Source: Haloimpatiens sp. FM7315 (GTDB taxonomy: Bacteria; Bacillota; Clostridia; Clostridiales; Clostridiaceae). From it: 64,000 nt of DNA. Positions 1-64,000 of the stretch are shown here, piece by piece. A model generated the notes under the pieces. That model was not told the DNA's origin and searched no databases. It saw nothing but the letters and a program-made list of their open reading frames with translations. The position numbers and the translations under genes are program-made. Each line of letters starts with the position of its first letter. Position 1 is the stretch's first letter. The stretch is taken from positions 1,166,001-1,230,000 of the forward strand of contig JBGVUE010000001.1 of NCBI GenBank assembly GCA_041861885.1, read 5' to 3'.

Positions 1-116
1 ATGTATGGTATGTTAACCCAGGAAGCCCAAGTTTGCCAAGAGATGGTCGTAAAACTGTAGCTATTATTGAGATAAAAAACGGTATGGTACAGGTATCCAT
101 AAGAGGTATAAAATAA
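1..116 (+). CDS. YfcE/MJ0936-family phosphodiesterase, C-terminal fragment
   Basis: Only the last 37 codons are in the window, read in frame from base 3 to the TAA at 114-116. The fragment carries the NPGSPSLPRDG loop followed by a short beta segment, typical of the extreme C-terminus of YfcE-type calcineurin-like phosphodiesterases, where the conserved NPGS segment closes the metal site. The 5' part lies upstream of the window. The family assignment rests on this one motif. Confidence 0.72.
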   Translation, partial: VWYVNPGSPSLPRDGRKTVAIIEIKNGMVQVSIRGIK

Positions 117-143
117 AAAAATAAAAAAATTTTTAAAAAGGTA

Positions 144-172
144 TTGACGAAATAGAGCCTATAGTGTAGAAT
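144..172 (+). promoter_or_regulatory. Sigma-A promoter of the tRNA operon
   Basis: TTGACG at 144-149 and TAGAAT at 167-172 are separated by exactly 17 bases. Transcription would start near 179, about 60 bases before the first tRNA. No other promoter-like sequence is seen between the tRNA genes, so this probably drives the whole array. Confidence 0.7.
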
Positions 173-241
173 AATCATTGTCGTCGGGAACAAAACGAAG
201 CGATGCAAAGGCATGGCGGAGTAAGGTTTTGAAGGACAAAT

Positions 242-317
242 CGGGGTGTGGCGCAGATGGGAGCGCGCGTGGTTTGGGACCATGAGGTCGCAGGTTCAAT
301 CCCTGTCACCCCGACCA
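242..317 (+). tRNA. tRNA-Pro (TGG)
   Basis: 76 nt with encoded CCA. Acceptor CGGGGTG pairs with CACCCCG; the anticodon loop shows TGG. First gene of the array; a second copy is at 1348. Confidence 0.95.
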
Positions 318-329
318 CATATATTACAT

Positions 330-403
330 GCGGGTGTAACTCAATGGTAGAGCGCCAGCCTTCCAAGCTGGATACGAGGGTTCGATTCCCTTCACCCGCT
401 CCA
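330..403 (+). tRNA. tRNA-Gly (TCC)
   Basis: 74 nt with encoded CCA; acceptor GCGGGTG/CACCCGC; anticodon TCC. Three copies occur in the array (330, 1436, 2029). Confidence 0.95.
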
Positions 404-409
404 GGATAT

Positions 410-486
410 GCGTCTTTAGCTCAGCTGGATAGAGCAACGGCCTTCTAAGCCGTGTGCCGGGGGTTCGACTCCCTTAAGACGCACCA
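410..486 (+). tRNA. tRNA-Arg (TCT)
   Basis: 77 nt with encoded CCA; acceptor GCGTCTT/AAGACGC; anticodon TCT. Four identical copies (410, 657, 1163, 1516); the TCT isoacceptor reads the AGA/AGG codons that dominate in this AT-rich genome. Confidence 0.95.
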
Positions 487-489
487 TGT

Positions 490-565
490 GTGCCATTAGC
501 TCAGTTGGTAGAGCACCTGACTCTTAATCAGGGTGCCCAGGGTTCGAATCCCTGATGGCGCACCA
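490..565 (+). tRNA. tRNA-Lys (CTT)
   Basis: 76 nt with encoded CCA; acceptor GTGCCAT/ATGGCGC with one T-G pair; anticodon loop CTCTTAA gives CTT. Second copy at 1243. Confidence 0.95.
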
Positions 566-656
566 TTAATTTCATGATAAACATGAAATAATTATTAGGG
601 TACATAACTGTATTCTAGGTGTTGAAAATTGCTTTTCTTCACTAATTCCAAGATGT

Positions 657-733
657 GCGTCTTTAGCTCAGCTGGATAGAGCAACGGCCTTCTAAGCCGT
701 GTGCCGGGGGTTCGACTCCCTTAAGACGCACCA
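657..733 (+). tRNA. tRNA-Arg (TCT), copy 2
   Basis: Same sequence as 410-486. Opens the first copy of the Arg-His-Gln-Lys-Leu-Gly block. Confidence 0.95.
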
Positions 734-742
734 TTTTATTAT

Positions 743-819
743 GGTGGATGTAGTTCAGTTGGTAGAGCACCAGATTGTGGCTCTGGGTGTCGAGGGTTCG
801 AATCCCTTCATTCACCCCA
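743..819 (+). tRNA. tRNA-His (GTG)
   Basis: Acceptor GTGGATG/CATTCAC plus the extra 5' G (position -1, base 743) opposite C73, the hallmark of tRNA-His; anticodon GTG; encoded CCA. Copy at 1602 differs by one base in the D-loop region. Confidence 0.95.
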
Positions 820-822
820 TAT

Positions 823-897
823 TGGGATGTCGCCAAGCGGTAAGGCACTAGACTTTGACTCTAGCATTCGTAGGTTCGAATCCTGCCCTCCCAGCCA
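823..897 (+). tRNA. tRNA-Gln (TTG)
   Basis: 75 nt with encoded CCA; anticodon loop CTTTGAC gives TTG. The acceptor stem TGGGATG/CCTCCCA has a T6-C67 mismatch; the second copy at 1682 has it too. Confidence 0.93.
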
Positions 898-901
898 AAA
901 A

Positions 902-977
902 GATTCACTAGCTCAGTCGGTAGAGCACATGACTTTTAATCATGGTGTCCGGGGTTCGATTCCCCGGTGAGTCACCA
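902..977 (+). tRNA. tRNA-Lys (TTT)
   Basis: 76 nt with encoded CCA; acceptor GATTCAC/GTGAGTC; anticodon TTT. Second copy at 1762. Confidence 0.95.
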
Positions 978-991
978 AAAATACAATACAT

Positions 992-1075
992 GCAGGTGTG
1001 GCGGAATTGGCAGACGCACTAGACTTAGGATCTAGCGCCAACGGCGTGGGGGTTCGACTCCCTTCACCTGCACCA
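992..1075 (+). tRNA. tRNA-Leu (TAG)
   Basis: 84 nt class II tRNA with a long variable arm; acceptor GCAGGTG/CACCTGC; anticodon TAG; encoded CCA. Second copy at 1852. Confidence 0.95.
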
Positions 1076-1080
1076 AATAT

Positions 1081-1156
1081 GCGGAAGTGGCTCAGTTGGT
1101 AGAGCGCCACCTTGCCAAGGTGGATGTCGCGGGTTCGAGTCCCGTCTTCCGCTCCA
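1081..1156 (+). tRNA. tRNA-Gly (GCC)
   Basis: 76 nt with encoded CCA; acceptor GCGGAAG/CTTCCGC; anticodon GCC. Second copy at 1941. Confidence 0.95.
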
Positions 1157-1162
1157 GGATGT

Positions 1163-1239
1163 GCGTCTTTAGCTCAGCTGGATAGAGCAACGGCCTTCTA
1201 AGCCGTGTGCCGGGGGTTCGACTCCCTTAAGACGCACCA
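1163..1239 (+). tRNA. tRNA-Arg (TCT), copy 3
   Basis: Identical to 410-486 and again followed by tRNA-Lys(CTT), so this pair repeats the 410-565 segment. Confidence 0.95.
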
Positions 1240-1242
1240 TGT

Positions 1243-1318
1243 GTGCCATTAGCTCAGTTGGTAGAGCACCTGACTCTTAATCAGGGTGCCCAGGGTTCGA
1301 ATCCCTGATGGCGCACCA
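1243..1318 (+). tRNA. tRNA-Lys (CTT), copy 2
   Basis: Identical to 490-565, with the same 3-nt spacer after tRNA-Arg. Confidence 0.95.
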
Positions 1319-1347
1319 TATTTATCTTTTATTAGCATTACGATTTT

Positions 1348-1423
1348 CGGGGTGTGGCGCAGATGGGAGCGCGCGTGGTTTGGGACCATGAGGTCGCAGG
1401 TTCAATCCCTGTCACCCCGACCA
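1348..1423 (+). tRNA. tRNA-Pro (TGG), copy 2
   Basis: Identical to 242-317. Starts the second Pro-Gly-Arg block. Confidence 0.95.
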
Positions 1424-1435
1424 AAAACTTAATAT

Positions 1436-1509
1436 GCGGGTGTAACTCAATGGTAGAGCGCCAGCCTTCCAAGCTGGATACGAGGGTTCGATTCCCTTCA
1501 CCCGCTCCA
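1436..1509 (+). tRNA. tRNA-Gly (TCC), copy 2
   Basis: Identical to 330-403. Confidence 0.95.
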
Positions 1510-1515
1510 AAACGT

Positions 1516-1592
1516 GCGTCTTTAGCTCAGCTGGATAGAGCAACGGCCTTCTAAGCCGTGTGCCGGGGGTTCGACTCCCTTAAGACGCACCA
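1516..1592 (+). tRNA. tRNA-Arg (TCT), copy 4
   Basis: Identical to 410-486; opens the second Arg-His-Gln-Lys-Leu-Gly block. Confidence 0.95.
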
Positions 1593-1601
1593 TTTTATTG
1601 T

Positions 1602-1678
1602 GGTGGATGTAGTTCAGCTGGTAGAGCACCAGATTGTGGCTCTGGGTGTCGAGGGTTCGAATCCCTTCATTCACCCCA
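1602..1678 (+). tRNA. tRNA-His (GTG), copy 2
   Basis: As 743-819 apart from TTCAGCTGG in place of TTCAGTTGG; extra 5' G at 1602. Confidence 0.95.
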
Positions 1679-1681
1679 TAT

Positions 1682-1756
1682 TGGGATGTCGCCAAGCGGT
1701 AAGGCACTAGACTTTGACTCTAGCATTCGTAGGTTCGAATCCTGCCCTCCCAGCCA
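1682..1756 (+). tRNA. tRNA-Gln (TTG), copy 2
   Basis: Identical to 823-897, including the T6-C67 acceptor mismatch. Confidence 0.93.
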
Positions 1757-1761
1757 AAAAA

Positions 1762-1837
1762 GATTCACTAGCTCAGTCGGTAGAGCACATGACTTTTAAT
1801 CATGGTGTCCGGGGTTCGATTCCCCGGTGAGTCACCA
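1762..1837 (+). tRNA. tRNA-Lys (TTT), copy 2
   Basis: Identical to 902-977. Confidence 0.95.
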
Positions 1838-1851
1838 AAAATACAATATAT

Positions 1852-1935
1852 GCAGGTGTGGCGGAATTGGCAGACGCACTAGACTTAGGATCTAGCGCCA
1901 ACGGCGTGGGGGTTCGACTCCCTTCACCTGCACCA
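1852..1935 (+). tRNA. tRNA-Leu (TAG), copy 2
   Basis: Identical to 992-1075. Confidence 0.95.
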
Positions 1936-1940
1936 AATAT

Positions 1941-2016
1941 GCGGAAGTGGCTCAGTTGGTAGAGCGCCACCTTGCCAAGGTGGATGTCGCGGGTTCGAGT
2001 CCCGTCTTCCGCTCCA
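1941..2016 (+). tRNA. tRNA-Gly (GCC), copy 2
   Basis: Identical to 1081-1156. Confidence 0.95.
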
Positions 2017-2028
2017 AAAATTTAATAT

Positions 2029-2102
2029 GCGGGTGTAACTCAATGGTAGAGCGCCAGCCTTCCAAGCTGGATACGAGGGTTCGATTCCCTTCACCCGCTC
2101 CA
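2029..2102 (+). tRNA. tRNA-Gly (TCC), copy 3
   Basis: Third copy of the TCC glycine tRNA, directly before the internal hairpin at 2103. Confidence 0.95.
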
Positions 2103-2134
2103 AAAATACACCTTTGATTTTGAAGGTGTATTTT
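2103..2134. terminator. Hairpin inside the tRNA array
   Basis: AAAATACACCTT (2103-2114) and AAGGTGTATTTT (2123-2134) form a perfect 12-bp stem with an 8-nt loop. It lies between the last duplicated tRNA-Gly and tRNA-Arg(TCG). It may act as a partial terminator or processing signal. Confidence 0.55.
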
Positions 2135-2153
2135 AATGATAGCACATTTTATT

Positions 2154-2230
2154 GCGCTCATAGCTCAGTTGGATAGAGTTACAGACTTCGAATCTGGAGG
2201 TCGAGGGTTCGATTCCCCCTGGGCGCACCA
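2154..2230 (+). tRNA. tRNA-Arg (TCG)
   Basis: 77 nt with encoded CCA; acceptor GCGCTCA/TGGGCGC; anticodon loop CTTCGAA gives TCG. Single copy at the end of the array, separated from the rest by a hairpin. One weak pair (A-G) at the top of the anticodon stem. Confidence 0.9.
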
Positions 2231-2267
2231 TACATAACTTCAATGGCAGAAGTAGGGTACCTATATA

Positions 2268-2304
2268 AAGGTTTTAAGAATTATCAATGTTCTTAGGACC
2301 TTTT
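2268..2304 (+). terminator. Terminator of the tRNA operon
   Basis: AAGGTTTTAAGAA (2268-2280) pairs along 13 positions, with two G-T pairs, with TTCTTAGGACCTT (2290-2302), followed by a T-rich tail. Confidence 0.7.
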
Positions 2305-2330
2305 GCTTTATGAATTATTAAAATAAAATG

Positions 2331-2362
2331 AAAGATCACCTTGATAAAATCAAGATGATCTT
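2331..2362. terminator. Bidirectional terminator-like hairpin
   Basis: AAAGATCACCTTGAT and ATCAAGATGATCTTC form a near-perfect stem with loop AAA, in the space between the tRNA array and the convergent LysM-CAP gene. I see nothing else in 2305-2537. Confidence 0.55.
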
Positions 2363-2537
2363 CAATTAAACTAATATAAATTATATACAAATAACTAAAA
2401 TCACAACAGAAAGGACAATTACATAATATAATTATAAGGTTATATTATAGAAATATCAATAAGATTTGGCTTATTTTGTATTTAATTATCAAATAGTAAT
2501 AAAGCAAACTATAAGGATTTCATATAGATAATTCATA

Positions 2538-3155
2538 TTATGGTTTTATAAACATTTGAGTCCAGTAATATACACCTGAAGAATTTTTGGCAGCGCCTAC
2601 ACCGATTTCTGTGTATGCAGGGCTTAGTATATTACCTCTATGTCCTTTAGAATTCATCCAAGTATTCATGACATCTTTAGCTGTAGGCTGTCCATAGGCT
2701 ATATTTTCACCAGCTGCTGAAAATTTTAGTCCAAAGTTTTTCATCATATCAAAAGGTGTACCATAAGTTGGTGAATAGTGAGAAAAATAGTTTTTGTTTA
2801 TCATATCTTGTGATTTATATCTAGCAGTTCTAGAAAGTTCCCAGTTTGTTTTAAGAGGAAGTAATCCATTTTTTTGCCTTTCTAAATTTACTAGCCTTAT
2901 AACCTCATTCTCAAGAGATTTTATAGAATCAATATTGGGAATATTTATTTTCTGGCCAGGGTAAATTAAAGAAGGAGTTTTTATAGAAGGGTTAGCTTCT
3001 ATAATTTCACTTAAACCGATCTGATATTTAACAGCTATTTTCCACATACTGTCTCCAGATATTACAGTATAAATTTTTGGTGCTGCAAAAACTACTTTGG
3101 CTCCAGCGATACTTAAGATTGAAACTAATATAAAGGAAAATATTGATTTTTTCAT
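2538..3155 (-). CDS. Secreted LysM-CAP domain protein (SafA/YkwD-like)
   Basis: 205 aa. Residues 1-24 form a signal peptide ending VFA-AP. A LysM peptidoglycan-binding domain follows (about 28-73: YTVISGDSMWKIA ... YPGQKINIP). Residues 82-205 are a CAP/SCP domain with HYSP, ENIAYGQ and NSKGHRGNIL, the usual conserved segments of the bacterial YkwD branch. The start has a good GGAAG site 10 bases upstream. Proteins with this layout are exported and held at the cell wall or spore coat, but the activity of bacterial CAP domains is not settled. It is monocistronic, and the divergent hairpin at 3284 belongs to the next gene. Confidence 0.88.
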   Translation of the reverse strand: MKKSIFSFILVSILSIAGAKVVFAAPKIYTVISGDSMWKIAVKYQIGLSEIIEANPSIKTPSLIYPGQKINIPNIDSIKSLENEVIRLVNLERQKNGLLPLKTNWELSRTARYKSQDMINKNYFSHYSPTYGTPFDMMKNFGLKFSAAGENIAYGQPTAKDVMNTWMNSKGHRGNILSPAYTEIGVGAAKNSSGVYYWTQMFIKP

Positions 3156-3283
3156 AAGTTAGAACACTTCCTTTCAATAGAATAGAAATGATTAGTTTGA
3201 CAGTAATTGATTATTAGACTCTGTATTAGTTTTGATTATAAAAAAATTTTTATCCTATAAATAAACTTGGATATTATGAAAAA

Positions 3284-3317
3284 AATACCTGCTAATTTTT
3301 GAATTAGCAGGTATTTA
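3284..3317 (-). terminator. Rho-independent terminator of the deacetylase gene
   Basis: 15-bp perfect stem AAATACCTGCTAATT/AATTAGCAGGTATTT with a 4-nt loop. Read on the minus strand it is followed by a T run, 15 bases past the deacetylase stop. Confidence 0.85.
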
Positions 3318-3331
3318 CCTAATTTAACTAT

Positions 3332-4348
3332 TTATTGTAATGTTTTAAATACATAACCTTGAGATTTTAAATATTCAATAATAGAAGGTAATGCTTGTAC
3401 AGTGGATTTTTTAGTTGAAGCATCGTGCATTAATATTACTACGTGATCTTTTCCACTTACCGTTTCTTTTGTTCTAAAAAGTAGCTTAGAAGCTGGTATA
3501 TTATGGCCTTCAGCATCACCATTCAGTGCATTCCAATCTATATATCTATAATTTTCTTCCTTTAACTTCTCTTTAAAAGGGTTTTTGCTTTTTTCAAAGG
3601 AGCCACCAGGAAATCTAAATAATCTTAAATCATAATTTGGATTTAAAGGCTTTAGTGTAGATTTAATCAAATCCCTAGTCTTATTAAATTCATACATGAA
3701 GCAAGCCACGTCTTTGTAAACTACATTATAATTATGAGTATAAGAGTGATTTCCAATAGCATGGCCATCATTATATAAGTTCACTAATAAATCTTTATTG
3801 CTTTCTACACATTGTCCTAATACGAAAAAGGTAGCTTTTACATTGTATTTTTTTAATATATTTATAATAATAGGAGTTGTTGCTTTGCTAGGTCCATCAT
3901 CAAAGGTTAAAAATGCTACCTTTTGTCCATCTTTTTTGAAGGCTTCATCAGCATTTACACTTATAGAGGATTTGTTTACAGCATCTTTTTTAGCGGCAGT
4001 ATTTACATTTAAACTTGTTTCGCTTTTTTTATTTGACAAATCTTCTACGTTAGTGGAATTATCTTTTTTAAAAGTAGATATAGTGTTACTAGAAATAGTT
4101 TTTTTGGTAATTTTTTTATCAATTACTTTATTTTTGACAGAAAGTTTATCATCATTTGGAGAATTTACTTTATTGTCATTTAGTTTTTTCTGGACTGCTA
4201 ATTTAGTGCTTTCAGTTTTGTGAGCTAATTGAAAGCAATTAATATTATAAAAATCTAACATTTTATAAAATACTAGGAGTAATACTAAACTGATACTTAG
4301 TATTACAAATTTCTTTAAATGAGATTTCTTCCTGCGCCTTTTTTTCAT
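3332..4348 (-). CDS. Membrane-anchored polysaccharide (peptidoglycan) deacetylase
   Basis: 338 aa from the ATG at 4348, chosen because AGGAGG lies 8 bases upstream; an in-frame longer start at 4405 has no such site. A basic N-terminus and one membrane segment (about 12-29) are followed by a Lys/Ser/Thr-rich linker of roughly 110 residues and a C-terminal NodB domain. All catalytic motifs are visible: TFDDGPS (base and metal Asp), HSYTH (metal histidines), RFPGG, DWNALNGD and LMHDA. It should therefore be an active metal-dependent N-deacetylase acting outside the membrane, most likely on peptidoglycan or another N-acetylated wall glycan. The substrate is inferred. Confidence 0.9.
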   Translation of the reverse strand: MKKRRRKKSHLKKFVILSISLVLLLVFYKMLDFYNINCFQLAHKTESTKLAVQKKLNDNKVNSPNDDKLSVKNKVIDKKITKKTISSNTISTFKKDNSTNVEDLSNKKSETSLNVNTAAKKDAVNKSSISVNADEAFKKDGQKVAFLTFDDGPSKATTPIIINILKKYNVKATFFVLGQCVESNKDLLVNLYNDGHAIGNHSYTHNYNVVYKDVACFMYEFNKTRDLIKSTLKPLNPNYDLRLFRFPGGSFEKSKNPFKEKLKEENYRYIDWNALNGDAEGHNIPASKLLFRTKETVSGKDHVVILMHDASTKKSTVQALPSIIEYLKSQGYVFKTLQ

Positions 4349-4617
4349 GGCGTATTCCTCCTGTTTATATAGCTTATGATTTAATGTTATAATTTTTTTC
4401 AACACAAAGGGTTACAAAATAGCAAAAAATTTATTTATATGTTATATTTTATACATAAGGTTTAGTTGAGTAATTTATGTATTAAAGGTACAATATATAT
4501 ATAGTATTAGTATGTGGATTAATATGTTTTAATTAATATAATTACAAGAAAAATTACATTAACATATTTTGAAAAGGATTTGAGTATATAAAATGTATGG
4601 TAAGGAGTGTGTATAGA

Positions 4618-5731
4618 GTGAAAAAAATAAAAAATATATTTATAATAACGCTTATGTGCATAATGGCAGTAAGTTTAAGCTCCTGCACTTTTAAGAAAAG
4701 TAATAATTCTAAAATAGCAGAAAAAAAGTAGAAAAAAAGAAATTAAAAAATTTAGCGTAAAAGATTACTTTCCTTTTATAAGTAACTCAAACATGGTTTA
4801 TGAAGGAAAGGGAAGCGAGTATGCTAGTAAAGAGGTTTATGTTGATTATATAAATGGAAATAGAATTCAGTTAAGAGAGGAAACTAGTGGAACGGTAATA
4901 GGAAAAGTTTTAGAGGTTAAAGATGGTGAACTTAGAGTGGTTTTTACTAAGCCAGAGTTTTATTATAGAGACAATTTGATGGATGCAATTGATAGTGGAA
5001 AAATTGAGCCATCCATGTTTATGAATGATGTCATTTTAAAAGAACCAATAAAGGTAGGAAATAAGTGGAGCAATTATCAAGGTAAAACAAGAGAAATTAC
5101 GGCAATAGACAAAGAGGTCCAAATACCTATTGGCAAATACAAGGCCGTAGAAGTAACTACTTTTGATGGAGATTATAAAACTAGAGATTATTATGTAGCA
5201 GAACTTGGACATATAAAAAGTGAATATGATTCTAAGGATATGAAGGTAACTACGATTTTGTCAAAAATAATACATGATAAACCAGTGTCTCAGGATGTTA
5301 AGTTCTATTATCCAAAGTATTACGAAGAATCTAATACTGAAGGCTTGGTGTATAAGGAAGAAAAGACGGATTTTAGAACAAACATGGAGCTTAAAGATAT
5401 TTTTGAAAAAAACTTTAAAAAGAAATTTGAAGAAGACAAAAATATTATGAATGTGATGAGTGATAATACTTCAGTAAATTATATATATTTAAATGATGAA
5501 GAAAAGAAGGCTTGTATAGATTTTTCTATAGAGTTTGTTAAGGAAATGAATGCAGGTACAACAAAAGAAAGTTTAGTTTTACAAGCAGTTACTAACTCCG
5601 TAGGTAATTATTATGGTGTAAATAAAGTATATATATCAATAGATGGAAGGCCCTATGAATCTGGCCATATAATTCTGACGGAAAAAGACTATTTTCAAGT
5701 AGATTTAAAAAATTGTAAAAAATTAGAATAA
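4618..5731 (+). CDS. GerMN-domain lipoprotein, interrupted by a frameshift
   Basis: The gene starts at GTG 4618, seven bases after a GGAG-like site. The first 36 codons give a lipoprotein signal with lipobox LSSC. They end in TAG 4729 just after an A7 run (4721-4727). The downstream frame (open from 4718, then 4793-5731) carries the rest. Removing one A or adding two joins the frames. The C-terminal 100 residues look like a GerMN domain (VNYIYLNDEEKKA ... VNKVYISIDG), a fold found in germination and sporulation proteins such as GerM. The middle of the protein is unrecognised. An extracytoplasmic lipoprotein with a spore-related role is inferred. Confidence 0.65.
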
Positions 5732-5739
5732 AAAAATTA

Positions 5740-5797
5740 GGCTATCTCATTAAAATATTATTTGCTATTTTTATAATAATATTTTAATGAGATGGCC
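5740..5797. terminator. Bidirectional terminator
   Basis: A long stem, GGCTATCTCATTAAAATATT against AATATTTTAATGAGATGGCC, lies between the convergent GerMN lipoprotein and Cof-phosphatase genes. Confidence 0.8.
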
Positions 5798-5808
5798 TCT
5801 TTATATTA

Positions 5809-6630
5809 TTATTTTAAAATTTTTTCATATATTGCATAAGCTACACCGGATTCGTTATTACTTAAGGTAACAAATTTTGCTTTTTTCTTTACAGGTTCTT
5901 CTGCATTCCCAACGGCTATTGGAAATCCAACTTTTTCAAACATATTTATATCGTTATAATTATCACCGAAAGCAATGGCTTTTTTTAAATCTATATCCAT
6001 TTTTTTAGATAGAATTTCTAGAGCCTCACCTTTATTTATGTTAGAAGACATTAAATCTAATAGTCCTTTTGATGAGGATACTACTGTTAAATCTTTATTA
6101 TCCTTAAACTCTAAAAAAGCATTATTTATTATAGTAGAATCATCTGAAATCATAAGAATTTTTAGAACATCAATTTCTTCAATGTGATTGTGTATATCAT
6201 CTGAGGGCTTTAAATAAAATTCGATTTCTTTTCCAGCATCTTTTTTTAGGGAAGTTAACATATCAATACGTGGGTTGTTTTCTGAATAAAAAATGGAATT
6301 TGGAGTATACACTAAAAAGTGAATATTATTTTCCAGGCAATAATTTAATATCTTTTTTGCAATTTCAAGGTTTATATTTTTAGAATATAGTATTTTATTA
6401 GTATGCAAATTTCTAATTAAGGCACCGTTACATGAAATTACGGGCATATTTACCTTTATTTCTTTAAAATATCGTCTAACCATTAAGTCGACTCTACCTG
6501 TTGCAAAAACAACTTTAAAGTTATTTTTTATAAGAGTGGCAATTGCTTTTTTATTTTCTTCAGTAATTTCATGATCTGAATTTAAAAGAGTCCCATCTAA
6601 ATCACATACACAGTATTTATAAAGGCACAT
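5809..6630 (-). CDS. Cof-type HAD-IIB hydrolase
   Basis: 273 aa from the ATG at 6630; this start has AGGG eight bases upstream, whereas the ATG at 6636 is only two bases from it. Motif I is CDLDGTLL (nucleophile and acid Asp), motif II ATGR, and motif IV GDNYNDINMF with the AVGN segment that marks the Cof/YidA subfamily. These are cytoplasmic phosphatases of sugar phosphates, flavin or other small phosphates; the substrate cannot be read from sequence. It ends against the bidirectional terminator and is probably transcribed alone. Confidence 0.88.
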   Translation of the reverse strand: MCLYKYCVCDLDGTLLNSDHEITEENKKAIATLIKNNFKVVFATGRVDLMVRRYFKEIKVNMPVISCNGALIRNLHTNKILYSKNINLEIAKKILNYCLENNIHFLVYTPNSIFYSENNPRIDMLTSLKKDAGKEIEFYLKPSDDIHNHIEEIDVLKILMISDDSTIINNAFLEFKDNKDLTVVSSSKGLLDLMSSNINKGEALEILSKKMDIDLKKAIAFGDNYNDINMFEKVGFPIAVGNAEEPVKKKAKFVTLSNNESGVAYAIYEKILK

Positions 6631-6671
6631 AAGCATTTCCCTTTCAAGCTTGAATTAATCTAAATTTACTT

Positions 6672-6709
6672 ACAAAATTAGCTTACAGAAAACTGCAAGC
6701 TAATTTTGT
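6672..6709 (-). terminator. Terminator of the ulaC-ulaA-ulaB operon
   Basis: ACAAAATTAGCTT (6672-6684) pairs perfectly with AAGCTAATTTTGT (6697-6709), just after the ulaB stop on the minus strand. Confidence 0.78.
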
Positions 6710-6712
6710 ATA

Positions 6713-7000
6713 TTATTCTAATTCTAAGGCTTCTTTTATTTTAGATTCAATTTCTGATTCTGATAATAAATTTTTTAAACCTATAACTTTTGTTTTCTTT
6801 GCTGCATTTGCAAAGTTGGCTTTTAAAGCCTCTGATACAAAAACCATATCATAAGATGAGGCTGCAGATTTTGCTTCGCCAACACTCATGTGATGTATAT
6901 CCGCTGGTATATTAAACTTCTTAAATATTTTAGTTATTTTCATTTTGATAACTTGGCTTGATCCCATACCATTTCCACAAGCTGCTAATACTTTTAACAC
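6713..7000 (-). CDS. ulaB: PTS L-ascorbate-family EIIB component
   Basis: 95 aa from the GTG at 7000, which sits 8 bases after AGGAG; a GTG at 7009 overlaps the ribosome binding site and is unlikely. The N-terminus MLKVLAACGNGMGSS holds the P-loop Cys (residue 8) that takes phosphate from EIIA and passes it to the incoming sugar. Length and the CGNGMGSS motif fit the lactose/cellobiose-type IIB fold used by ascorbate systems. It is the last gene of the minus-strand operon after ulaA. Confidence 0.87.
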   Translation of the reverse strand: MLKVLAACGNGMGSSQVIKMKITKIFKKFNIPADIHHMSVGEAKSAASSYDMVFVSEALKANFANAAKKTKVIGLKNLLSESEIESKIKEALELE

Positions 7001-7060
7001 GATAATCACTCCTTGTTTTTATAATAGTATAATTTATATTATTGACAATTGATTTAAAAT

Positions 7061-8485
7061 TTATTGTCCTTCTACTGAGAAATATTTATCTTTATTCTTG
7101 CGATATTGGATTTGAGGTATTAATAACATTAAGATTATTACTACTACCAAACCAGGTACTGCGAGTTTATTCATTATTACACCAATTACAGGGAATAGAG
7201 TATCCCAGTCGAAGTTTCCGTGCCATCCACCGAACTTATATAGTCCAAAGTATGAAGCTGCGAAGGCGCCACCTATTACTTGTATTATTCCTGATAAGAA
7301 TGGAAGGATAGTAGCTGCTCTAGCTCCGCCTTTTTTGTTTGCAAATACTGCTATAGTTGCGTTATCAAAGAATAATGGTACGAAACCAGGAATTATCATT
7401 ATAGGAGATTTGAATATTAGAAGTCCTATTACAGCAATGAACTGTCCTAAAGCACCAAATAAGAAACCATAAAGCACTGCGTTAGGTGAAGAAAATCCAT
7501 AAGTAGCTGCGCAATCTACTGCAGGCATTGAACCTGGAAGTAGTTTTTCAGAGATACCTCTAAAGGATTCAGTTAATTCTGATACGAACATTCTAACACC
7601 AGTCATTAATATAACCATATAAACTGCAAACATAAAGGATTTTGATATAATATATGTTGGGAAGGCTAAAGTTTTTGCAAAGTTCTGAGGATCAATTTCT
7701 CTTAAGTAAGGTTCCCCAAGTATAAGCATTATAACACCAAAGAAAAGTAACATTAATGTACTTGTAGCTACAACGTTATCGCTGAACATTGAAAGCCAAC
7801 CAGGCAATTCTACGTTCTCAAGAGATTTTTCTTTATCACCGAATTTGTGAGCAATTTTATCTGTTAACCAAACACCAAACATTTGCTGATGTCCTATGGC
7901 AAATCCGCCGCCTTCAGTAAGTTCTTCAGTAGCTTCTACAGTTAAGTTAGAAAATACTGCCCAGTAAGTTCCGACAAGAAGACCAACTAGCATAGCTCCA
8001 GTTATATTTCTCATAGTTGGAAGAGCTAAGAATACAAGCCATGTAGCAGTAGTTGCTTGCTGAACCATAATATGTCCTGTAATAAACAAAGTTCTGATTT
8101 TTGATAGTTTTCTAAATAGTAATAATAGTATATTCCAAGAGAAACCTATTAATAAAGCCACCATAGTCCAAGAGGTTGTAGTTCCAACGGTTTTTAAAGC
8201 TTCATTAACGGCATTAAGTCCAAAATATGGGTCAATAACTGCAGCATTTAAATGAAATCTTCCATTTAATCCTGCAAGTATAGGCCTAAAAGTAACAACA
8301 AGTCCACTAGCACCAACGTTAAGAATCATATATCCAACGGTTGCCTTTACAAAACCACTAAAAGATTCATGAAAGGGCTTTTTAAGAAGCATATAACCTA
8401 CTAGTACTATAAGTCCTACGAAAAATTCAGGTTTTGTTAATATGTTATTAGAGAATACATTAAATATCTGTAAAAATAATTCCAT
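7061..8485 (-). CDS. ulaA: PTS L-ascorbate EIIC permease
   Basis: 474 aa, about eleven to twelve hydrophobic segments. Sequence landmarks are those of the UlaA/SgaT family, for instance VGYMILNVGASGLV, IGHQQMFGVWLTDKIA and FVPLFFDNATIAVFAN. This is the membrane channel that carries L-ascorbate inward while EIIB phosphorylates it to ascorbate 6-phosphate. It lies 11 bases after ulaC and 60 bases before ulaB in one operon. The catabolic genes ulaDEF beyond the regulator support the ascorbate assignment, although related permeases take other substrates. Confidence 0.9.
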   Translation of the reverse strand: MELFLQIFNVFSNNILTKPEFFVGLIVLVGYMLLKKPFHESFSGFVKATVGYMILNVGASGLVVTFRPILAGLNGRFHLNAAVIDPYFGLNAVNEALKTVGTTTSWTMVALLIGFSWNILLLLFRKLSKIRTLFITGHIMVQQATTATWLVFLALPTMRNITGAMLVGLLVGTYWAVFSNLTVEATEELTEGGGFAIGHQQMFGVWLTDKIAHKFGDKEKSLENVELPGWLSMFSDNVVATSTLMLLFFGVIMLILGEPYLREIDPQNFAKTLAFPTYIISKSFMFAVYMVILMTGVRMFVSELTESFRGISEKLLPGSMPAVDCAATYGFSSPNAVLYGFLFGALGQFIAVIGLLIFKSPIMIIPGFVPLFFDNATIAVFANKKGGARAATILPFLSGIIQVIGGAFAASYFGLYKFGGWHGNFDWDTLFPVIGVIMNKLAVPGLVVVIILMLLIPQIQYRKNKDKYFSVEGQ

Positions 8486-8496
8486 AAGTGCACCTC

Positions 8497-8949
8497 CTAA
8501 AATTCTACTTCATAATTATTTATTTCTTCTGCTAATTCTTTAACGTCAGTGCAATTTCTTATATGATCCATCATACCATCTTCAGAAAGATAGCAACTGA
8601 TTTGCTGTAGCATACTAAGATGATCTGTATCGTCTTTGGCAGCTAGAGTAAGAACAATATCAACTGGATCATTTTCAGAATTAAAATTAATAGGTTTAGT
8701 CAATGTAAGTAAACTTAGACCAGTTTTTAAAACGCTTACATCAGGTCTTGCGTGAGATAAAGCAAGTCCAGGCGCAATTACTATATAAGGACCAAGTTCT
8801 TCTACTACTTTTATAGTTAGGTTTATGTAGTCCTCTGTGATGTAATTAGATGATACAAGTAATTGGCCAGACTGTCTTACTGCATCTTTCCAATCTTCTG
8901 CTGTGACATTTAGTTTAATGTTTTGTTCTTCGATTGTCTTAGAGTTCAT
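8497..8949 (-). CDS. ulaC: PTS EIIA component (mannitol/fructose/ascorbate type)
   Basis: 150 aa PTS_EIIA_2 domain. The phospho-accepting histidine is His66 in LALSHARPD, and the DPVDIVLTLAAKD strand is typical of this family. It receives phosphate from HPr and hands it to Cys8 of ulaB. First gene of the ulaC-ulaA-ulaB operon, preceded by an AAAGGGG site and by a strong promoter at 9005-9033 with an operator just upstream. Confidence 0.88.
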   Translation of the reverse strand: MNSKTIEEQNIKLNVTAEDWKDAVRQSGQLLVSSNYITEDYINLTIKVVEELGPYIVIAPGLALSHARPDVSVLKTGLSLLTLTKPINFNSENDPVDIVLTLAAKDDTDHLSMLQQISCYLSEDGMMDHIRNCTDVKELAEEINNYEVEF

Positions 8950-9004
8950 TTATCCCGCCCCTTTCGTAGGTTTGTAGTTATCTTTGTTTTCATTTCTTGT
9001 AATA

Positions 9005-9033
9005 ATAGTAACAGGTAATTATTAAAGTGTCAA
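9005..9033 (-). promoter_or_regulatory. Promoter of the ulaCAB operon
   Basis: On the minus strand TTGACA (9033-9028) and TACTAT (9010-9005) are separated by 17 bases, putting the start near 8998. The TGAACA operator at 9046-9065 is centred about 57 bases upstream, a position typical of activator binding. Confidence 0.75.
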
Positions 9034-9045
9034 CAATTGATAACG

Positions 9046-9065
9046 TTTTGAACATTTGTTCAAAA
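9046..9065. promoter_or_regulatory. Operator site 1, TGAACA-type palindrome
   Basis: TTTTGAACATTTGTTCAAAA is a palindrome over 20 bases with a mismatch only at the centre. Same core as the sites at 9296 and 10508. Sits just upstream of the -35 box of ulaC. Confidence 0.75.
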
Positions 9066-9295
9066 GACTACAAGATTTTGACATTGGTAAATTTTTTAAA
9101 ATGAAAAATTGCAGAATTAAAAAGGTAAATAAATAAAGAAGATAATAGAGTACAGAGATGCAAACACGCAATATTAGGGGGCTACAGGAATTATCATACT
9201 TTTTAAAAGATTAGGATAAGTAAATTAAATAAAAGAAGAATAATATATTATAAATGCTAAATAATGCAAGAACATATGATATTTGTCTTAAATGA

Positions 9296-9309
9296 TAAAC
9301 AAATGTTCA
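9296..9309. promoter_or_regulatory. Operator site 2, TGAACA-type palindrome
   Basis: TAAACAAATGTTCA differs from site 3 by one base. It is 230 bp upstream of site 1, between the regulator stop and the ulaC promoter, and could support looping. Apart from these sites and the promoter I see nothing in 8950-9386. Confidence 0.6.
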
Positions 9310-9386
9310 TTTAAATATGTTAAGGAAAGTAACAGTAAATATAATATATTATTCATTAGATAGTACTTATGGAAAAGGAAAAATTT

Positions 9387-10358
9387 TTATTTTGTTAATT
9401 CTAAAATCTTTAATGCTGCAGTGCTATCTGTGATAAGGGTATTAATAAAGCTGCCTTTAAGAGCTCCTAATATGGACTTAGCTTTATCTATTCCCCCTGC
9501 AACGCAGATTACATTAGGAGTTTTTATGAAGTCTTTAATGTCAATGCCTATTAATCTATCGTCTAATTCTGCACTAACCTTTTGACCTTCGATATCGTAA
9601 AAATGTCCTCCGATATGTCCAACAGCACCATTACTTTGTAATTGGTATTGGTTGTAGCTATCTATATATCCATGCCATTCAGGACTTGAAATAGTAGGTT
9701 CCATGGAGCCCACACTAGTCAAAATAACATCAGCTTTTTTAGCCAAACAAATAGTATCTGATATATAAGGGTCTTTGATTAACTCTTCTTTTATTGATTT
9801 ATCTTTTACAAACAGAGGAGCATAAAGATAGTGGTATTTTCCTCCATAAGCTTTAGCAAATTGTTTAGCTAAATCTATAGAATCAAGTTCAGGTTTATTC
9901 CTAAGTGCAGCACCCATAATCTGTACTACTGTAATTGGAATGTTTTTACTTGATTTAATGGATTGTATTGTTTGATATATAGTGTTTCCCCAAGACATTC
10001 CAACAATTAAATCTTTAGTTATTATACCGTTTATATAGTATGCTCCCAATTCACCTAATTTATTAAGTATATATTGGTAATCTGTATTTTTTACATTTAA
10101 AATTCTTATGTCTTTAAGATTAAATCTTTTTAAGAATTCGGCTTCTAATTCAGTAAGTCTTTCCCAAGGCTCTTTTATAATAATTTGTACAATTTCTTTT
10201 TCTCTAGCTTCTTTTAATAGTCTAGAAATTTTCGGCCTTGAAATAAACAAACGCTCAGAAATTTCTGATTGTGTCATATTGTGATCATAGTATAAGTGAG
10301 CAACTTCTGCTAAAAGTCTAAGCTTTTCATTTTCATTCATATTTTCATAATCATTCAT
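9387..10358 (-). CDS. SorC-family sugar-responsive transcriptional regulator
   Basis: 323 aa from the ATG at 10358, 8 bases after GGAGG; a longer in-frame start at 10400 lacks a site. Residues about 12-60 are a helix-turn-helix (YDHNMTQSEISERLFISRPKISRLLKEA cut here for length: core MTQSEISERLFISRPKISRL). The rest is the SorC sugar-phosphate-binding domain with VGMSWGNTIY, GHIGGHFYD and VICVAGG. It lies between the two halves of the ascorbate locus and next to all three operators, so it is the likely regulator of both and of itself. Classical UlaR of enterobacteria is DeoR-type, so this is a different regulator family doing the job. Confidence 0.85.
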   Translation of the reverse strand: MNDYENMNENEKLRLLAEVAHLYYDHNMTQSEISERLFISRPKISRLLKEAREKEIVQIIIKEPWERLTELEAEFLKRFNLKDIRILNVKNTDYQYILNKLGELGAYYINGIITKDLIVGMSWGNTIYQTIQSIKSSKNIPITVVQIMGAALRNKPELDSIDLAKQFAKAYGGKYHYLYAPLFVKDKSIKEELIKDPYISDTICLAKKADVILTSVGSMEPTISSPEWHGYIDSYNQYQLQSNGAVGHIGGHFYDIEGQKVSAELDDRLIGIDIKDFIKTPNVICVAGGIDKAKSILGALKGSFINTLITDSTAALKILELTK

Positions 10359-10507
10359 TTTGCAAACCTCCAATTGATTAATATTTATTTTGGTGAACAA
10401 TATATAAATACTGTGAATAGATTCTCAATAAATATTACAATTGTATTATATACATAATAGATTGCATAATTCAAGGATAGTTTTAAATGAATTGTACAAA
10501 GAATCTC

Positions 10508-10521
10508 TGAACAAATGTTCA
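10508..10521. promoter_or_regulatory. Operator site 3, perfect palindrome
   Basis: TGAACAAATGTTCA is almost perfectly symmetric and shared with sites 1 and 2. It lies in the divergent space between the SorC regulator and ulaD, 150 bp from the former and 200 bp from the latter, where it could control both. Confidence 0.75.
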
Positions 10522-10722
10522 AAGTGCGAGAATAATATTGAAGCTCCTTTCTTAAGGTGATATTATTAAGCCAAGAAAAGAAAAGGGATAAATTGAGCAG
10601 GTTATGTAATAATAACTTTATGAGATTTAGCTTGTAAGATTATCTTTTGTAGAACTTAAATTTGTGCCAAATTAATTGTTAAAATAGAAATTAAAATCTT
10701 ATTTTACTTGGAGGTATTTATT

Positions 10723-11376
10723 ATGAAAATATTACCAAAACTTCAAATAGCCCTTGACAATACAAGTCTAGAATCTGCATTAGATTCTATTAGAGTAGTA
10801 GGAGAAGAAATTGATGTAATTGAAGCCGGTACAATATTATGTGTGGCAGAAGGTATGAAGGCTGTAAAGTGCCTTAAAGCTTTATATCCTCAGAAAATTG
10901 TTCTTGCAGATATTAAAGCTGCAGATGCAGGAAGTCTTCTTGCAAAAATGTGCTATGACAGTGGTGCTGACTGGATGACAGTAATATGTTGTGCTCCAAT
11001 TGCTACTATGGAGGCTGCTTTAAAGGAAGCAAAAACAAGAAATTGTGATGTGCAAATCGAACTTTATGGTGATTGGACTTTTGAACAAGCAGCTGAGTGG
11101 AGAGAAGCTGGAATAGAACAAGTTGTGTATCATAGAGGAAGAGATGCTCAGGCAGCTGGTCAAGGCTGGGGCGCAGAAGATATCGATAAAGTTAAGAAAC
11201 TTTCTGATATGGGATTTAAAGTTACAGTAACAGGTGGTTTAGTAACAGAAGACCTTCATTTATTTAAGGATATACCAGTATACACATTTATAGCAGGAAG
11301 AAGCATAAGAAATGCTAAAGATCCTAAAGAAGCAGCCAGAGAATTTAAGAAAGTTATAGCTGAATACTGGGGATAA
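10723..11376 (+). CDS. ulaD: 3-keto-L-gulonate-6-phosphate decarboxylase
   Basis: 217 aa from ATG 10723, preceded by GGAGG at 10710-10714. It is an orotidine-monophosphate-decarboxylase-fold (beta/alpha)8 barrel: [14 protein letters not shown] at the first strand, [10 protein letters not shown] with the metal Asp and Lys, [17 protein letters not shown] and the phosphate-binding VTGGLV and IAGRSI loops. It converts 3-keto-L-gulonate 6-phosphate to L-xylulose 5-phosphate in ascorbate catabolism. First gene of ulaD-ulaE-ulaF, 55 bases before ulaE. Confidence 0.92.
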
Positions 11377-11431
11377 CTTAGTAAAATACTTTATTTATAT
11401 GTACTTAAGAGAAGCTTAGGAGGTAATTATA

Positions 11432-12294
11432 TTGAATTTAGATAAATTTCCTATAGGCATTTATGAAAAAGCTCTTCCTAATTCTATGTCATGGGAACAA
11501 AAATTTAAAGCAGCTAAAAAAGCTGGCTTTGATTTTATTGAAATTTCTGTGGATGAATCTGATGAAAGGTTAGCAAGGCTTGATTGGTCAGTAGAAAAAA
11601 AGAAGAGTTAAAAAAGTTAATAGTAGAGACAGGTGTAAGAATACCTTCAATGTGTTTAAGTGGTCATAGACGGTTCCCTCTAGGAAGTGAAAACAAAGAA
11701 ACTAGAGATAAGGCTTTGGAAATTATGAAAAAGGCTATAGAGCTTTCAGTAGATTTGGGAATTAGAATTATTCAATTGGCTGGGTATGATGTTTATTATG
11801 AAGAGGCTAACCCAAGGACAAAGGCTTTATTCATAGAGGGCTTAAGGCAGTCAATTGCTTGGGCTAGTAAAGCTGGAGTTATGCTGGCTGTAGAAATAAT
11901 GGACACCAAATTTATAGGCACTATTACAAGAGCAATGCCTTATGTAAAAGAGCTAAATTCCCCTTGGTTTAAGATATATCCGGATCTTGGAAATGTTTCT
12001 CAGTGGAGTAGTGACGTTGAAGCGGAATTGGAAGTGGGCTTTGAACATATTGTTGCAATTCATGTAAAAGAAACTCGTGAAAATACTTTTAAGTGTGTTG
12101 CTTTTGGTGAAGGAAATGTTGACTTTGTTGGGCTTTTCAAAAAGCTTAAAGAGTTAAATTATACTGGACCATTTTTGATTGAAATGTGGGCAGACAATAA
12201 TAAACATTTAGGAGATGAGGAAGCCACAAAAGCTATATATGATGCAAGAATATGGGTAAAGCAAAGAATGGAAGAAGGTGGACTTGTATGTTAG
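11432..12294 (+). CDS. ulaE: L-xylulose/L-ribulose-5-phosphate 3-epimerase, frameshifted
   Basis: The start is TTG 11432, eight bases after AGGAGG. The first 58 codons ([16 protein letters not shown]) stop after an A7 run at 11595-11601. The rest, from [20 protein letters not shown], continues in another frame. An eighth A gives an unbroken protein of about 287 aa, the usual UlaE length. It is a TIM-barrel sugar epimerase with the metal-site segments [24 protein letters not shown] and FLIEMWAD. It turns L-xylulose 5-phosphate into L-ribulose 5-phosphate. Its stop overlaps the start of ulaF. A sequence error is the likeliest cause of the break. Confidence 0.83.
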
Positions 12295-12986
12295 AAAATC
12301 TTAAAGAAAAGGTTCTAGAGGCCAATTTAGAGTTACCTGAAAAAGGACTTGTAGTTTTTACTTGGGGTAATGTAAGTGCTATAGATAGAGAAAAAGGACT
12401 AGTTGTTATTAAACCAAGTGGTGTATCTTATGAGGATATGAAAGCAGAGGATATGGTAGTTATAGATTTAGAGGGCAATATTGTTGAAGGTAAGTTGAGA
12501 CCTTCCTCGGATACCCCAACACACCTTGCTTTATATAAAGAATTTAAAGAAATTGGAGGGGTGGTTCACACCCATTCATCTTGGGCTACAACTTTTGCTC
12601 AAGCAGAAAAATCAATACCATGTTTAGGAACAACTCATGCAGATTACTTTTATGGAGAGATTCCATGTACAAGAAAACTAACAAAAGAAGAAATAGAAGG
12701 AGAGTATGAGCTTGAAACCGGAAATGTAATAATAGAAACATTTAAGGAAAAAGAGTTAAATCCTAAATATGTTCCTGGGGTTATTGTTTCAAGTCATGGA
12801 CCATTTTCTTGGGGAAAAGATGCAGAGAATGCTGTCCACAATGCAGTTGTTATGGAAGAAGTTGCAAAAATGGCCCTTAGGACACTTCAGTTAAATCCAG
12901 AATTACAAGGCGTTGATAATTATTTGTTAAACAAACACTTTATGAGAAAACATGGAGCTAACGCTTATTACGGTCAAGGAAAATAA
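12288..12986 (+). CDS. ulaF: L-ribulose-5-phosphate 4-epimerase
   Basis: 232 aa; ATG 12288 overlaps the ulaE stop by seven bases, indicating translational coupling. A class II aldolase/AraD-family protein with the zinc histidines in [12 protein letters not shown] and SSHGPFSWG and the catalytic Asp/Tyr region [14 protein letters not shown]. It makes D-xylulose 5-phosphate, which enters the pentose phosphate pathway. Closest by layout to UlaF/AraD; ulaF is preferred because of its neighbours. Confidence 0.9.
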
Positions 12987-13020
12987 TATATATAAAATAA
13001 GATTTAAAATAATAAAAAAA

Positions 13021-13070
13021 CAGACTATAACTAGCTTATAATAAGAGGCTAATTATAGTCTGCTTTTTTT
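13021..13070 (+). terminator. Terminator of the ulaDEF operon
   Basis: CAGACTATAACTAGC pairs with GGCTAATTATAGTCTG and is followed by seven Ts. Confidence 0.85.
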
Positions 13071-13076
13071 ATTCAA

Positions 13077-13568
13077 TTAAATTGAAAGCATATGTTTTAT
13101 TACATCTAAGTATTCTTGGGATACATCAGGACATTCTGAAAGTAAACTGTCAACTACATAATCTATGTTGTTATCGTCTAATTTTTTTGCCATACAGTCT
13201 TCTCTTGTTATAACAGAAGTGTTATCTAGAGTGCTGTAAAGTTTGTCTATTATGGTAGATTCCATAGTAGTTGGTTCTTTTGTGCAGGTATTTGCAAAAT
13301 ACAAATCCCCTTCATCATCAACTATAAATTCAGCATAGGTGTATTCCTTTTGACTTTTATTTGATGAGTCATCTTTTGTTTTACTATCGTATTTTGTATG
13401 CTCAACATGCTTTAAATCAAGTTTTTGGGGGTCGGATTTTCTTGTTAAAACACATCTAAAATCAAGCTCTAGTAATCTTTTTTTCATGTGTTCTGAAAAA
13501 TTGTCGCCTAATTCAGATATAAATTTCTTCATAGATATTGTCTTTTTAAGCTTATAGTTTCTATTCAT
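13077..13568 (-). CDS. Uncharacterised acidic protein
   Basis: 163 aa, starting at ATG 13568 with AGGAG eight bases upstream. No signal peptide or membrane segment. The first 50 residues are basic and probably helical; the remainder is Asp/Glu-rich with several TxDDxxxYV-type stretches. I do not recognise a domain. The upstream 500 bases (13569-14074) hold only a CACCTTATAAGGTG palindrome at 13757-13770 and AT-rich sequence with no gene that I can support. Confidence 0.6.
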   Translation of the reverse strand: MNRNYKLKKTISMKKFISELGDNFSEHMKKRLLELDFRCVLTRKSDPQKLDLKHVEHTKYDSKTKDDSSNKSQKEYTYAEFIVDDEGDLYFANTCTKEPTTMESTIIDKLYSTLDNTSVITREDCMAKKLDDNNIDYVVDSLLSECPDVSQEYLDVIKHMLSI

Positions 13569-14074
13569 TACATAATCTCCTTTGATTTGATAAATATTTT
13601 AGTTATGAGTAATTATTTGTAAATGAGTAATTTATGAGAATTTACAATTTCGTGAAAATTAAAGAAGTAGACTTTAGGTAAAGCTCAAACGAGGATTGCT
13701 TATACAAATAAAAGAAAATAAAAACACAAAATATAAGAATTTACATAACAAAAAAACACCTTATAAGGTGAAGATTTTATGACTACAGAAATGATTATGC
13801 AAAACAATATATTACTTTAATGTAAATCTTAAACAAATAACATTATGAAAGTTTTCGCTAGATCTTTTATTTCTTATAATTAGTATATCACATTAATGCA
13901 AAATTATCAAAAAACTTAAGAAATATATTATGTAAAAGCATTAAGTTTATGAAGTTAAAAATTCAGATAGCTATTAAGTCTATATACTTAAGGTCCAATA
14001 AAAATGAAGAGCATATAATAAAGTAAGGTCTTGGATTTTGAGTAAATATTTTAATATTTGAGGTGATATTAAAA

Positions 14075-14290
14075 ATGAAAGAAGCACAGCTATGTGGATG
14101 TAATTGCAATTGCGATGAAGATAAGGTTTTGATAAAAACCTGTGATGGAACTCAAATAGTAGGTAAGCTTCAATATGATTGCAATAATGGAATAGTTATT
14201 GAGCAAAAATACTTAGACTGCACGTATTATTATTCTATTCCTGCAAAATCTATTGTGTATATTAGGTACTGTAAAAAAAATAATAAGTAA
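14075..14290 (+). CDS. Small cysteine-rich protein of unknown function
   Basis: 71 aa from ATG 14075 with GAGGTGAT about seven bases upstream. The N-terminus has four closely spaced Cys (CGCNCNC) and there are four more further on, including YDCNNG, LDCTYYY and YCKK. The body reads as a run of short beta strands (KVLIKTCDGTQIVGKL, GIVIEQKY, YYYSIPAKSIVYIRY), somewhat like a small Sm-type barrel, but that is only an impression. The Cys pattern suggests a bound metal. Followed by a clear terminator, so transcribed alone. Confidence 0.6.
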   Translation: MKEAQLCGCNCNCDEDKVLIKTCDGTQIVGKLQYDCNNGIVIEQKYLDCTYYYSIPAKSIVYIRYCKKNNK

Positions 14291-14297
14291 ATAAAAG

Positions 14298-14333
14298 ACT
14301 GAGTGATAGTAAAAAAATATCACTCAGTTTTTT
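14298..14333 (+). terminator. Terminator
   Basis: ACTGAGTGATA and TATCACTCAGT form a perfect 11-bp stem followed by six Ts; ends the small Cys-rich gene. Confidence 0.88.
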
Positions 14334-14346
14334 AAAATTAATATTA

Positions 14347-15579
14347 TTAAAAAGCCCAATTTCCAGCTTTAAATATTTGGATTTTTTCTCCATCTTTAGT
14401 TTCACCTATTATTTCTAAATCTTTAGAACCAATCATAAAATCTACATGGGTTAAAGAAGTATTGGCTCCATTTTCTTCAAGTTCTGTTTCATTTAATGTG
14501 TCTCCGCCTTCAAGGCAACTTGGATAAGCAGCACCTATGGCTAAATGACAAGAAGCATTTTCATCAAATAAGGTATTGAAGAAAACAATATTTGAGTTCG
14601 AAATAGGGGATTCGAAAGGAACTAAGGCAACTTCTCCTAAATAATGAGAACCGTCATCAGTTTCTATTAATTTTTTCAATGTATCATAACCTTCTTCAGC
14701 TGTAAAATCCACTATTTTGCCCTCTTTAAAAGTTAAAGAGAAATTGTTTATTAAATTCCCAGCATAATTAAGTGGTTTTGTGCTTTTAACAGTTCCATTA
14801 ATTCCAGTTTTTAAAGGCAATGTAAAGACTTCTTCTGTAGGCATATTTGCAACAAAGTAAGTTTTTGTCTTATTGTATTCTCCGCCGCCTGCCCATAAGT
14901 GTTTTGAAGGAAGTTCTATGGTTAGATCTGTATCCTTTGATTTATAATATAATTTTTTAAATTTCCTTTCATTTAAAAATTGAACCTTGTTATTTAGGTT
15001 TTTTAAATGAGTATTCCAAGCTTCTATAGGATTTTCTTTATCCGCTCTTACGATGTTAAATATATTTTCCCATAGTTTTTCAATAGCTTCTTTTTCAGAA
15101 AGATTAGGAAATACTTTTTTGGCCCATCCTATTGTTGGAATTGAAATAACAGACCAAGATACGAAGCTATTCATAATGTAGTCTCTATATTTTTTAAGGG
15201 CAATTGAACTTGATTTAATAGATTCAGAAATTCTTTCAGGATCTACGTTTTTTAAAAGTTCAGGATCTTCAGCATATATGCTAAGAAAAGCAGCATTGTT
15301 CTTGGCTAATTCTTCTAATCCTTTAGCTTCCCATTCAGGAAATTCTTTAAAGGTTTCAAAAGGCGCTTTTAAATATTTTATTAAAGATAGCTTTTCGTCG
15401 TTCCATCTTACAACAACGTTTTTGGCACCTTTGTCATAAGCTATTTCAGCAACAAGTCTTACAAAATCAGCACACTCTATTGGTGCATTAACCACAAGAG
15501 TTTGATTCTTTTGAATATTTACACCTACACTGACAGCAAGTTCAGCGTACTTTTTAAGTGTATCTTTGAAATTTAACAT
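14347..15579 (-). CDS. M29-family metallo-aminopeptidase (AmpS/PepS type)
   Basis: 410 aa, the normal length of the family. Conserved metal-ligand regions are NMPTEEVF, YLGEVALVP, ASCHLAIG and TSLTHVDFMIG. These cytoplasmic enzymes use a two-metal centre to remove N-terminal residues from peptides. Start ATG 15579 follows GGAGG. It is probably monocistronic, with the next upstream gene (ung) 70 bases away in the same direction. Confidence 0.9.
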   Translation of the reverse strand: MLNFKDTLKKYAELAVSVGVNIQKNQTLVVNAPIECADFVRLVAEIAYDKGAKNVVVRWNDEKLSLIKYLKAPFETFKEFPEWEAKGLEELAKNNAAFLSIYAEDPELLKNVDPERISESIKSSSIALKKYRDYIMNSFVSWSVISIPTIGWAKKVFPNLSEKEAIEKLWENIFNIVRADKENPIEAWNTHLKNLNNKVQFLNERKFKKLYYKSKDTDLTIELPSKHLWAGGGEYNKTKTYFVANMPTEEVFTLPLKTGINGTVKSTKPLNYAGNLINNFSLTFKEGKIVDFTAEEGYDTLKKLIETDDGSHYLGEVALVPFESPISNSNIVFFNTLFDENASCHLAIGAAYPSCLEGGDTLNETELEENGANTSLTHVDFMIGSKDLEIIGETKDGEKIQIFKAGNWAF

Positions 15580-15650
15580 AAAATCCCTCCTAAAGTAGTA
15601 TTCTTATACTATTCACCATAAGTAGAACAAATCCTCTATAAAAATAAATG

Positions 15651-16328
15651 TTATATATTTTCAATTTGCCAATCAATAGGCGATTTTCCAATTGACTTAA
15701 GAAAATCATTGGTTTTAGAAAAAGGCTTACTAAAAAAGAAACCTCTAGTTGCGGAAAGGGGGCTTGGATGCACTGATTTAATTATGTAATGCCTTTGAGT
15801 ATTGATTATCTTAAGTTTAGATTGTGCATTATTTCCCCAAAGGATAAAGACAATAGGCTCTTCTTTTTCGTTTAATAAGCTAATTATTTTATCGGTAAAA
15901 ACTTCCCATCCTATATTCTTATGGGAATTTGCCTCACCTTTCCTTACTGTTAAAACTGTGTTTAAAAGGAGAACACCTTCATCAGCCCATTTTTTCAAGT
16001 AACCATTGTTAGGGATATAAAGTCCCAAATCATTTTTAAGCTCTTTAAATATGTTTTTTAAGGATGGAGGTGGGGTAATCCCGGGTTTTACAGAAAAGCT
16101 TAAGCCGTGAGCTTGATTAGGACCATGATAAGGATCTTGACCTAATATAACAACCTTAACATCTTTATAGGATGTGTAATGTAGAGCATTAAATATGTCG
16201 TACATGTTAGGATAAACAGTGTTTGTTCTATATTCTTTGATCAAAAAGTTTCTTAATTCTAGATAGTAATCTTTTTCAAATTCATGTTTTAATAAATTAT
16301 TCCAATCATTTTTTAATATTTCTTTCAT
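15651..16328 (-). CDS. ung: Uracil-DNA glycosylase, family 1
   Basis: 225 aa from ATG 16328 (a GTG nine bases upstream is possible). Shows the catalytic water-activating [18 protein letters not shown], the proline-rich PPPSLKNIF loop, and the DNA-intercalating HPSPLSA loop, all intact. It removes uracil from DNA at the start of base excision repair. A second, unrelated uracil glycosylase lies at 24958. Confidence 0.95.
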
Positions 16329-16535
16329 ATATATCACCCATGGGTATTATATCATAATATTAGTTTAAGTATAATTTTTTTGAGTTATAGTTATTGGAGG
16401 GTATTAAAGCTATAGTTAGTGGATAGTATTATTAAAAGAAAATAATGATGACAATATTAGCATTTAAGGATATAATTTAATATTATCGTTAGTATTTAAA
16501 TATATTAATATAAAATTATTGGGAGGAATTTAACA

Positions 16536-16964
16536 TTGATATTTAAAAATAAGTGGTCTCAAGGTATGGATGATTTCAAGGATGCATTATTTGTCAGAAC
16601 TGAGGTTTTCGTAAAGGAGCAAAATGTTCCTTTAGATATGGAACTAGATGAATATGATAATTTGGCCTATCATCTAGTTATTTATGATAACGATAAGCCT
16701 ATAGGTGTTGGAAGATTTGTAAAGATTGAGGATTATTATTTAATTGGAAGAGTTGCTATATTAAAAGAATATAGGGGAAAAGGTTACGGAGAATTTATAA
16801 TGAAAAGCATTATAAAAAAGGTGAAAGAATTAGGTGGCAAGAAAATAAAATTGCATGCACAGGTACATGCTGAAAAATTCTATGAAAAACTAGGGTTTAA
16901 AAGTTATGGTGAAATATTCTATGAGGCCGGAATAAAACATGTAAACATGGAGATGAATCTCTAA
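16536..16964 (+). CDS. GNAT-family acetyltransferase (ElaA-like)
   Basis: 142 aa from TTG 16536, six bases after GGGAGG. The acetyl-CoA binding segment is GRVAILKEYRGKGYGE, with the R/Q-x-x-G-x-G/A pattern as RGKGYG. The C-terminal HAEKFYEKLGFKSYGE is typical of this superfamily. The substrate is unknown. Confidence 0.85.
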   Translation: MIFKNKWSQGMDDFKDALFVRTEVFVKEQNVPLDMELDEYDNLAYHLVIYDNDKPIGVGRFVKIEDYYLIGRVAILKEYRGKGYGEFIMKSIIKKVKELGGKKIKLHAQVHAEKFYEKLGFKSYGEIFYEAGIKHVNMEMNL

Positions 16965-17069
16965 TTTAAAATAAAAAGATAATAATTCTATATATGGTAT
17001 AGTTACAAAATAAAAAGTCAGAATAATTGCAATATATAAACAAGCCTTAATTTACGGAGGAATTTAAAA

Positions 17070-17996
17070 ATGGAGAATTTTCAAGATTTATCACATTATA
17101 CTGTAGAAGAAAAAGAAAAATTAATTATAGATAGGTATAAGAAATATTTAAAATTTGCAGGAAAAAAGCATAGTGTAATAAAGATGATTGAAAATATTAA
17201 CAATAATAGCAAGCCTAATCCTGAAAAATTATGTGTTGTAGAGGGTATATGGGGAGTAGGAATGCTACTTAAGCATGATATTAGTATAAAGTATTTTATT
17301 TTTTGCCCAGAGGAGATACATACAATAGAAGCTCAGCGTTTAATGAATGAATGTGTGAAAAGGGCTGAAAATTCTTTTATGCTTTCTAAAAAGGTTTTTG
17401 ATAATATAAGCGAGAGAGGAAATACACAAGGAATATTATGTATAGCTTATATGCCAAAATATTCGCTTAAAGATATAGAACTAAAAAAGAATAATATTGT
17501 GCTAGTTTTGGATGGGCTTGAGATACCAGGAAACGTAGGAACTATTTTAAGAAGTGCGGATGCAACTAAAGTTGATGCAGTTATTATTAACAACAGAAAA
17601 ACAAGATTAACACATCCTAAACTCATTAGAAGTAGTATGGGCGCGTGTTTTAACGTCCCTATTATTGATAGTGATTTTGAAGAAACCAGTGAATGGTTAA
17701 AAAATAAAAATTTTAATATAGTTTTAACTGATACTAAGGCTGAGAATAAATATTCTGATTTAGATTATGAAAATAGAATAGCCATTGTTATGGGAAGTGA
17801 AAGGTATGGTATATCTGAAGGATGGTATAAGGAAAAGTATATGGGAATTTCTATTCCTATGCTTGGAGATTGCGATTCTTTGAATGTAGGGATAGCAGCA
17901 ACAATTGTACTTTACGAATCTTCACTTAAAAATAAGGGTATTTTAGATAGAATTTCAAAAAAAGAAAAAATTTCTGAAAAACAAAAAATATATTGA
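17070..17996 (+). CDS. TrmH/SpoU-family RNA 2'-O-methyltransferase
   Basis: 308 aa. The N-terminal 130 residues form the substrate-binding part. The C-terminal SpoU knot domain has motif 1 GNVGTILRSADATKVDAVI, motif 2 IAIVMGSERYGIS and motif 3 IPMLGDCDSLNVGIAA. It would methylate ribose in tRNA or 23S rRNA using S-adenosylmethionine; the target is not evident. ATG 17070 has GGAGG upstream. No linked genes. Confidence 0.9.
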   Translation: MENFQDLSHYTVEEKEKLIIDRYKKYLKFAGKKHSVIKMIENINNNSKPNPEKLCVVEGIWGVGMLLKHDISIKYFIFCPEEIHTIEAQRLMNECVKRAENSFMLSKKVFDNISERGNTQGILCIAYMPKYSLKDIELKKNNIVLVLDGLEIPGNVGTILRSADATKVDAVIINNRKTRLTHPKLIRSSMGACFNVPIIDSDFEETSEWLKNKNFNIVLTDTKAENKYSDLDYENRIAIVMGSERYGISEGWYKEKYMGISIPMLGDCDSLNVGIAATIVLYESSLKNKGILDRISKKEKISEKQKIY

Positions 17997-18073
17997 TTAA
18001 TTTTTTTCCCTATGCTATACTTTTAAAGTATTGAAATATTATATTTAGAAAGATTTATACCGCACACACATTC

Positions 18074-18120
18074 CCTTTTTAGGATATGATGTGATAAGTT
18101 TAAATCTCATTCTAAAAAGG
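18074..18120 (+). promoter_or_regulatory. Leader hairpin that can hide the ribosome binding site
   Basis: CCTTTTTAG at 18074-18082 is the exact reverse complement of CTAAAAAGG at 18112-18120, which is the first part of the Shine-Dalgarno AAAAGGAGG (18115-18123) of the zinc-ribbon gene. Folding would block translation. Confidence 0.5.
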
Positions 18121-18132
18121 AGGATGTCAAAG

Positions 18133-18297
18133 ATGGCAGATAAAACTTTAGTATGCAAAGAATGTGGTAAGGAATTCGTATTTACAGAAGGTGAACAAGA
18201 ATTCTACAAAGAAAAAGGATTCGAAAATGAACCTCAAAGATGTGTTGAATGTAGAAAAGCAAGAAAACAAAGAAACAACAGAGGATTCAGAAAATAA
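18133..18297 (+). CDS. Small zinc-ribbon protein
   Basis: 54 aa from ATG 18133, nine bases after AAAGGAGG. Two CxxC pairs (VCKECGKEF and RCVECRKAR) separated by about 30 residues form a zinc ribbon, followed by a basic Arg/Lys/Asn tail suited to binding nucleic acid. It matches the small zinc-ribbon family common in clostridia. Role unknown; the leader hairpin suggests translational control. Confidence 0.82.
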   Translation: MADKTLVCKECGKEFVFTEGEQEFYKEKGFENEPQRCVECRKARKQRNNRGFRK

Positions 18298-18315
18298 TAA
18301 TTTAATTTGAATTTG

Positions 18316-18350
18316 AACTACATTGAAAACTTGTTTTCAGTGTAGTTTTT
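18316..18350 (+). terminator. Terminator
   Basis: AACTACATTGAAAAC pairs with GTTTTCAGTGTAGTT and runs into Ts, closing the zinc-ribbon gene. Confidence 0.75.
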
Positions 18351-18468
18351 ATTTTTAGTAAAGAGTTTATAGTAAAGATTGTACTATAGGCTCTTTATTT
18401 TTAACTTTAGTAACTCTTTATGTGAAATTGAATAATATAAGATAAAGAATTTATTAAGGTGGGATAGC

Positions 18469-19385
18469 ATGCCTTATGCAGATGCAGTATTTGAAGGTGG
18501 AGGAATAAAGGCATTAGGACTTATTGGTGCCCTATGCTACTTAGAGAAAAAAGGTTATAAGTTTGAAAATGTAGCAGGAACCTCAGCAGGTGCTATAATA
18601 GCCGCTTTGGTTTCAGCTGGATACAAAGGTGAAGAAATGAAAGAACTAATGAGAGATATAAGTTACAATTCTTTTAACGATAAAAGTGCTAATAAATTTA
18701 CTATTATAAAGTTAATTAATTTTATCAGGTTCAAGGGAGTATATAGCGGAGATGCTATTGAAAAATTAATTTATAATTTATTAAAAAAGAAAGGAAAGGT
18801 CAAATTTAAAGATGTATGGGGGAGTCTTCCTCTAAACTTAAAATAATAGCAACGGACATTACAAAAAAAGATATGTTAATATTGCCAGATGATCTTAAAA
18901 GGTATAATATAGATCCAAAAGAATTTGAAATAGCAAGGGCAGTTAGAATGAGCATTGGTATTCCATTTGTATTTAAACCTATAGAATTTAAATATGGAAA
19001 TAATTGTAGTTATGTTGTAGACGGTGGAATTTTAAGCAATTTTCCAATCTGGATTTTTGATGTTAAATCAAAGCCTAAGTGGCCTACTTTCGGTTTTCAA
19101 TTACAGGAAAACAAGCCTGCAAACACTTTTATTGGTAAAAAGGATTTGATATCTTACACCTTAGACGTTATAAGCACTCTCTTAGATAGAAATGAAATGA
19201 GATATATAAGGGATAAGGATATGGTAAGAACAATATCTATTCCCACCTTAGGGGTGAAAACTACTGAATTCAATTTAAGTAATGAAAAAAAGCTTAAGCT
19301 TTATAATTCTGGATATTTAGCTGCAGAGAAATTTATAGGTAAATGGGATTTTGATAGGTACTTAAGGTTATACAGAAGTAAGTAG
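18469..19385 (+). CDS. Patatin-like phospholipase, frameshifted
   Basis: ATG 18469 with AAGGTGGG upstream. The first part has the oxyanion loop GGGIKALG and the nucleophile elbow GTSAG. The reading frame then breaks at a G5 run (18818-18822), and the rest follows in the next frame with the catalytic Asp in DGGILSNFP. One extra G gives WGESSSKLK and an intact protein of about 305 aa. It would be a Ser-Asp dyad lipid acyl hydrolase, cytoplasmic since no signal peptide is seen. The cause is probably a sequence error. Confidence 0.83.
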
Positions 19386-19433
19386 AAATGGAAGACTGAA
19401 ATTAACATATGAATACTTAGGAGGAAATGCTTA

Positions 19434-19991
19434 ATGGATAAAATCAACAGGGTATATGAAAAGTTTCCTATTTTAGAGACTAAAAGATTTTTGCTTCGTG
19501 AAGTAAAAAGAGAAGATTTAAAAAATATCTATGAAATATATAGTAATATAGAAGTAGTGAAATATCAAGGAATGAAGGAAATGTGTACTTTAAATCAAGC
19601 TAAAAAATCTATAGATTTTATTATAAAAGGGTTTAAAAATAAGAAATATATAAAGTGGTGTATTGCGGAAAAAGCAACTGAAAAGGTTTTGGGATGTATA
19701 TCTTTAGAAAATTTTCGTGATAACAATTTAATAGCTGAAATTGGATTTACTCTTAATATAAAATACTGGAAACAATCTATAATGAGTGAAGCTCTAAAAG
19801 AGGTAACTAAATATGCTTTTAATGAAATAGGGCTAAAAAGTATAGAGGCAAAAATCCATAAAGATAATATTGCCTCTATAAAATTATGTTTAAAATTAGG
19901 ATTTCTAATTAAGTGTCATAAAAATAAATCACTATACAATATAAAAACTGAAAAATATGAAGATATGTCCATTTATGTTTTAATGAAATAG
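19434..19991 (+). CDS. GNAT acetyltransferase, RimJ/RimL type
   Basis: 185 aa; ATG 19434 follows AGGAGG. The N-terminal TKRFLLREVKREDL and the GFTLNIKYWKQSIMSEALKE segment with the acetyl-CoA loop are typical of the RimJ/RimL ribosomal-protein and small-molecule N-acetyltransferases. The canonical RGxG loop is degenerate (WKQSIMSE), so activity is uncertain. Confidence 0.8.
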   Translation: MDKINRVYEKFPILETKRFLLREVKREDLKNIYEIYSNIEVVKYQGMKEMCTLNQAKKSIDFIIKGFKNKKYIKWCIAEKATEKVLGCISLENFRDNNLIAEIGFTLNIKYWKQSIMSEALKEVTKYAFNEIGLKSIEAKIHKDNIASIKLCLKLGFLIKCHKNKSLYNIKTEKYEDMSIYVLMK

Positions 19992-19993
19992 GG

Positions 19994-20704
19994 TTACTTT
20001 CTATTACCATTTATTAATTCTTGGTAAAATTCACTACAAGTTGTTATGAAATAGGGAGCCACAAAGAATTTAGCTAAACCTAGGGTTAAAAAAGAAAGGA
20101 TATCCCAGCCTATAAAAGTTATAACTAAAGTAAAAAATCTACCTTTATTTCCCTCCATTAATTCTTTGCTTTTTGACATAGCGGATGTAGCGCTAATTTC
20201 AACATCATCATTCATAACAAAAAATGCTAAAGCATATCTTAAAGCTAAGATAATTCCAGGAACTATAAAAAGTAAAGTGCCCAAAATTGACAATATTGTA
20301 ATTAATAAATATAGAAAAAAAGACTCTATAAAATACCTGAATTTTGTAAAAGCAAAAAATAAATCTTTGATTTCTGCCTTTTCCTTTTTTGCAATTTTCA
20401 TAGAAAATTTAACAAAACCAAGAAAGAAAGGTCCTTCTAAAATCATAAAAAATAATAATAAAAGAGGATTATCTACTAATAACCATTTCGGAAATTTACT
20501 AAATATTATCTTATAAATATTAAAAATGCCAATATACCGAAAATGATTATTAACAAAAGAATACATGCTAGTTATATTAGTTAAAAAAATTCCTGTGAAT
20601 AAGCAAAATATAATAGATGCTTCAATAGTAATTTTCCAATTTCCTTTCAATTTGTTTAAAGCTTTTTCTTTTAGTTCCCCAGAAACTAAAGTACCTGTAT
20701 ACAA
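19994..20704 (-). CDS. Integral membrane protein, DUF975-like
   Basis: About 236 aa from TTG 20704, spaced well from a GGGGGG site; GTG 20713 overlaps that site. Five or six hydrophobic segments with a central PGIILALRYALAFFVM segment and a C-terminal GWDILSFLTLGLAKFFVAPY, as in DUF975 and related clostridial membrane proteins. N-terminal region KEKALNKLKGNW is typical of the family. Function unknown. Confidence 0.7.
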   Translation of the reverse strand: MYTGTLVSGELKEKALNKLKGNWKITIEASIIFCLFTGIFLTNITSMYSFVNNHFRYIGIFNIYKIIFSKFPKWLLVDNPLLLLFFMILEGPFFLGFVKFSMKIAKKEKAEIKDLFFAFTKFRYFIESFFLYLLITILSILGTLLFIVPGIILALRYALAFFVMNDDVEISATSAMSKSKELMEGNKGRFFTLVITFIGWDILSFLTLGLAKFFVAPYFITTCSEFYQELINGNRK

Positions 20705-20773
20705 TAAAAACACCCCCCAATGTATACTCGTGATTATTTTAACATAAAATCAATATACATACAATTTATATAA

Positions 20774-21497
20774 TTATATACAATCTTTAAATAATCGTAA
20801 TCTATATCCGTTCATAGAGGTGTCACCTAATTTATTCATAAGTTTATAATTTGCAATAGCCCCAACTGCGGCTCCTATACCTGGAACTAGCTGAAGAGTT
20901 TTAGCCAAATCAATGTAATCTCTGTATTCTTGCTGAAATTTTCTCCAATTAAAATCATTTATATTTTCAGGAAGAGAAAGAACATATTCATCCCAATTCT
21001 TAATGTAACTATAAATTTCTAATCGCTTTTCTTTACAGGAAAAAGCTAATTGAAATACATAAAGTATATAAAGCCTTTCTTTGTAATCTGTAACATCAAA
21101 GCCATAAAAACTTGCAGTGTCAAATAGAAATTTAAATTTTAATGAAAGGAGTATTGGAAAATCTGCAAAACCTAAAAGAAATCCACCTGCACCAGTGCCG
21201 GCACCACTTAGTGCAGCGGTTTTTTTGTAAAAATCTAGTTTTTCTTGTACTTTTTTTCCCTTTCTTCTAGGGAGGCCTCTCTTAAAGGAGGAATTGCCTT
21301 GAATTTAGAACCAATTAAAACTACTTTAACCATGTTTTTTATAGTAGAAGTTATGATTTCATTGGCTTTTTCAGGAATGAAGCTATTCATTTTATCCTGT
21401 AGTCCTTTTGCTATATTAATATTAATTAAAGGTTTTTTACTGTTTTTTTGTCCCATATTTTTAATTCTTTTATAGCTTTTAATGTGTAATTGTACAT
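20774..21497 (-). CDS. EcsC-family protein, two frameshifts
   Basis: The start is ATG 21497 (MYNYTLKAIKELKIWD). The frame breaks at a T7 run (plus-strand 21443-21449), continues as NSKKPLININIAKGLQ, and breaks again at another T7 run (21251-21257). It then resumes as VQEKLDFYKKTAALSGAGTG and ends at 20774. Adding one base to each run gives one protein of about 241 aa. The glycine-rich GAGTGAGGFLLGFADFPIL and VPGIGAAVGAI segments mark the EcsC family, whose biochemical role is unknown. Confidence 0.78.
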
Positions 21498-21672
21498 AAA
21501 GCACCTCTCTTTATTAAAGAGTTTACCACAATATTTTAAAAAATGATGATAATATATGAAATTAAAGTTCTTTAAAATTAAAAGGTAAAAATATGATAAA
21601 TAATATTGTTAGTAGAATTTATTTATGCATATTTAGATACTATGGGGGTATATATTATTTGGGGGTGTTAAT

Positions 21673-22305
21673 ATGTCTTTTTATTCAAAAGAAGCTTTGA
21701 AAATTTTACGTGATCCATCTCAATTTTCATGGTACGTAATTCCTTTATTTGTTTTAATTTTATATATGTATACCAAAGAGATTGGAAACAAAAATTGGAA
21801 TGGAGTTTTTGCTGGAATTGCTTTTTGGTCTATGGATTTATTTAATGAAATTTGGAACGCTTTAGTATTTCATTTTACTGGCTATTCACCAGTATGGGGA
21901 GCTCCTAATAAAACAGCGTTTTTGATTTTAATTGGTCTTAATATTGAAATAAGCTTTATGTTTGCATTAGCTGGGTTAGGTTTTACCTTTACCCTACCAA
22001 AGGATAAGAATAAAAAAATTTGTGGTTTTAACAATAGACTTGTATATGCCACATTAGGGTCTATATTTTGCGTAATAATTGAATGTATTTTAAATAGCAT
22101 TAATGTTTTAACTTGGGAGTATAGCTTTTGGAGCATTAAAGCACCATACCTTATATTTTTAATTGGGTATCTTCCATTTTTCTTAGTTTCATTTTGGGTT
22201 TACGATATGGAAAGCATAAAGAAAAAGTTTATTACTGTGTCTAGTATTTTAGGTTTTGATGTAATATGCCTTATTATATTTGCAGGAATATTAAAGTGGA
22301 TATAA
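21673..22305 (+). CDS. Uncharacterised six-helix membrane protein
   Basis: 210 aa with about six hydrophobic segments and aromatic-rich loops (WSMDLFNEIWNALVFHFTGY, WGAPNKTAF). ATG 21673 follows GGGGGTG. I do not recognise the family. It stands alone, without an obvious operon partner. Confidence 0.7.
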   Translation: MSFYSKEALKILRDPSQFSWYVIPLFVLILYMYTKEIGNKNWNGVFAGIAFWSMDLFNEIWNALVFHFTGYSPVWGAPNKTAFLILIGLNIEISFMFALAGLGFTFTLPKDKNKKICGFNNRLVYATLGSIFCVIIECILNSINVLTWEYSFWSIKAPYLIFLIGYLPFFLVSFWVYDMESIKKKFITVSSILGFDVICLIIFAGILKWI

Positions 22306-22429
22306 GTAGTTGGGGGTAGATATGTGGTTTATATTTTTATAAAATAACTTATAAATAAAGGATAAAAATATAATTTATAGAATTAGTAGATATTAATAAA
22401 ACTATAAATTAGAGGCAGGTGGAATATAA

Positions 22430-22801
22430 ATGGAAGAATTACAAACTAACATAGTAGCTCTTTCCAAGGTAGATATAAATGATGGAAAAGAGCTCTATGA
22501 ATTTCTACTTTTGGATAATGAAGAAGTTTTAGTTTCATATAAATCTTTAAGAGATAGATTGATAATGACGGATAAAAGATTCATTGCTATAAATGTACAG
22601 GGGGTAACTGGAAAGAAAAAGGAGTTCTTAAACATTCCTTTTTCAAAAATAAGTATGTTTTCTTGTGAAAGTGCAGGGACTTTTGATTTAGATGCGGAAT
22701 TAAAACTTTGGTGTTCTGGTGTTGGTAAAGTTGAATTTGAGTTCGTTAAAGGTACTAATATTAAAATGATTTTAAAAATATTAAGCGAAAGAATTTGCTA
22801 A
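22430..22801 (+). CDS. Bacterial PH-domain protein
   Basis: 123 aa. The sequence from LYEFLLLDNEEVLVSYKSLRDRLIMTDKRF onward (core RDRLIMTDKRFIAINVQGV) is the typical seven-strand bacterial PH domain, followed by IPFSKISMFSCESAGTFDLD and a C-terminal helix. Such single-domain proteins are cytoplasmic and of unknown function. ATG 22430 has GGCAGGTGG upstream. Confidence 0.82.
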   Translation: MEELQTNIVALSKVDINDGKELYEFLLLDNEEVLVSYKSLRDRLIMTDKRFIAINVQGVTGKKKEFLNIPFSKISMFSCESAGTFDLDAELKLWCSGVGKVEFEFVKGTNIKMILKILSERIC

Positions 22802-22811
22802 AAAAATAAAG

Positions 22812-22855
22812 CAGCTATTATATTAAATATAACCTATAATAGCTGTATTATTTTT
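22812..22855 (+). terminator. Terminator
   Basis: CAGCTATTATA and TATAATAGCTG form a perfect 11-bp stem followed by a T-rich tail, after the PH-domain gene. Confidence 0.8.
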
Positions 22856-22900
22856 ATGGATATTTCTTATAAAGAAATTGTTGGTTTAGGGGGATGTACT

Positions 22901-24266
22901 ATGATAAATTTGCAATCACTAGTATTAGATTTGCCTGAGGATATTAAGAAATATGTACTATATGGAGATTTTTTAAGGGCGAATAAATTAATAGATGTAT
23001 ATGAAAAGAGAAATATTACAAAAGCTTTAGAAGAAAGATTAGAATATGAAAGGTATGTCATGAAAATTATAAAAAATCAGTACATATATACCTTTGACGA
23101 AGCTGTTAAAATGTGTAGTGAAAAATTAAAGGATTTTAAGGAAGAAGAGCTTTTCAAATTTATAGAAGACAGGTTAGCTGATTTTGTATACATTGATGGA
23201 AAAATTATGTTTTATAGAAGATTTTTAGATACAATTTTAGCAATTTGCCCTAATATAGATTCTAGATTAAAAGAGAATAAAAACATTGAAGAAGCTAAAA
23301 GGAAAAAAGAATTTTTAAAAATGTTACAAGGGAAATAATTGAAAAAGGACATAAAACTTATTTTATACATATTAAGACTGGAATAAAACTAAGTAAAGAT
23401 GTAGTAAGAAAAGGTGAGAAAATAAGAGTACATTTGCCTATTCCAAAGCCTTGCATACAAATAAGTGATATAAATATAATTGCATCTAACCCAAAAGCAA
23501 AGTTTATAGCACCACAGGATTCCAATCAAAGAACTATTTATTTTGAAAAAGAAGTAAAAGGGGAAGAGGAGTTTACTGTAGAGTATTCTTATAAAAACTC
23601 CATAGAATATAACAAGTTAGAGCCAGGTAAAGCCGAAAAAGGTCAGCCAGATTTTTATACAGAAGAGTTACCACCACAAATTGTATTTACTCCTTATTTA
23701 AAAGATCTTGCAAAAAGTATTGTAGGCTCTGAGGTAAATCCTATAGTAAAGGCTAGAAAGATATACGATTATATAACTAAAAATGTTCAATATTCTTTTG
23801 TAAGACCCTATGCTAGTATTGTTAATATACCAGAGTATGCAGCGTACAATTTAAAAGGTGATTGCGGTGTACAAGCTCTTTTATTTATAACTTTATGTAG
23901 AATATGTAAAGTTCCCGCTAGATGGCAATCAGGACTTTATGTAAATCCTTATTCCATAGGTTGTCATGATTGGGCCCAGTTTTATATAGCACCTTACGGA
24001 TGGGTTTTTGCAGATTTGTCCTTTGGGGGAAGTGCTTATAGAAATGGCAATCTTGAGAGGTGGAATTTTTATTTTGGTAATCTAGATCCTTTTAGAATGG
24101 TTGCTAATTCTGATTTTCAAGGAGATTTCACACCAAATAAAAACTTTTTAGAATTGACCCTTATGACAATCAGGTAGGTGAGGCAGAATATTTAGATAAA
24201 CCTCTTGAAGCAAAGGATTTTGAGGTTATAAAAACTATAGTAGATATACATGAGGTAGAAGATTAG
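22901..24266 (+). CDS. Transglutaminase-like protein, two frameshifts
   Basis: ATG 22901 (MINLQSLVLDLPEDIKKYVL). The frame breaks at an A5 run (23317-23321), resumes as REIIEKGHKTYFIHIKTGIK, and breaks again near 24139-24149 (A5/T5), ending with IDPYDNQVGEAEY. Restoring one base each time gives about 455 aa. The core has the Cys-His-Asp triad: GDCGVQALLFITLCR, CHDWAQFYIAPYGW and FADLSFGG. The absence of a signal peptide suggests a cytoplasmic enzyme, protease or cross-linker; substrate unknown. Confidence 0.82.
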
Positions 24267-24331
24267 TAAAAATAAAGCTAGGGTTTTAAATACTTAAGAA
24301 AACATATTAAAGTAACAAGGAGTGGATAAAA

Positions 24332-24937
24332 TTGAGAAATCCTGTAGCAGTTATTAAAATTAAAGATGGAAGAGAAATAAAATTAGAACTATTTCCAAAG
24401 GAAGCACCGGAAGCTGTGAAAAATTTTATTAGTCTAAGTAATAAAAAGTTTTTTAATGGGCTATATTTTTGGAGAGTTGAAAATGGTAAGCTTATACAAA
24501 GTGGCTGCCCGGACAATGACGGTGCAGGGGCTTTAGAGTACTGTATTAAAAGTGAATGTAAAAATAATGGCGTAAATAATAATTTGAAATTTAAAAGAGG
24601 CACTGTAGGACTTGGGAGATTTGAGTATAATACTGAAAACAGTGATTTTTATATTGTTTTAGTGGATACACCAAAGTTAGATGAGGAATATGTTGCTTTT
24701 GCAAGGGTAATTGAAGGTATGGAGGAAGTAGATAGAATTGGAAATGTAGAAACAATTGAGGATGGTTTTCTACATAGAGCTTTGGAAAAGGTGTATATTG
24801 AAGATGTAACTGTGGAAACCTTTGGAGTTAAGTATGGAGAGCCAGAAAAACTAAAGGGATTTACTAAAAAAGAAGTTGTAGCAAAAATGGAAGAAATTAT
24901 GGAAGAACGTAGAAAAACAGGTTTTAAGGTAATATAA
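24332..24937 (+). CDS. Cyclophilin-type peptidyl-prolyl isomerase
   Basis: 201 aa from TTG 24332 after AAGGAG. The fold is cyclophilin-like: LFPKEAPEAVKNFISL, FFNGLYFWRV, QSGCPDNDGAG, RGTVGLGR, DFYIVLVDTPKLDEEYVAFARVIEGMEEV (shortened core: YVAFARVIEGMEEVDRI). Several loops depart from canonical cyclophilins (FWRV for FHRV), so catalytic strength is uncertain. Cytoplasmic. Confidence 0.85.
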   Translation: MRNPVAVIKIKDGREIKLELFPKEAPEAVKNFISLSNKKFFNGLYFWRVENGKLIQSGCPDNDGAGALEYCIKSECKNNGVNNNLKFKRGTVGLGRFEYNTENSDFYIVLVDTPKLDEEYVAFARVIEGMEEVDRIGNVETIEDGFLHRALEKVYIEDVTVETFGVKYGEPEKLKGFTKKEVVAKMEEIMEERRKTGFKVI

Positions 24938-24939
24938 GG

Positions 24940-24982
24940 GTTAAGGAAATGCATAAATTAGAGCATTTCCTTAACTCTTTTT
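24940..24982. terminator. Bidirectional terminator
   Basis: GTTAAGGAAATGC and GCATTTCCTTAAC form a perfect 13-bp stem between the convergent cyclophilin and family-4 glycosylase genes; it overlaps the last codons of the latter. Confidence 0.85.
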
Positions 24983-25512
24983 ATTTCTTTTAAGTCTTCC
25001 CAAAATAAGGGTTTTTTGTTTGTATCTCTAAGTATAGCAGCAGGATGAAAGGTAGGCATTATGTATATTCCTTTTCGCTTTACCCATTTACCTCTGTCTC
25101 TTGTAATTTTAAATTCCTTACCTAATATATATTTAGTTGGAACAGCTCCAAGACAAATTATAATTTTAGGATTTATAAGAGCAACTTGATTTCTAAGATA
25201 TTGTAAACAGGCAGCAGCTTCATCTTCCTTAGGGTTTCGGTTGTTTTCTGGCCTGCACTTACATATATTTGCCAAATAGTAGTCTTTCTCTCTGTGTAAA
25301 TCTAAGGAATTAAGGGCTTTTTCTAGGAGCTTACCGGCTTTCCCTACAAAGGGAACTCCAGATGCATCTTCATCTCTACCAGGGGCTTCCCCTACAAATA
25401 GAAGATCAGATTTATAGTTTCCATCTCCAAAAACCATATTAGTTCTACTTTCACTTAATCTACAACTAGTGCAATTACTGCATTCTTCATATAAATCTTT
25501 CCATTGAAGCAT
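24958..25512 (-). CDS. Uracil-DNA glycosylase, family 4 (Fe-S)
   Basis: 184 aa. Two Cys in CTSCRLSESR and two in KCRPENNRNPKEDEAAAC are the four ligands of the 4Fe-4S cluster of family-4/5 uracil glycosylases. The active-site loops GEAPGRDEDASGVPFVG and HPAAILRD are present. It excises uracil from DNA and is thus functionally redundant with Ung at 15651. The 419 bases upstream to gltB (25513-25931) contain only a gltB promoter that I can recognise. Confidence 0.92.
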   Translation of the reverse strand: MLQWKDLYEECSNCTSCRLSESRTNMVFGDGNYKSDLLFVGEAPGRDEDASGVPFVGKAGKLLEKALNSLDLHREKDYYLANICKCRPENNRNPKEDEAAACLQYLRNQVALINPKIIICLGAVPTKYILGKEFKITRDRGKWVKRKGIYIMPTFHPAAILRDTNKKPLFWEDLKEIKRVKEML

Positions 25513-25766
25513 AAAATCACCTTCGGTTTATTTTTAGTTAAAATTATTATAACATATCTTTAAATTTTATTTTAAAAAATAACCTGTTACATAAAAGTAC
25601 CACATAATTTATATAACTATAAGTAATAATAAATTAATAACATGTATTTGCAAGAATTTTAAGTTTTATATGCAATAAATAACATGAAAAATCAGTAAAA
25701 CAAAACTAAAACTTGGAAAAATTAAATAAACTAGAATTTATAAATAATAAAAATGAATTAATTTTA

Positions 25767-25795
25767 TTGAATACTTGCATAATTACATATATAAT
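25767..25795 (+). promoter_or_regulatory. Likely sigma-A promoter of gltB
   Basis: TTGAAT at 25767-25772 and TATAAT at 25790-25795 with 17 bases between; the transcript would carry about 130 bases of leader before gltB. Confidence 0.6.
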
Positions 25796-25931
25796 TAAAG
25801 GTAGACTGGTTAAACTATTATGGTTAGTAATAGTTAATAGATTATTTAAATCATTGTACATTTTTATGTAAATTTAAATTAAGATAATATATTTAATTTT
25901 TAATAGATTATTTGAATTAGGAGGAATAAAC

Positions 25932-28900
25932 ATGCAAAAGATAAATGGATTTCCTTTAAAGCAGGGATTATACGATCCTGCATTTGAAAAAGATAATTGC
26001 GGTGTTGCTTTTATTGCTAATATAAAAGGGGATAAATGCCACGGTATAGTAAAAAAAGGATTAGAAATTCTTATGAACTTAGCCCATAGGGGGGCTGTAG
26101 GTTCAGATCCTAAAACTGGAGATGGTGCAGGGATTATGCTTCAAATTCCTCATGAATTTTTGAGAATCTCTTGTGATAATGATGGTATTGAACTTCCAAA
26201 AGATGGTGAGTATGCAGTAGGTATGATGTTTTTACCAAAAGAACCTGCACTTCGTTACCAATGTGAGGGAATATTTGAGAGAATATCACGGGATGAAAAT
26301 TTAAAGGTTTTAGGATGGAGGTTTGTTCCAACTGACAGTAAAGTATTAGGAGAAACTGCCAAGGGAACCGAGCCTACTGTAAGACAAGTGTTTATAGATA
26401 AAGGAACCTATACAAAAGAAGAGTTTAATAAAAAATTATATATTCTAAGAAAGTCTGTAGAAAAAGAAGTAGCAAAGCTTGTAGAAAGAAATAGTGAATA
26501 TTTTTACATTTGTAGTTTATCAATTGAAACAATAGTGTATAAAGGGTTATTATTACCTGAACAAATATGTAAATATTATTTAGATTTAAATGATATAAAT
26601 TTTAAAAGTGCAATAGCTTTAGTACATCAAAGATTTAGTACAAATACCTTCCCAACTTGGGATCTAGCACAGCCCTTTAGATATTTAGCTCATAACGGTG
26701 AAATTAATACTATAAGAGGCAACAGAAACTGGATGAATGCTAGAGAGGGTGTTTGGGAGTCTGAAATCTTTGGCAAAGACACCTCTAAATTATTTCCAAT
26801 TATAAATCCAAAAGGAAGCGATTCAGCATCTCTTGACAATATGTTTGAATTTTTAAAGATGAATAGAAGAAGCAATGCTCATTCTATGATGATGCTAATT
26901 CCGGAAGCTTTTGAAAATGACAAAACTATGCCTAAATATAAAAAAGATTTCTATGAGTATCATGCTTCTATGTTAGAGCCTTGGGATGGTCCTGCAGCAG
27001 TATTTTTTACAGATGGAATACAAATTGGTGCGGCTTTAGATAGAAATGGATTAAGACCTGCTAAATATGTTATAACAAATAATAATCAAATAGTTATGGC
27101 TTCAGAAATAGGAGTTTTGGATTTTAAACCAGAAGAGATTTTGAAAAAGGGAAAACTTGAACCTGGTAAAATGATTTTAGTAGATACTAAAAAAGGAAAA
27201 ATATTAGAAGATGAATATGTAAAAAAAGAAGTTTGTAAGAATAAGCCTTATGAAGAGTTAATAAAAAGAAATAAATTTACTTTAGAGGATTTTGAGAATG
27301 TAGAGGAAAGCAGTTCTTTTAATTATGATAGACTAAAGGAAAGGCAACAGGCCTTTGGATATACTTTAGAGGATTTAAATGTTATTTTAAGTAAGATGGC
27401 TGAAATTGGGAAAGAGCCTATTGGTTCTATGGGAAATGACACACCTCTTGCGGTATTATCAAATAAACCTCAACTGCTTTTTTCATATTTTAGGCAATTA
27501 TTTGCCCAGGTTACAAATCCTCCTATAGATCCTATTAGAGAAGGGGTAGTTATGAGCCTTTCTAATTATTTAGGATCTCAATGGAGTCTTGTAAATACTA
27601 ATTTTTGTGAACTGCCTTTTATAAAAATAGATAGTCCTATTTTGTCCAACAAAGAAATATTAAAAATAAAAAAATTAGAACTAAAGATTTTAAAGCTTCA
27701 ACAATTCCTATAACTTTTAATTATGATAACGGAATAGAAGGCTTTAAAGAAGCTTTAGATTTAATATGTAATCGTGCTTTAAGGAGAGTTAGAGAAGGAT
27801 ATAACATACTAATTTTAAGTGATAAAAAAATAAATGGATATGAAGCCGCTATTCCAAGTTTACTTGCTATGTCTGCTGTTCATCACAGCTTAATAGAGGA
27901 AAAAATAAGAAATAAGGTTTCTATAATTGTTGAAACTGGTGATGCTAGAGAGACAACACATTTTGCATTGCTTTTAGCTTATGGTGCAAGTGCAATAAAT
28001 CCATATTTAGCTCTTGATACTATTGAAAATATGGTTTCAGAGGGAGAAATCTACGGAGTTAACCAAAAGGTAGCTGAAGAAAATTATATAAATGCTATTA
28101 ATAATGGGATTTTGAAGATTTTATCCAAAATGGGTATTTGTACTCTTAGAAGTTATCATGGCGCACAGATATTTGAGGCCCTTGGATTAAGTGATGAAGT
28201 AATAAATAAGTACTTTAAAGGAACTCCTTCTAGAATTGGAGGAATAGGCATAGATACTATTGCAAAAGAAGTTTTAATAAGACATAAAAATGCATTTACA
28301 AGACTTAGAAAGCCAAGCACAGAATTAGAGGTTGGTGGGCTTTATTCTTGGAGAAAAGAAGGAGAATATCATTTATTTAATCCAGAGTCAATTTATAAAC
28401 TTCAATATGCAGCTAAGGAAAATAATTATGAGGTATATAAGGAGTATGCAAGATTAATTAATGATCAAAGTAAACACTTATGCACAATTAGAGGTTTATT
28501 TGAATTCAATAATAAAAAGGAGATATCTATAGATGAGGTTGAACCTATAAGTGAAATAATTAGCAGATTTTGTTCTGGAGCCATGTCTATAGGATCTATT
28601 AGCAAAGAGGCCCATGAGACTATTGCAATTGCTATGAATAGACTTGGAGCTAAAAGCAATTCTGGTGAAGGCGGAGAAGATGAAACTCGATTTATATTAG
28701 ATGCTAATGGTGATAACAGAAGAAGTGCCATTAAGCAGGTTGCTACTTCTAGATTTGGTGTAACTGCAAATTATCTTGTAAATGCAGATGAACTGCAAAT
28801 TAAAGTAGCACAGGGAGCAAAACCCGGAGAAGGTGGACATTTACCAGGAAAGAAGGTTAATGATTATATAGCAAAAATTCGTCATTCAACCCCTGGTATA

Positions 28901-30436
28901 GATTTAATTTCACCACCACCTCATCATGATATATATTCTATTGAGGATTTGGCACAGTTAATATATGATTTGAAAAGCGTAAATCCGAAGAGCAGGGTCA
29001 GTGTAAAACTTGTTTCAGAAGTTGGAATTGGAACTATTGCAGCAGGAGTTGCTAAAGCCCACGCAGATCTTATAGTAGTAAGTGGACACGATGGCGGCAC
29101 TGGAGCGGCACCTATATCTTCAATAAGAAACGCAGGAATACCTTGGGAGATTGGCCTTTCAGAAACCCATCAATGCTTACTTTTAAATGATTTAAGAAGC
29201 AGAGTTAGGCTTCAAACCGATGGACAGTTAAAAACAGGAAGAGATGTAGTTATTGCATCTTTGCTTGGTGCTGAAGAGTTTGGTTTTGCAACAACAGCCT
29301 TAGTTGTAATGGGGTGCACTATGTTAAGACAGTGCCACTGTAATACTTGCGATATGGGATGTGCAACTCAAGACCCTGAACTTAGAAAAAACTTTAAGGG
29401 TAAACCAGAATATTTAATTAATTTTTTAACCTTTGTAGCAACAGAAGTTAGAGAATATATGGCAAAACTCGGATTTAGAACTATGAATGAGATGATTGGA
29501 AGAATAGATAAATTAAAGGTGAGTGAAAGTATTGATCACTGGAAAGCAAAAAATCTTGATTTGTCTAAGATACTATATAAACCAGACATGCCAAAGAAGA
29601 TAAAGGCTTATTGTGTAAAGAAGCAAGATCATGGGCTAGATGAAGCTTTTGACCATATTCTAATACAAATGGCTGAAACTGCTTTAAATGATAAGAAAAA
29701 GGTAAGAGGCAGCTTTGAAATCAAAAATACTAGAAGAAGTGTTGGCACTATGCTAAGTGGAGAAATTGCAAAAAGATACGGAAAAGATGGTTTGGAAGAA
29801 GATACAATTACCTTTGAATTTATTGGTTCTGCAGGTCAAAGTTTTGGAGCTTTTGGTGCAAAAGGACTTACACTTAAGCTAGAAGGAGATGCAAATGACT
29901 ATGTGGGAAAAGGACTTTCTGGAGCAAAAATTATAATAAAAGCACCTATTAATAGTCTTTTTAAACCAGAGGAAAATTATATAGCGGGAAATACTATTTT
30001 ATATGGAGCTACAAGTGGAAAAGCATTTATAAATGGTATAGTTGGAGAGCGTTTTGCTGTAAGAAATAGTGGCGCTATAGCAGTAGTTGAGGGTGCTGGA
30101 AATAATTGCTGCGAATATATGACTGGTGGTACAGTTGTTGTAATTGGTAGTTTTGGAAGCAATTTTGGAGCAGGTATGAGCGGTGGAACTAGTTACGTTC
30201 TTAAAGATAAGGAAAATATTAAGCTTAAGATGGCTGAGAAATCTCTAGAAATTGAAGAGTTAAGTGAAGAAGACAAAGCTTATTTGTTTAATTTAATAAA
30301 TGAACATTATAGTTATACTGATAGTAAAAGAGCGAAAGAAATTTTAGACAACTGGAATCAGTACGCTGAGAAGTTTAGAAAGATCATTCCAAGAGCTTAT
30401 AAAAATGTATTAGAAAAAATGAAGAAAAATAATTAA
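25932..30436 (+). CDS. gltB: Glutamate synthase large subunit, frameshifted
   Basis: ATG 25932 after AGGAGG. The class II amidotransferase begins at Cys23 (DNCGVAFIAN) after a short propeptide. The frame stops shortly after an A7 run (27668-27674); one more A gives the unbroken IKKIRTKDFKASTIP and a protein of about 1500 aa. The FMN-binding synthase domain follows with GEGGEDETRF, GGHLPGKK and SGHDGGTGAAP, the 3Fe-4S cysteines in QCHCNTCDMGCATQ, and the C-terminal GXG repeats. It transfers the amide of glutamine to 2-oxoglutarate, making two glutamates. Coupled to gltD 17 bases downstream. Confidence 0.94.
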
Positions 30437-30453
30437 ATCCAGGAGGTATAGAT

Positions 30454-31926
30454 ATGGGAAAATTAGGAGCATTTAAAAGTGTTCAGCGTAAAAATTTTGA
30501 TAAAAGAAGTATTGAAGATAGAGTAAAAGATTGCAAAGAAATATATATACCCCTTGAAGAAGGTGAAGTTATAGAGCAGGCGTCTAGATGCATGAGCTGT
30601 GGAACCGCCTTTTGCAATTGGGGATGCCCTCTTGGAAATATAGCTCCAGACTGGAATGATATGGTCTACAAAGGCAATTTTAAGAAGGCATATGATAGAT
30701 TGAGTTATACTAATAATTTCCCTGAGTTTACAAGCAGGCTATGTCCTGCACTTTGCGAGGCTGCCTGTGCACTTGGTGTAAACAGAAAGGCTGTGTCTAT
30801 TCGTGAAATAGAGTATAGTATTATAGAAAAAGCTTTTAAAATGGGATATGTAGAACCTAAGATACCTAAAGTTAGAACAGGCAAGAGAGTGGCTGTAATT
30901 GGCTCAGGCCCTGCAGGACTTGCAGCAAGTGCAGATTTAAATGCAGTTGGACATAGTGTTACTGTGTTTGAAAAAGAGGATAAAATTGGAGGAATTTTAA
31001 GGTATGGAATTCCTGATTTTAAGCTTGAAAAGGGAATTATTGACAGACGAATAAATATTTTAAAACAAGAAGGAATTGTGTTTAAAACTAATACAAATAT
31101 AGGAATTGACATAGAGGTAAAAGAGCTATTAGAAGAATTTGATGCAGTGGTTTTAGCGGGTGGTTCAAGTGTTCCAAGGGATTTACTTATTAAGGGAAGA
31201 GAATATAAGGGCATACATTTTGCAATGGATTATTTGAAATCCCAAAATAGAAGTGTTTCTAAGGAAAATGGGGCAGAACTTCAAATTACTGGAGAAGAAA
31301 AATTAAAAAACAAAAAGGAAATAAATGCAAAGGATAAAGTAGTAGTTGTAATTGGTGGAGGAGACACTGGTTCAGATTGCGTTGGAACTGCAATAAGGCA
31401 AAGAGCTAAAAAAGTATATCAATTAGAGATTATGCCAAAACCTCCAATTGAAAGAGATGAGACTATGCCTTGGCCAACTTATCCAAGAGTTCTTAAAACA
31501 ACTACATCTCATGAAGAGGGATGCGAAAGAATTTGGTCCGTAGGAACAAAAGAGATAATTGGAGAAGAAGGAAATTTAAGTGAAATTAAATGTGTTAAAC
31601 TTCAATGGAATAAAGATGAAAAAGGTAAGTTTTGCATGAAAGAAATTGAAGGAAGCGAATTCTATATAAAGGCAGATTTAATCATTTTAGCTATGGGATT
31701 TTTACATCCTGATCACTATGGTTTAATTGATAGCTTGAAGGTTAAGTTAGATTCTAGAGGTAATGTTTTAACAGATGATTATTTCAAGACTACTATAGAT
31801 AAAGTTTTTGCAGCAGGTGACTTAAGAACGGGTCAGTCTTTAATAGTAAAGGCACTTAAAGAGGGTAAAGCTGCAGCTAAAAATGTTGATGAATACTTAA
31901 TGGGAGAGACCTTTTTAAAGGGCTAA
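30454..31926 (+). CDS. gltD: Glutamate synthase small subunit
   Basis: 490 aa; ATG 30454 after AGGAGG, 17 bases past gltB. N-terminal Cys clusters CMSCGTAFCNWGCP and CPALCEAACALG bind two 4Fe-4S centres. The FAD loop is VIGSGPAGLAAS and the NADPH loop VIGGGDTGSDC, and AAGDLRTGQSLIVKAL is the C-terminal FAD segment. It supplies electrons from NADPH to the large subunit. Confidence 0.96.
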   Translation: MGKLGAFKSVQRKNFDKRSIEDRVKDCKEIYIPLEEGEVIEQASRCMSCGTAFCNWGCPLGNIAPDWNDMVYKGNFKKAYDRLSYTNNFPEFTSRLCPALCEAACALGVNRKAVSIREIEYSIIEKAFKMGYVEPKIPKVRTGKRVAVIGSGPAGLAASADLNAVGHSVTVFEKEDKIGGILRYGIPDFKLEKGIIDRRINILKQEGIVFKTNTNIGIDIEVKELLEEFDAVVLAGGSSVPRDLLIKGREYKGIHFAMDYLKSQNRSVSKENGAELQITGEEKLKNKKEINAKDKVVVVIGGGDTGSDCVGTAIRQRAKKVYQLEIMPKPPIERDETMPWPTYPRVLKTTTSHEEGCERIWSVGTKEIIGEEGNLSEIKCVKLQWNKDEKGKFCMKEIEGSEFYIKADLIILAMGFLHPDHYGLIDSLKVKLDSRGNVLTDDYFKTTIDKVFAAGDLRTGQSLIVKALKEGKAAAKNVDEYLMGETFLKG

Positions 31927-31938
31927 TAAAAGCCCAAT

Positions 31939-31972
31939 AAAAAAAGATTTTGCTTTGCAAAATCTTTTTTTA
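31939..31972. terminator. Bidirectional terminator
   Basis: AAAAAAGATTTTGC/GCAAAATCTTTTTT with loop TTT, between gltD and the convergent diguanylate cyclase gene. Confidence 0.85.
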
Positions 31973-31976
31973 TATT

Positions 31977-32906
31977 TTATAAAAAATAGTATCCATTTCC
32001 ACCCTGATTTTTAGTTTTATACATTGCTTTATCTGCCTTTAATAACAATTTATCAATACAGTCTTTGCAGTTTTCAAATACGCTAACTCCAATACTTAAA
32101 GATACTTTAACATCGCTTATACTATTAAAAGTTAAATTTATATTTTTAATTATTTCTGAAGCAACGTTTCTACATTCAGTAGCATCATCTAAAAAAGGCA
32201 TTAGAATTAGAAATTCATCTCCTCCAAATCTAGAAACCACGTCTTTTTTTCTAGAGGATTTAGTTAATATTTTGGCGATGCTTTTTAAAACTTTGTCTCC
32301 TTTTTCATGTCCATAGGTATCGTTAATGTATTTAAAATTATCTACATCTATAAACAGTAAGCCTAAAGGAGAAGTATTACTTTTTTCATTTTGGCATAAT
32401 TCCTTTGCCATTTTATGAAACAAGGCTCTATTTGCAAGTCCTGTTAATTCATCGTAATAAGCTAGTTTATTAATTATTTTTTCTTTTACTTTTAATTTTT
32501 TATTTAAGTAATATAGTTCATCTATGTACATTTTAAGTTGATTTATTCTAAGAAATTCATTTGTGACATTTATAAATTCAATCAGAATAAAATTAGAGTT
32601 ATCTTTTCTTATTCTGCTGATTTTAAGATTTAAATTTTTGCTATTATTATCTAATAAGTCTTTATGCATAGCAGCAGAAAAAAAGATTTTTCTGCCATCT
32701 TTAATTACAGAATCTATAGTTTCTTTAATATAGCCTTTATTAAAACTTGGTATGGTTTCGAATATATCAGAATCAAGCACTTCTTTTTCTTTAGTATTTG
32801 TTAAAGATTCCATGTAATTATTCCAAAACAAGATTTTTAAATCTTCATTTAGTAATATTATTCCCTCATCAATGGTATCTAATATATCATATAAAATTTT
32901 ATTCAT
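31977..32906 (-). CDS. PAS-GGDEF diguanylate cyclase
   Basis: About 309 aa from ATG 32906 (ATG 32915 is also possible). An N-terminal PAS-like sensor (LDTIDEGIILLNEDLKILFW) is followed by a helical linker and a GGDEF domain (about 155-309) with the active-site RFGGDEF and, five residues before GGDEF, RKKD as a product-inhibition I-site. It should make cyclic di-GMP from GTP and be feedback-regulated. No membrane segment, so cytoplasmic. It overlaps the end of the CheC gene and is the third gene of a CheY-CheC-GGDEF operon. Confidence 0.9.
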   Translation of the reverse strand: MNKILYDILDTIDEGIILLNEDLKILFWNNYMESLTNTKEKEVLDSDIFETIPSFNKGYIKETIDSVIKDGRKIFFSAAMHKDLLDNNSKNLNLKISRIRKDNSNFILIEFINVTNEFLRINQLKMYIDELYYLNKKLKVKEKIINKLAYYDELTGLANRALFHKMAKELCQNEKSNTSPLGLLFIDVDNFKYINDTYGHEKGDKVLKSIAKILTKSSRKKDVVSRFGGDEFLILMPFLDDATECRNVASEIIKNINLTFNSISDVKVSLSIGVSVFENCKDCIDKLLLKADKAMYKTKNQGGNGYYFL

Positions 32907-33534
32907 ATAAATCATTTTCTATTATTTTTACTTTGGCTAAAAGTTCATTAATAGAACTTAAAGTAAGGTTAATAATAATAGCTCCCTCTAATTCAGAATC
33001 ATCTATTTTAAAAGTTATGTAAAGCATCAAAAGATGAGTAAATTCTTTGCTTTTCAAATCCTTCTGAAAATCATTTTTATCAAATACTTGTACTTTTGGC
33101 AAAGTGTAGTTTAACCTAATTTCTAAGTAGTTTCCTATTTCTCCTATAACTGAATTAAGCATTATATTTCCTATTTCTTTAACAATATCAAAATCCACAT
33201 CTGTAAAATTCATATCATCTACTTGGTTTTCAAAGCTTTCGTTTGTGCAAAGATTTATAAATGTCCTCATTTTATTTGCAGGAAAAATCAAGCTGGCTTT
33301 TCCTCTTATTTCCTTCTGAAAAGATATGGAGGATATCATCATATCCTTATAAACAACTTTAGGTAAATGTAGGTTTATATTAATATTCCTATCATTTAAA
33401 TCTATTATTTTTAAATTTGGCACGTTAAGTATTATTTTTTTATTCACTATTTCGGATAATATACTTGCAGATTTTCCTACACTAATATTAAATAATTCTT
33501 TTAATATATCTTCGCTTTCTATAATTTTACACAT
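32899..33534 (-). CDS. CheC-type CheY-phosphate phosphatase
   Basis: 211 aa from ATG 33534, nine bases after AAGGA; overlaps the response-regulator stop. Both CheC active centres are complete in the pattern D-x3-E-x2-N-x22-P: first at DILKELFN with the matching proline, second at DIVKEIGN with its proline. So it should dephosphorylate a CheY-like partner, most likely the regulator encoded just upstream. Cytoplasmic. Confidence 0.86.
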   Translation of the reverse strand: MCKIIESEDILKELFNISVGKSASILSEIVNKKIILNVPNLKIIDLNDRNININLHLPKVVYKDMMISSISFQKEIRGKASLIFPANKMRTFINLCTNESFENQVDDMNFTDVDFDIVKEIGNIMLNSVIGEIGNYLEIRLNYTLPKVQVFDKNDFQKDLKSKEFTHLLMLYITFKIDDSELEGAIIINLTLSSINELLAKVKIIENDLYE

Positions 33535-33898
33535 TTTTATCATTCCTTATTAGATCGCAGATGTTTTTTGATTTTTCCTCAGTAAAAGGTTTGTTTATAA
33601 AGGCCACTATCCCATAGGAATCTAATTCTTCTTTTATACTCTTTTGGACATCTGCTGAAACCACAATTAATTTGGCGTTAGCATCGTATTCTTTTATAAG
33701 TGTTATTAGTTTTTCACCAGTAATTTTTGGCATTAATAAATCTACAAAAGCATAATCAGGATTTATGCTTTTATATTTTTCAAGGCCTTCATCTCCATCC
33801 TTAGCAAAATAGATTAGAGCGTTTTGAAGTTGTTTTTTTATTAAATTAGCTATTATTTTTTGCGAAAAAATAGAATCGTCTACAATTAGAATTTTCAT
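33527..33898 (-). CDS. Stand-alone CheY-like response regulator
   Basis: 123 aa receiver domain only. Acidic pair VDDS at residues 7-8, phospho-acceptor Asp53 in FVDLLMP, switch Ser in VVSAD and the conserved Lys in INKPF. No output domain, so it acts through a partner. First gene of the operon with CheC and a diguanylate cyclase; no histidine kinase is nearby. Confidence 0.92.
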   Translation of the reverse strand: MKILIVDDSIFSQKIIANLIKKQLQNALIYFAKDGDEGLEKYKSINPDYAFVDLLMPKITGEKLITLIKEYDANAKLIVVSADVQKSIKEELDSYGIVAFINKPFTEEKSKNICDLIRNDKNV

Positions 33899-34171
33899 TT
33901 TATATCTTGCCTCCTATATTATAAATTGTCATTAGTAAATAAGAAAATTGTCTTTTTATAGTATCATTTAATGAGGGGCGTTGCAATAAGTGTAGTCTCA
34001 TTTTTAAAGTATATTATAAAAAATATATAAAGAATAGTAATAAAAAAGAAAAATTTACAAATAAAACGATGAGTGATATATTAAAATAGTAGAAAATAGT
34101 AGTACTAATTTAAATAATATCATAAATTTAAATATATATGAAATATATATTTAATAGGGGGGATGGTATTT

Positions 34172-34654
34172 ATGAAAACGCTTATGGTTTATGCAACAAA
34201 TCATGGCTGTGTAGAAAAATGTACTAATGAACTTAAGAAAAGACTTAAGGGTGAAGTAGTGAATTTAGATATAAAAAAAGAAAGCATAAAAGATTTAAGT
34301 GAATTTGATAAAGTTATTATTGGAGGGTCTATTTATGTAGGAAAAATTCAAAAGCAGCTATCTAAATTTTGCTTAAATAGATTTGATGAATTAAAGGAAA
34401 AAGAAATAGGTATTTTTATTTGTGGTCTAAGAGATGGAGATGAAGGAAAGGCCCAAATAAAAACTGCGTTTAGAAGTGAATTATATAAAAAAGCTAAGGT
34501 AAAAGGTTATTTTGGAGGAAATATTATTTTTAACAAATTAAACTTTTTTGAAAAGCTAATTATTAAGGCCATATGTAAAGAAAATAAGGATATTAATAAT
34601 ATAATAATAAAAAACATTGATGAGTTTGCTGAAAATATGAATAAGATAAACTAG
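34172..34654 (+). CDS. Flavodoxin-domain protein (HemG-like)
   Basis: 160 aa from ATG 34172, spaced 8 or more bases from GGGGGG. The FMN-binding flavodoxin fold shows VYATNHGCVEKC near the phosphate loop and GGSIYVGKIQ. It matches the short flavodoxins related to protoporphyrinogen oxidase HemG. In a clostridium a general electron carrier or FMN-dependent reductase is more likely than a heme function. The 264 bases upstream hold nothing recognisable. Confidence 0.78.
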   Translation: MKTLMVYATNHGCVEKCTNELKKRLKGEVVNLDIKKESIKDLSEFDKVIIGGSIYVGKIQKQLSKFCLNRFDELKEKEIGIFICGLRDGDEGKAQIKTAFRSELYKKAKVKGYFGGNIIFNKLNFFEKLIIKAICKENKDINNIIIKNIDEFAENMNKIN

Positions 34655-34660
34655 CATAGT

Positions 34661-34696
34661 ATAAAAGCTGTTAATATTTCAATTAACAGCTTTTAT
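34661..34696. terminator. Bidirectional terminator
   Basis: ATAAAAGCTGTTAAT pairs with ATTAACAGCTTTTAT; serves the flavodoxin gene and the convergent HAD gene. Confidence 0.83.
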
Positions 34697-35371
34697 GTAT
34701 ATTATAAACTTTTTCATATTTCATTTTCCAAAAATCTTTAAAATCAAGAAGGTTAGGGTATATTCTGTAAGATAATAATTTCATATCACTGTCAGGTTCT
34801 TTTAAGTCAGGGATATTAATTGGCATCATTTGTGCTTTATAAGCAGCTTCTATGCCTACAGGGGAATCTTCTATAACTATACAATTTTTAGGATCAGTTT
34901 CTAGCTCTTTAGCAGCTTTTAAAAATATTTCGGGAGAAGGTTTAGAATTTACAATATCGTCTCCACAAACTATAATATCAAATTTATCTACTATTTTGGC
35001 TAGGTTTAGTAGTTTTAATGCTCTTATTCTAGAAGTAGAGGTAGCTAAAGCTACTTTATAAGAACTTTTTGTAAAAAATCTAATAATTCATAGACCCCTT
35101 TTTTTACAGGTACACCTTTATTGTTAATGAAATCAAACATTGCTGCGTCTTTTTCTTCTGAGATTTTGTCTATAGGTAGAGCTTGTCCGTATTCTTTTAT
35201 AAGAAGTTCAGACCATTTTGCACGCTTTCTACCCATTAATGATGTATAAATATCTTTATGTAGTACATATCCATGACGTTTAAAAGATTCCCTCCAAAAC
35301 TCTAAGGCTACTCTTTCTGTATCAAATAGTGTACCATCCATATCAAATATAATTCCTTCAATTTTTTTCAT
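34683..35371 (-). CDS. HAD-IA hydrolase (beta-phosphoglucomutase-like), frameshifted
   Basis: The start is ATG 35371 after GAGGT. The first 105 codons carry motif I FDMDGTLFDTE and the helical cap, then stop at a T5 run (plus-strand 35066-35070). One more base joins SSYKVALATSTSRIRA (motif II) and the rest, with the motif IV region CIVIEDSPVGIEAAYKA, ending at TAA 34683. The result is about 229 aa. It is a sugar phosphatase or phosphomutase-like enzyme; the substrate is unknown. Confidence 0.82.
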
Positions 35372-35518
35372 GATGTACCTCATATCCTTTCCCTTTATAA
35401 TATAAACTATATTGCTTTTATAATTATATATGAAATAAAGTTAATAATAATATTATATCATTAGGGGTTTTTATACAAACATATAACATATTTTAAATGG
35501 ATTACATAGAGATTTATT

Positions 35519-35979
35519 TCAATATATTTCAATATCTGTTTTTCCACCTTCTACGTAATCAGTTGGTATTTCTATGGTTTCAATACTAATATTTTCTCTT
35601 TTTAATATATGAAAAATTTCTTCCATAAAAACACCTTGTTTCCCAGTAATACTACAAGTTGGACTTTGATTTATACCTATAATTGTTTTTAATTTATATC
35701 CAGAGGCAATATATTTTTTTATATCTTCTAAGATCGGCTTAAATAAAGATTTACATAATTCTCTGTATTCTTTACAATCATATTCTTCTTTAGACATTGG
35801 TTTTCTATTTGGACCTAAAAATTTAAATTCAGGGCAAGGTAGTTGTATTATTCCATAACCTTTTTTTACTAATTTATTTACTATAGGAAAAGCCCCTCTT
35901 GCTCTTGCTAAAGGGTCTACCACACTATTTTGATTTAATATGCAGTGACTTACTAAAACTAAATTTTTTCTCTTTTCAT
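35519..35979 (-). CDS. TudS-related putative desulfidase (DUF523-like), frameshifted
   Basis: ATG 35979, ten bases after AGGAG, gives MKRE and then a stop caused by a T6 run (plus-strand 35964-35969). A seventh base restores KNLVLVSHCILNQNSVVDP and joins the 134-codon body. Three conserved Cys (SHCILN, LPCPEF, SPTCSITG) fit the 4Fe-4S ligands of thiouracil desulfidase (TudS)-like proteins. It looks like the clostridial family named after C. difficile CD3072. The partner ECF S-component is divergently transcribed next door, as in C. difficile, I believe. Confidence 0.72.
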
Positions 35980-36167
35980 TGTACTCAATCTCCTATCATA
36001 AGTGTTTTTATAGATAAATAAAATATAACATTTATTTATCTTTGATTTTAACATATAAAAAAACAAATACATGCTTAAATATCTATTTGAAATTTCGATT
36101 TTACTTATATAATCTTACAATTTATAATTTTTATATAACTAGAGAAAATATGATAGGAGAGAAAAAT

Positions 36168-36722
36168 ATGGTAGAAAACAAACTAAAGATCACATTATTA
36201 AGTGCTATTGCGATTGCATTAAACATTGTTCTTGGAATTATAACTAGCAGTTTTAAATTACCATTTTATTTAGATGTTATAGGAACTATATTTATAGCTG
36301 TGTATTTTGGACCTTGGTATGGTGCAGCGGTAGGGGGAATTACTAATATAATTACTGGAATGATATTTAATCCAAAGGATATTCCGTTTTTAATTGTCAA
36401 TGTAATGGTAGGACTCATTGTAGGATTTGTAGCTAAGAAGTTTAAATTTAATTTAGTTGTAGCAATTGTAACTGGGATTATATTAAGTATCGTATGCCCA
36501 CTTATTGGAACGCCAATAGGTATATGGGTTTATGGAGGATTAACAGGAACAGGAATGGATTTTTTATTTTTATGGCTTAAGCAAAGTGGAAGTAATATAT
36601 TTGTAGCTTCATTTATTCCAAAAATAATTAATAATCTGCTTGATAAAATTGGGTCCTGTATTTTGGTTTATCTTTTGATTAAATCACTTCCAAAGCAATA
36701 TAAACCTTTTAAACTTCGTTAG
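36168..36722 (+). CDS. ECF transporter S component (CD3073-like)
   Basis: 184 aa from ATG 36168, eight bases after AGGAG; longer in-frame starts have no ribosome site. Five to six membrane segments, with LDVIGTIFIAVYFGPWYGAA and GGITNIITGMIF, as in substrate-binding subunits of energy-coupling factor importers. It would work with a shared EcfAAT module not in this window. The substrate is unknown; the divergent desulfidase suggests a sulfur-containing base or thioamide. Confidence 0.8.
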   Translation: MVENKLKITLLSAIAIALNIVLGIITSSFKLPFYLDVIGTIFIAVYFGPWYGAAVGGITNIITGMIFNPKDIPFLIVNVMVGLIVGFVAKKFKFNLVVAIVTGIILSIVCPLIGTPIGIWVYGGLTGTGMDFLFLWLKQSGSNIFVASFIPKIINNLLDKIGSCILVYLLIKSLPKQYKPFKLR

Positions 36723-36758
36723 TTTGTAGCATTATAATAGTAAAAGTTTTAAATTATT

Positions 36759-36790
36759 AGAGGTAACCTATACTTTGGTTGCCTCTTTTT
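36759..36790 (+). terminator. Terminator
   Basis: AGAGGTAACC and GGTTGCCTCT form a 10-bp stem followed by Ts, after the ECF S-component. Confidence 0.75.
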
Positions 36791-36989
36791 GATTTACATT
36801 AGTTATTAAAAGGATGAATGTTTTATAATTTTAGTTAGTAGTTGTACATATAATAGAAAGTATAGCTAAGAACTTTAAGATTAAGTTGATTTTACCAATA
36901 AGATACATATTAAATTTAACCTATTTTTAATAAATTGAAATTGTCGCTATGCTATAATAAAATAAATTATCAATAAATGGAGGAAAAAA

Positions 36990-38154
36990 GTGAAAGATTT
37001 AAGTTTAGATAATTTGACATATGAAAATAAAAAGATGATTTCGAGAAAGGAAAGGAGATTGACAAAAAAGTTAAAAAAAGATCAAATAAGAAGAGAAAAT
37101 TTAAGACATTTTTTTATTGATTGCAGTTCTTTCGTCTATGTACACAAGTTTAGTGTTCTTTGATATACCATATATTTCAGAGCTTAGAGATATATACATA
37201 GAAACTGCTATGACAACAGCTACACATCAGTGGCTTGCCACTTTATTTTTCCCTGATTCTTTAATAAACAGGGTTATGAGTAAAAAAGTAGATAATTCAA
37301 ATTTAATAGCAATCACTGAGGTAAAAAAACATGAAAATAATACTACAAATAATGATAAAGATAATAAATCTTATGGCAGTAATGGACAAGCTTTAGACAT
37401 TTTAAATCAACGGGATTTAAAAATTGGAGACAAAGACTATGCGGGAAACAAAGTTATTATAAACGATTTAGAACAAGGAATTATAATATCTGAGGTTAAA
37501 GGGGACAAGTTTAAGGGGAAAATTGCATTGATTGATGATCCTAAGAGAGTTTTTATAGGGACTACTGATAAAAAAAGAGTTTCAGGAAGAACAATTTTAG
37601 ATTTTCTTAGTATGAATGATGCAGTTTTAGGCATTAATGCTAGCGGATTTAGAGATGAAGGTGGAGTAGGAAACGGAGGAGACATTATAGGTATTACTTA
37701 TTCTAAGGGAGAAAAATGGGGTACCTATACGAATATGTACGGAACTATTGCTTTTGATAAAAATGACAGGTTAATAGTTGGTGGCATAGAAAACTGGGAC
37801 AAATATGATGTTAGAGATGGAGCTCAGTTTTCACCAGTTTTGATTTCTAATAATAAAAAGGTAATAAACGGGTCTGCAGGTTGGGGTTTGCAGCCGAGAA
37901 CTGTTGTAGGCCAAAGAAGAGATGGAGCAGTACTACTCTTAGTTATAGATGGAAGACAACCTCTTCATAGTTTAGGAGCAACTATGGAGGATTGTGCAGA
38001 GATAATGCAGTCTTATAAAGCTGTAACAGCAGCAGCTTGTGATGGAGGGTCATCTTCAATTATGGGATATAAGGGCGAAATTCTAAATAAATGTTCTTCA
38101 CCTTCTAAAGTTGGAAGACTTTTGCCTAATGCTTTTTTAATAAGAAAAAAATAA
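36990..38154 (+). CDS. Membrane-anchored phosphodiester glycosidase (NAGPA domain), two frameshifts
   Basis: GTG 36990 after GGAGG. The frame breaks at A7 (37073-37079) and again at T7 (37109-37115). With eight bases in each run the N-terminus reads KKRSNKKRKFKTFFLLIAVL, a basic stretch leading into one membrane segment, and joins the 345-codon body. That body carries the NAGPA domain with VLGINASGFRDEGG, LVIDGRQ and CDGGSSSIM. This family hydrolyses N-acetylglucosamine-1-phosphodiester links and, in bacteria, is thought to act on exopolysaccharide or wall polymers outside the cell. Confidence 0.83.
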
Positions 38155-38182
38155 AAAAGAGCCCTTTAAATGGGCTCTTTTT
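38154..38182. terminator. Bidirectional terminator
   Basis: AAAGAGCCC and GGGCTCTTT stem with AT loop, overlapping the degV stop on the minus strand. Confidence 0.85.
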
Positions 38183-39014
38183 CAATTACTACTCCTAAAA
38201 GACCTGGACCTGTGTGAACACCAGCTACAGGACTTATATCACCTATATCTATCTGAGTTATGTTTTCATTGCTTTTTAGGTTTTCATAAAATTCAGTACC
38301 TTCTTTTAAAGCACCACCATGCATTACCCAGACTTTACCTTTTGAGTTAGCTAATTCGTTTTCAACTATTTCCATAAGTTTATTTTTTGCTTGTTTCTTA
38401 CCTCTAACTTTACAATGGGTGTAATATATTCCATCTTCGTTTATAGATATTATAGGCTTTATATTCAAAAGTTGACCTAGAGTACCAGAAACTTTTCCAA
38501 TTCTACCGCCTTTTATTAGGTATTCTAAAGTATCCACCATATAATACACTTTAATGTTATCTCTAATTTTAGGAAGAGAAGATATGATTTCATTATAACT
38601 CTTTCCTTCTTTTATCATTTCTCCGCAGCGTATTATTTGTGCACCGGCACCAAGAGTAAGAGATTTTGAATCGAAAACTGTTATATCCATATTTGTATGA
38701 TCACTTGCTGCAAGTTTTAAGGTATTATAAGTTCCTGAAAGTCCTGAACTTATTGGTATTATAATAGCATGAGTATATCCTTCTTTTTCAAGCTCATTAA
38801 AAAGATTGTGCATTTCAGAAATGGAAGGCAAAGAGGTGTGAGGAACCTCTACTTTTAAATTGTCATAAACCTCCTGAGGAGTTATGTTTACTCTATCAAT
38901 AAACTCTTTATCTTTATATATTATTTTCAGATGAAGTATTTTTACATCGTAGTTGTCTATATATTTTTTATCTAAATCACAGGTACTGTCTGCAATTAAA
39001 GCTATCTTTTCCAA
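38166..39014 (-). CDS. DegV-family fatty-acid-binding protein
   Basis: 282 aa. N-terminal IALIADSTCDL, the PHTSLPS loop, the SSGLSGTYN segment and the YLIKGGRIGKVSG motif are diagnostic. In Firmicutes such proteins (FakB) present fatty acids to FakA kinase for phospholipid synthesis. No fakA is adjacent. The 320 bases upstream to 39337 contain no gene that I can recognise. Confidence 0.92.
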   Translation of the reverse strand: MEKIALIADSTCDLDKKYIDNYDVKILHLKIIYKDKEFIDRVNITPQEVYDNLKVEVPHTSLPSISEMHNLFNELEKEGYTHAIIIPISSGLSGTYNTLKLAASDHTNMDITVFDSKSLTLGAGAQIIRCGEMIKEGKSYNEIISSLPKIRDNIKVYYMVDTLEYLIKGGRIGKVSGTLGQLLNIKPIISINEDGIYYTHCKVRGKKQAKNKLMEIVENELANSKGKVWVMHGGALKEGTEFYENLKSNENITQIDIGDISPVAGVHTGPGLLGVVIEKEPI

Positions 39015-39337
39015 AGTACAACCTCCCTATAAACATGATATAGTTTTAAAGACTATATATTAATATATTAACATAATACCACCTAGTAAACCATAAGGCA
39101 ACAATAAATTTTTTACTTAGTAAATATTACATAATATATTTTAAAATGATTTATTATATGGAATTATTATTCTAGTTATTATTTGTATTATAAATAATCT
39201 CTATACACAAATAAATTGAAATAAATTCAATAAAAAGAAAAATTATTTAACCTGTACATTATAAAGTATATAATATATATTGAAACTTGGAAATAGTTTT
39301 AGAAAACTTGATTTATAAAATAACAAGGAGGGATATT

Positions 39338-40056
39338 ATGTACATTGTAGACTATACTTCAGATGATTTTAAGAATTTGTCAAATAAAGTTGATACTGTG
39401 ATAATTCCTGTAGGTTCAGTAGAAGCTCACGGCCATCATCTTCCACTTGGAACAGACATATTTTCTCCAATGCTTTTTGTGAAAAAATTGATGAAAAAAT
39501 TGGAGATAAGATATGGATTGCACCAGCAATCGCCTATGGACAAAGCTATGATTTATCAATATATAAAGGGACTGTTTCAGTGCCCTCAGAGGTCATGGCG
39601 GAATACATTTATCATGTGTGCAAAAGTTTCTACGAAAATGGTCTTAAAAATATAATATTTTTAAATGGGCATGGTGGAAATATAACTGCCTTAGGTTTGG
39701 CTGCTGAAAAATTAGTAAATTTAGGTGCAGTTATAATGACTATTAATTGGTGGATGGACTTTTCTAAAGATATTTTAACTATAACTGAAGGGCAAGGTCA
39801 TGGTGGAGAAGATGAAACTTCTGCAATCTTATATTACAATGAAAAATTAGTTAAAATGGATAAAGCTTTAAAGAATACAAATAAACAATTATATCCTGTA
39901 AGATTTAAGGATAGAGGAAAGACTATATTTAAAGATGCTATAACAGGAGATGCGACTTTAGCTTCAAAAGAAAAAGGAGAGAAAATTTTTGCTTTGCTAG
40001 AAGATAAAATAATAAATAGAATAGCGCTTATGCAGCAAAAAATTTATTTTAAATAG
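39338..40056 (+). CDS. Creatininase-family amidohydrolase, frameshifted
   Basis: ATG 39338 after AAGGAGGG. The frame breaks at a T5 run (39474-39478); a sixth T restores FCEKIDEKIGDKIW and the following IYKGTVSVPSEVMAEY. The result is about 239 aa. Metal ligands appear in PVGSVEAHGHHLPLGTD (first Glu and His) and in FLNGHGGN and GQGHGGEDETS. These enzymes open cyclic amides or formamides, as in creatininase and mycofactocin/riboflavin amidases; the substrate here is unknown. Confidence 0.85.
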
Positions 40057-40145
40057 TTAATATTGAAACACTAAAAGATAACTCCTGAAGTTTTCCTAAT
40101 AAAGTCTAATATATGCCTATAGTTTTAAAAGAAAGGGGATTATAA

Positions 40146-40907
40146 ATGAATATATTAATTACTAATGATGATGGAATAAGTGCTAAAGGTATAAGAGCTT
40201 TAGCAAAGGAGGTTATAAAAAAACATAATATTATAATAGTTGCGCCAAGGGAGCAGCAAAGTGCTTCTAGTCATTCTATATCAATAAATAAGCCTTTAAA
40301 AATAAGAAAAGAGAAGTTAGAGGATTTAGATTGCATGGCCTATAGTTTAGTTGGAACACCGGCAGATTGTACTCAAGCTGGTTTGTCTTTGCTTGGTGAA
40401 AATATTGATCTTGTTATATCAGGAATCAATAGGGGAGCTAATTCAGGTACAGATGTACTGTACTCTGGTACGGTTTCTGCAGCTACTGAAGGTGCACTTT
40501 ATGGAGTGCCATCTATTGCAATTTCTATGCAGGTTGATTTTAATAAAGATGATGAAGATTATGGTAAAGCTGCAAAATGGATAAGTGTTATACTTGAAAT
40601 GGTTCAAGATAAGTGTTTAAGAGATGATGTAGTTCTTAATATTAATGTTCCTAATGTAAGGGAAGAGGAAATAAAAGGTGTTAAGGTTTGTAGAATGGGA
40701 AAAGCTACTTATAAATCTAGGTATATACTAATAGAGGATAAAGAAGATAAAGTATATTTAAAAAATGGAATTAGGAATGAAAGTAAAGATAAGGATACGG
40801 ACTTATATTTTTTATCACAGGGTTATGTAACTGTAACTCCCTTACATTTTGATTTTACTAATTTTAATATTATTAAAGAAATAACAAATATAATAGAGGG
40901 AAAATAA
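40146..40907 (+). CDS. surE: 5'/3'-nucleotidase SurE
   Basis: 253 aa. ITNDDGISAKGI holds the metal Asp pair, GTPADC and SGINRGANSGTDVLYSGTVSAATEG (core SGINRGANSGTDVLYSGTVS) are the family hallmarks. It removes phosphate from nucleoside 5'- and 3'-monophosphates in stationary phase. ATG 40146 follows AAAGGGG. Probably monocistronic. Confidence 0.95.
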   Translation: MNILITNDDGISAKGIRALAKEVIKKHNIIIVAPREQQSASSHSISINKPLKIRKEKLEDLDCMAYSLVGTPADCTQAGLSLLGENIDLVISGINRGANSGTDVLYSGTVSAATEGALYGVPSIAISMQVDFNKDDEDYGKAAKWISVILEMVQDKCLRDDVVLNINVPNVREEEIKGVKVCRMGKATYKSRYILIEDKEDKVYLKNGIRNESKDKDTDLYFLSQGYVTVTPLHFDFTNFNIIKEITNIIEGK

Positions 40908-40933
40908 AGCTAGCTATATAAATATTATTAAAA

Positions 40934-40979
40934 AATAAAACAAAAACTGTTCTTTTTCTAGAACAATTTTTGTTTTATT
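40934..40979. terminator. Bidirectional terminator
   Basis: A 20-base stem AATAAAACAAAAACTGTTCT against AGAACAATTTTTGTTTTATT, one mismatch, between surE and the convergent polyferredoxin. Confidence 0.82.
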
Positions 40980-40996
40980 GGATTTAGTCTTAAAGG

Positions 40997-41639
40997 TTAT
41001 TTAATTGATTTTTTAGGGCAAAAATATACGCAAACTCCACATTGAATACAGTCCTTATCTATTATAGAAGCATTTTTATATTCGTAAGGAGATATACCCA
41101 TTGGACATTTTTTCTCGCAGATTTTACAAGATACACAGGAACTATCTACTTTAAGAAGAGAGGAAGCGTTTTTTTGTTTTTAAAGGATGCTATTAATGCT
41201 GCAATGCTTCCCATAGGGCAAAAGCTACACCAAGTCCTGTGATTAAAAAATAAAGAAAGAGCAAGGCCTATTAATGTAGTAACAACTATAAGCCTGTAGA
41301 ATACGAAGCCCATTTTATATAAATTACCAAAGTTTTGTATCATTCCTAGTGTAAAAACTGTAAGCATAAGAACTGTAACAAAAACTCTAAAATATTTTGA
41401 TTTTAAAATATCAGGAGTTTTATTTTTTTACTAAATTTAGATACTACATTATCATAAAAACTACCTCTTGGGCAAAAATTTCCACACCAAAATCTTCCTC
41501 TAAAAAAAGACAGAAATATAGGCCCTACCATACATATTATTGCAATTAATCCGATTCTGAAATCAAATAATCCCCCAATTATAAAAAATAATAAAATAAT
41601 ATAAGAATACTTTTTCCAAATAGACAATAGATTGTTCAC
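40997..41639 (-). CDS. Membrane 4Fe-4S polyferredoxin (NapH-like), two frameshifts
   Basis: GTG 41639, eight bases after GGAGG. Breaks occur at T7 runs (plus-strand 41423-41429 and 41169-41175); eight bases in each give one protein of about 214 aa. Membrane segments carry two CxxxCP motifs (WCGNFCPRGSF, WCSFCPMGSI), and the C-terminus has two ferredoxin clusters (CVSCKICEKKCPMG, CIQCGVCVYFCP). It should pass electrons at the membrane. A CsoR-like palindrome lies 27 bases upstream of the start. Confidence 0.82.
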
Positions 41640-41665
41640 CCTCAATACCTCCAGTAATAATTATT

Positions 41666-41682
41666 GTACCCCACAGGGGTAT
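41666..41682. promoter_or_regulatory. CsoR/CstR-like operator
   Basis: GTACCCCACAGGGGTAT, a palindrome TACCCC-ACA-GGGGTA, matches the form of operators of the CsoR family (copper, persulfide or formaldehyde sensors). It sits in the promoter region of the polyferredoxin gene. Confidence 0.6.
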
Positions 41683-41803
41683 CTAAAAACATTATAGTAA
41701 ATATTTAAAGTTAAGTCAATTGTTATTTTTATGAAAAATTAACGCATAATCTTAAAGTTCAATGGAAATATAAAATTAGGATGAATTCAAGGAGGATATA
41801 GAG

Positions 41804-42825
41804 ATGTTTGTTCCTAAAAGAATTATTTTTGAAAAGGGTAGTTTAGATTATAATAGAGCTAAAAATATTTATGATTTTTTTAAGAAGAATGATTCAGTAG
41901 AAATGATAAATATTACATCTAACAGAGTTAAAGAAAATATACCAGGTAGTAACTTACATGATTTTTACATAGAAGGCAAAAAAACCTTAGTAGTTGGAAT
42001 AAAAAAAGGCTTTAAATATCAATCTTGTAAACCCTCTGCTAATTATCAGCTTCCACTAGTTTCAGGATGTACTGGTAAGTGCCAGTATTGTTATTTAAAT
42101 ACTAATTTAGGTTATAAACCTTATGTAAAGATATATGCAAATTTGGAAGATGTGCTTAATAAGGCTCATGAATATATAATTGAAAGAAATCCTGAAATAA
42201 CTGTTTTTGAAGGCTCTGCTACATCTGATCCTGTTTCAGTAGAACCATATACTCACTTATTAGAAGATACAATAAAATTTTTGGAAATAGTTCTAAGGGA
42301 AGATTTAGATTTGTAACTAAATATGATGATGTGGATTCCCTTTTAAACATTGAACATAATGGAAACACAGAAATAAGATTTACCATAAATACAAATAAAG
42401 CTAAAAAAGAATTTGAAAGTAGAACTTCATCAATTGATAAAAGAGTAGATGCCAGTGTAAAATTATTAAAAGCAGGGTATCCTATAGGCTTTATAATAGC
42501 GCCAGTTTTTATTTATGAAGGATATAAGGAGGATTATAAAAATCTATTGTTAGATTTAAAGAATAAATTGCCACAAAATCTTGATTTACCAATAAGTTTT
42601 GAAGTTATATCACATAGATATACAAAAAGAGCAAAGGATATAATAAATGAAATTTTTAAAGAAAATACACTTCCAATGAATGATAATGAGAGACAGTACA
42701 AATATGGGCAATTTGGATATGGAAAATACATATATAATAAACAGAATTTAGAGGATATGAAGGAATTTTTTCTAAAAGAGATAAAGGAGATATTTCCTAA
42801 AGCTATTATAAAATATATAATATGA
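41804..42825 (+). CDS. splB: Spore photoproduct lyase, frameshifted
   Basis: ATG 41804 after AGGAGG. The frame breaks at T5 (42278-42282); a sixth T restores FFGNSSKGRFRFVTKYDD and a protein of about 340 aa. The radical-SAM Cys are Cys89, Cys93 and Cys96 in SGCTGKCQYCYLNT. It repairs 5-thyminyl-5,6-dihydrothymine in germinating spores. The position matching the B. subtilis hydrogen-donor Cys141 is Ala139 here (FEGSATSD); Cys75 is the only other nearby cysteine. Confidence 0.9.
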
Positions 42826-42826
42826 T

Positions 42827-42862
42827 AATTAAGACCTAGAAAAAATATTCTAGGTCTTAATT
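42827..42862. terminator. Bidirectional terminator
   Basis: AATTAAGACCTAGAA and TTCTAGGTCTTAATT form a perfect 15-bp stem between splB and the convergent lysA. Confidence 0.88.
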
Positions 42863-42866
42863 AAGT

Positions 42867-44165
42867 TTAATTTATAGTTATTTCATTTTTTATGATGTCT
42901 TCAAAGGATTCTCTTTTGCATATTAATTTGGATTTACCTTCTTTAACTAAAACTATTGCAGGTTTAGGGGCTTTGTTGTAATTACTGGACATAGAATAGC
43001 AATATGCACCAGTTGACAATACTGCTAGTACATCTCCAGATGTAACCTTTGGTATATCTACATTATGTATTAGAATATCTCCTGATTCACAGCATTTTCC
43101 TGCAATTGTAACTGTTTCTTCTATAGGATTAGCTGCTTTGTTCGCTAATATACATGAATAACTAGCATTGTATAAAGATGGTCTTATGTTGTCTGTCATG
43201 CCTCCATCAACGGAAATATATTTTCTTATTCCAGGAATCTCTTTTATAGCACCTATTTTGTACAGGGTGGTTCCAGCATTTCCTATAATGGAGCGACCTG
43301 GCTCTATTATTAGTTTTGGAAGGCTTAAATCTAGCCTTTCACAGTTTTCTTTAACTCTAGCTAATATTATTTCACAGAAATCTTCAATAGAAAGGGGATC
43401 ATCTGTATCAGAGTAATATATGCCAAAACCACCACCTAAGTTAAGTTCATATAAAGAAAGATTTTTTTCATCTTTAATTTTCTTTAATAGTTCTGTCATT
43501 ATTACAATGGCGTTTTCATATCCTTTTGTATCAAATATTTGGGAACCTATATGGCAATGCAGTCCAACAAGGTTTAAACCCTTCATATTTTTAATTTCTT
43601 CTATTATATTAAAGAGATTGTGGCTTAAAATATTGAAACCAAATTTAGAATCAATTTGTCCAGTTTTTATGTATTCATGAGTGTGAGCCTCTATACCAGG
43701 GGTTATTCTTAAAAGTATGTCTTGAGTTTTTGAAAGGCTCATTGCTATTTCATTTATAGTTCTAAGTTCATAAATATTGTCTACCACAAATCTGCCTATT
43801 CCTAAGTCTAGTCCAAGTTTTATTTCCTCATAGCTTTTGTTGTTTCCGTGAAAGTATATTTTATCCATTGGAAAGTTGCTTTTATAAGCAGTGTATAATT
43901 CACCACCGGATACTACATCTAAGTTTAAATTTTCTTCTTTTATTATTTCACACATAGCTAAAGTTAAAAAGGCTTTACCAGCATAAGCTACTTTATTTCC
44001 TGTTTCAATTTTAAAGGCTTTAGCATATTTTCTACATTTTTCTCTTATTAAATTTTCATCTAATACAAATAAAGGGGTGCCAAACCTTTCTACAAGAGAA
44101 GCAGTTGATACATTTCCAATTAAAAGTTCGTTGTTTTCTATAGTAATATTACCTAATAATTGCAT
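42867..44165 (-). CDS. lysA: Diaminopimelate decarboxylase
   Basis: 432 aa. The PLP lysine lies in VAYAGKAFL; HCHIGSQIF, LNLGGGFGIYY, IEPGRSI and GKCCESGD are the fold-III decarboxylase motifs, with the last giving the Cys from the other subunit. It makes lysine from meso-diaminopimelate, the final pathway step. It follows the aspartokinase gene by 15 bases, so both are under the lysine riboswitch. Confidence 0.95.
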   Translation of the reverse strand: MQLLGNITIENNELLIGNVSTASLVERFGTPLFVLDENLIREKCRKYAKAFKIETGNKVAYAGKAFLTLAMCEIIKEENLNLDVVSGGELYTAYKSNFPMDKIYFHGNNKSYEEIKLGLDLGIGRFVVDNIYELRTINEIAMSLSKTQDILLRITPGIEAHTHEYIKTGQIDSKFGFNILSHNLFNIIEEIKNMKGLNLVGLHCHIGSQIFDTKGYENAIVIMTELLKKIKDEKNLSLYELNLGGGFGIYYSDTDDPLSIEDFCEIILARVKENCERLDLSLPKLIIEPGRSIIGNAGTTLYKIGAIKEIPGIRKYISVDGGMTDNIRPSLYNASYSCILANKAANPIEETVTIAGKCCESGDILIHNVDIPKVTSGDVLAVLSTGAYCYSMSSNYNKAPKPAIVLVKEGKSKLICKRESFEDIIKNEITIN

Positions 44166-44180
44166 ATAAATTCCTCCATT

Positions 44181-45380
44181 TTATAGATTAAATTCTTTTG
44201 CCATTAATTCAATAGCTTTTATTTTATCACTGCTATTTAGGGCACAAGTTATGCGTATTTCTGATGTTGTTATCATCTTTACATCTATATGGTTTTCTTT
44301 AAAAGCTTTAAACATTCTAGCCGCCACTCCGGAAGTTGATTTCATACCTATTCCTACTATAGAAAATTTAGTTATGTTTCTGTCAAGACTTATGCTACTA
44401 GTATAGCCAAGGGATGATAAAACCTCTTTGCATTCTTCAAAATCTAATTTAGGAATAGTGAAAGATATATTTACTTTTCCCATTAGAGGAGCTGTTTGAC
44501 TTATCATGTCAATATTTATATTTTTACTGCCTATATTTTCAAATAACTCAGATAAAATATTTATATCATTATCAATGTCTTTAAGAGTTATTGCCACATC
44601 ATCATCGCTAGTTGCTATTCCTGTTACTGGTTTAGTTTCCATATTCATATCTATTTCCTCCCTTATAATTGTTCCTTGAACATTACTGTTACTTAGTCCT
44701 ACATAAATTGGTATATTGTATTTTTGGGCAAGTTCTATAGAACGAGAATGCATTATTTGAGCACCTAAACTTGCCATTTCAAGTATTTCTTCATAGTCTA
44801 TAGAATCTAATTTTTTAGCATTTTTGTATAATCTTGGGTCTACGTTGTATATACCATCTACATCTGTATATATTTCACATATACCTTTAAGTTTTGCAGC
44901 TATAGCAACAGCCGTGGTATCAGAGCCTCCTCTTCCTAGTGTTGTAACATCTCCCTCTGAATTAATTCCCTGAAAACCGGCTACAACAACAATTTTATCT
45001 TCTCTTAAAGCTTTTGAAATTTTACTTTCATCAATATCATCTATGAAAGATTTTCCATAGGTTCCTGAGGTCTTTATTCCAATTTGATTATAGGTAAAGC
45101 TTATAGCATTATATCCCATAGATTTTAAAGTCATTGCAAGTAAAGAACTTGAAACTATTTCTCCAGTGGATAAAAGTACATCCAATTCTCGTTTGTCTGG
45201 GTTTTTTGTTACTGAATTAGCTAGGTTTAGTAGGTTGTCAGTAGTATCTCCCATTGCAGATACTACAACTACAATTTTGTCACCTTTATTTTTCCTTTTT
45301 ATTAAAGTTTCAGCAACATTTTTGATTTTTTCAATGCTTGCAACTGAACTTCCACCATATTTTTGAACCACTATTGACAA
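44181..45380 (-). CDS. Aspartokinase (lysine-regulated type)
   Basis: 399 aa from TTG 45380, six bases after GGGGTG. Kinase signature VQKYGGSSV, then VVVSAMGDTTDNLL, TLGRGGSDTTAVA and the C-terminal pair of ACT domains (from about 265) for feedback. It phosphorylates aspartate at the head of the lysine, threonine and methionine pathway. Its leader is a lysine riboswitch and its partner gene is lysA, so it is the lysine-controlled isozyme. Confidence 0.93.
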   Translation of the reverse strand: MSIVVQKYGGSSVASIEKIKNVAETLIKRKNKGDKIVVVVSAMGDTTDNLLNLANSVTKNPDKRELDVLLSTGEIVSSSLLAMTLKSMGYNAISFTYNQIGIKTSGTYGKSFIDDIDESKISKALREDKIVVVAGFQGINSEGDVTTLGRGGSDTTAVAIAAKLKGICEIYTDVDGIYNVDPRLYKNAKKLDSIDYEEILEMASLGAQIMHSRSIELAQKYNIPIYVGLSNSNVQGTIIREEIDMNMETKPVTGIATSDDDVAITLKDIDNDINILSELFENIGSKNINIDMISQTAPLMGKVNISFTIPKLDFEECKEVLSSLGYTSSISLDRNITKFSIVGIGMKSTSGVAARMFKAFKENHIDVKMITTSEIRITCALNSSDKIKAIELMAKEFNL

Positions 45381-45402
45381 TGTAATCACCCCTTATTTTA
45401 AT

Positions 45403-45440
45403 AAAAAAATACACAGCAAAGGACACCTTTACTGTGTATA
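45403..45440 (-). terminator. Riboswitch terminator
   Basis: ATACACAGCAAAGG and CCTTTACTGTGTAT hairpin followed on the minus strand by seven Ts, between the aptamer and the aspartokinase start. This is the expression platform that stops transcription when lysine is bound. Confidence 0.85.
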
Positions 45441-45469
45441 TACATATATTCTATGTTATATAGTAGCAG

Positions 45470-45650
45470 TGTACCTTTGTAGCTCTCCACTAAAAATTAA
45501 ATAGTGACAGTTTTTAACATATTATGTTAAAAACCAAGAAATAAATTCGCCAATTTATTTCTTTCGGCCATAATCCCTTTTCTTATTTCTAAACATGTGC
45601 CCACTAAAAATAAGTACTTATGATTTACAGCACCTCTACCATAGGTTACC
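45470..45650 (-). promoter_or_regulatory. Lysine riboswitch (L-box)
   Basis: Read on the minus strand it contains, in order, TAGAGGTGC, AAGGGATTATGGCCGAAAG, CTGTCACTATT and AGTGGAGAGCTAC, the conserved strands of the L-box aptamer. It is followed by a terminator and then aspartokinase-lysA. Confidence 0.92.
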
Positions 45651-45763
45651 TAAAATATTCAATTTTAATCTAAGTAATTTAAATAATATTATAGTCAATT
45701 AAAAAAATTCTGTCAATAGGAAATTTATACATATTCAATAATTATAATAAAAATACATTTAAA

Positions 45764-48221
45764 CTAGTTATTCTTATATATAATATCATCGTATTTAATT
45801 ATACCTAAAGGATTAATCTTAATACCAATAAGATTTTCTTTGGATATATATGCCATTTTAGGATGTAGTAGAAAAATCCAAGGATAATCTTCAATAATCA
45901 TATTTTGGATATCATTATAAATATTGAATTTTTTTTCAGGATTCAATATGGTTTTTGCTTCTTCTAAAAGCTCATTTACTTTTTCATTGTTATAATGTGT
46001 AAAATTATAAAAACTTTCAGGGGAGAAAAGTGGTTTTAAAAAATTATCAGGATCACCTGTGTCAGCGGTCCAACCAAAGACAAATAAATCGCATTTATCT
46101 CTTTCATTAGAAGTATTAAAGTCATTATATTTCATTTGTGTTATAGTACATTTAATACCTAAATCAGATAAATTCTTTGCAATAAAATTTGCTATTTTTG
46201 TAAAGCAATCTTCTTTGTTAAATCCTGGCACAGCTATGTTTAAAGATGCATCATTTATGTTATATTTATTCAAAGTATTTTTGAGTATTTTAGTATCTAA
46301 AATAAATGAGGAAAGGGTAGTGTTTTTTAGTATAGAATTAGGTATAGGTCCCTTTGCTTCTTCAGCCATATTATTCATTAGGTCTTCAATTAATTTACTT
46401 CTGTTTATTGAGTAATTAAGGGCTTTTCTAATTTCAATGTTTTTAACTAATGGGTTTAAGCTATTCAAGTTAAAACCGGCATATAGGGAAGTCATTGTAT
46501 CGTAGAATTTAATATTTTTTGTAGAAATTGAATCCATATACTTAATATCACTGTAATAATCAATTGGTATAAAGTCATAAGTGTTTTCAATATAAGATTT
46601 AATAGGGAAACTTATGGAATAATCAATTTGAAATTTGTCTATGTAGGCAGCACCTAAGAAATAATCCTTAAAGGATTTTAATATGCAAAAAGTTTTTTCC
46701 GATTTATCAAGAACAAAAGCTCCGCAACCAGTTATTTTATTGTTATTAATAAAATCATTTTTGCTTATAACAGAACAGCAGTACTGAGTAAGATTAGATA
46801 GAAATCCAGTGTAAGGTGATCTTAGTTTAATGGATAAACTGTATTTATCTAGAATTTTTATACCTGTTACTTCTTTGTGTTTTCCTTCTATATATTCTTT
46901 AGAACCCTCAATATCTGTTAAGTACCAAGAATTGCAGGAATTAAATTTTGGGTTTAGTAATCTCTCTAAGGAAAACTTAACATCCTCAGAAGTGATTTCT
47001 TCGCCGTTGTGAAATTTAGCTCCTTTTCTAAGGTTAAAAATCCAAGTTAAGTTGTCTGCTTCTGCATACCAGCTTTTAGCTATTCCAGCTCCTAAATTAC
47101 CCATTGAATCTATGAGTAGTAAACCACAGTGAGTATTAAATAATATTTGCCCGCTTGCTTGGTCACTTGCAATTATTGGATCGAAATTTTGAGGCATAGT
47201 TCCTATGCATGTTTTTACTTTTATAGATATTTCTTCTTCAGAGGAGCTTGCCTCTATTATATTATCGGAAATTACTTTAAGGTTTAATGCTACTTCTTTA
47301 AGGAGATCAAAAGAATTTTGTGTAAGAAGTGTTTAAAGAAGCCCATTCCACTAAGAACATAACATCTTTTGAGCTATTTTTTAAATTATCAGTTAAGGAT
47401 AAAATACTATCTAAAAACTCAGCTTGTTTTAACATAGCTACATTTATTTCATCTGTACCTTTTTTAGTATCTTCTATAGAATTTATTATTTTATTAAACA
47501 CTGCTTTCGTGTTATTCGCAATTTTGGTTCCTTCTTCAACTTTATTGAAGCTATTAACTATAACACTATTAGTTTTTTCAATTGCTTCATTCATTTCAGA
47601 TATAGTGCTTGAAATCTGTTCTGCTGAATCTCCACTGCTTTTTGCAAGCTTTTTGATTTCCTTTGCAACAACTGCAAAACCTTTACCTGCATCTCCTGAA
47701 CGAGCAGCTTCAATTGAGGCATTTAGAGAGAGAAAGTTAGTTTGCTTTGATATATTTTTTATGATGCTTAGCATTTCATTAATATTAGAGGCTTTACAAT
47801 TAAGATCATTTATTACTGATTTTATTGAATCTACAGAATCATGTATTTCTTGCATTGCAGATAATGAATCTGTTACTGCAAGGGCGCCTTTATTGGCTAT
47901 TATAGCAGTTTTATCAGCTATTTCTTTTGATGTTTCTGTATTTGCTACAATTTCTTGTGATATAGATGAATAGTTATTAATTTCATCGGAGACCTTATTT
48001 ATGGAATTAATTTGGTTTTCCATATTTGAGTTCATGTCTCCAGTGATATTTATAAGGTTATCAATAGCAAAATTTACTTCTTTTAAATTCTTATTTAATC
48101 TGAATAGTACTTTTTTATTGTTGTTTCTACGAATAATGTTGTTGTTATTAAGATTTTTGTCTATGATAGTACTACTATTAGTGTTTGGAATTGAAATGTG
48201 TTGTTTTCTAAATTTAAACAT
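45764..48221 (-). CDS. Cytosolic chemoreceptor fused to an oligopeptide-binding (SBP family 5) domain, frameshifted
   Basis: ATG 48221 after GGGGG. The first about 300 codons form an MCP signalling domain: coiled coils around the tip [20 protein letters not shown] and [13 protein letters not shown]. They end at 47307. A second frame, with no start codon upstream of its first beta strand, continues as [17 protein letters not shown] and then a full SBP_bac_5 domain ([50 protein letters not shown]). A one-base insertion or two-base loss near 47308-47335 joins them to about 819 aa. There is no signal peptide or membrane segment, so it should be a cytoplasmic receptor. It lies opposite the peptidase and Opp genes. 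Confidence 0.72.
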
Positions 48222-48650
48222 AATATCCCCCAAGAACATAATAAATACAAAAATTATCCTAAGCAAAAATAATCCTGTCTCTACTGCATACATAATAAAG
48301 ATGGAAAAAATTAATGATTTGAATATATTCGAAAAACTATATATTAATGTATATTATACCATTTTATTTAGTAATTAGTAATATACATTATGAATTTTCC
48401 TAAAATTCACGCTATTGCTTTACTTAAATTTAAATTTTTATAATACTGATTAAGCTTTCTTATATTAATGGTCACTATTGTTATTCACTTAATGCAACTA
48501 TTTTTGTTAATAGTAAAATTAAGTATATACTTTCTTTGGAAAATCCATGTACTACTTTACCTTGTGGAAGAATATATCATCTAATTTAGAAATAAATATA
48601 CTTCAAAATATAATATATATTCGGATAATCATTTGATTTTATAATATTCA

Positions 48651-48679
48651 TTGAAAAGATATTATAAATACAATATAAT
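48651..48679 (+). promoter_or_regulatory. Promoter of the Cwp84-like peptidase gene
   Basis: TTGAAA at 48651 and TATAAT at 48674-48679 are 17 bases apart. A perfect 11-bp hairpin (48710-48742, AATATTGTATT/AATACAATATT) lies just before the ribosome binding site. I see no gene in the rest of 48222-48755. Confidence 0.6.
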
Positions 48680-48755
48680 TCCAGTACAGAATATTGTCTA
48701 AAATAGGTAAATATTGTATTATTTATGAAAAAATACAATATTATAAGGAGGCATT

Positions 48756-50211
48756 ATGAAAAAAGTTATTAAGCATTATCTTGGGGAGTGCGTTACTACT
48801 TAATAATTTAATTGTAGTTAAAGCCACTGAAACACCTTTGAATTTACCTAGTAGGTATGATTTAAGAAATGTAGAGGGCAAAAGCTACGTAACACCTGCA
48901 AGAAATCAAGGAAGAGCAGGTTCTTGTTGGGCTTTTGCAGCAATGGCATCTTTGGAGTCTGCTATTATGAAAAAAAATGGGGGAGTTCCAATAGAAAAGG
49001 AAGAAGATAAGCATAAAGGAATAGACTTTATTGATTTATCTGAGGATCACATGGATAGAAATAACGGTTTTGATTACGAACCTCGACAAGGTGGACGTTA
49101 TGAATGTGCAGTATCCTATTTAAACAGTAGAAAGGGTCCTTACTTAGAACAGGATTTTCCTTTTGGCAAAGTAAATAGCGATGGAACTTATGAAATGCCA
49201 GAAAGTAAAGAAGTTACAGAAGAAAAAATTCCCTATTATGTTCAAGGTGTAAAGTTCATAGAAAATGTAGACGTACATACTTTTGCTACAAAAGAGAATA
49301 TGATGGATAAGATTAAAGATACCAAAAAAGCAATTATGGACTTTGGTGCAGTTTCTACTAATATATATCAATCCCACGATGGAAAGGAAACATTCCCTTA
49401 TACAGATGAAAAATATTATAATGAAGATACCTTTGCCTATTATTGTGATGGACTTGATGGAAAGTATAATAAAATTACAAATCATGCTATATCAATAGTA
49501 GGATGGGATGATGATTTTTCAAAGGACAATTTTAGACTAAACCTAAGTATAATGGTGCTTGGATATGTAAGGATGCACAGGGACAAGGCTTTGGAGATAG
49601 TGGTTTTTATTATGTATCCTATGAAAGCGTTTGTATAACTACAACTCATTATTGCTTTACAGATGTTGTAAAAGCCATAGTAAGATTTCTAAAGAAATGA
49701 AAATTAACCTAAAAAAAGATACAAAGAAGCCAAATATAGGAGAAATAAAATATACACAAAATAAAATTGAAGTTCCTGTTAAGGATGAAACTTCAGGAAT
49801 AAAAGAAGTTAGATGTAGTTTAAAGGAAGAAAGCGGAAAAGAAATCACTAAAAATCTAGAAATAAATGAGGGCATTGCAGCCTTAAGCACAGAGAATAGC
49901 TTTAAAGGAACTATAAAAGTTGATATGAATAAAGAAAATAATAAAGAGACAATAAGTTATATTAAAGATAACTTAAATAAAGATGGTAATATATATTTGT
50001 TAGGAGAAAAGAGTGTAGTTGCTGAAAGTATTATAGATTCACTTAAATCAGAAGGATTTAGTAAATTTAAAAGATTAGGTGGAAAGGACAAATAACTAAA
50101 CAAAAGGAATATTTGAATTCAACTGATATTAAAGATTTGTATATATTAGGTGGAACTGGAGCAGTTTCTGAAGAAACAGTAAAAAAATTAATGAATAATT
50201 TTAAAAATTAA
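48756..50211 (+). pseudogene. Secreted C1-family cysteine peptidase with cell-wall-binding repeat (Cwp84-like), several frameshifts
   Basis: ATG 48756 after AAGGAGG. Two extra As in the A6 run 48759-48764 give the signal peptide MKKKLLSIILGSALLLNN. The papain-like domain has the catalytic Cys in NQGRAGSCWAFAA and His in NHAISIVGWDDD. Further breaks at about 49534, 49670-49673 and 50083 separate the GAWICKDAQGQGFGDSG segment and a C-terminal half like a cell-wall-binding type 2 repeat (NIYLLGEKSVVAESIIDSL, DLYILGGTGAVSEETVKKL). At the usual catalytic Asn (KNSWG) it has KDAQG. Four breaks leave open whether it is a true pseudogene or poor sequence. It would be a surface protease feeding the Opp importer. 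Confidence 0.68.
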
Positions 50212-50369
50212 TGTAATTTATGTAAATAGAAAAAAATTTGATTTACTAAGGATATTCTGTTTTTAAATACAGATTGATTAAATACAAATACCATATTATA
50301 ATCATTTTGGCAAAATATTTTTAAATATACTATAAAATAAAATAATTAATTTTAGTAGGGGTGAAGATT

Positions 50370-52040
50370 ATGAAATTCAAGAAATTGTTTGCTTTAACAG
50401 TAACAGCAGCTATGACAGCATCTTTTTTCACAGGTTGTGGAGCAAGTAATAGTAATACAGCAGCAAAAAAAGTAGAAACAAAGGCAAAAGAAAGTATAAT
50501 CTATGGCATAAATACTGCACCATCAGGAGTTTTCAATCCATTGGTTGCAGACACAAGATATGATGTAAACGTTAATGCTATAATTTATTTGCCACTTTTA
50601 AAAATTGACTCAAAAGGAGAATTTGTACCGGCTTTAGCTGATAAATACGAAATTTCTGAAGATCAAAAAACTATTACATACAAATTAAATTCTAAAGCTA
50701 AATGGCATGATGGAAAAGAAGTTACAGCAGAGGATGTTATATTTACTTTAACTTCTCTAGCTGACCCTAAATATGGCGGAGAGCTTTCTGATGTTGTTTC
50801 AAGAATAAAGGGTGCTAAAGAATACAGTAGTGGCAGTGCTAAAAATGTTTTAGGGTTAAAGGCTGTTGATAAAAGCACAGTACAAATAGAATTAACAGAA
50901 GCTTATGCTCCTGCACTAATCCAAATATCTGGATTACAAACAATTCCAAAACACATATGGGAAAAAGAACCTGTTGAAAAATGGGCAGAAGCTAAGGATT
51001 TACTTTCAAAACCAGTAGGATCAGGTGCATACAAACTTAAAGAATACAAAGATGGAGAATTTGTTAAGTTTTCTTCTTCAGAAGATTTCTTTGGTGAAAA
51101 AGCAAAAACTAAGAATTTCATTTTAAAAGTTATAAATGGAGATACTCTTCAAGCAGAGTTAAAAAATCACAGTGTTGATATAGCAAATATAAAAGATATT
51201 AAAAAAGCAGATATCGAGTCAGTAAAAAAAGATGGATATAGTGTAGCTAGCTATGAAGATTTTATGTTCCAGTATATGGGCTTTAATCTTAGAAATCCAA
51301 AATTCCAAGATAAAAAAGTTAGACAAGCTTTTGTATATGCAATTGATAGACAAGCTATGGTAGATAAATTAATTGAAGGCAGAGGAACTGGTATAAATAC
51401 TGCATTGCTTCCAACAGGCTGGGCATATCCAAAAGAAGGATTAAATGAATATAAATACGATGTTGAAAAAGCAAAAACTCTTATGAAAGATGCAGGGTGG
51501 ACTTTAAAAGACGGTACACTTGTAAATGCAAAGGAAGAAAAATTTGAAGTAACATTAAAGGTTCCAACAGGTTTAAAAGCAAGAGAACAATCTGCTTTAA
51601 TCATACAAGAAGCACTTAAAAAAATCGGAGTAACTGTTAAGATAGAAACAATGGAATTTCCAACTTTAATGACTCAAGTTGTTAAAAACCATGAATTTGA
51701 TTTATATTTAATGGGCAACACTTTATCAGCAGATCCTGATCCAAAGGCATTCTGGTACTCAAAAGCAGCAAGTGATAAAAAAGGTGAAATAGGATATAAC
51801 ATAGTTGGTTATAGAAATGAAGAAGTAGATAAAATAATTGATGAGGGACTATCAACAATTGATAGGGCAAAGAGAACTGAGACTTATGCAAAATTTGGTA
51901 AGATAATAAATGAAGATGTTCCAGAAGTATTCTTATATGTTCAAAATAATGATATAGCATATAACAAGAACTTAAAGAACTTCAACCCATCAACTTTTGA
52001 TGAATTTGCTAATATAGAAAATTGGGAAATACAAGAATAG
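50370..52040 (+). CDS. oppA: Oligopeptide ABC transporter, substrate-binding lipoprotein
   Basis: 556 aa from ATG 50370 after GGGGTGAAG. Lipoprotein signal with FFTGC, lipid on Cys23. The SBP_bac_5 domain has VADTRYDVNVNAIIYLPLL, KWHDGKEVTAEDVIFTL and FNLRNPKFQDKKVRQAFVYAID (core VRQAFVYAIDRQAMV). It captures peptides outside the membrane for the permease. A terminator-like hairpin after the gene should raise its expression above the rest of the operon. Confidence 0.9.
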   Translation: MKFKKLFALTVTAAMTASFFTGCGASNSNTAAKKVETKAKESIIYGINTAPSGVFNPLVADTRYDVNVNAIIYLPLLKIDSKGEFVPALADKYEISEDQKTITYKLNSKAKWHDGKEVTAEDVIFTLTSLADPKYGGELSDVVSRIKGAKEYSSGSAKNVLGLKAVDKSTVQIELTEAYAPALIQISGLQTIPKHIWEKEPVEKWAEAKDLLSKPVGSGAYKLKEYKDGEFVKFSSSEDFFGEKAKTKNFILKVINGDTLQAELKNHSVDIANIKDIKKADIESVKKDGYSVASYEDFMFQYMGFNLRNPKFQDKKVRQAFVYAIDRQAMVDKLIEGRGTGINTALLPTGWAYPKEGLNEYKYDVEKAKTLMKDAGWTLKDGTLVNAKEEKFEVTLKVPTGLKAREQSALIIQEALKKIGVTVKIETMEFPTLMTQVVKNHEFDLYLMGNTLSADPDPKAFWYSKAASDKKGEIGYNIVGYRNEEVDKIIDEGLSTIDRAKRTETYAKFGKIINEDVPEVFLYVQNNDIAYNKNLKNFNPSTFDEFANIENWEIQE

Positions 52041-52052
52041 AATATAATTATA

Positions 52053-52080
52053 ATTAGAGAAGGTGTATTCCTTCTCTAAT
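52053..52080 (+). terminator. Intra-operon attenuating hairpin after oppA
   Basis: TTAGAGAAGG and CCTTCTCTAA form a perfect 10-bp stem followed by TTT, between oppA and oppB. Confidence 0.65.
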
Positions 52081-52097
52081 TTCATAAGAGGTAAAAG

Positions 52098-53065
52098 ATG
52101 AAAAAGTATATTTTAAAAAGATTTTTTATATCTTTAGTTATGATTTTTGGAGTTTCAATTATAATTTTTGTGCTTGTTCAAAGTCAACCAGGGGATCCTT
52201 ATTCAACAATGATAAGTCCCACTATTAGTAAGGAAACTGTACAAAAAATGCTAAGAAAAATAGGATATTATGATCCTATATGGCTTAAATACGTTAAATG
52301 GCTTAAGAGAGCTATTGTGGGGAATTTAGGATATTCAATAAAATATAAAATTCCAGTATTAAATGTTATAACACCAAGACTATATAATACCCTTATTTTG
52401 TCTATAACTTCCTTTATAATTAGTGCAATTGTAGCTATTATAGCTGGAGTTTATGCAGCTTCAAAGAGAAATTCATTCTTTGATAAAATAAGTGGGCTTT
52501 TAGCCTTTATTTTTTTATCAATTCCAACTTTTTCTTTGGACTTCTTTTAGTGAAAGGGTTAAGTTATGATACTAGTTTACTTCCTACATCTGGAATGGTA
52601 ACTATTGATAAAGAATACACAGGATTTAAACATATTGTAGATGTTACAAAACACATGATTATGCCAGTTATAGTATTATCTTTAACTCAAATTGCGGTTT
52701 TATTTAGGTATACACGCTCATCTATGATAGACTCACTAGACAAGCAGTATATTGTAACTGCTAGGGCTAAGGGGTTAAGTAGAAAAAAGGTAATTTGGAA
52801 TCATGGATTTAAAAATTCTATGATTTCAATTATTACAATTCTTTGCATGCAGCTCCCTTCTTTATTTTCAGGAGCTCTTATAACTGAAACAATTTTTGTT
52901 TGGCCAGGGATAGGAAGACTTAACTATGATGCAGTAGTATCAAGAGATTATCCTCTTATTATGGGGATAGCTATGTTAACTGCTATTCTTATAATATTTT
53001 CTAATTTCTTGTCTGATGTTTTATATTCTGTAATTGATCCAAGAATTCGATTACACAAGGATTAG
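52098..53065 (+). CDS. oppB: Oligopeptide ABC transporter permease, frameshifted
   Basis: ATG 52098 after AAGAGG. The frame breaks at T5 (52529-52533); a sixth T gives IPTFFFGLLLVKGLSYD and an intact protein of about 322 aa with six membrane segments and the cytoplasmic EAA-like loop ARAKGLSRKKVIWNHGFKN that contacts the ATPases. Second gene of the opp operon. Confidence 0.87.
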
Positions 53066-53077
53066 TGAGGTAGATAT

Positions 53078-53909
53078 ATGAGATTTAAATATAGTAAAAA
53101 AATATTTTGGCAACTATTGGTCTTACAATTATTGTGCTTTTAATTGTAATTTCAATTTTAGCTCCATATATAACGAAATACAATCCTAATGCAAATGACC
53201 TTTATAATATGTACTCTCCGCCAAGTAAAGAACATATTTTAGGCACAGATGAAGTTGGTAGAGATGTATTTTCAAGACTTGTTTATGGTGGCAGGGTATC
53301 TCTACTTGTTGGATTTTCTGCAATGCTTGTGCAGCTGATTTTAGGAATTATTTTAGGCATGGTATCAGGGTATTTTGGAGGCTTTATAGATAAAATAATA
53401 ATGATGGTTGTTGATATAATAATGTGCTTTCCTTTCTTTGTTGTGGCAATAACAATTGCTGCTATAGTAGGACCTAGTATTTGGAACCTAATATGTATTA
53501 TTGGCTTTTTATCTTGGCCTGGAATTGCAAGAATAATTAGAGCTGAAATACTCTCTTTAAAGAAAAATGACTATATTATGGCGGCTAAGGCCATGGGATT
53601 AAATGATGGAGAAATTATAATCAATCATTTAATGCCAAATGTTATATCACCAATAATCGTGGCTGCCACTTTAGCTATTGCCGAGGCAATACTATCCGAA
53701 GCTGCTTTAAGTTTTTGGGTATGGGAGTTAGGCCTCCAATGCCAAGCTGGGGTAATATATTGTCCGCAGCTAAGAATGTAACTACGCTTCAAAGACAATG
53801 GTGGTTATGGATTCCAGCAGGGGTTATGGTTATTATTGTAGTTGTGTCTATAAATTTTGTAGGGGATGGAATTAGAGATTATTTAGATCCCATAAATAAA
53901 AGAAAGTAA
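53078..53909 (+). CDS. oppC: Oligopeptide ABC transporter permease, two frameshifts
   Basis: ATG 53078. The N-terminus breaks at A7 (53096-53102); eight As give SKKNILATIGLTIIVLL. A second break at T5 (53712-53716) is repaired to ALSFLGMGVRPPMPSWGN. Repaired length about 277 aa, six segments, with the EAA loop AAKAMGLNDGEIIINHLMPN. It pairs with oppB. Confidence 0.87.
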
Positions 53910-53920
53910 GGTGTTATATA

Positions 53921-54888
53921 GTGAGCCTTTTAGAAGTAAATAATTTGTCAACTTCCTTTGATATAGAGGGTGAAAAATTTTTAGCTGTAAATGATATAAG
54001 TTTTAATTTAAAAGATGGAGAGATTTTAGGAATCATAGGAGAATCGGGAAGCGGAAAAAGCGTTACTGCCTTATCAGTTATGAATTTACTTCCTAAGTAT
54101 AAGGCTAAAATTGAATCTGGAAGTATAATGTTTAAGGGAAAAGACCTTACAAAGTTAAAAGAAAAAGAATTATGTAAAATTCGAGGTGAAGATATAAGTA
54201 TTATATTTCAAGAGCCCATGACAGCCCTAAATCCTATAGTAACAATTGAAGAACAAATAAGGGAAGTATTATTAACTCACAGGTCTTTATCAAAAAATGA
54301 AATTTTTAATGAAATAAGGGAAGTATTATTAAAGCTAAGAATACCTAATCCAGAAGAATTTATGAAAAAATATCCTTTTGAAATAAGCGGTGGAATGCTT
54401 CAAAGGGTAGTAATTGCTATGGCAATTATTTGTAAACCTTCTATTATAATTGCAGATGAGCCTACAACTGCTTTGGATGTAACAACTCAAGCAGAAATAT
54501 TAAATTTATTAAAAGAAATAACAAAGGATATAGGAAGCTCTATAATTCTAATTACTCATGATTTAGGGGTTATAGCTGAAATGGCAACAAAAGTAGCTGT
54601 TATGTACAGAGGAAGAATTATAGAAGAATCTTCTTCTCTAGAGTTTTTGATAATCCAAAGCATCCTTATTCTAAAGGGTTGATAAAGTCTATGCCTAAAA
54701 ATTATAATTGTAGTAATAGATTTTATTCTATAAAGGGTACAGTGCCTTATTTAACGGAGGAAATTAATGGCTGTGAATTCTGTAATAGATGTGATAAGTC
54801 TATGAAAATATGTTCAGTTAAAGTTCCTTTTGATATTAAAGTAAATGAGGATCACAGAGTTAAATGCTGGCTTTATGATAAAAGATAA
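53921..54888 (+). CDS. oppD: Oligopeptide ABC transporter ATPase, frameshifted
   Basis: GTG 53921 after AAGGTG. Walker A IGESGSGKSVT, Q-loop IIFQEPMTALNP, signature EISGGMLQR and Walker B IIADEPTTALDV. The frame breaks at T5 (54644-54648); a sixth T gives FFDNPKHPYSKGLIKSM and the C-terminal Cys motif region (CEFCNRCDKSMKIC) typical of Opp ATPases. Repaired length about 322 aa. Confidence 0.9.
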
Positions 54889-54904
54889 TGATTTAGGGGG
54901 AAAA

Positions 54905-55981
54905 ATGGATAATTTCAGTAAGTCTCATAAGTTAAATAAAAATAATATGGAAAATGAAACAGAAAACCTTTTGGAGGTTAAAAATTTAAAAAAGTACTTT
55001 GAAACTAGAGAAAATTTTCTTCCAAATTTTAAAAATATTTTTCTAAAAAGAGAAGGCAGCCTAGAAAAAAACAAAAGACAATTTAAGGCAGTAGATGGAG
55101 TTTCCTTTAATATAAAACCTGGAGAAATATTAGGTCTTGTTGGAGAATCAGGTTGTGGAAAATCAACTACTGGAAAGTCTATCTTAAGATTAATTGAACC
55201 TACTTTTGGAAGTGTAGTTTTTAGAGGAAAAACAATATTTGATGTGGAGAATAAAATATATATGCCAAAAGATGAACTTTTAAGCATAAGAGGGGATCTT
55301 CAATTTATTTTTCAAGATCCCTATGCTAGTTTGAATCCAAGAATGAAAATTGAAAAGATAGTATCTGAGGGAATTATAAAACATAAAATAGCTGAAAAAT
55401 CAGAGGTTCAAGATAGATGTGAAGAGATATTAAATCTTTGTGGATTGTCAAAAGGGGATCTTAAAAAATTTCCAAATGAATTTAGTGGTGGCCAAAGGCA
55501 GAGAATAGGAATTGCAAGAGCCTTAGCGGTAAATCCTAAATTTGTTATTTGTGATGAGCCTACAGCTGCATTAGATGTGTCAATTCAATCCCAAATATTA
55601 AATCTTATGCTTGATTTAAAGGATAAATTTCAATTAACTTATTTATTTATTTCACATAATTTAGAGGTGGTAAGGTATTTTTGTGATACAATTTGTGTAA
55701 TGTACCTTGGAAAAATAGTTGAAAAAGCCAAGGCTAAAGAATTATATGAAACTTCACTGCATCCATATACCAAAGCGTTGCTTTCATGTGTACCTAAAAA
55801 TCATCCCTCTGAGATTAGAGATAAAATTTTACTTAAAGGAAATGTTCCAAGTGCTTCTGATATTCCAAGTGGATGTAGATTCCATACTAGATGTCCATAT
55901 TGTGAAGATAAGTGCATAATTAATGAGCCTCCATTAAGAGAGGCCACTAAAGGTCATTATGTAGCCTGTCATAAGATATAA
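54905..55981 (+). CDS. oppF: Oligopeptide ABC transporter ATPase
   Basis: 358 aa from ATG 54905 after AGGGGG. Walker [15 protein letters not shown], signature [16 protein letters not shown], Walker [13 protein letters not shown], and the C-terminal zinc-like/Fe-S Cys motif [14 protein letters not shown] found in OppF/DppF. The first 50 residues are an extra charged, Asn/Lys-rich stretch. Partner of oppD. Confidence 0.93.
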
Positions 55982-56009
55982 TGACCCAACAATTTTTAGG
56001 AGGTAGGTT

Positions 56010-57110
56010 ATGTCAAAGGTTGTTTTGGAGAAAGTAGAAAAAGTTTATCCTAATGGATTTGTGGCTGTGCATGGAATTGATTTAGAGATTAATGATGGAG
56101 AATTTATGGTATTTGTAGGACCTTCAGGTTGTGCAAAATCTACAACTCTTAGGATGATAGCCGGCCTTGAGAAAGTGTCAAGGGGAAAAATATATATAGG
56201 TGATAAAATGGTAAATGACATTCAGCCAAAGGATAGGGGAATTGCTATGGTATTCCAAAATTATGCGTTATATCCACATATGACTGTTTATGACAATATG
56301 GCTTTTCCTTTAAAATTAAAAAAGGTTTCTAAAGATGACATAAAAGAAAAAATTAAAGAAGTAGCTGAAATATTGGATTTAGAGGAGGTTTTGAAAAGAA
56401 AGCCTAAAGAATTATCAGGAGGGCAAAGACAAAGAGTTGCAGTTGGAAGAGCTATTGTTAGAAATCCGGAAGTGTTTTTATTTGATGAACCTTTATCAAA
56501 TTTAGATGCAAAATTAAGGGTACATATGAGAGTACAATTATCTAAGCTCCACAAAAAGCTAAAATCTACTATGATATATGTTACACATGATCAAGTTGAG
56601 GCTATGACAATGGGAGATAGAATTTGTGTAATGAATTTAGGTAAAATTATGCAAGTGGATACACCTATAAATTTATATAAGTATCCAGAAAATAAATTTG
56701 TAGCTAGCTTTATTGGTTCTCCTGCAATGAATATTGTAGAAGGGGAACTTATAGGTTTTGGAGAAAATATTCTTGTCAAAATTGGAGATAGAGAGTTTAA
56801 ATTGCCAGATAACAAAAAAGAAAAAGTAAAGAATTACATAGGAAAAAGAGTTTATTTAGGAATAAGACCTGAGGATATTTATATAGATAATATAGAAAAT
56901 ACGGAAAGAATTCAAGGAATTATAGACGTAATTGAAAATATGGGTAATGAGGCCTTTGTGTATTTTAAAGCCTTTGGAGAGCAATTTATTGCTAAAGTAG
57001 ATCCTTCAAAGATAAATGGTTTAGAAATTACAAAAGAAGCAACTTTCGGCTTTCATATGGATAGCTTTCATATTTTTGATCATGTTAGCGAGAAAAATAT
57101 AAGTATATAA
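56010..57110 (+). CDS. MsmK/UgpC-type sugar ABC transporter ATPase
   Basis: 366 aa. Walker A is GPSGCAKSTTLRMIAG, with Ala where most relatives have Gly; then QNYALYPHMTVYDN, signature LSGGQRQRVAVGRAI, Walker B FLFDEPLSNLDA and a C-terminal TOBE domain with IRPEDIYI. These multitask ATPases energise several carbohydrate importers; none is encoded here. It follows oppF by 29 bases with its own AGGAGG and may be a rider on the opp transcript. Confidence 0.88.
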   Translation: MSKVVLEKVEKVYPNGFVAVHGIDLEINDGEFMVFVGPSGCAKSTTLRMIAGLEKVSRGKIYIGDKMVNDIQPKDRGIAMVFQNYALYPHMTVYDNMAFPLKLKKVSKDDIKEKIKEVAEILDLEEVLKRKPKELSGGQRQRVAVGRAIVRNPEVFLFDEPLSNLDAKLRVHMRVQLSKLHKKLKSTMIYVTHDQVEAMTMGDRICVMNLGKIMQVDTPINLYKYPENKFVASFIGSPAMNIVEGELIGFGENILVKIGDREFKLPDNKKEKVKNYIGKRVYLGIRPEDIYIDNIENTERIQGIIDVIENMGNEAFVYFKAFGEQFIAKVDPSKINGLEITKEATFGFHMDSFHIFDHVSEKNISI

Positions 57111-57185
57111 ATTATTATGTATTGAAGGATTGAACATAATAATGTATTTTCACAAATTTATCACAATTGTATTTAAATTTTATCA

Positions 57186-57233
57186 AATCACTCCCTTATT
57201 ATTAAAGCATGATATTTATTAAAGGGAGTGATT
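57186..57233 (+). promoter_or_regulatory. Leader hairpin that can hide the ribosome binding site
   Basis: AATCACTCCCTT (57186-57197) is the exact reverse complement of AAGGGAGTGATT (57222-57233), which contains the Shine-Dalgarno of the next gene. The 24-base loop makes it a plausible translational switch. Confidence 0.55.
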
Positions 57234-57236
57234 TTT

Positions 57237-58382
57237 GTGAAAAAAAGAAATTATTTTAAATGGATTATATCAATATTTTTTCTAGTATTTGCCCCTGTTA
57301 TGGGATATTTTCATCAGGTTAAAGGAGGAGGCCCTAATGGAGCTCCATCCGTTGATGCTATGTGTCCTTTTGGAGGATTAGAAACGCTTTTCTCTCTAAT
57401 AAAAGATGGGACTTATTTAAAGAAGATTGAACCTTCATCCTTTATTATTTTAATATGTGTTATACTGCTTACGGTTTTATTTGGAAGAATATTTTGCGGG
57501 TATATTTGTCCTCTTGGAACTATTCAAAGTCTTATAAATAAATTGGGAAAGAAATTAAAAATAAAACAAATAAAATTAAATGGAAAAATTCACAAAGTAT
57601 TACAATTTGCTAAGTATTTTGTTTTGGCTATAGTTTTAGTTACAACTTATAGAGCAGGAGAGCTAATATTAAGAACAATGGATCCTTGGGCTACTTTTAT
57701 GCATTTTGGATCAGGTACTGAAATATTTACTGAATTTTTAATGGGTTTCATTATACTTATGCTTATATTTATTACTTCACTTTTTATAGAAAGAGCTTGG
57801 TGCAGGTATTTTTGCCCTCTAGGAGCTTTTCTATCTTTAATATCGGTATTTAGAATATTTAAAGTAAAAAGAAATTCTTCTACTTGTGTAAATTGTAAGA
57901 AATGTACTAGGAATTGCCCAATGGGATTAGAGGTTCATAATTCTAGTTCAACTAATAGTATGGAATGTATAAGCTGTGGAGAATGTATAACAGAATGCCC
58001 AAAGGAGAATGTTTTAGAGATGAAAAAGGGCAAGAGTAAACTTTCTTTTAAGGCTATAGGATTTAGTATTATATTGGTTATGGTTTTGGTAATAGGTGGT
58101 GCAAAGGCAATTGGAAAATTTGAAGTAGCACAAGGAAATAAAGAAGTGTTGACTGAAAAAGGAGTTTTAAATCCTGATAACATAAGGGGATATATGACAA
58201 TAAAGGATATATCTAAAGAATTCGATATTGAGGTTTCAGTTTTGTTAAAGGAGTGCGAGCTTCCAGAGGATACAGATATAAATAAGTCAATTAAAGATTT
58301 AAAAACTGAATTAGAAGAAAAAGGCATAGAATTTGAAACTGAAGATTTAAGAGAGGCTATTTTAAAAATACAAGAAAAATAA
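57237..58382 (+). CDS. Membrane 4Fe-4S polyferredoxin with C-terminal helical domain
   Basis: 381 aa from GTG 57237, eight bases after GGGAG. Membrane segments with FCGYICPLGT and WCRYFCPLGAF motifs as in NapH/NosR-type proteins, then a 2x4Fe-4S ferredoxin (CVNCKKCTRNCP and CISCGECITECP), a further membrane segment near 265-285 and about 80 soluble residues (TIKDISKEFDIEVSVLLKE). It likely carries electrons between membrane and periplasm-facing partners. No partner reductase is adjacent. Confidence 0.85.
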   Translation: MKKRNYFKWIISIFFLVFAPVMGYFHQVKGGGPNGAPSVDAMCPFGGLETLFSLIKDGTYLKKIEPSSFIILICVILLTVLFGRIFCGYICPLGTIQSLINKLGKKLKIKQIKLNGKIHKVLQFAKYFVLAIVLVTTYRAGELILRTMDPWATFMHFGSGTEIFTEFLMGFIILMLIFITSLFIERAWCRYFCPLGAFLSLISVFRIFKVKRNSSTCVNCKKCTRNCPMGLEVHNSSSTNSMECISCGECITECPKENVLEMKKGKSKLSFKAIGFSIILVMVLVIGGAKAIGKFEVAQGNKEVLTEKGVLNPDNIRGYMTIKDISKEFDIEVSVLLKECELPEDTDINKSIKDLKTELEEKGIEFETEDLREAILKIQEK

Positions 58383-58383
58383 T

Positions 58384-58430
58384 AAAGAAAACCTATGGGT
58401 CATAATACCTCATAGGTTTTCTTTATTTTT
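58384..58430 (+). terminator. Terminator
   Basis: AAAGAAAACCTATGGG pairs with CTCATAGGTTTTCTTT and ends in a T-rich tail, after the polyferredoxin gene. Confidence 0.8.
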
Positions 58431-58608
58431 GAAGTTAACTAAAAAAATAATAAATCATTTTAATTAAATTTTAGTATTAAGCAAATAATATGTTTATAAT
58501 TTAAGTTCTAAAGGAATAAATAAGAATGTAATAAAATTATAAGAATGTAAAGGATTATAAAAACTGTTTATAACGTTAAAAAATATAATAAAATACGATA
58601 AATAATAC

Positions 58609-58637
58609 TTGACAAAATATTCATAAAATAATAGTAT
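58609..58637 (+). promoter_or_regulatory. Sigma-A promoter of the YbjQ gene
   Basis: TTGACA (58609-58614) and TAGTAT (58632-58637), 17-base spacer. The upstream stretch to 58430 has no gene. Confidence 0.72.
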
Positions 58638-58675
58638 TATTATATAAAGTAAAAGTAAATTAAGGAGGGAAAAAT

Positions 58676-58996
58676 ATGATAGTTACTACAACACCACAAA
58701 TAGAAGGTAAAAAAATAGTTCAGTACAGAGGAATAGTATGTGGAGAGGTAATTTCAGGTGTTAATTTTGTTAAAGATTTTATGGCTGGGATTAGAGACTT
58801 AGTTGGTGGAAGATCTGAAACTTACGAAGATGAAATGATAAAAGCTAGAGAAGGGGCATTAGCTGAAATGATGAGAAGAGCAGGAGAGTTAGGTGCTAAT
58901 GCTTTAGTTGGTGTAGACATAGATTATGAAGTTCTTGGACAAAACGGAAGTATGCTTATGGTAACTGCTTCTGGAACTGCTGTTGTAATTGAATAG
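58676..58996 (+). CDS. YbjQ/UPF0145-family protein
   Basis: 106 aa. The pattern [34 protein letters not shown] and [15 protein letters not shown] is the complete YbjQ domain, which forms pentameric rings and is annotated as heavy-metal-binding. Function is not established. ATG 58676 after GGAGGG, between its own promoter and terminator. Confidence 0.92.
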
Positions 58997-59012
58997 ATAA
59001 TTTTTTAGATTA

Positions 59013-59047
59013 GAAAACCGAGGCGTAAATTACGCCTCGGTTTTTTG
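59013..59047 (+). terminator. Terminator
   Basis: AAAACCGAGGCGTAA and TTACGCCTCGGTTTT form a GC-rich stem followed by Ts. Confidence 0.9.
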
Positions 59048-59210
59048 GGGTTATCTTCATAAAATAATATATGAAAATGTTTAAAGTTGTTGAAAATATT
59101 TGAAAAATGTTGAAAATTTATATTTTTTAGTTTAAAATGTTTTTAAAATATTAATTTAGATAAAATTAAAAAAAATGTATATAACATTATGGAATGGAGG
59201 CAGATAGGCT

Positions 59211-61285
59211 GTGAAAAAAATAAGTACAAAAATAATTTTAGCAATTTTAGCCTGTTCAATTACTTTAGCAGTGCTGATTTCTCAGATATCAGTATATAGT
59301 GCAAAGAAGATGATTATTGAAAAAAGTAATGCATTAATATCCAATCAAGTTCAAATTAAAGCAGATGAGTTAAACAAGCAGTTTGATATAGCAAATTCTA
59401 CAGTGGATGGAATATCTAGGGCTGTTTCCGGAATGTTAGATGAGGTTGTAATTAGAAAGGAACCAGGAAGAGCTATAAATATAATTAAACCTGTAGTAAA
59501 AAATTATACAAATGATATGATAGAAAAAGTTTACGTGGAATTGAATAACAGTGCTACAAAAGGGGATTTTGCTATACAGTATAGTAAAGATACAGGAAAG
59601 TTTAATGAAGAAATTTTTAACTTAAAAGGAGAAGTTTTTGAAAAAGATGATCCAGACTTAGAATGGTATTTTAAGCCCATTGAAAAACAAAAGATGATTT
59701 GGACCAAACCATACCTAGACAGTGAAAGTAAAGTAAAGATGGTTTCTTGTATTAAACCAATATACAAAGAAAAAACATTGTTAGGTGTTGTTGGTGTAGA
59801 TATAAGTATTGAAAAATGCATTAAATTAGTGAATTCAATGAAAATATATGATACAGGAATAGTGTTTTTATTTGATGGGGATCTTAATAATGTTGTAAAT
59901 AAAATCCAGACTAATGAGGGGAATTTTAAAAATATTAAAGATGTAGAAAATAAAGAATTAAATAAAATAATAACTAATATGAGAGAAAACAAATCAGGAA
60001 CTAATAAATATTCTTATAAAAATGAAAAAAATATTTTTGGATTTGGGCATTTAAATAATGGCTGGATACTTGGAGTAACAGTGAATGAAAAAATAGTAAT
60101 GGAAGGTGTTTATGATTTATTTATGTTTTTAAACATTCTTCTTATTGTAGGCATAATAATAATTTTAATTTTAGCTTATTATTTTGGTAAAAAACTATCA
60201 AAACCTATAGTTTTAAGTACAGGATATATTGAAAAATTATCAAATTTTGATTTGCGATTAAATGATGATAAAGAGGTTATAAAAAAGACATCTAAATTGA
60301 AAGATGAAATGGGAATTATGCTAAAATCAATATTTAAACTAAGATCAAAATTGCATAATTTATCAAAGAGTCTTAAGAATAATTCTAAAGATGTATTGGG
60401 TCAGTCTGAAAATATTTTTGCTCTTTCAAAAATGCTCTTGAATCTATGGATTTGGTTTCAAAAACCTCTGGAGAGCTGGCAAAGGGAGCTACAGATCAGG
60501 CTACTCAAGGTCAAAAGGCATTAGAGAGAATGATGAAATTTGCTGATAAAATCAATCTAGCTTCAGGGAATTGCAAAGAAGTAGAAAAATATTCTAAAAG
60601 TACAGAGAGTTTGAAAGAAAAAGCTATGGATTCTATGGAAAATTTAGAAGAAAAATTAGATCATAATAACAAAATGGTGAAGAAATTGGTTTTAAGCATA
60701 GAAACCCTAGCAGACAAATCAAGTTATATAGAAAAAATATTAGAAACTATAGAGGCTATTTCAGAGCAAACAAATTTGCTTTCATTAAATGCAGCTATTG
60801 AAGCTGTTAGAGCTGGAAACTCAGGTAAAGGATTTGCAGTAGTAGCAGAGGAAATAAGAAAGCTAGCAGAAGAATCTTCAGGTGCTACAAAGAAAATAGG
60901 AGAGATAGTAAAGGAAATAAAAGAAGAAATTAAAGAATCTAAAGGCAATATGGTTATAGTAAAAGAATCTAGTGAAATATGTGATAGTGCTCTAAAAGAG
61001 GCAGTAGATTCTTTTAATTTAATAAGTGATAACATTAGTAAAACAATAATTAATATTGAGACATTGACTGTAAATCTAGAGGGTGTAGATAAAGATAAGG
61101 GTGATGTTGTAAATTCTATTGAGGAAATAGCTTCAATTTCAGAAGAATCTGCAGCAGCTATTGAGGAGATATCGGCTTCTATGAATGAACAAGTTTTATC
61201 TTTAGAAAATATAAAAAATTCTGCTAGCAAATTAAAGGATATTGCAGATACTTTAGATAGTATTGTAAATAAAATAAAATTATAG
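59211..61285 (+). CDS. Methyl-accepting chemotaxis protein with dCache-type sensor, frameshifted
   Basis: GTG 59211 after GGAGG. First membrane segment about 8-28, then a roughly 270-residue extracellular dCache-like sensor ([27 protein letters not shown]), second segment about 300-322, HAMP-like linker and MCP domain. The frame breaks at A5 (60428-60432); a sixth A gives [18 protein letters not shown]. The signalling tip [20 protein letters not shown] has Val for the usual Ala. About 691 aa when joined. The ligand is unknown. Confidence 0.88.
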
Positions 61286-61298
61286 TATTTAATATTAC

Positions 61299-61352
61299 AA
61301 AACTCAGTTAATATTAAATTATGAAAGTTATATTTAATATTAACTGAGTTTT
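61299..61352. terminator. Long hairpin terminator
   Basis: AAAACTCAGTTAATATTAAA and its perfect complement form a stem of about 20 bp between the chemoreceptor and the convergent ECF gene. Confidence 0.85.
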
Positions 61353-61391
61353 AATACTTACTATTTGAGTATAAATTATATAAGATTTAAA

Positions 61392-61964
61392 TTATTTTAC
61401 GATTTTTAATCTATTATGAAGCAATTTAATTAATGGAAGTGCAATTAGCATACCAACAGCCGCTTGACCTATGTTATCAGGAATACTAGCAAGTCCAATG
61501 GTTAAAGCTTCTGTAAAAGAATCTGCTTTAAATAGTACAAATTTAACTAAAAATATTTTCGCAATAAAATAACCAAAAACCATCCATATCCCCGATATTA
61601 CAAAGGCAAATAGATTGTTTAATGTGTTTTTTCCCTTGAAATCACCTCTATAGGCTATAGAAGCTGCAATTAATGCCATAACTGCCTTAATTACAAAGGT
61701 AAAAGGTGCATAATAAGCGTAACCAGATAAGATATCTGCAAGACACATACCTATACCGGCTGTAATCATTCCTTTTTTCTTACCAAATAATATGGCTGCT
61801 AAAAATACCATGCTGTCACCTAAATGTACATATCCAATGCTCATTAAGGTAGGTATTTTTATAACCATAGTAGCAAGACAAATTATAGCAATCATTAAGG
61901 ACATTTGTGTAATGCTTATTGCTTTTTCGTGGTTGTAGATATTTGTTTCAATTTCCTTTTTCAT
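61392..61964 (-). CDS. ECF transporter S component
   Basis: 190 aa from ATG 61964, eight bases after GGGG; longer in-frame starts lack a site. Six hydrophobic segments with IGYVHLGDSMVFLAAILFG and GMCLADILSGYAYYAPFTF, as in ECF substrate-binding proteins of the DUF3816/ribofloT-like group. Substrate not evident; no riboswitch is seen upstream. Confidence 0.82.
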   Translation of the reverse strand: MKKEIETNIYNHEKAISITQMSLMIAIICLATMVIKIPTLMSIGYVHLGDSMVFLAAILFGKKKGMITAGIGMCLADILSGYAYYAPFTFVIKAVMALIAASIAYRGDFKGKNTLNNLFAFVISGIWMVFGYFIAKIFLVKFVLFKADSFTEALTIGLASIPDNIGQAAVGMLIALPLIKLLHNRLKIVK

Positions 61965-62120
61965 ATAAATATCCCCTTTCATAAACCCCATATATTCATA
62001 AAATACAATTATTTTATGTGCATAAGTATAATATAACAAAAATCAATTTAAATAAAGTGTATGGATACGATTAAATCAGCAAAAGAACTATTTTTGAAAA
62101 ATTCAAATTTTTCAAAACCA

Positions 62121-62149
62121 TTTACAATATCATTTTTATATTGTATAAT
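62121..62149 (+). promoter_or_regulatory. Promoter of the hflX leader
   Basis: TTTACA (62121-62126) and TATAAT (62144-62149) are 17 bases apart, about 495 bases upstream of hflX. Transcription would start near 62156. Confidence 0.7.
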
Positions 62150-62197
62150 ATATCCTGTAAAGAAAAAATTTAAAAATGTCTGGAAGGAGACTGTAAA

Positions 62198-62311
62198 ATG
62201 ATTAATATTTTATTTCAAAATAAGTTAAGAAAATATTTAACAATTAAATATACAGTCTGCTGTCAGGAGATTTTTGTAATTAATTTTCATAATCTGTACA
62301 ATATAGCTTGA
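62198..62311 (+). CDS. Upstream open reading frame 1 in the hflX leader (37 codons)
   Basis: ATG 62198 with GGAAGGAGA seven bases upstream; encodes a 37-residue peptide beginning MINILFQNKLRKYLTIKY. AGACTGTA overlapping its ribosome site (62188-62195) is complementary to TACAGTCT inside the frame (62251-62258), so its translation and RNA folding are linked. No similarity recognised; it may be a leader peptide. Confidence 0.45.
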   Translation: MINILFQNKLRKYLTIKYTVCCQEIFVINFHNLYNIA

Positions 62312-62400
62312 TATTCATGGAAATTTAAATGAGATTTTTGTTCTATGTTGGTTTTAGGCTATATGTGATTATAAAATTTTAATTAAATACTTGTATATTG

Positions 62401-62429
62401 ACCGTAGACTTTGTAGCTGCGGTTTTTTT
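62401..62429 (+). terminator. Leader terminator 1
   Basis: ACCGTAG pairs with CTGCGGT (one G-T), followed by seven Ts, inside the leader of hflX. Confidence 0.7.
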
Positions 62430-62456
62430 ATGCTTATTTTTAAAAGATTGTAATAA

Positions 62457-62507
62457 AACTGCAGAAATATTCTAGCTATAAAAGCTTGAATAGCTGCAGT
62501 TTTTTTA
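62457..62507 (+). terminator. Leader terminator 2
   Basis: AACTGCA pairs with TGCAGTT around inner AGCT arms, then seven Ts. Its 3' arm resembles that of terminator 1 (AGCTGC-GTTTTTTTAT). Confidence 0.7.
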
Positions 62508-62562
62508 TAAATTAATATAAATCAGCAAGGTAGAAGCTTCTAATTTATAGGGGGTTATTAAA

Positions 62563-62595
62563 ATGAAAATTTTTATAAGCAGAGAATGGATTTAA
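62563..62595 (+). CDS. Upstream open reading frame 2 in the hflX leader (10 codons)
   Basis: ATAGGGGGT precedes ATG 62563, which begins a ten-residue frame MKIFISREWI ending in TAA 62593. Too short to judge alone; reported because of its good ribosome site and place between the terminators and hflX. Confidence 0.35.
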   Translation: MKIFISREWI

Positions 62596-62643
62596 ATAAA
62601 ATGTTTGTATAGTATAATATAAAATTTAAGTTGGGGTGATTCT

Positions 62644-64000
62644 ATGATACAAGGAAATATTAAAGGCATAAGAAAATCTGTTTTAGAAAGATTAGAAGGG
62701 TTATATGATATAACCCTAGATAAAGAGAGCATTATTTCTTATGAAATAGTAAAAGAAATAAATGAGCTTACCTATATTATTAAAAAGGAAATAAGTGTAT
62801 ATGTAAATAGAAGAGGTAAAATTTTAAATATAGTAGTTGGTAATTTTAAAAGTGATAATATTGAATTTATTGAGGATAAAGGTAAAAAACTAAGCGGTAT
62901 TAGGATAATTCGTTCAAATACAAGTGGAAAATCCAAACTTACAGATGTAGATATATCAGAACTTTTAGATATGAAATTAGATGCTATAATATCTATAGGG
63001 ATTAATGAAAGCATTAGTGAAGTTAGGATAAATATTGGTTTTTGTGATTTAAAAAATAGAATACTAGTATGCAAGGAATTCAATGATTTTAGCACTAATG
63101 AAGCTATAGAATTAAATTTTTGCGAAAAAATTATTTATATAGATAAACTTATTGCAGAAGTAGAAATTCATGGTGAAGATGTTGAAAAGGCAATTTTAGT
63201 TGGTAAGGATAGTTTAGATAGTTTAGAGGAGCTTAAGGGACTTTCCTTGGCCTTAGGGTTTTCTGTAGTTTATGAAGTTTTCCAAAAGAAAAATAAAATA
63301 AACCAAACTTATTATACTGGGGAAGGGAAAGCAAGAGAGCTTAGCTATTTAAGACAGATTAAAAATGCAAATCTTGTGATTTTTGATGATGAATTATCTG
63401 GTTCTAAAGTGCGAAATCTTGAAGATATAATTGGATGCAAAGTAATAGATAGGACAACATTAATATTTGAGATATTTGCAAGAAGAGCTAAAACTAGACA
63501 ATCCAAATTACAGGTAGAGCTTGCAGTTCTCAAGCACAGACTTTCAAGACTAAGAGGATTTGGAGGAGATCTTGATAAGATTAAAGGCGGTGTTGGTGTA
63601 AAAGGGGGAATAGGTTCAAGAGGACCTGGAGAGAAAAAACTTGAAATGGATAGAAGACATATAGATACTAAAATACAATATATTAAAGAGGAACTTCAGA
63701 AAATAGTAGTAGACAGAGAAGTTCAAAGTGCAAATAGAAAAAGAGGTAATATAACTGAAGTAGCTTTAGTGGGTTATACAAATGCTGGAAAATCAACTTT
63801 AAGAAATAAGTTATGTGAGATAGCGTCTATTAATAATAGTAAAAGTAGCGTTTTTGAAGCTGATATGCTTTTTGCTACCTTAGATACTACAGTTAGAGCT
63901 ATAGAATTAGGGGATAATAGAAAAATTGCTTTAGCAGACACAGTTGGGTTTATAAGAAAACTTCCTTTAGAACTTGTAGAGGCCTTTAAGTCAACTTTAG
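62644..64000 (+). CDS. hflX: Ribosome-splitting GTPase HflX, N-terminal part
   Basis: At least 452 codons from ATG 62644, continuing past the window edge with no stop. GGGGTG lies five bases upstream. It has an extended N-terminal region (about 170 residues) before the HflX domain (TGEGKARELSYLRQIKNA), the glycine-rich GPGEKKLEMDRRHI helix and the GTPase domain with Walker A GYTNAGKST at about 377 and DTVGF. It binds 50S subunits and rescues stalled or stressed ribosomes. It sits behind a promoter, two small frames and two terminators. Confidence 0.93.
   Translation, partial: MIQGNIKGIRKSVLERLEGLYDITLDKESIISYEIVKEINELTYIIKKEISVYVNRRGKILNIVVGNFKSDNIEFIEDKGKKLSGIRIIRSNTSGKSKLTDVDISELLDMKLDAIISIGINESISEVRINIGFCDLKNRILVCKEFNDFSTNEAIELNFCEKIIYIDKLIAEVEIHGEDVEKAILVGKDSLDSLEELKGLSLALGFSVVYEVFQKKNKINQTYYTGEGKARELSYLRQIKNANLVIFDDELSGSKVRNLEDIIGCKVIDRTTLIFEIFARRAKTRQSKLQVELAVLKHRLSRLRGFGGDLDKIKGGVGVKGGIGSRGPGEKKLEMDRRHIDTKIQYIKEELQKIVVDREVQSANRKRGNITEVALVGYTNAGKSTLRNKLCEIASINNSKSSVFEADMLFATLDTTVRAIELGDNRKIALADTVGFIRKLPLELVEAFKSTL

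Follow-up and report, generated by a model that had tools for sequence, protein, structure and literature searches.

Chemoreceptors of the usual design, transmembrane ones for example, carry their sensor outside the membrane, and cytosolic chemoreceptors for oxygen, for zinc, or for oxidants and energy state exist as well. We know of no chemoreceptor for intracellular peptides, nor of any role as a peptide sensor for SgrR, a cytosolic SBP_bac_5 regulator. Cytosolic receptors are described as making CheA/CheW arrays without a membrane (PMC3964821). The account of TlpD, a receptor that senses zinc, describes changes at the ligand site that accompany a distorted coiled coil and shifts at the kinase interface (PMC12871147), and SgrR and its Vibrio homologue DsvR are reported as regulators with a C-terminal SBP_bac_5 domain (PMC13060122).

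Here, we analyzed a locus in which a chemoreceptor signalling domain (MCPsignal) and an SBP_bac_5 binding domain adjoin in two frames on the minus strand of the window, i.e., the whole 64,000-nt stretch of Haloimpatiens sp. FM7315 DNA under study. We propose, with a probability of roughly 0.6, that the unbroken locus would encode a soluble cytosolic chemoreceptor for a peptide-like ligand, likely a short cytosolic peptide, and that the window's gene is frameshifted, likely by error.

Results

Two frames of the window are halves of one receptor gene

The MCP half (47307..48221, minus) comprises a short aromatic/basic N-terminus, a low-complexity linker, and the MCPsignal hairpin, with GGGGG before its start. 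The SBP half (45764..47332, minus) holds the end of the MCP helix, a linker, and the C-terminal SBP_bac_5 domain. Each piece matched one Pfam domain, namely, MCPsignal (5.8e-37) and SBP_bac_5 (4.8e-63), respectively. In the region of frame change (47307..47335, minus), the MCP frame stops and the SBP frame opens, and the aligned intact homologues run across it unbroken. According to the ORF list for the window, the SBP frame begins at 47332, right after a stop, and stays open to 45764; the ATG at 47197 is the earliest ATG, GTG, or TTG in it. The window's binding domain (47227-45767; 487 residues) was modelled with AlphaFold at a mean pLDDT of 92.6; in this model, the first strand spans residues 3 to 7, and the ATG at 47197 corresponds to Met11. 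As the first strand precedes this codon, the second ORF cannot be a complete stand-alone binding protein, which bears out the view of a preliminary description that the first SBP_bac_5 strand lies before any usable start.

To relate the window's arrangement to that of other genomes, the SBP frame was searched against 98 genomes, i.e., its own and those of 97 relatives. An open frame of 817 to 862 aa ran through the SBP match in 24 of the 97 other genomes, and the frames in G000, G068, and G076 were shorter and interrupted. All 24 intact proteins that were aligned carry both Pfam domains in the same order, and MCPsignal was matched in 25 of 26 rows, the remaining row being the window's SBP piece. 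When 160 named relatives were scanned with only the SBP half as the query and the best 80 were kept, 77 loci were obtained, in 74 of which both halves were found in one frame by home-made profiles. These 74 fused loci contain 75 ORFs (one tandem pair) with a median length of 824 aa; the count includes L045 and L068, which are cut by frameshifts and were omitted from the 73-row alignment. Since the homologues hold both domains in one frame, the simplest reading of the window's pieces is as two halves of a single gene. The search for joint MCPsignal and SBP_bac_5 architectures thus returned both domains in one frame across related clostridia (24 of 97 relatives; 74 of 77 named loci), and confirms that the MCP-SBP_bac_5 fusion is real and that, as the preliminary description had held, the two domains were one protein.

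Distribution and phylogeny of the fused receptors

Carriers of the fusion include Clostridium carboxidivorans, C. drakei, C. algidicarnis, Caloramator, Tissierella, Alkalithermobacter, Asaccharospora, Oceanirhabdus, and Hathewaya. Two fused receptors stand in tandem in Oceanirhabdus seepicola (L083:4921-7413 and L083:7829-10315). Of 391 genomes drawn class-wide, 10 matched at 1e-100, i.e., the window's own, eight of 826 to 854 aa, and one of 559 aa; the eight were judged by frame length, and two of them (G023 and G035) were also seen in the alignment. Judged from these searches, the fusion is patchy, common near the window's genus and rare class-wide. Three of the 77 named loci differ from the rest: L111 is in pieces, L115 is without the MCP half, and L112 belongs to a WOR-3 metagenome-assembled genome. 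The L112 frame (L112:1-3309) encodes 1,103 aa with MCPsignal at 136-256 and SBP_bac_5 at 651-1020, and is open at the contig edge. As this genome lies outside Bacillota, transfer, a separate fusion, or a binning error is possible. In the one member tabulated in full, every NCBIfam model stayed below its cut-off, and the 24 models listed include none for the fusion. Carriage on plasmids was considered and rejected, as the four matching plasmid records cover only the SBP half, at 26 to 27% identity.

In the SBP tree, the fused rows separated from 15 chosen non-fused proteins with a support of 93, where two of the 15 non-fused rows are the same gene, branches are long, and the WOR-3 row sits with the fused ones; by this tree, a single origin of the fused SBP half is possible. 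The MCP tree (support 86) was built on 73 of the 74 fused rows (one was without the cutting pattern) and 15 of 16 other MCPs. When the two halves of the window's gene were placed in these separate trees, both joined L075 of Hathewaya massiliensis (93 in the SBP tree, 97 in the MCP tree), which fits common descent of the halves, although the branches are long and joins of this kind are often false. A second subgroup of 12 rows was seen in the SBP tree, with L030 and L032, from the two same-genus genomes searched, and L089 and L093 among its members. The same-genus relatives hold this second subgroup only, their SBP halves being 35% and 33% identical to the window's, and the window's genome holds only the type of the first subgroup; loss or transfer may possibly account for this mismatch within the genus.

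The signalling hairpin

The intact protein of C. algidicarnis (L039) was modelled by AlphaFold from the 73-row alignment (mean pLDDT 86.3, pTM 0.68). The model consists of a helix at 23-180, a tip, a helix at 182-331, and, after a short linker, the binding domain, which starts at residue 341, i.e., a hairpin of ~308 residues with the binding domain at its base. This length is similar to that of the crystallised Thermotoga receptor 2ch7, a chain of 309 residues. The model thus places the binding domain where the HAMP domain and membrane helices stand in other receptors. Tip columns, including Glu177 of L039 (the E of IEAA), are invariant in 73 of 73 fused sequences. An exact methylation-type motif is present in the first helix of 50 of 75 proteins, with 47 occurrences at one place, 81 residues before the tip IEAA, which is presumably near a known methylation site by Tsr numbering; the other 25 are without the exact motif, and the window deviates from it at the last position only. 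A C-terminal CheR/CheB pentapeptide was looked for by sight and dismissed, as the chain terminates in the binding domain. The hairpin of a transmembrane receptor of the window's genome (L001) can be aligned to residues 22-332 of L039 at 26% identity and with 15 gap positions. In the 683-aa frame of L001 the hairpin stands at the C-terminal end, whereas the fused receptors have their binding domain there instead.

Start site and cellular location

With translation from the ATG at 48221, the MCP half reaches a maximal 19-residue Kyte-Doolittle hydropathy of 0.92; for this start, the preliminary description of a protein that begins with MFKFRKQ and has no membrane segment holds. An in-frame ATG at 48293 would add an upstream extension (48222..48293, minus) with a hydrophobic stretch (19-residue hydropathy of 2.46), which we judged to lie outside the receptor protein. 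No ribosome-binding site is visible before 48293, and GGGGG is found upstream of 48221. In 73 of 74 homologous stop-to-stop frames, nothing exceeds 1.6 in the first 90 residues; L081 is the exception, at 1.71. In 18 of 74, at most 3 codons separate the upstream stop from the first start codon. Among the 75 fused proteins, the highest 19-residue hydropathy is 1.75 and the median is 1.19, with two proteins above 1.6, compared with 1.94 to 2.68 for three exported SBP_bac_5 homologues. Neither a signal peptide nor a membrane segment is conserved among the 75 fused proteins by hydropathy, and the export signal or lipobox of an SBP_bac_5 transport component is absent from them. As no export signal or membrane segment is conserved, the predicted location of the fused receptor is most likely cytosolic.

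Many homologues start with a similar aromatic-basic motif. This N-terminal motif (48221-48200, minus, in the window; L039 to L114 among the homologues) was counted in 57 of 73 fused proteins and in 71 of 495 neighbouring ORFs. With residues 2-20 shuffled 500 times, it occurred in 23.7 of 73 proteins on average and in 39 at the most, and residues 21-40 gave 6 of 73. For intact L039 of C. algidicarnis, the model has low confidence up to residue 27, after the aromatic-basic N-terminus. The motif is possibly a tether to the membrane or the pole.

The binding domain and its ligand

The best Foldseek matches of the window's domain were YliB (Z 41.3, rmsd 2.2, 464 residues), which we take to be GsiB, together with DppE, 5u4o (a Bacillus family-5 protein), GbpA, and DppA, with slight differences among them. 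Binding proteins for glutathione, murein tripeptide, nickel, and sialic acid match structurally at similar scores, and titles of PDB entries for SBP_bac_5 proteins name nickel complexes, opines, glutathione, heme, and sialic acid as ligands.

All 74 sequences share the Trp and Asp of a W-x-x-D motif. By profile alignment, the Asp corresponds to Asp408 of mature DppA, i.e., Asp436 of the precursor, which presumably holds the amino group of the peptide. The invariance of this aligned residue makes a ligand with an amino group likely for the fused family, as predicted from sequence. DppA Arg383 is presumably a ligand residue of the dipeptide binder, and the title of PDB entry 8z1z describes DppA altered at both Arg383 and Asp436. 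An Arg is found within one column of Arg383 in 48 of 74 sequences and a Pro in the window, where the alignment may be one column off; the members of the second subgroup that were inspected have no Arg at this position. Given that the window has no Arg there, a classical dipeptide ligand is doubtful for the window's copy.

Neighbouring genes and chemotaxis partners

Divergent from the window's copy lie genes for a C1 peptidase, an exported SBP_bac_5 protein, and OppB, as assigned by Pfam; oppC, oppD, and oppF, named by sight from the ORF list, are also nearby, and several of these neighbours are split. The C1 (papain-type) peptidase gene (48740-50095), opposite the receptor, looks split by sight near its start and near 49630, its main frame matching Peptidase_C1. 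Of the 74 fused loci, 48 offered at least 4 kb on both sides for the neighbour test. No neighbouring gene is conserved across the 74 loci. The top two neighbour clusters, a pool of ABC ATPases and a pool holding other MCPs, occur at 14 of 74 loci each. By the fused-family profile, which very divergent copies could escape, a further SBP_bac_5 gene is present in the fetched stretch of one of 74 named loci (L079). The preliminary description had taken the opp and peptidase neighbourhood as a sign that imported peptides are sensed; we abandoned this argument, as the linkage is not conserved among the 74 loci and is therefore no functional support.

The window's genome has four matches to the CheW domain, one of them within a CheA-sized frame of 690 aa, and four flagellin matches. 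Among the 27 fusion-carrying genomes, the CheW family was found in 26 and flagellin in 26, the lone exception for both being G074, a genome that is 78% complete. As CheW is also present in 44 of 51 relatives without the fusion (Fisher p = 0.25), its co-occurrence lends no support to a functional reading.

The frame break in the window

Two-frame splits were also seen elsewhere in the window, in the genes for a patatin (18469-19385), a creatininase (39287-40056), a spore photoproduct lyase (41804-42825), oppB (52098-53065), and a dCache chemoreceptor (59211-61285). Outside the window, some SBP_bac_5 genes of the same genome are split too. A technical cause is probable because the window carries these other split genes, which suggest a sequence rich in frameshifts; rather than a feature of the receptor, the break is most likely either an error of the sequence or a lesion of recent origin.

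Discussion

The mechanical ORF list gives two ORFs, as would be expected if a chemoreceptor gene merely adjoined a separate gene for a periplasmic binding protein. We regard this arrangement as next to impossible, as no start codon precedes the first strand of the AlphaFold model, the second ORF is without an export signal, and single frames occur in 24 related genomes and at 74 named loci. It would also be highly improbable that the receptor is anchored in the membrane through a longer N-terminus. Such an anchor would draw on the in-frame ATG at 48293 and its stretch at 2.46, but this start was rejected on the strength of the lack of a visible ribosome-binding site there, the GGGGG before 48221, the conserved start motif, the 73 of 74 homologous frames without a stretch above 1.6, and the 18 of 74 that start at most 3 codons past the upstream stop. 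A weightier objection, though still an unlikely one, is that the window's gene is a pseudogene made of two non-functional pieces, which would be compatible with any functional reading of the family. In its favor are the frame break at 47307-47335, the length of the branch that leads to the window in the SBP tree (0.64), a changed ligand residue, and the two same-genus genomes searched, which hold the second subgroup only; however, the splits in the patatin, creatininase, spore photoproduct lyase, oppB, and second MCP genes, together with those in SBP_bac_5 genes of the genome, point to sequence errors, and both halves are full domains apart from the break.

About as unlikely, in our estimation, is that the binding domain senses a non-peptide or other peptide-like metabolite of the cytosol, such as glutathione, murein peptides, a metal chelate, or a sugar derivative. 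The similar scores of the glutathione-, murein-tripeptide-, nickel-, and sialic-acid-binding proteins would allow this, as would the Arg position of the dipeptide binder, which is not kept in the window, and SgrR and DsvR are tied in the published account to sugar-phosphate stress and cell division (PMC13060122). Against it stands the W-x-x-D motif, with its Asp aligned to Asp436 of DppA and invariant in 74 of 74 sequences; moreover, SgrR is a distant guide, as the member tabulated scores 42.4 bits against a cut-off of 476. We therefore favor a receptor for a peptide-like ligand. Of the earlier proposal of a cytosolic peptide sensor wired to chemotaxis, the MCP half, the missing export signal, and the CheW-domain and flagellin genes of the genome sustain the cytosolic and chemotactic part; that the ligand is a peptide, and an imported one, stays inferential.

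In such a receptor, the MCP coiled-coil hairpin would present the usual tip for binding CheA and CheW, and receptors may dimerise and join or form an array with these partners. The domain of DppA/GsiB/MppA type, carried on a short linker, would close around a ligand that bears a free amino group, most probably a short cytosolic peptide that could stem from import by Opp or Dpp or from protein turnover. By analogy with TlpD, closure of the domain might change how the helices pair at the hairpin base and, through this, CheA activity, with CheR and CheB adapting the receptor. The cell could then steer by its internal supply of peptide, and not by an external gradient alone.

More tentatively, and with the balance of our judgment somewhat against it, the fused receptors may constitute a clostridial chemoreceptor class that reads the cytosolic pool of short peptides through an oligopeptide-binding domain moved inside, in which the aromatic-basic motif on a disordered tether may hold the receptor at the membrane near transporters or the array. 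If this is true, a proteolytic anaerobe would navigate by the peptide actually taken up. A conserved soluble receptor of two domains would allow a direct test of whether peptide-fermenting clostridia are guided by uptake or by external concentration, and it would offer a tractable case of a Venus-flytrap domain driving an MCP hairpin in which neither a membrane nor a HAMP domain takes part.

Among known systems, TlpD has its sensor at the C-terminal end, as does the fused receptor. This Helicobacter pylori receptor is likewise soluble, with a long coiled coil and a ligand domain described as coupled to the kinase tip over 140 Å (PMC12871147). The sensor of TlpD, however, is a zinc-binding CZB domain, for which no match at E ≤ 0.001 was found in 26 rows, whereas that of the fused receptor is an SBP_bac_5 fold of ~480 residues. 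DppA, GsiB (YliB), MppA, and DppE have in common with the fused receptors the fold and the Asp aligned to Asp436, but the fused receptors are without an export signal or lipobox and are joined to an MCP. Factors of the SgrR type are intracellular with a C-terminal SBP_bac_5 domain, like the fused receptor, but have an HTH output; no HTH match was found in 26 rows, and the member tabulated is below the SgrR cut-off (42.4 versus 476 bits). The open-licence literature searched gave no description of a fusion of MCPsignal and SBP_bac_5, which is no proof that none exists. We therefore rate the fused receptors as a sensor variant of the cytosolic chemoreceptors, in which the parts are known and the combination is apparently new.
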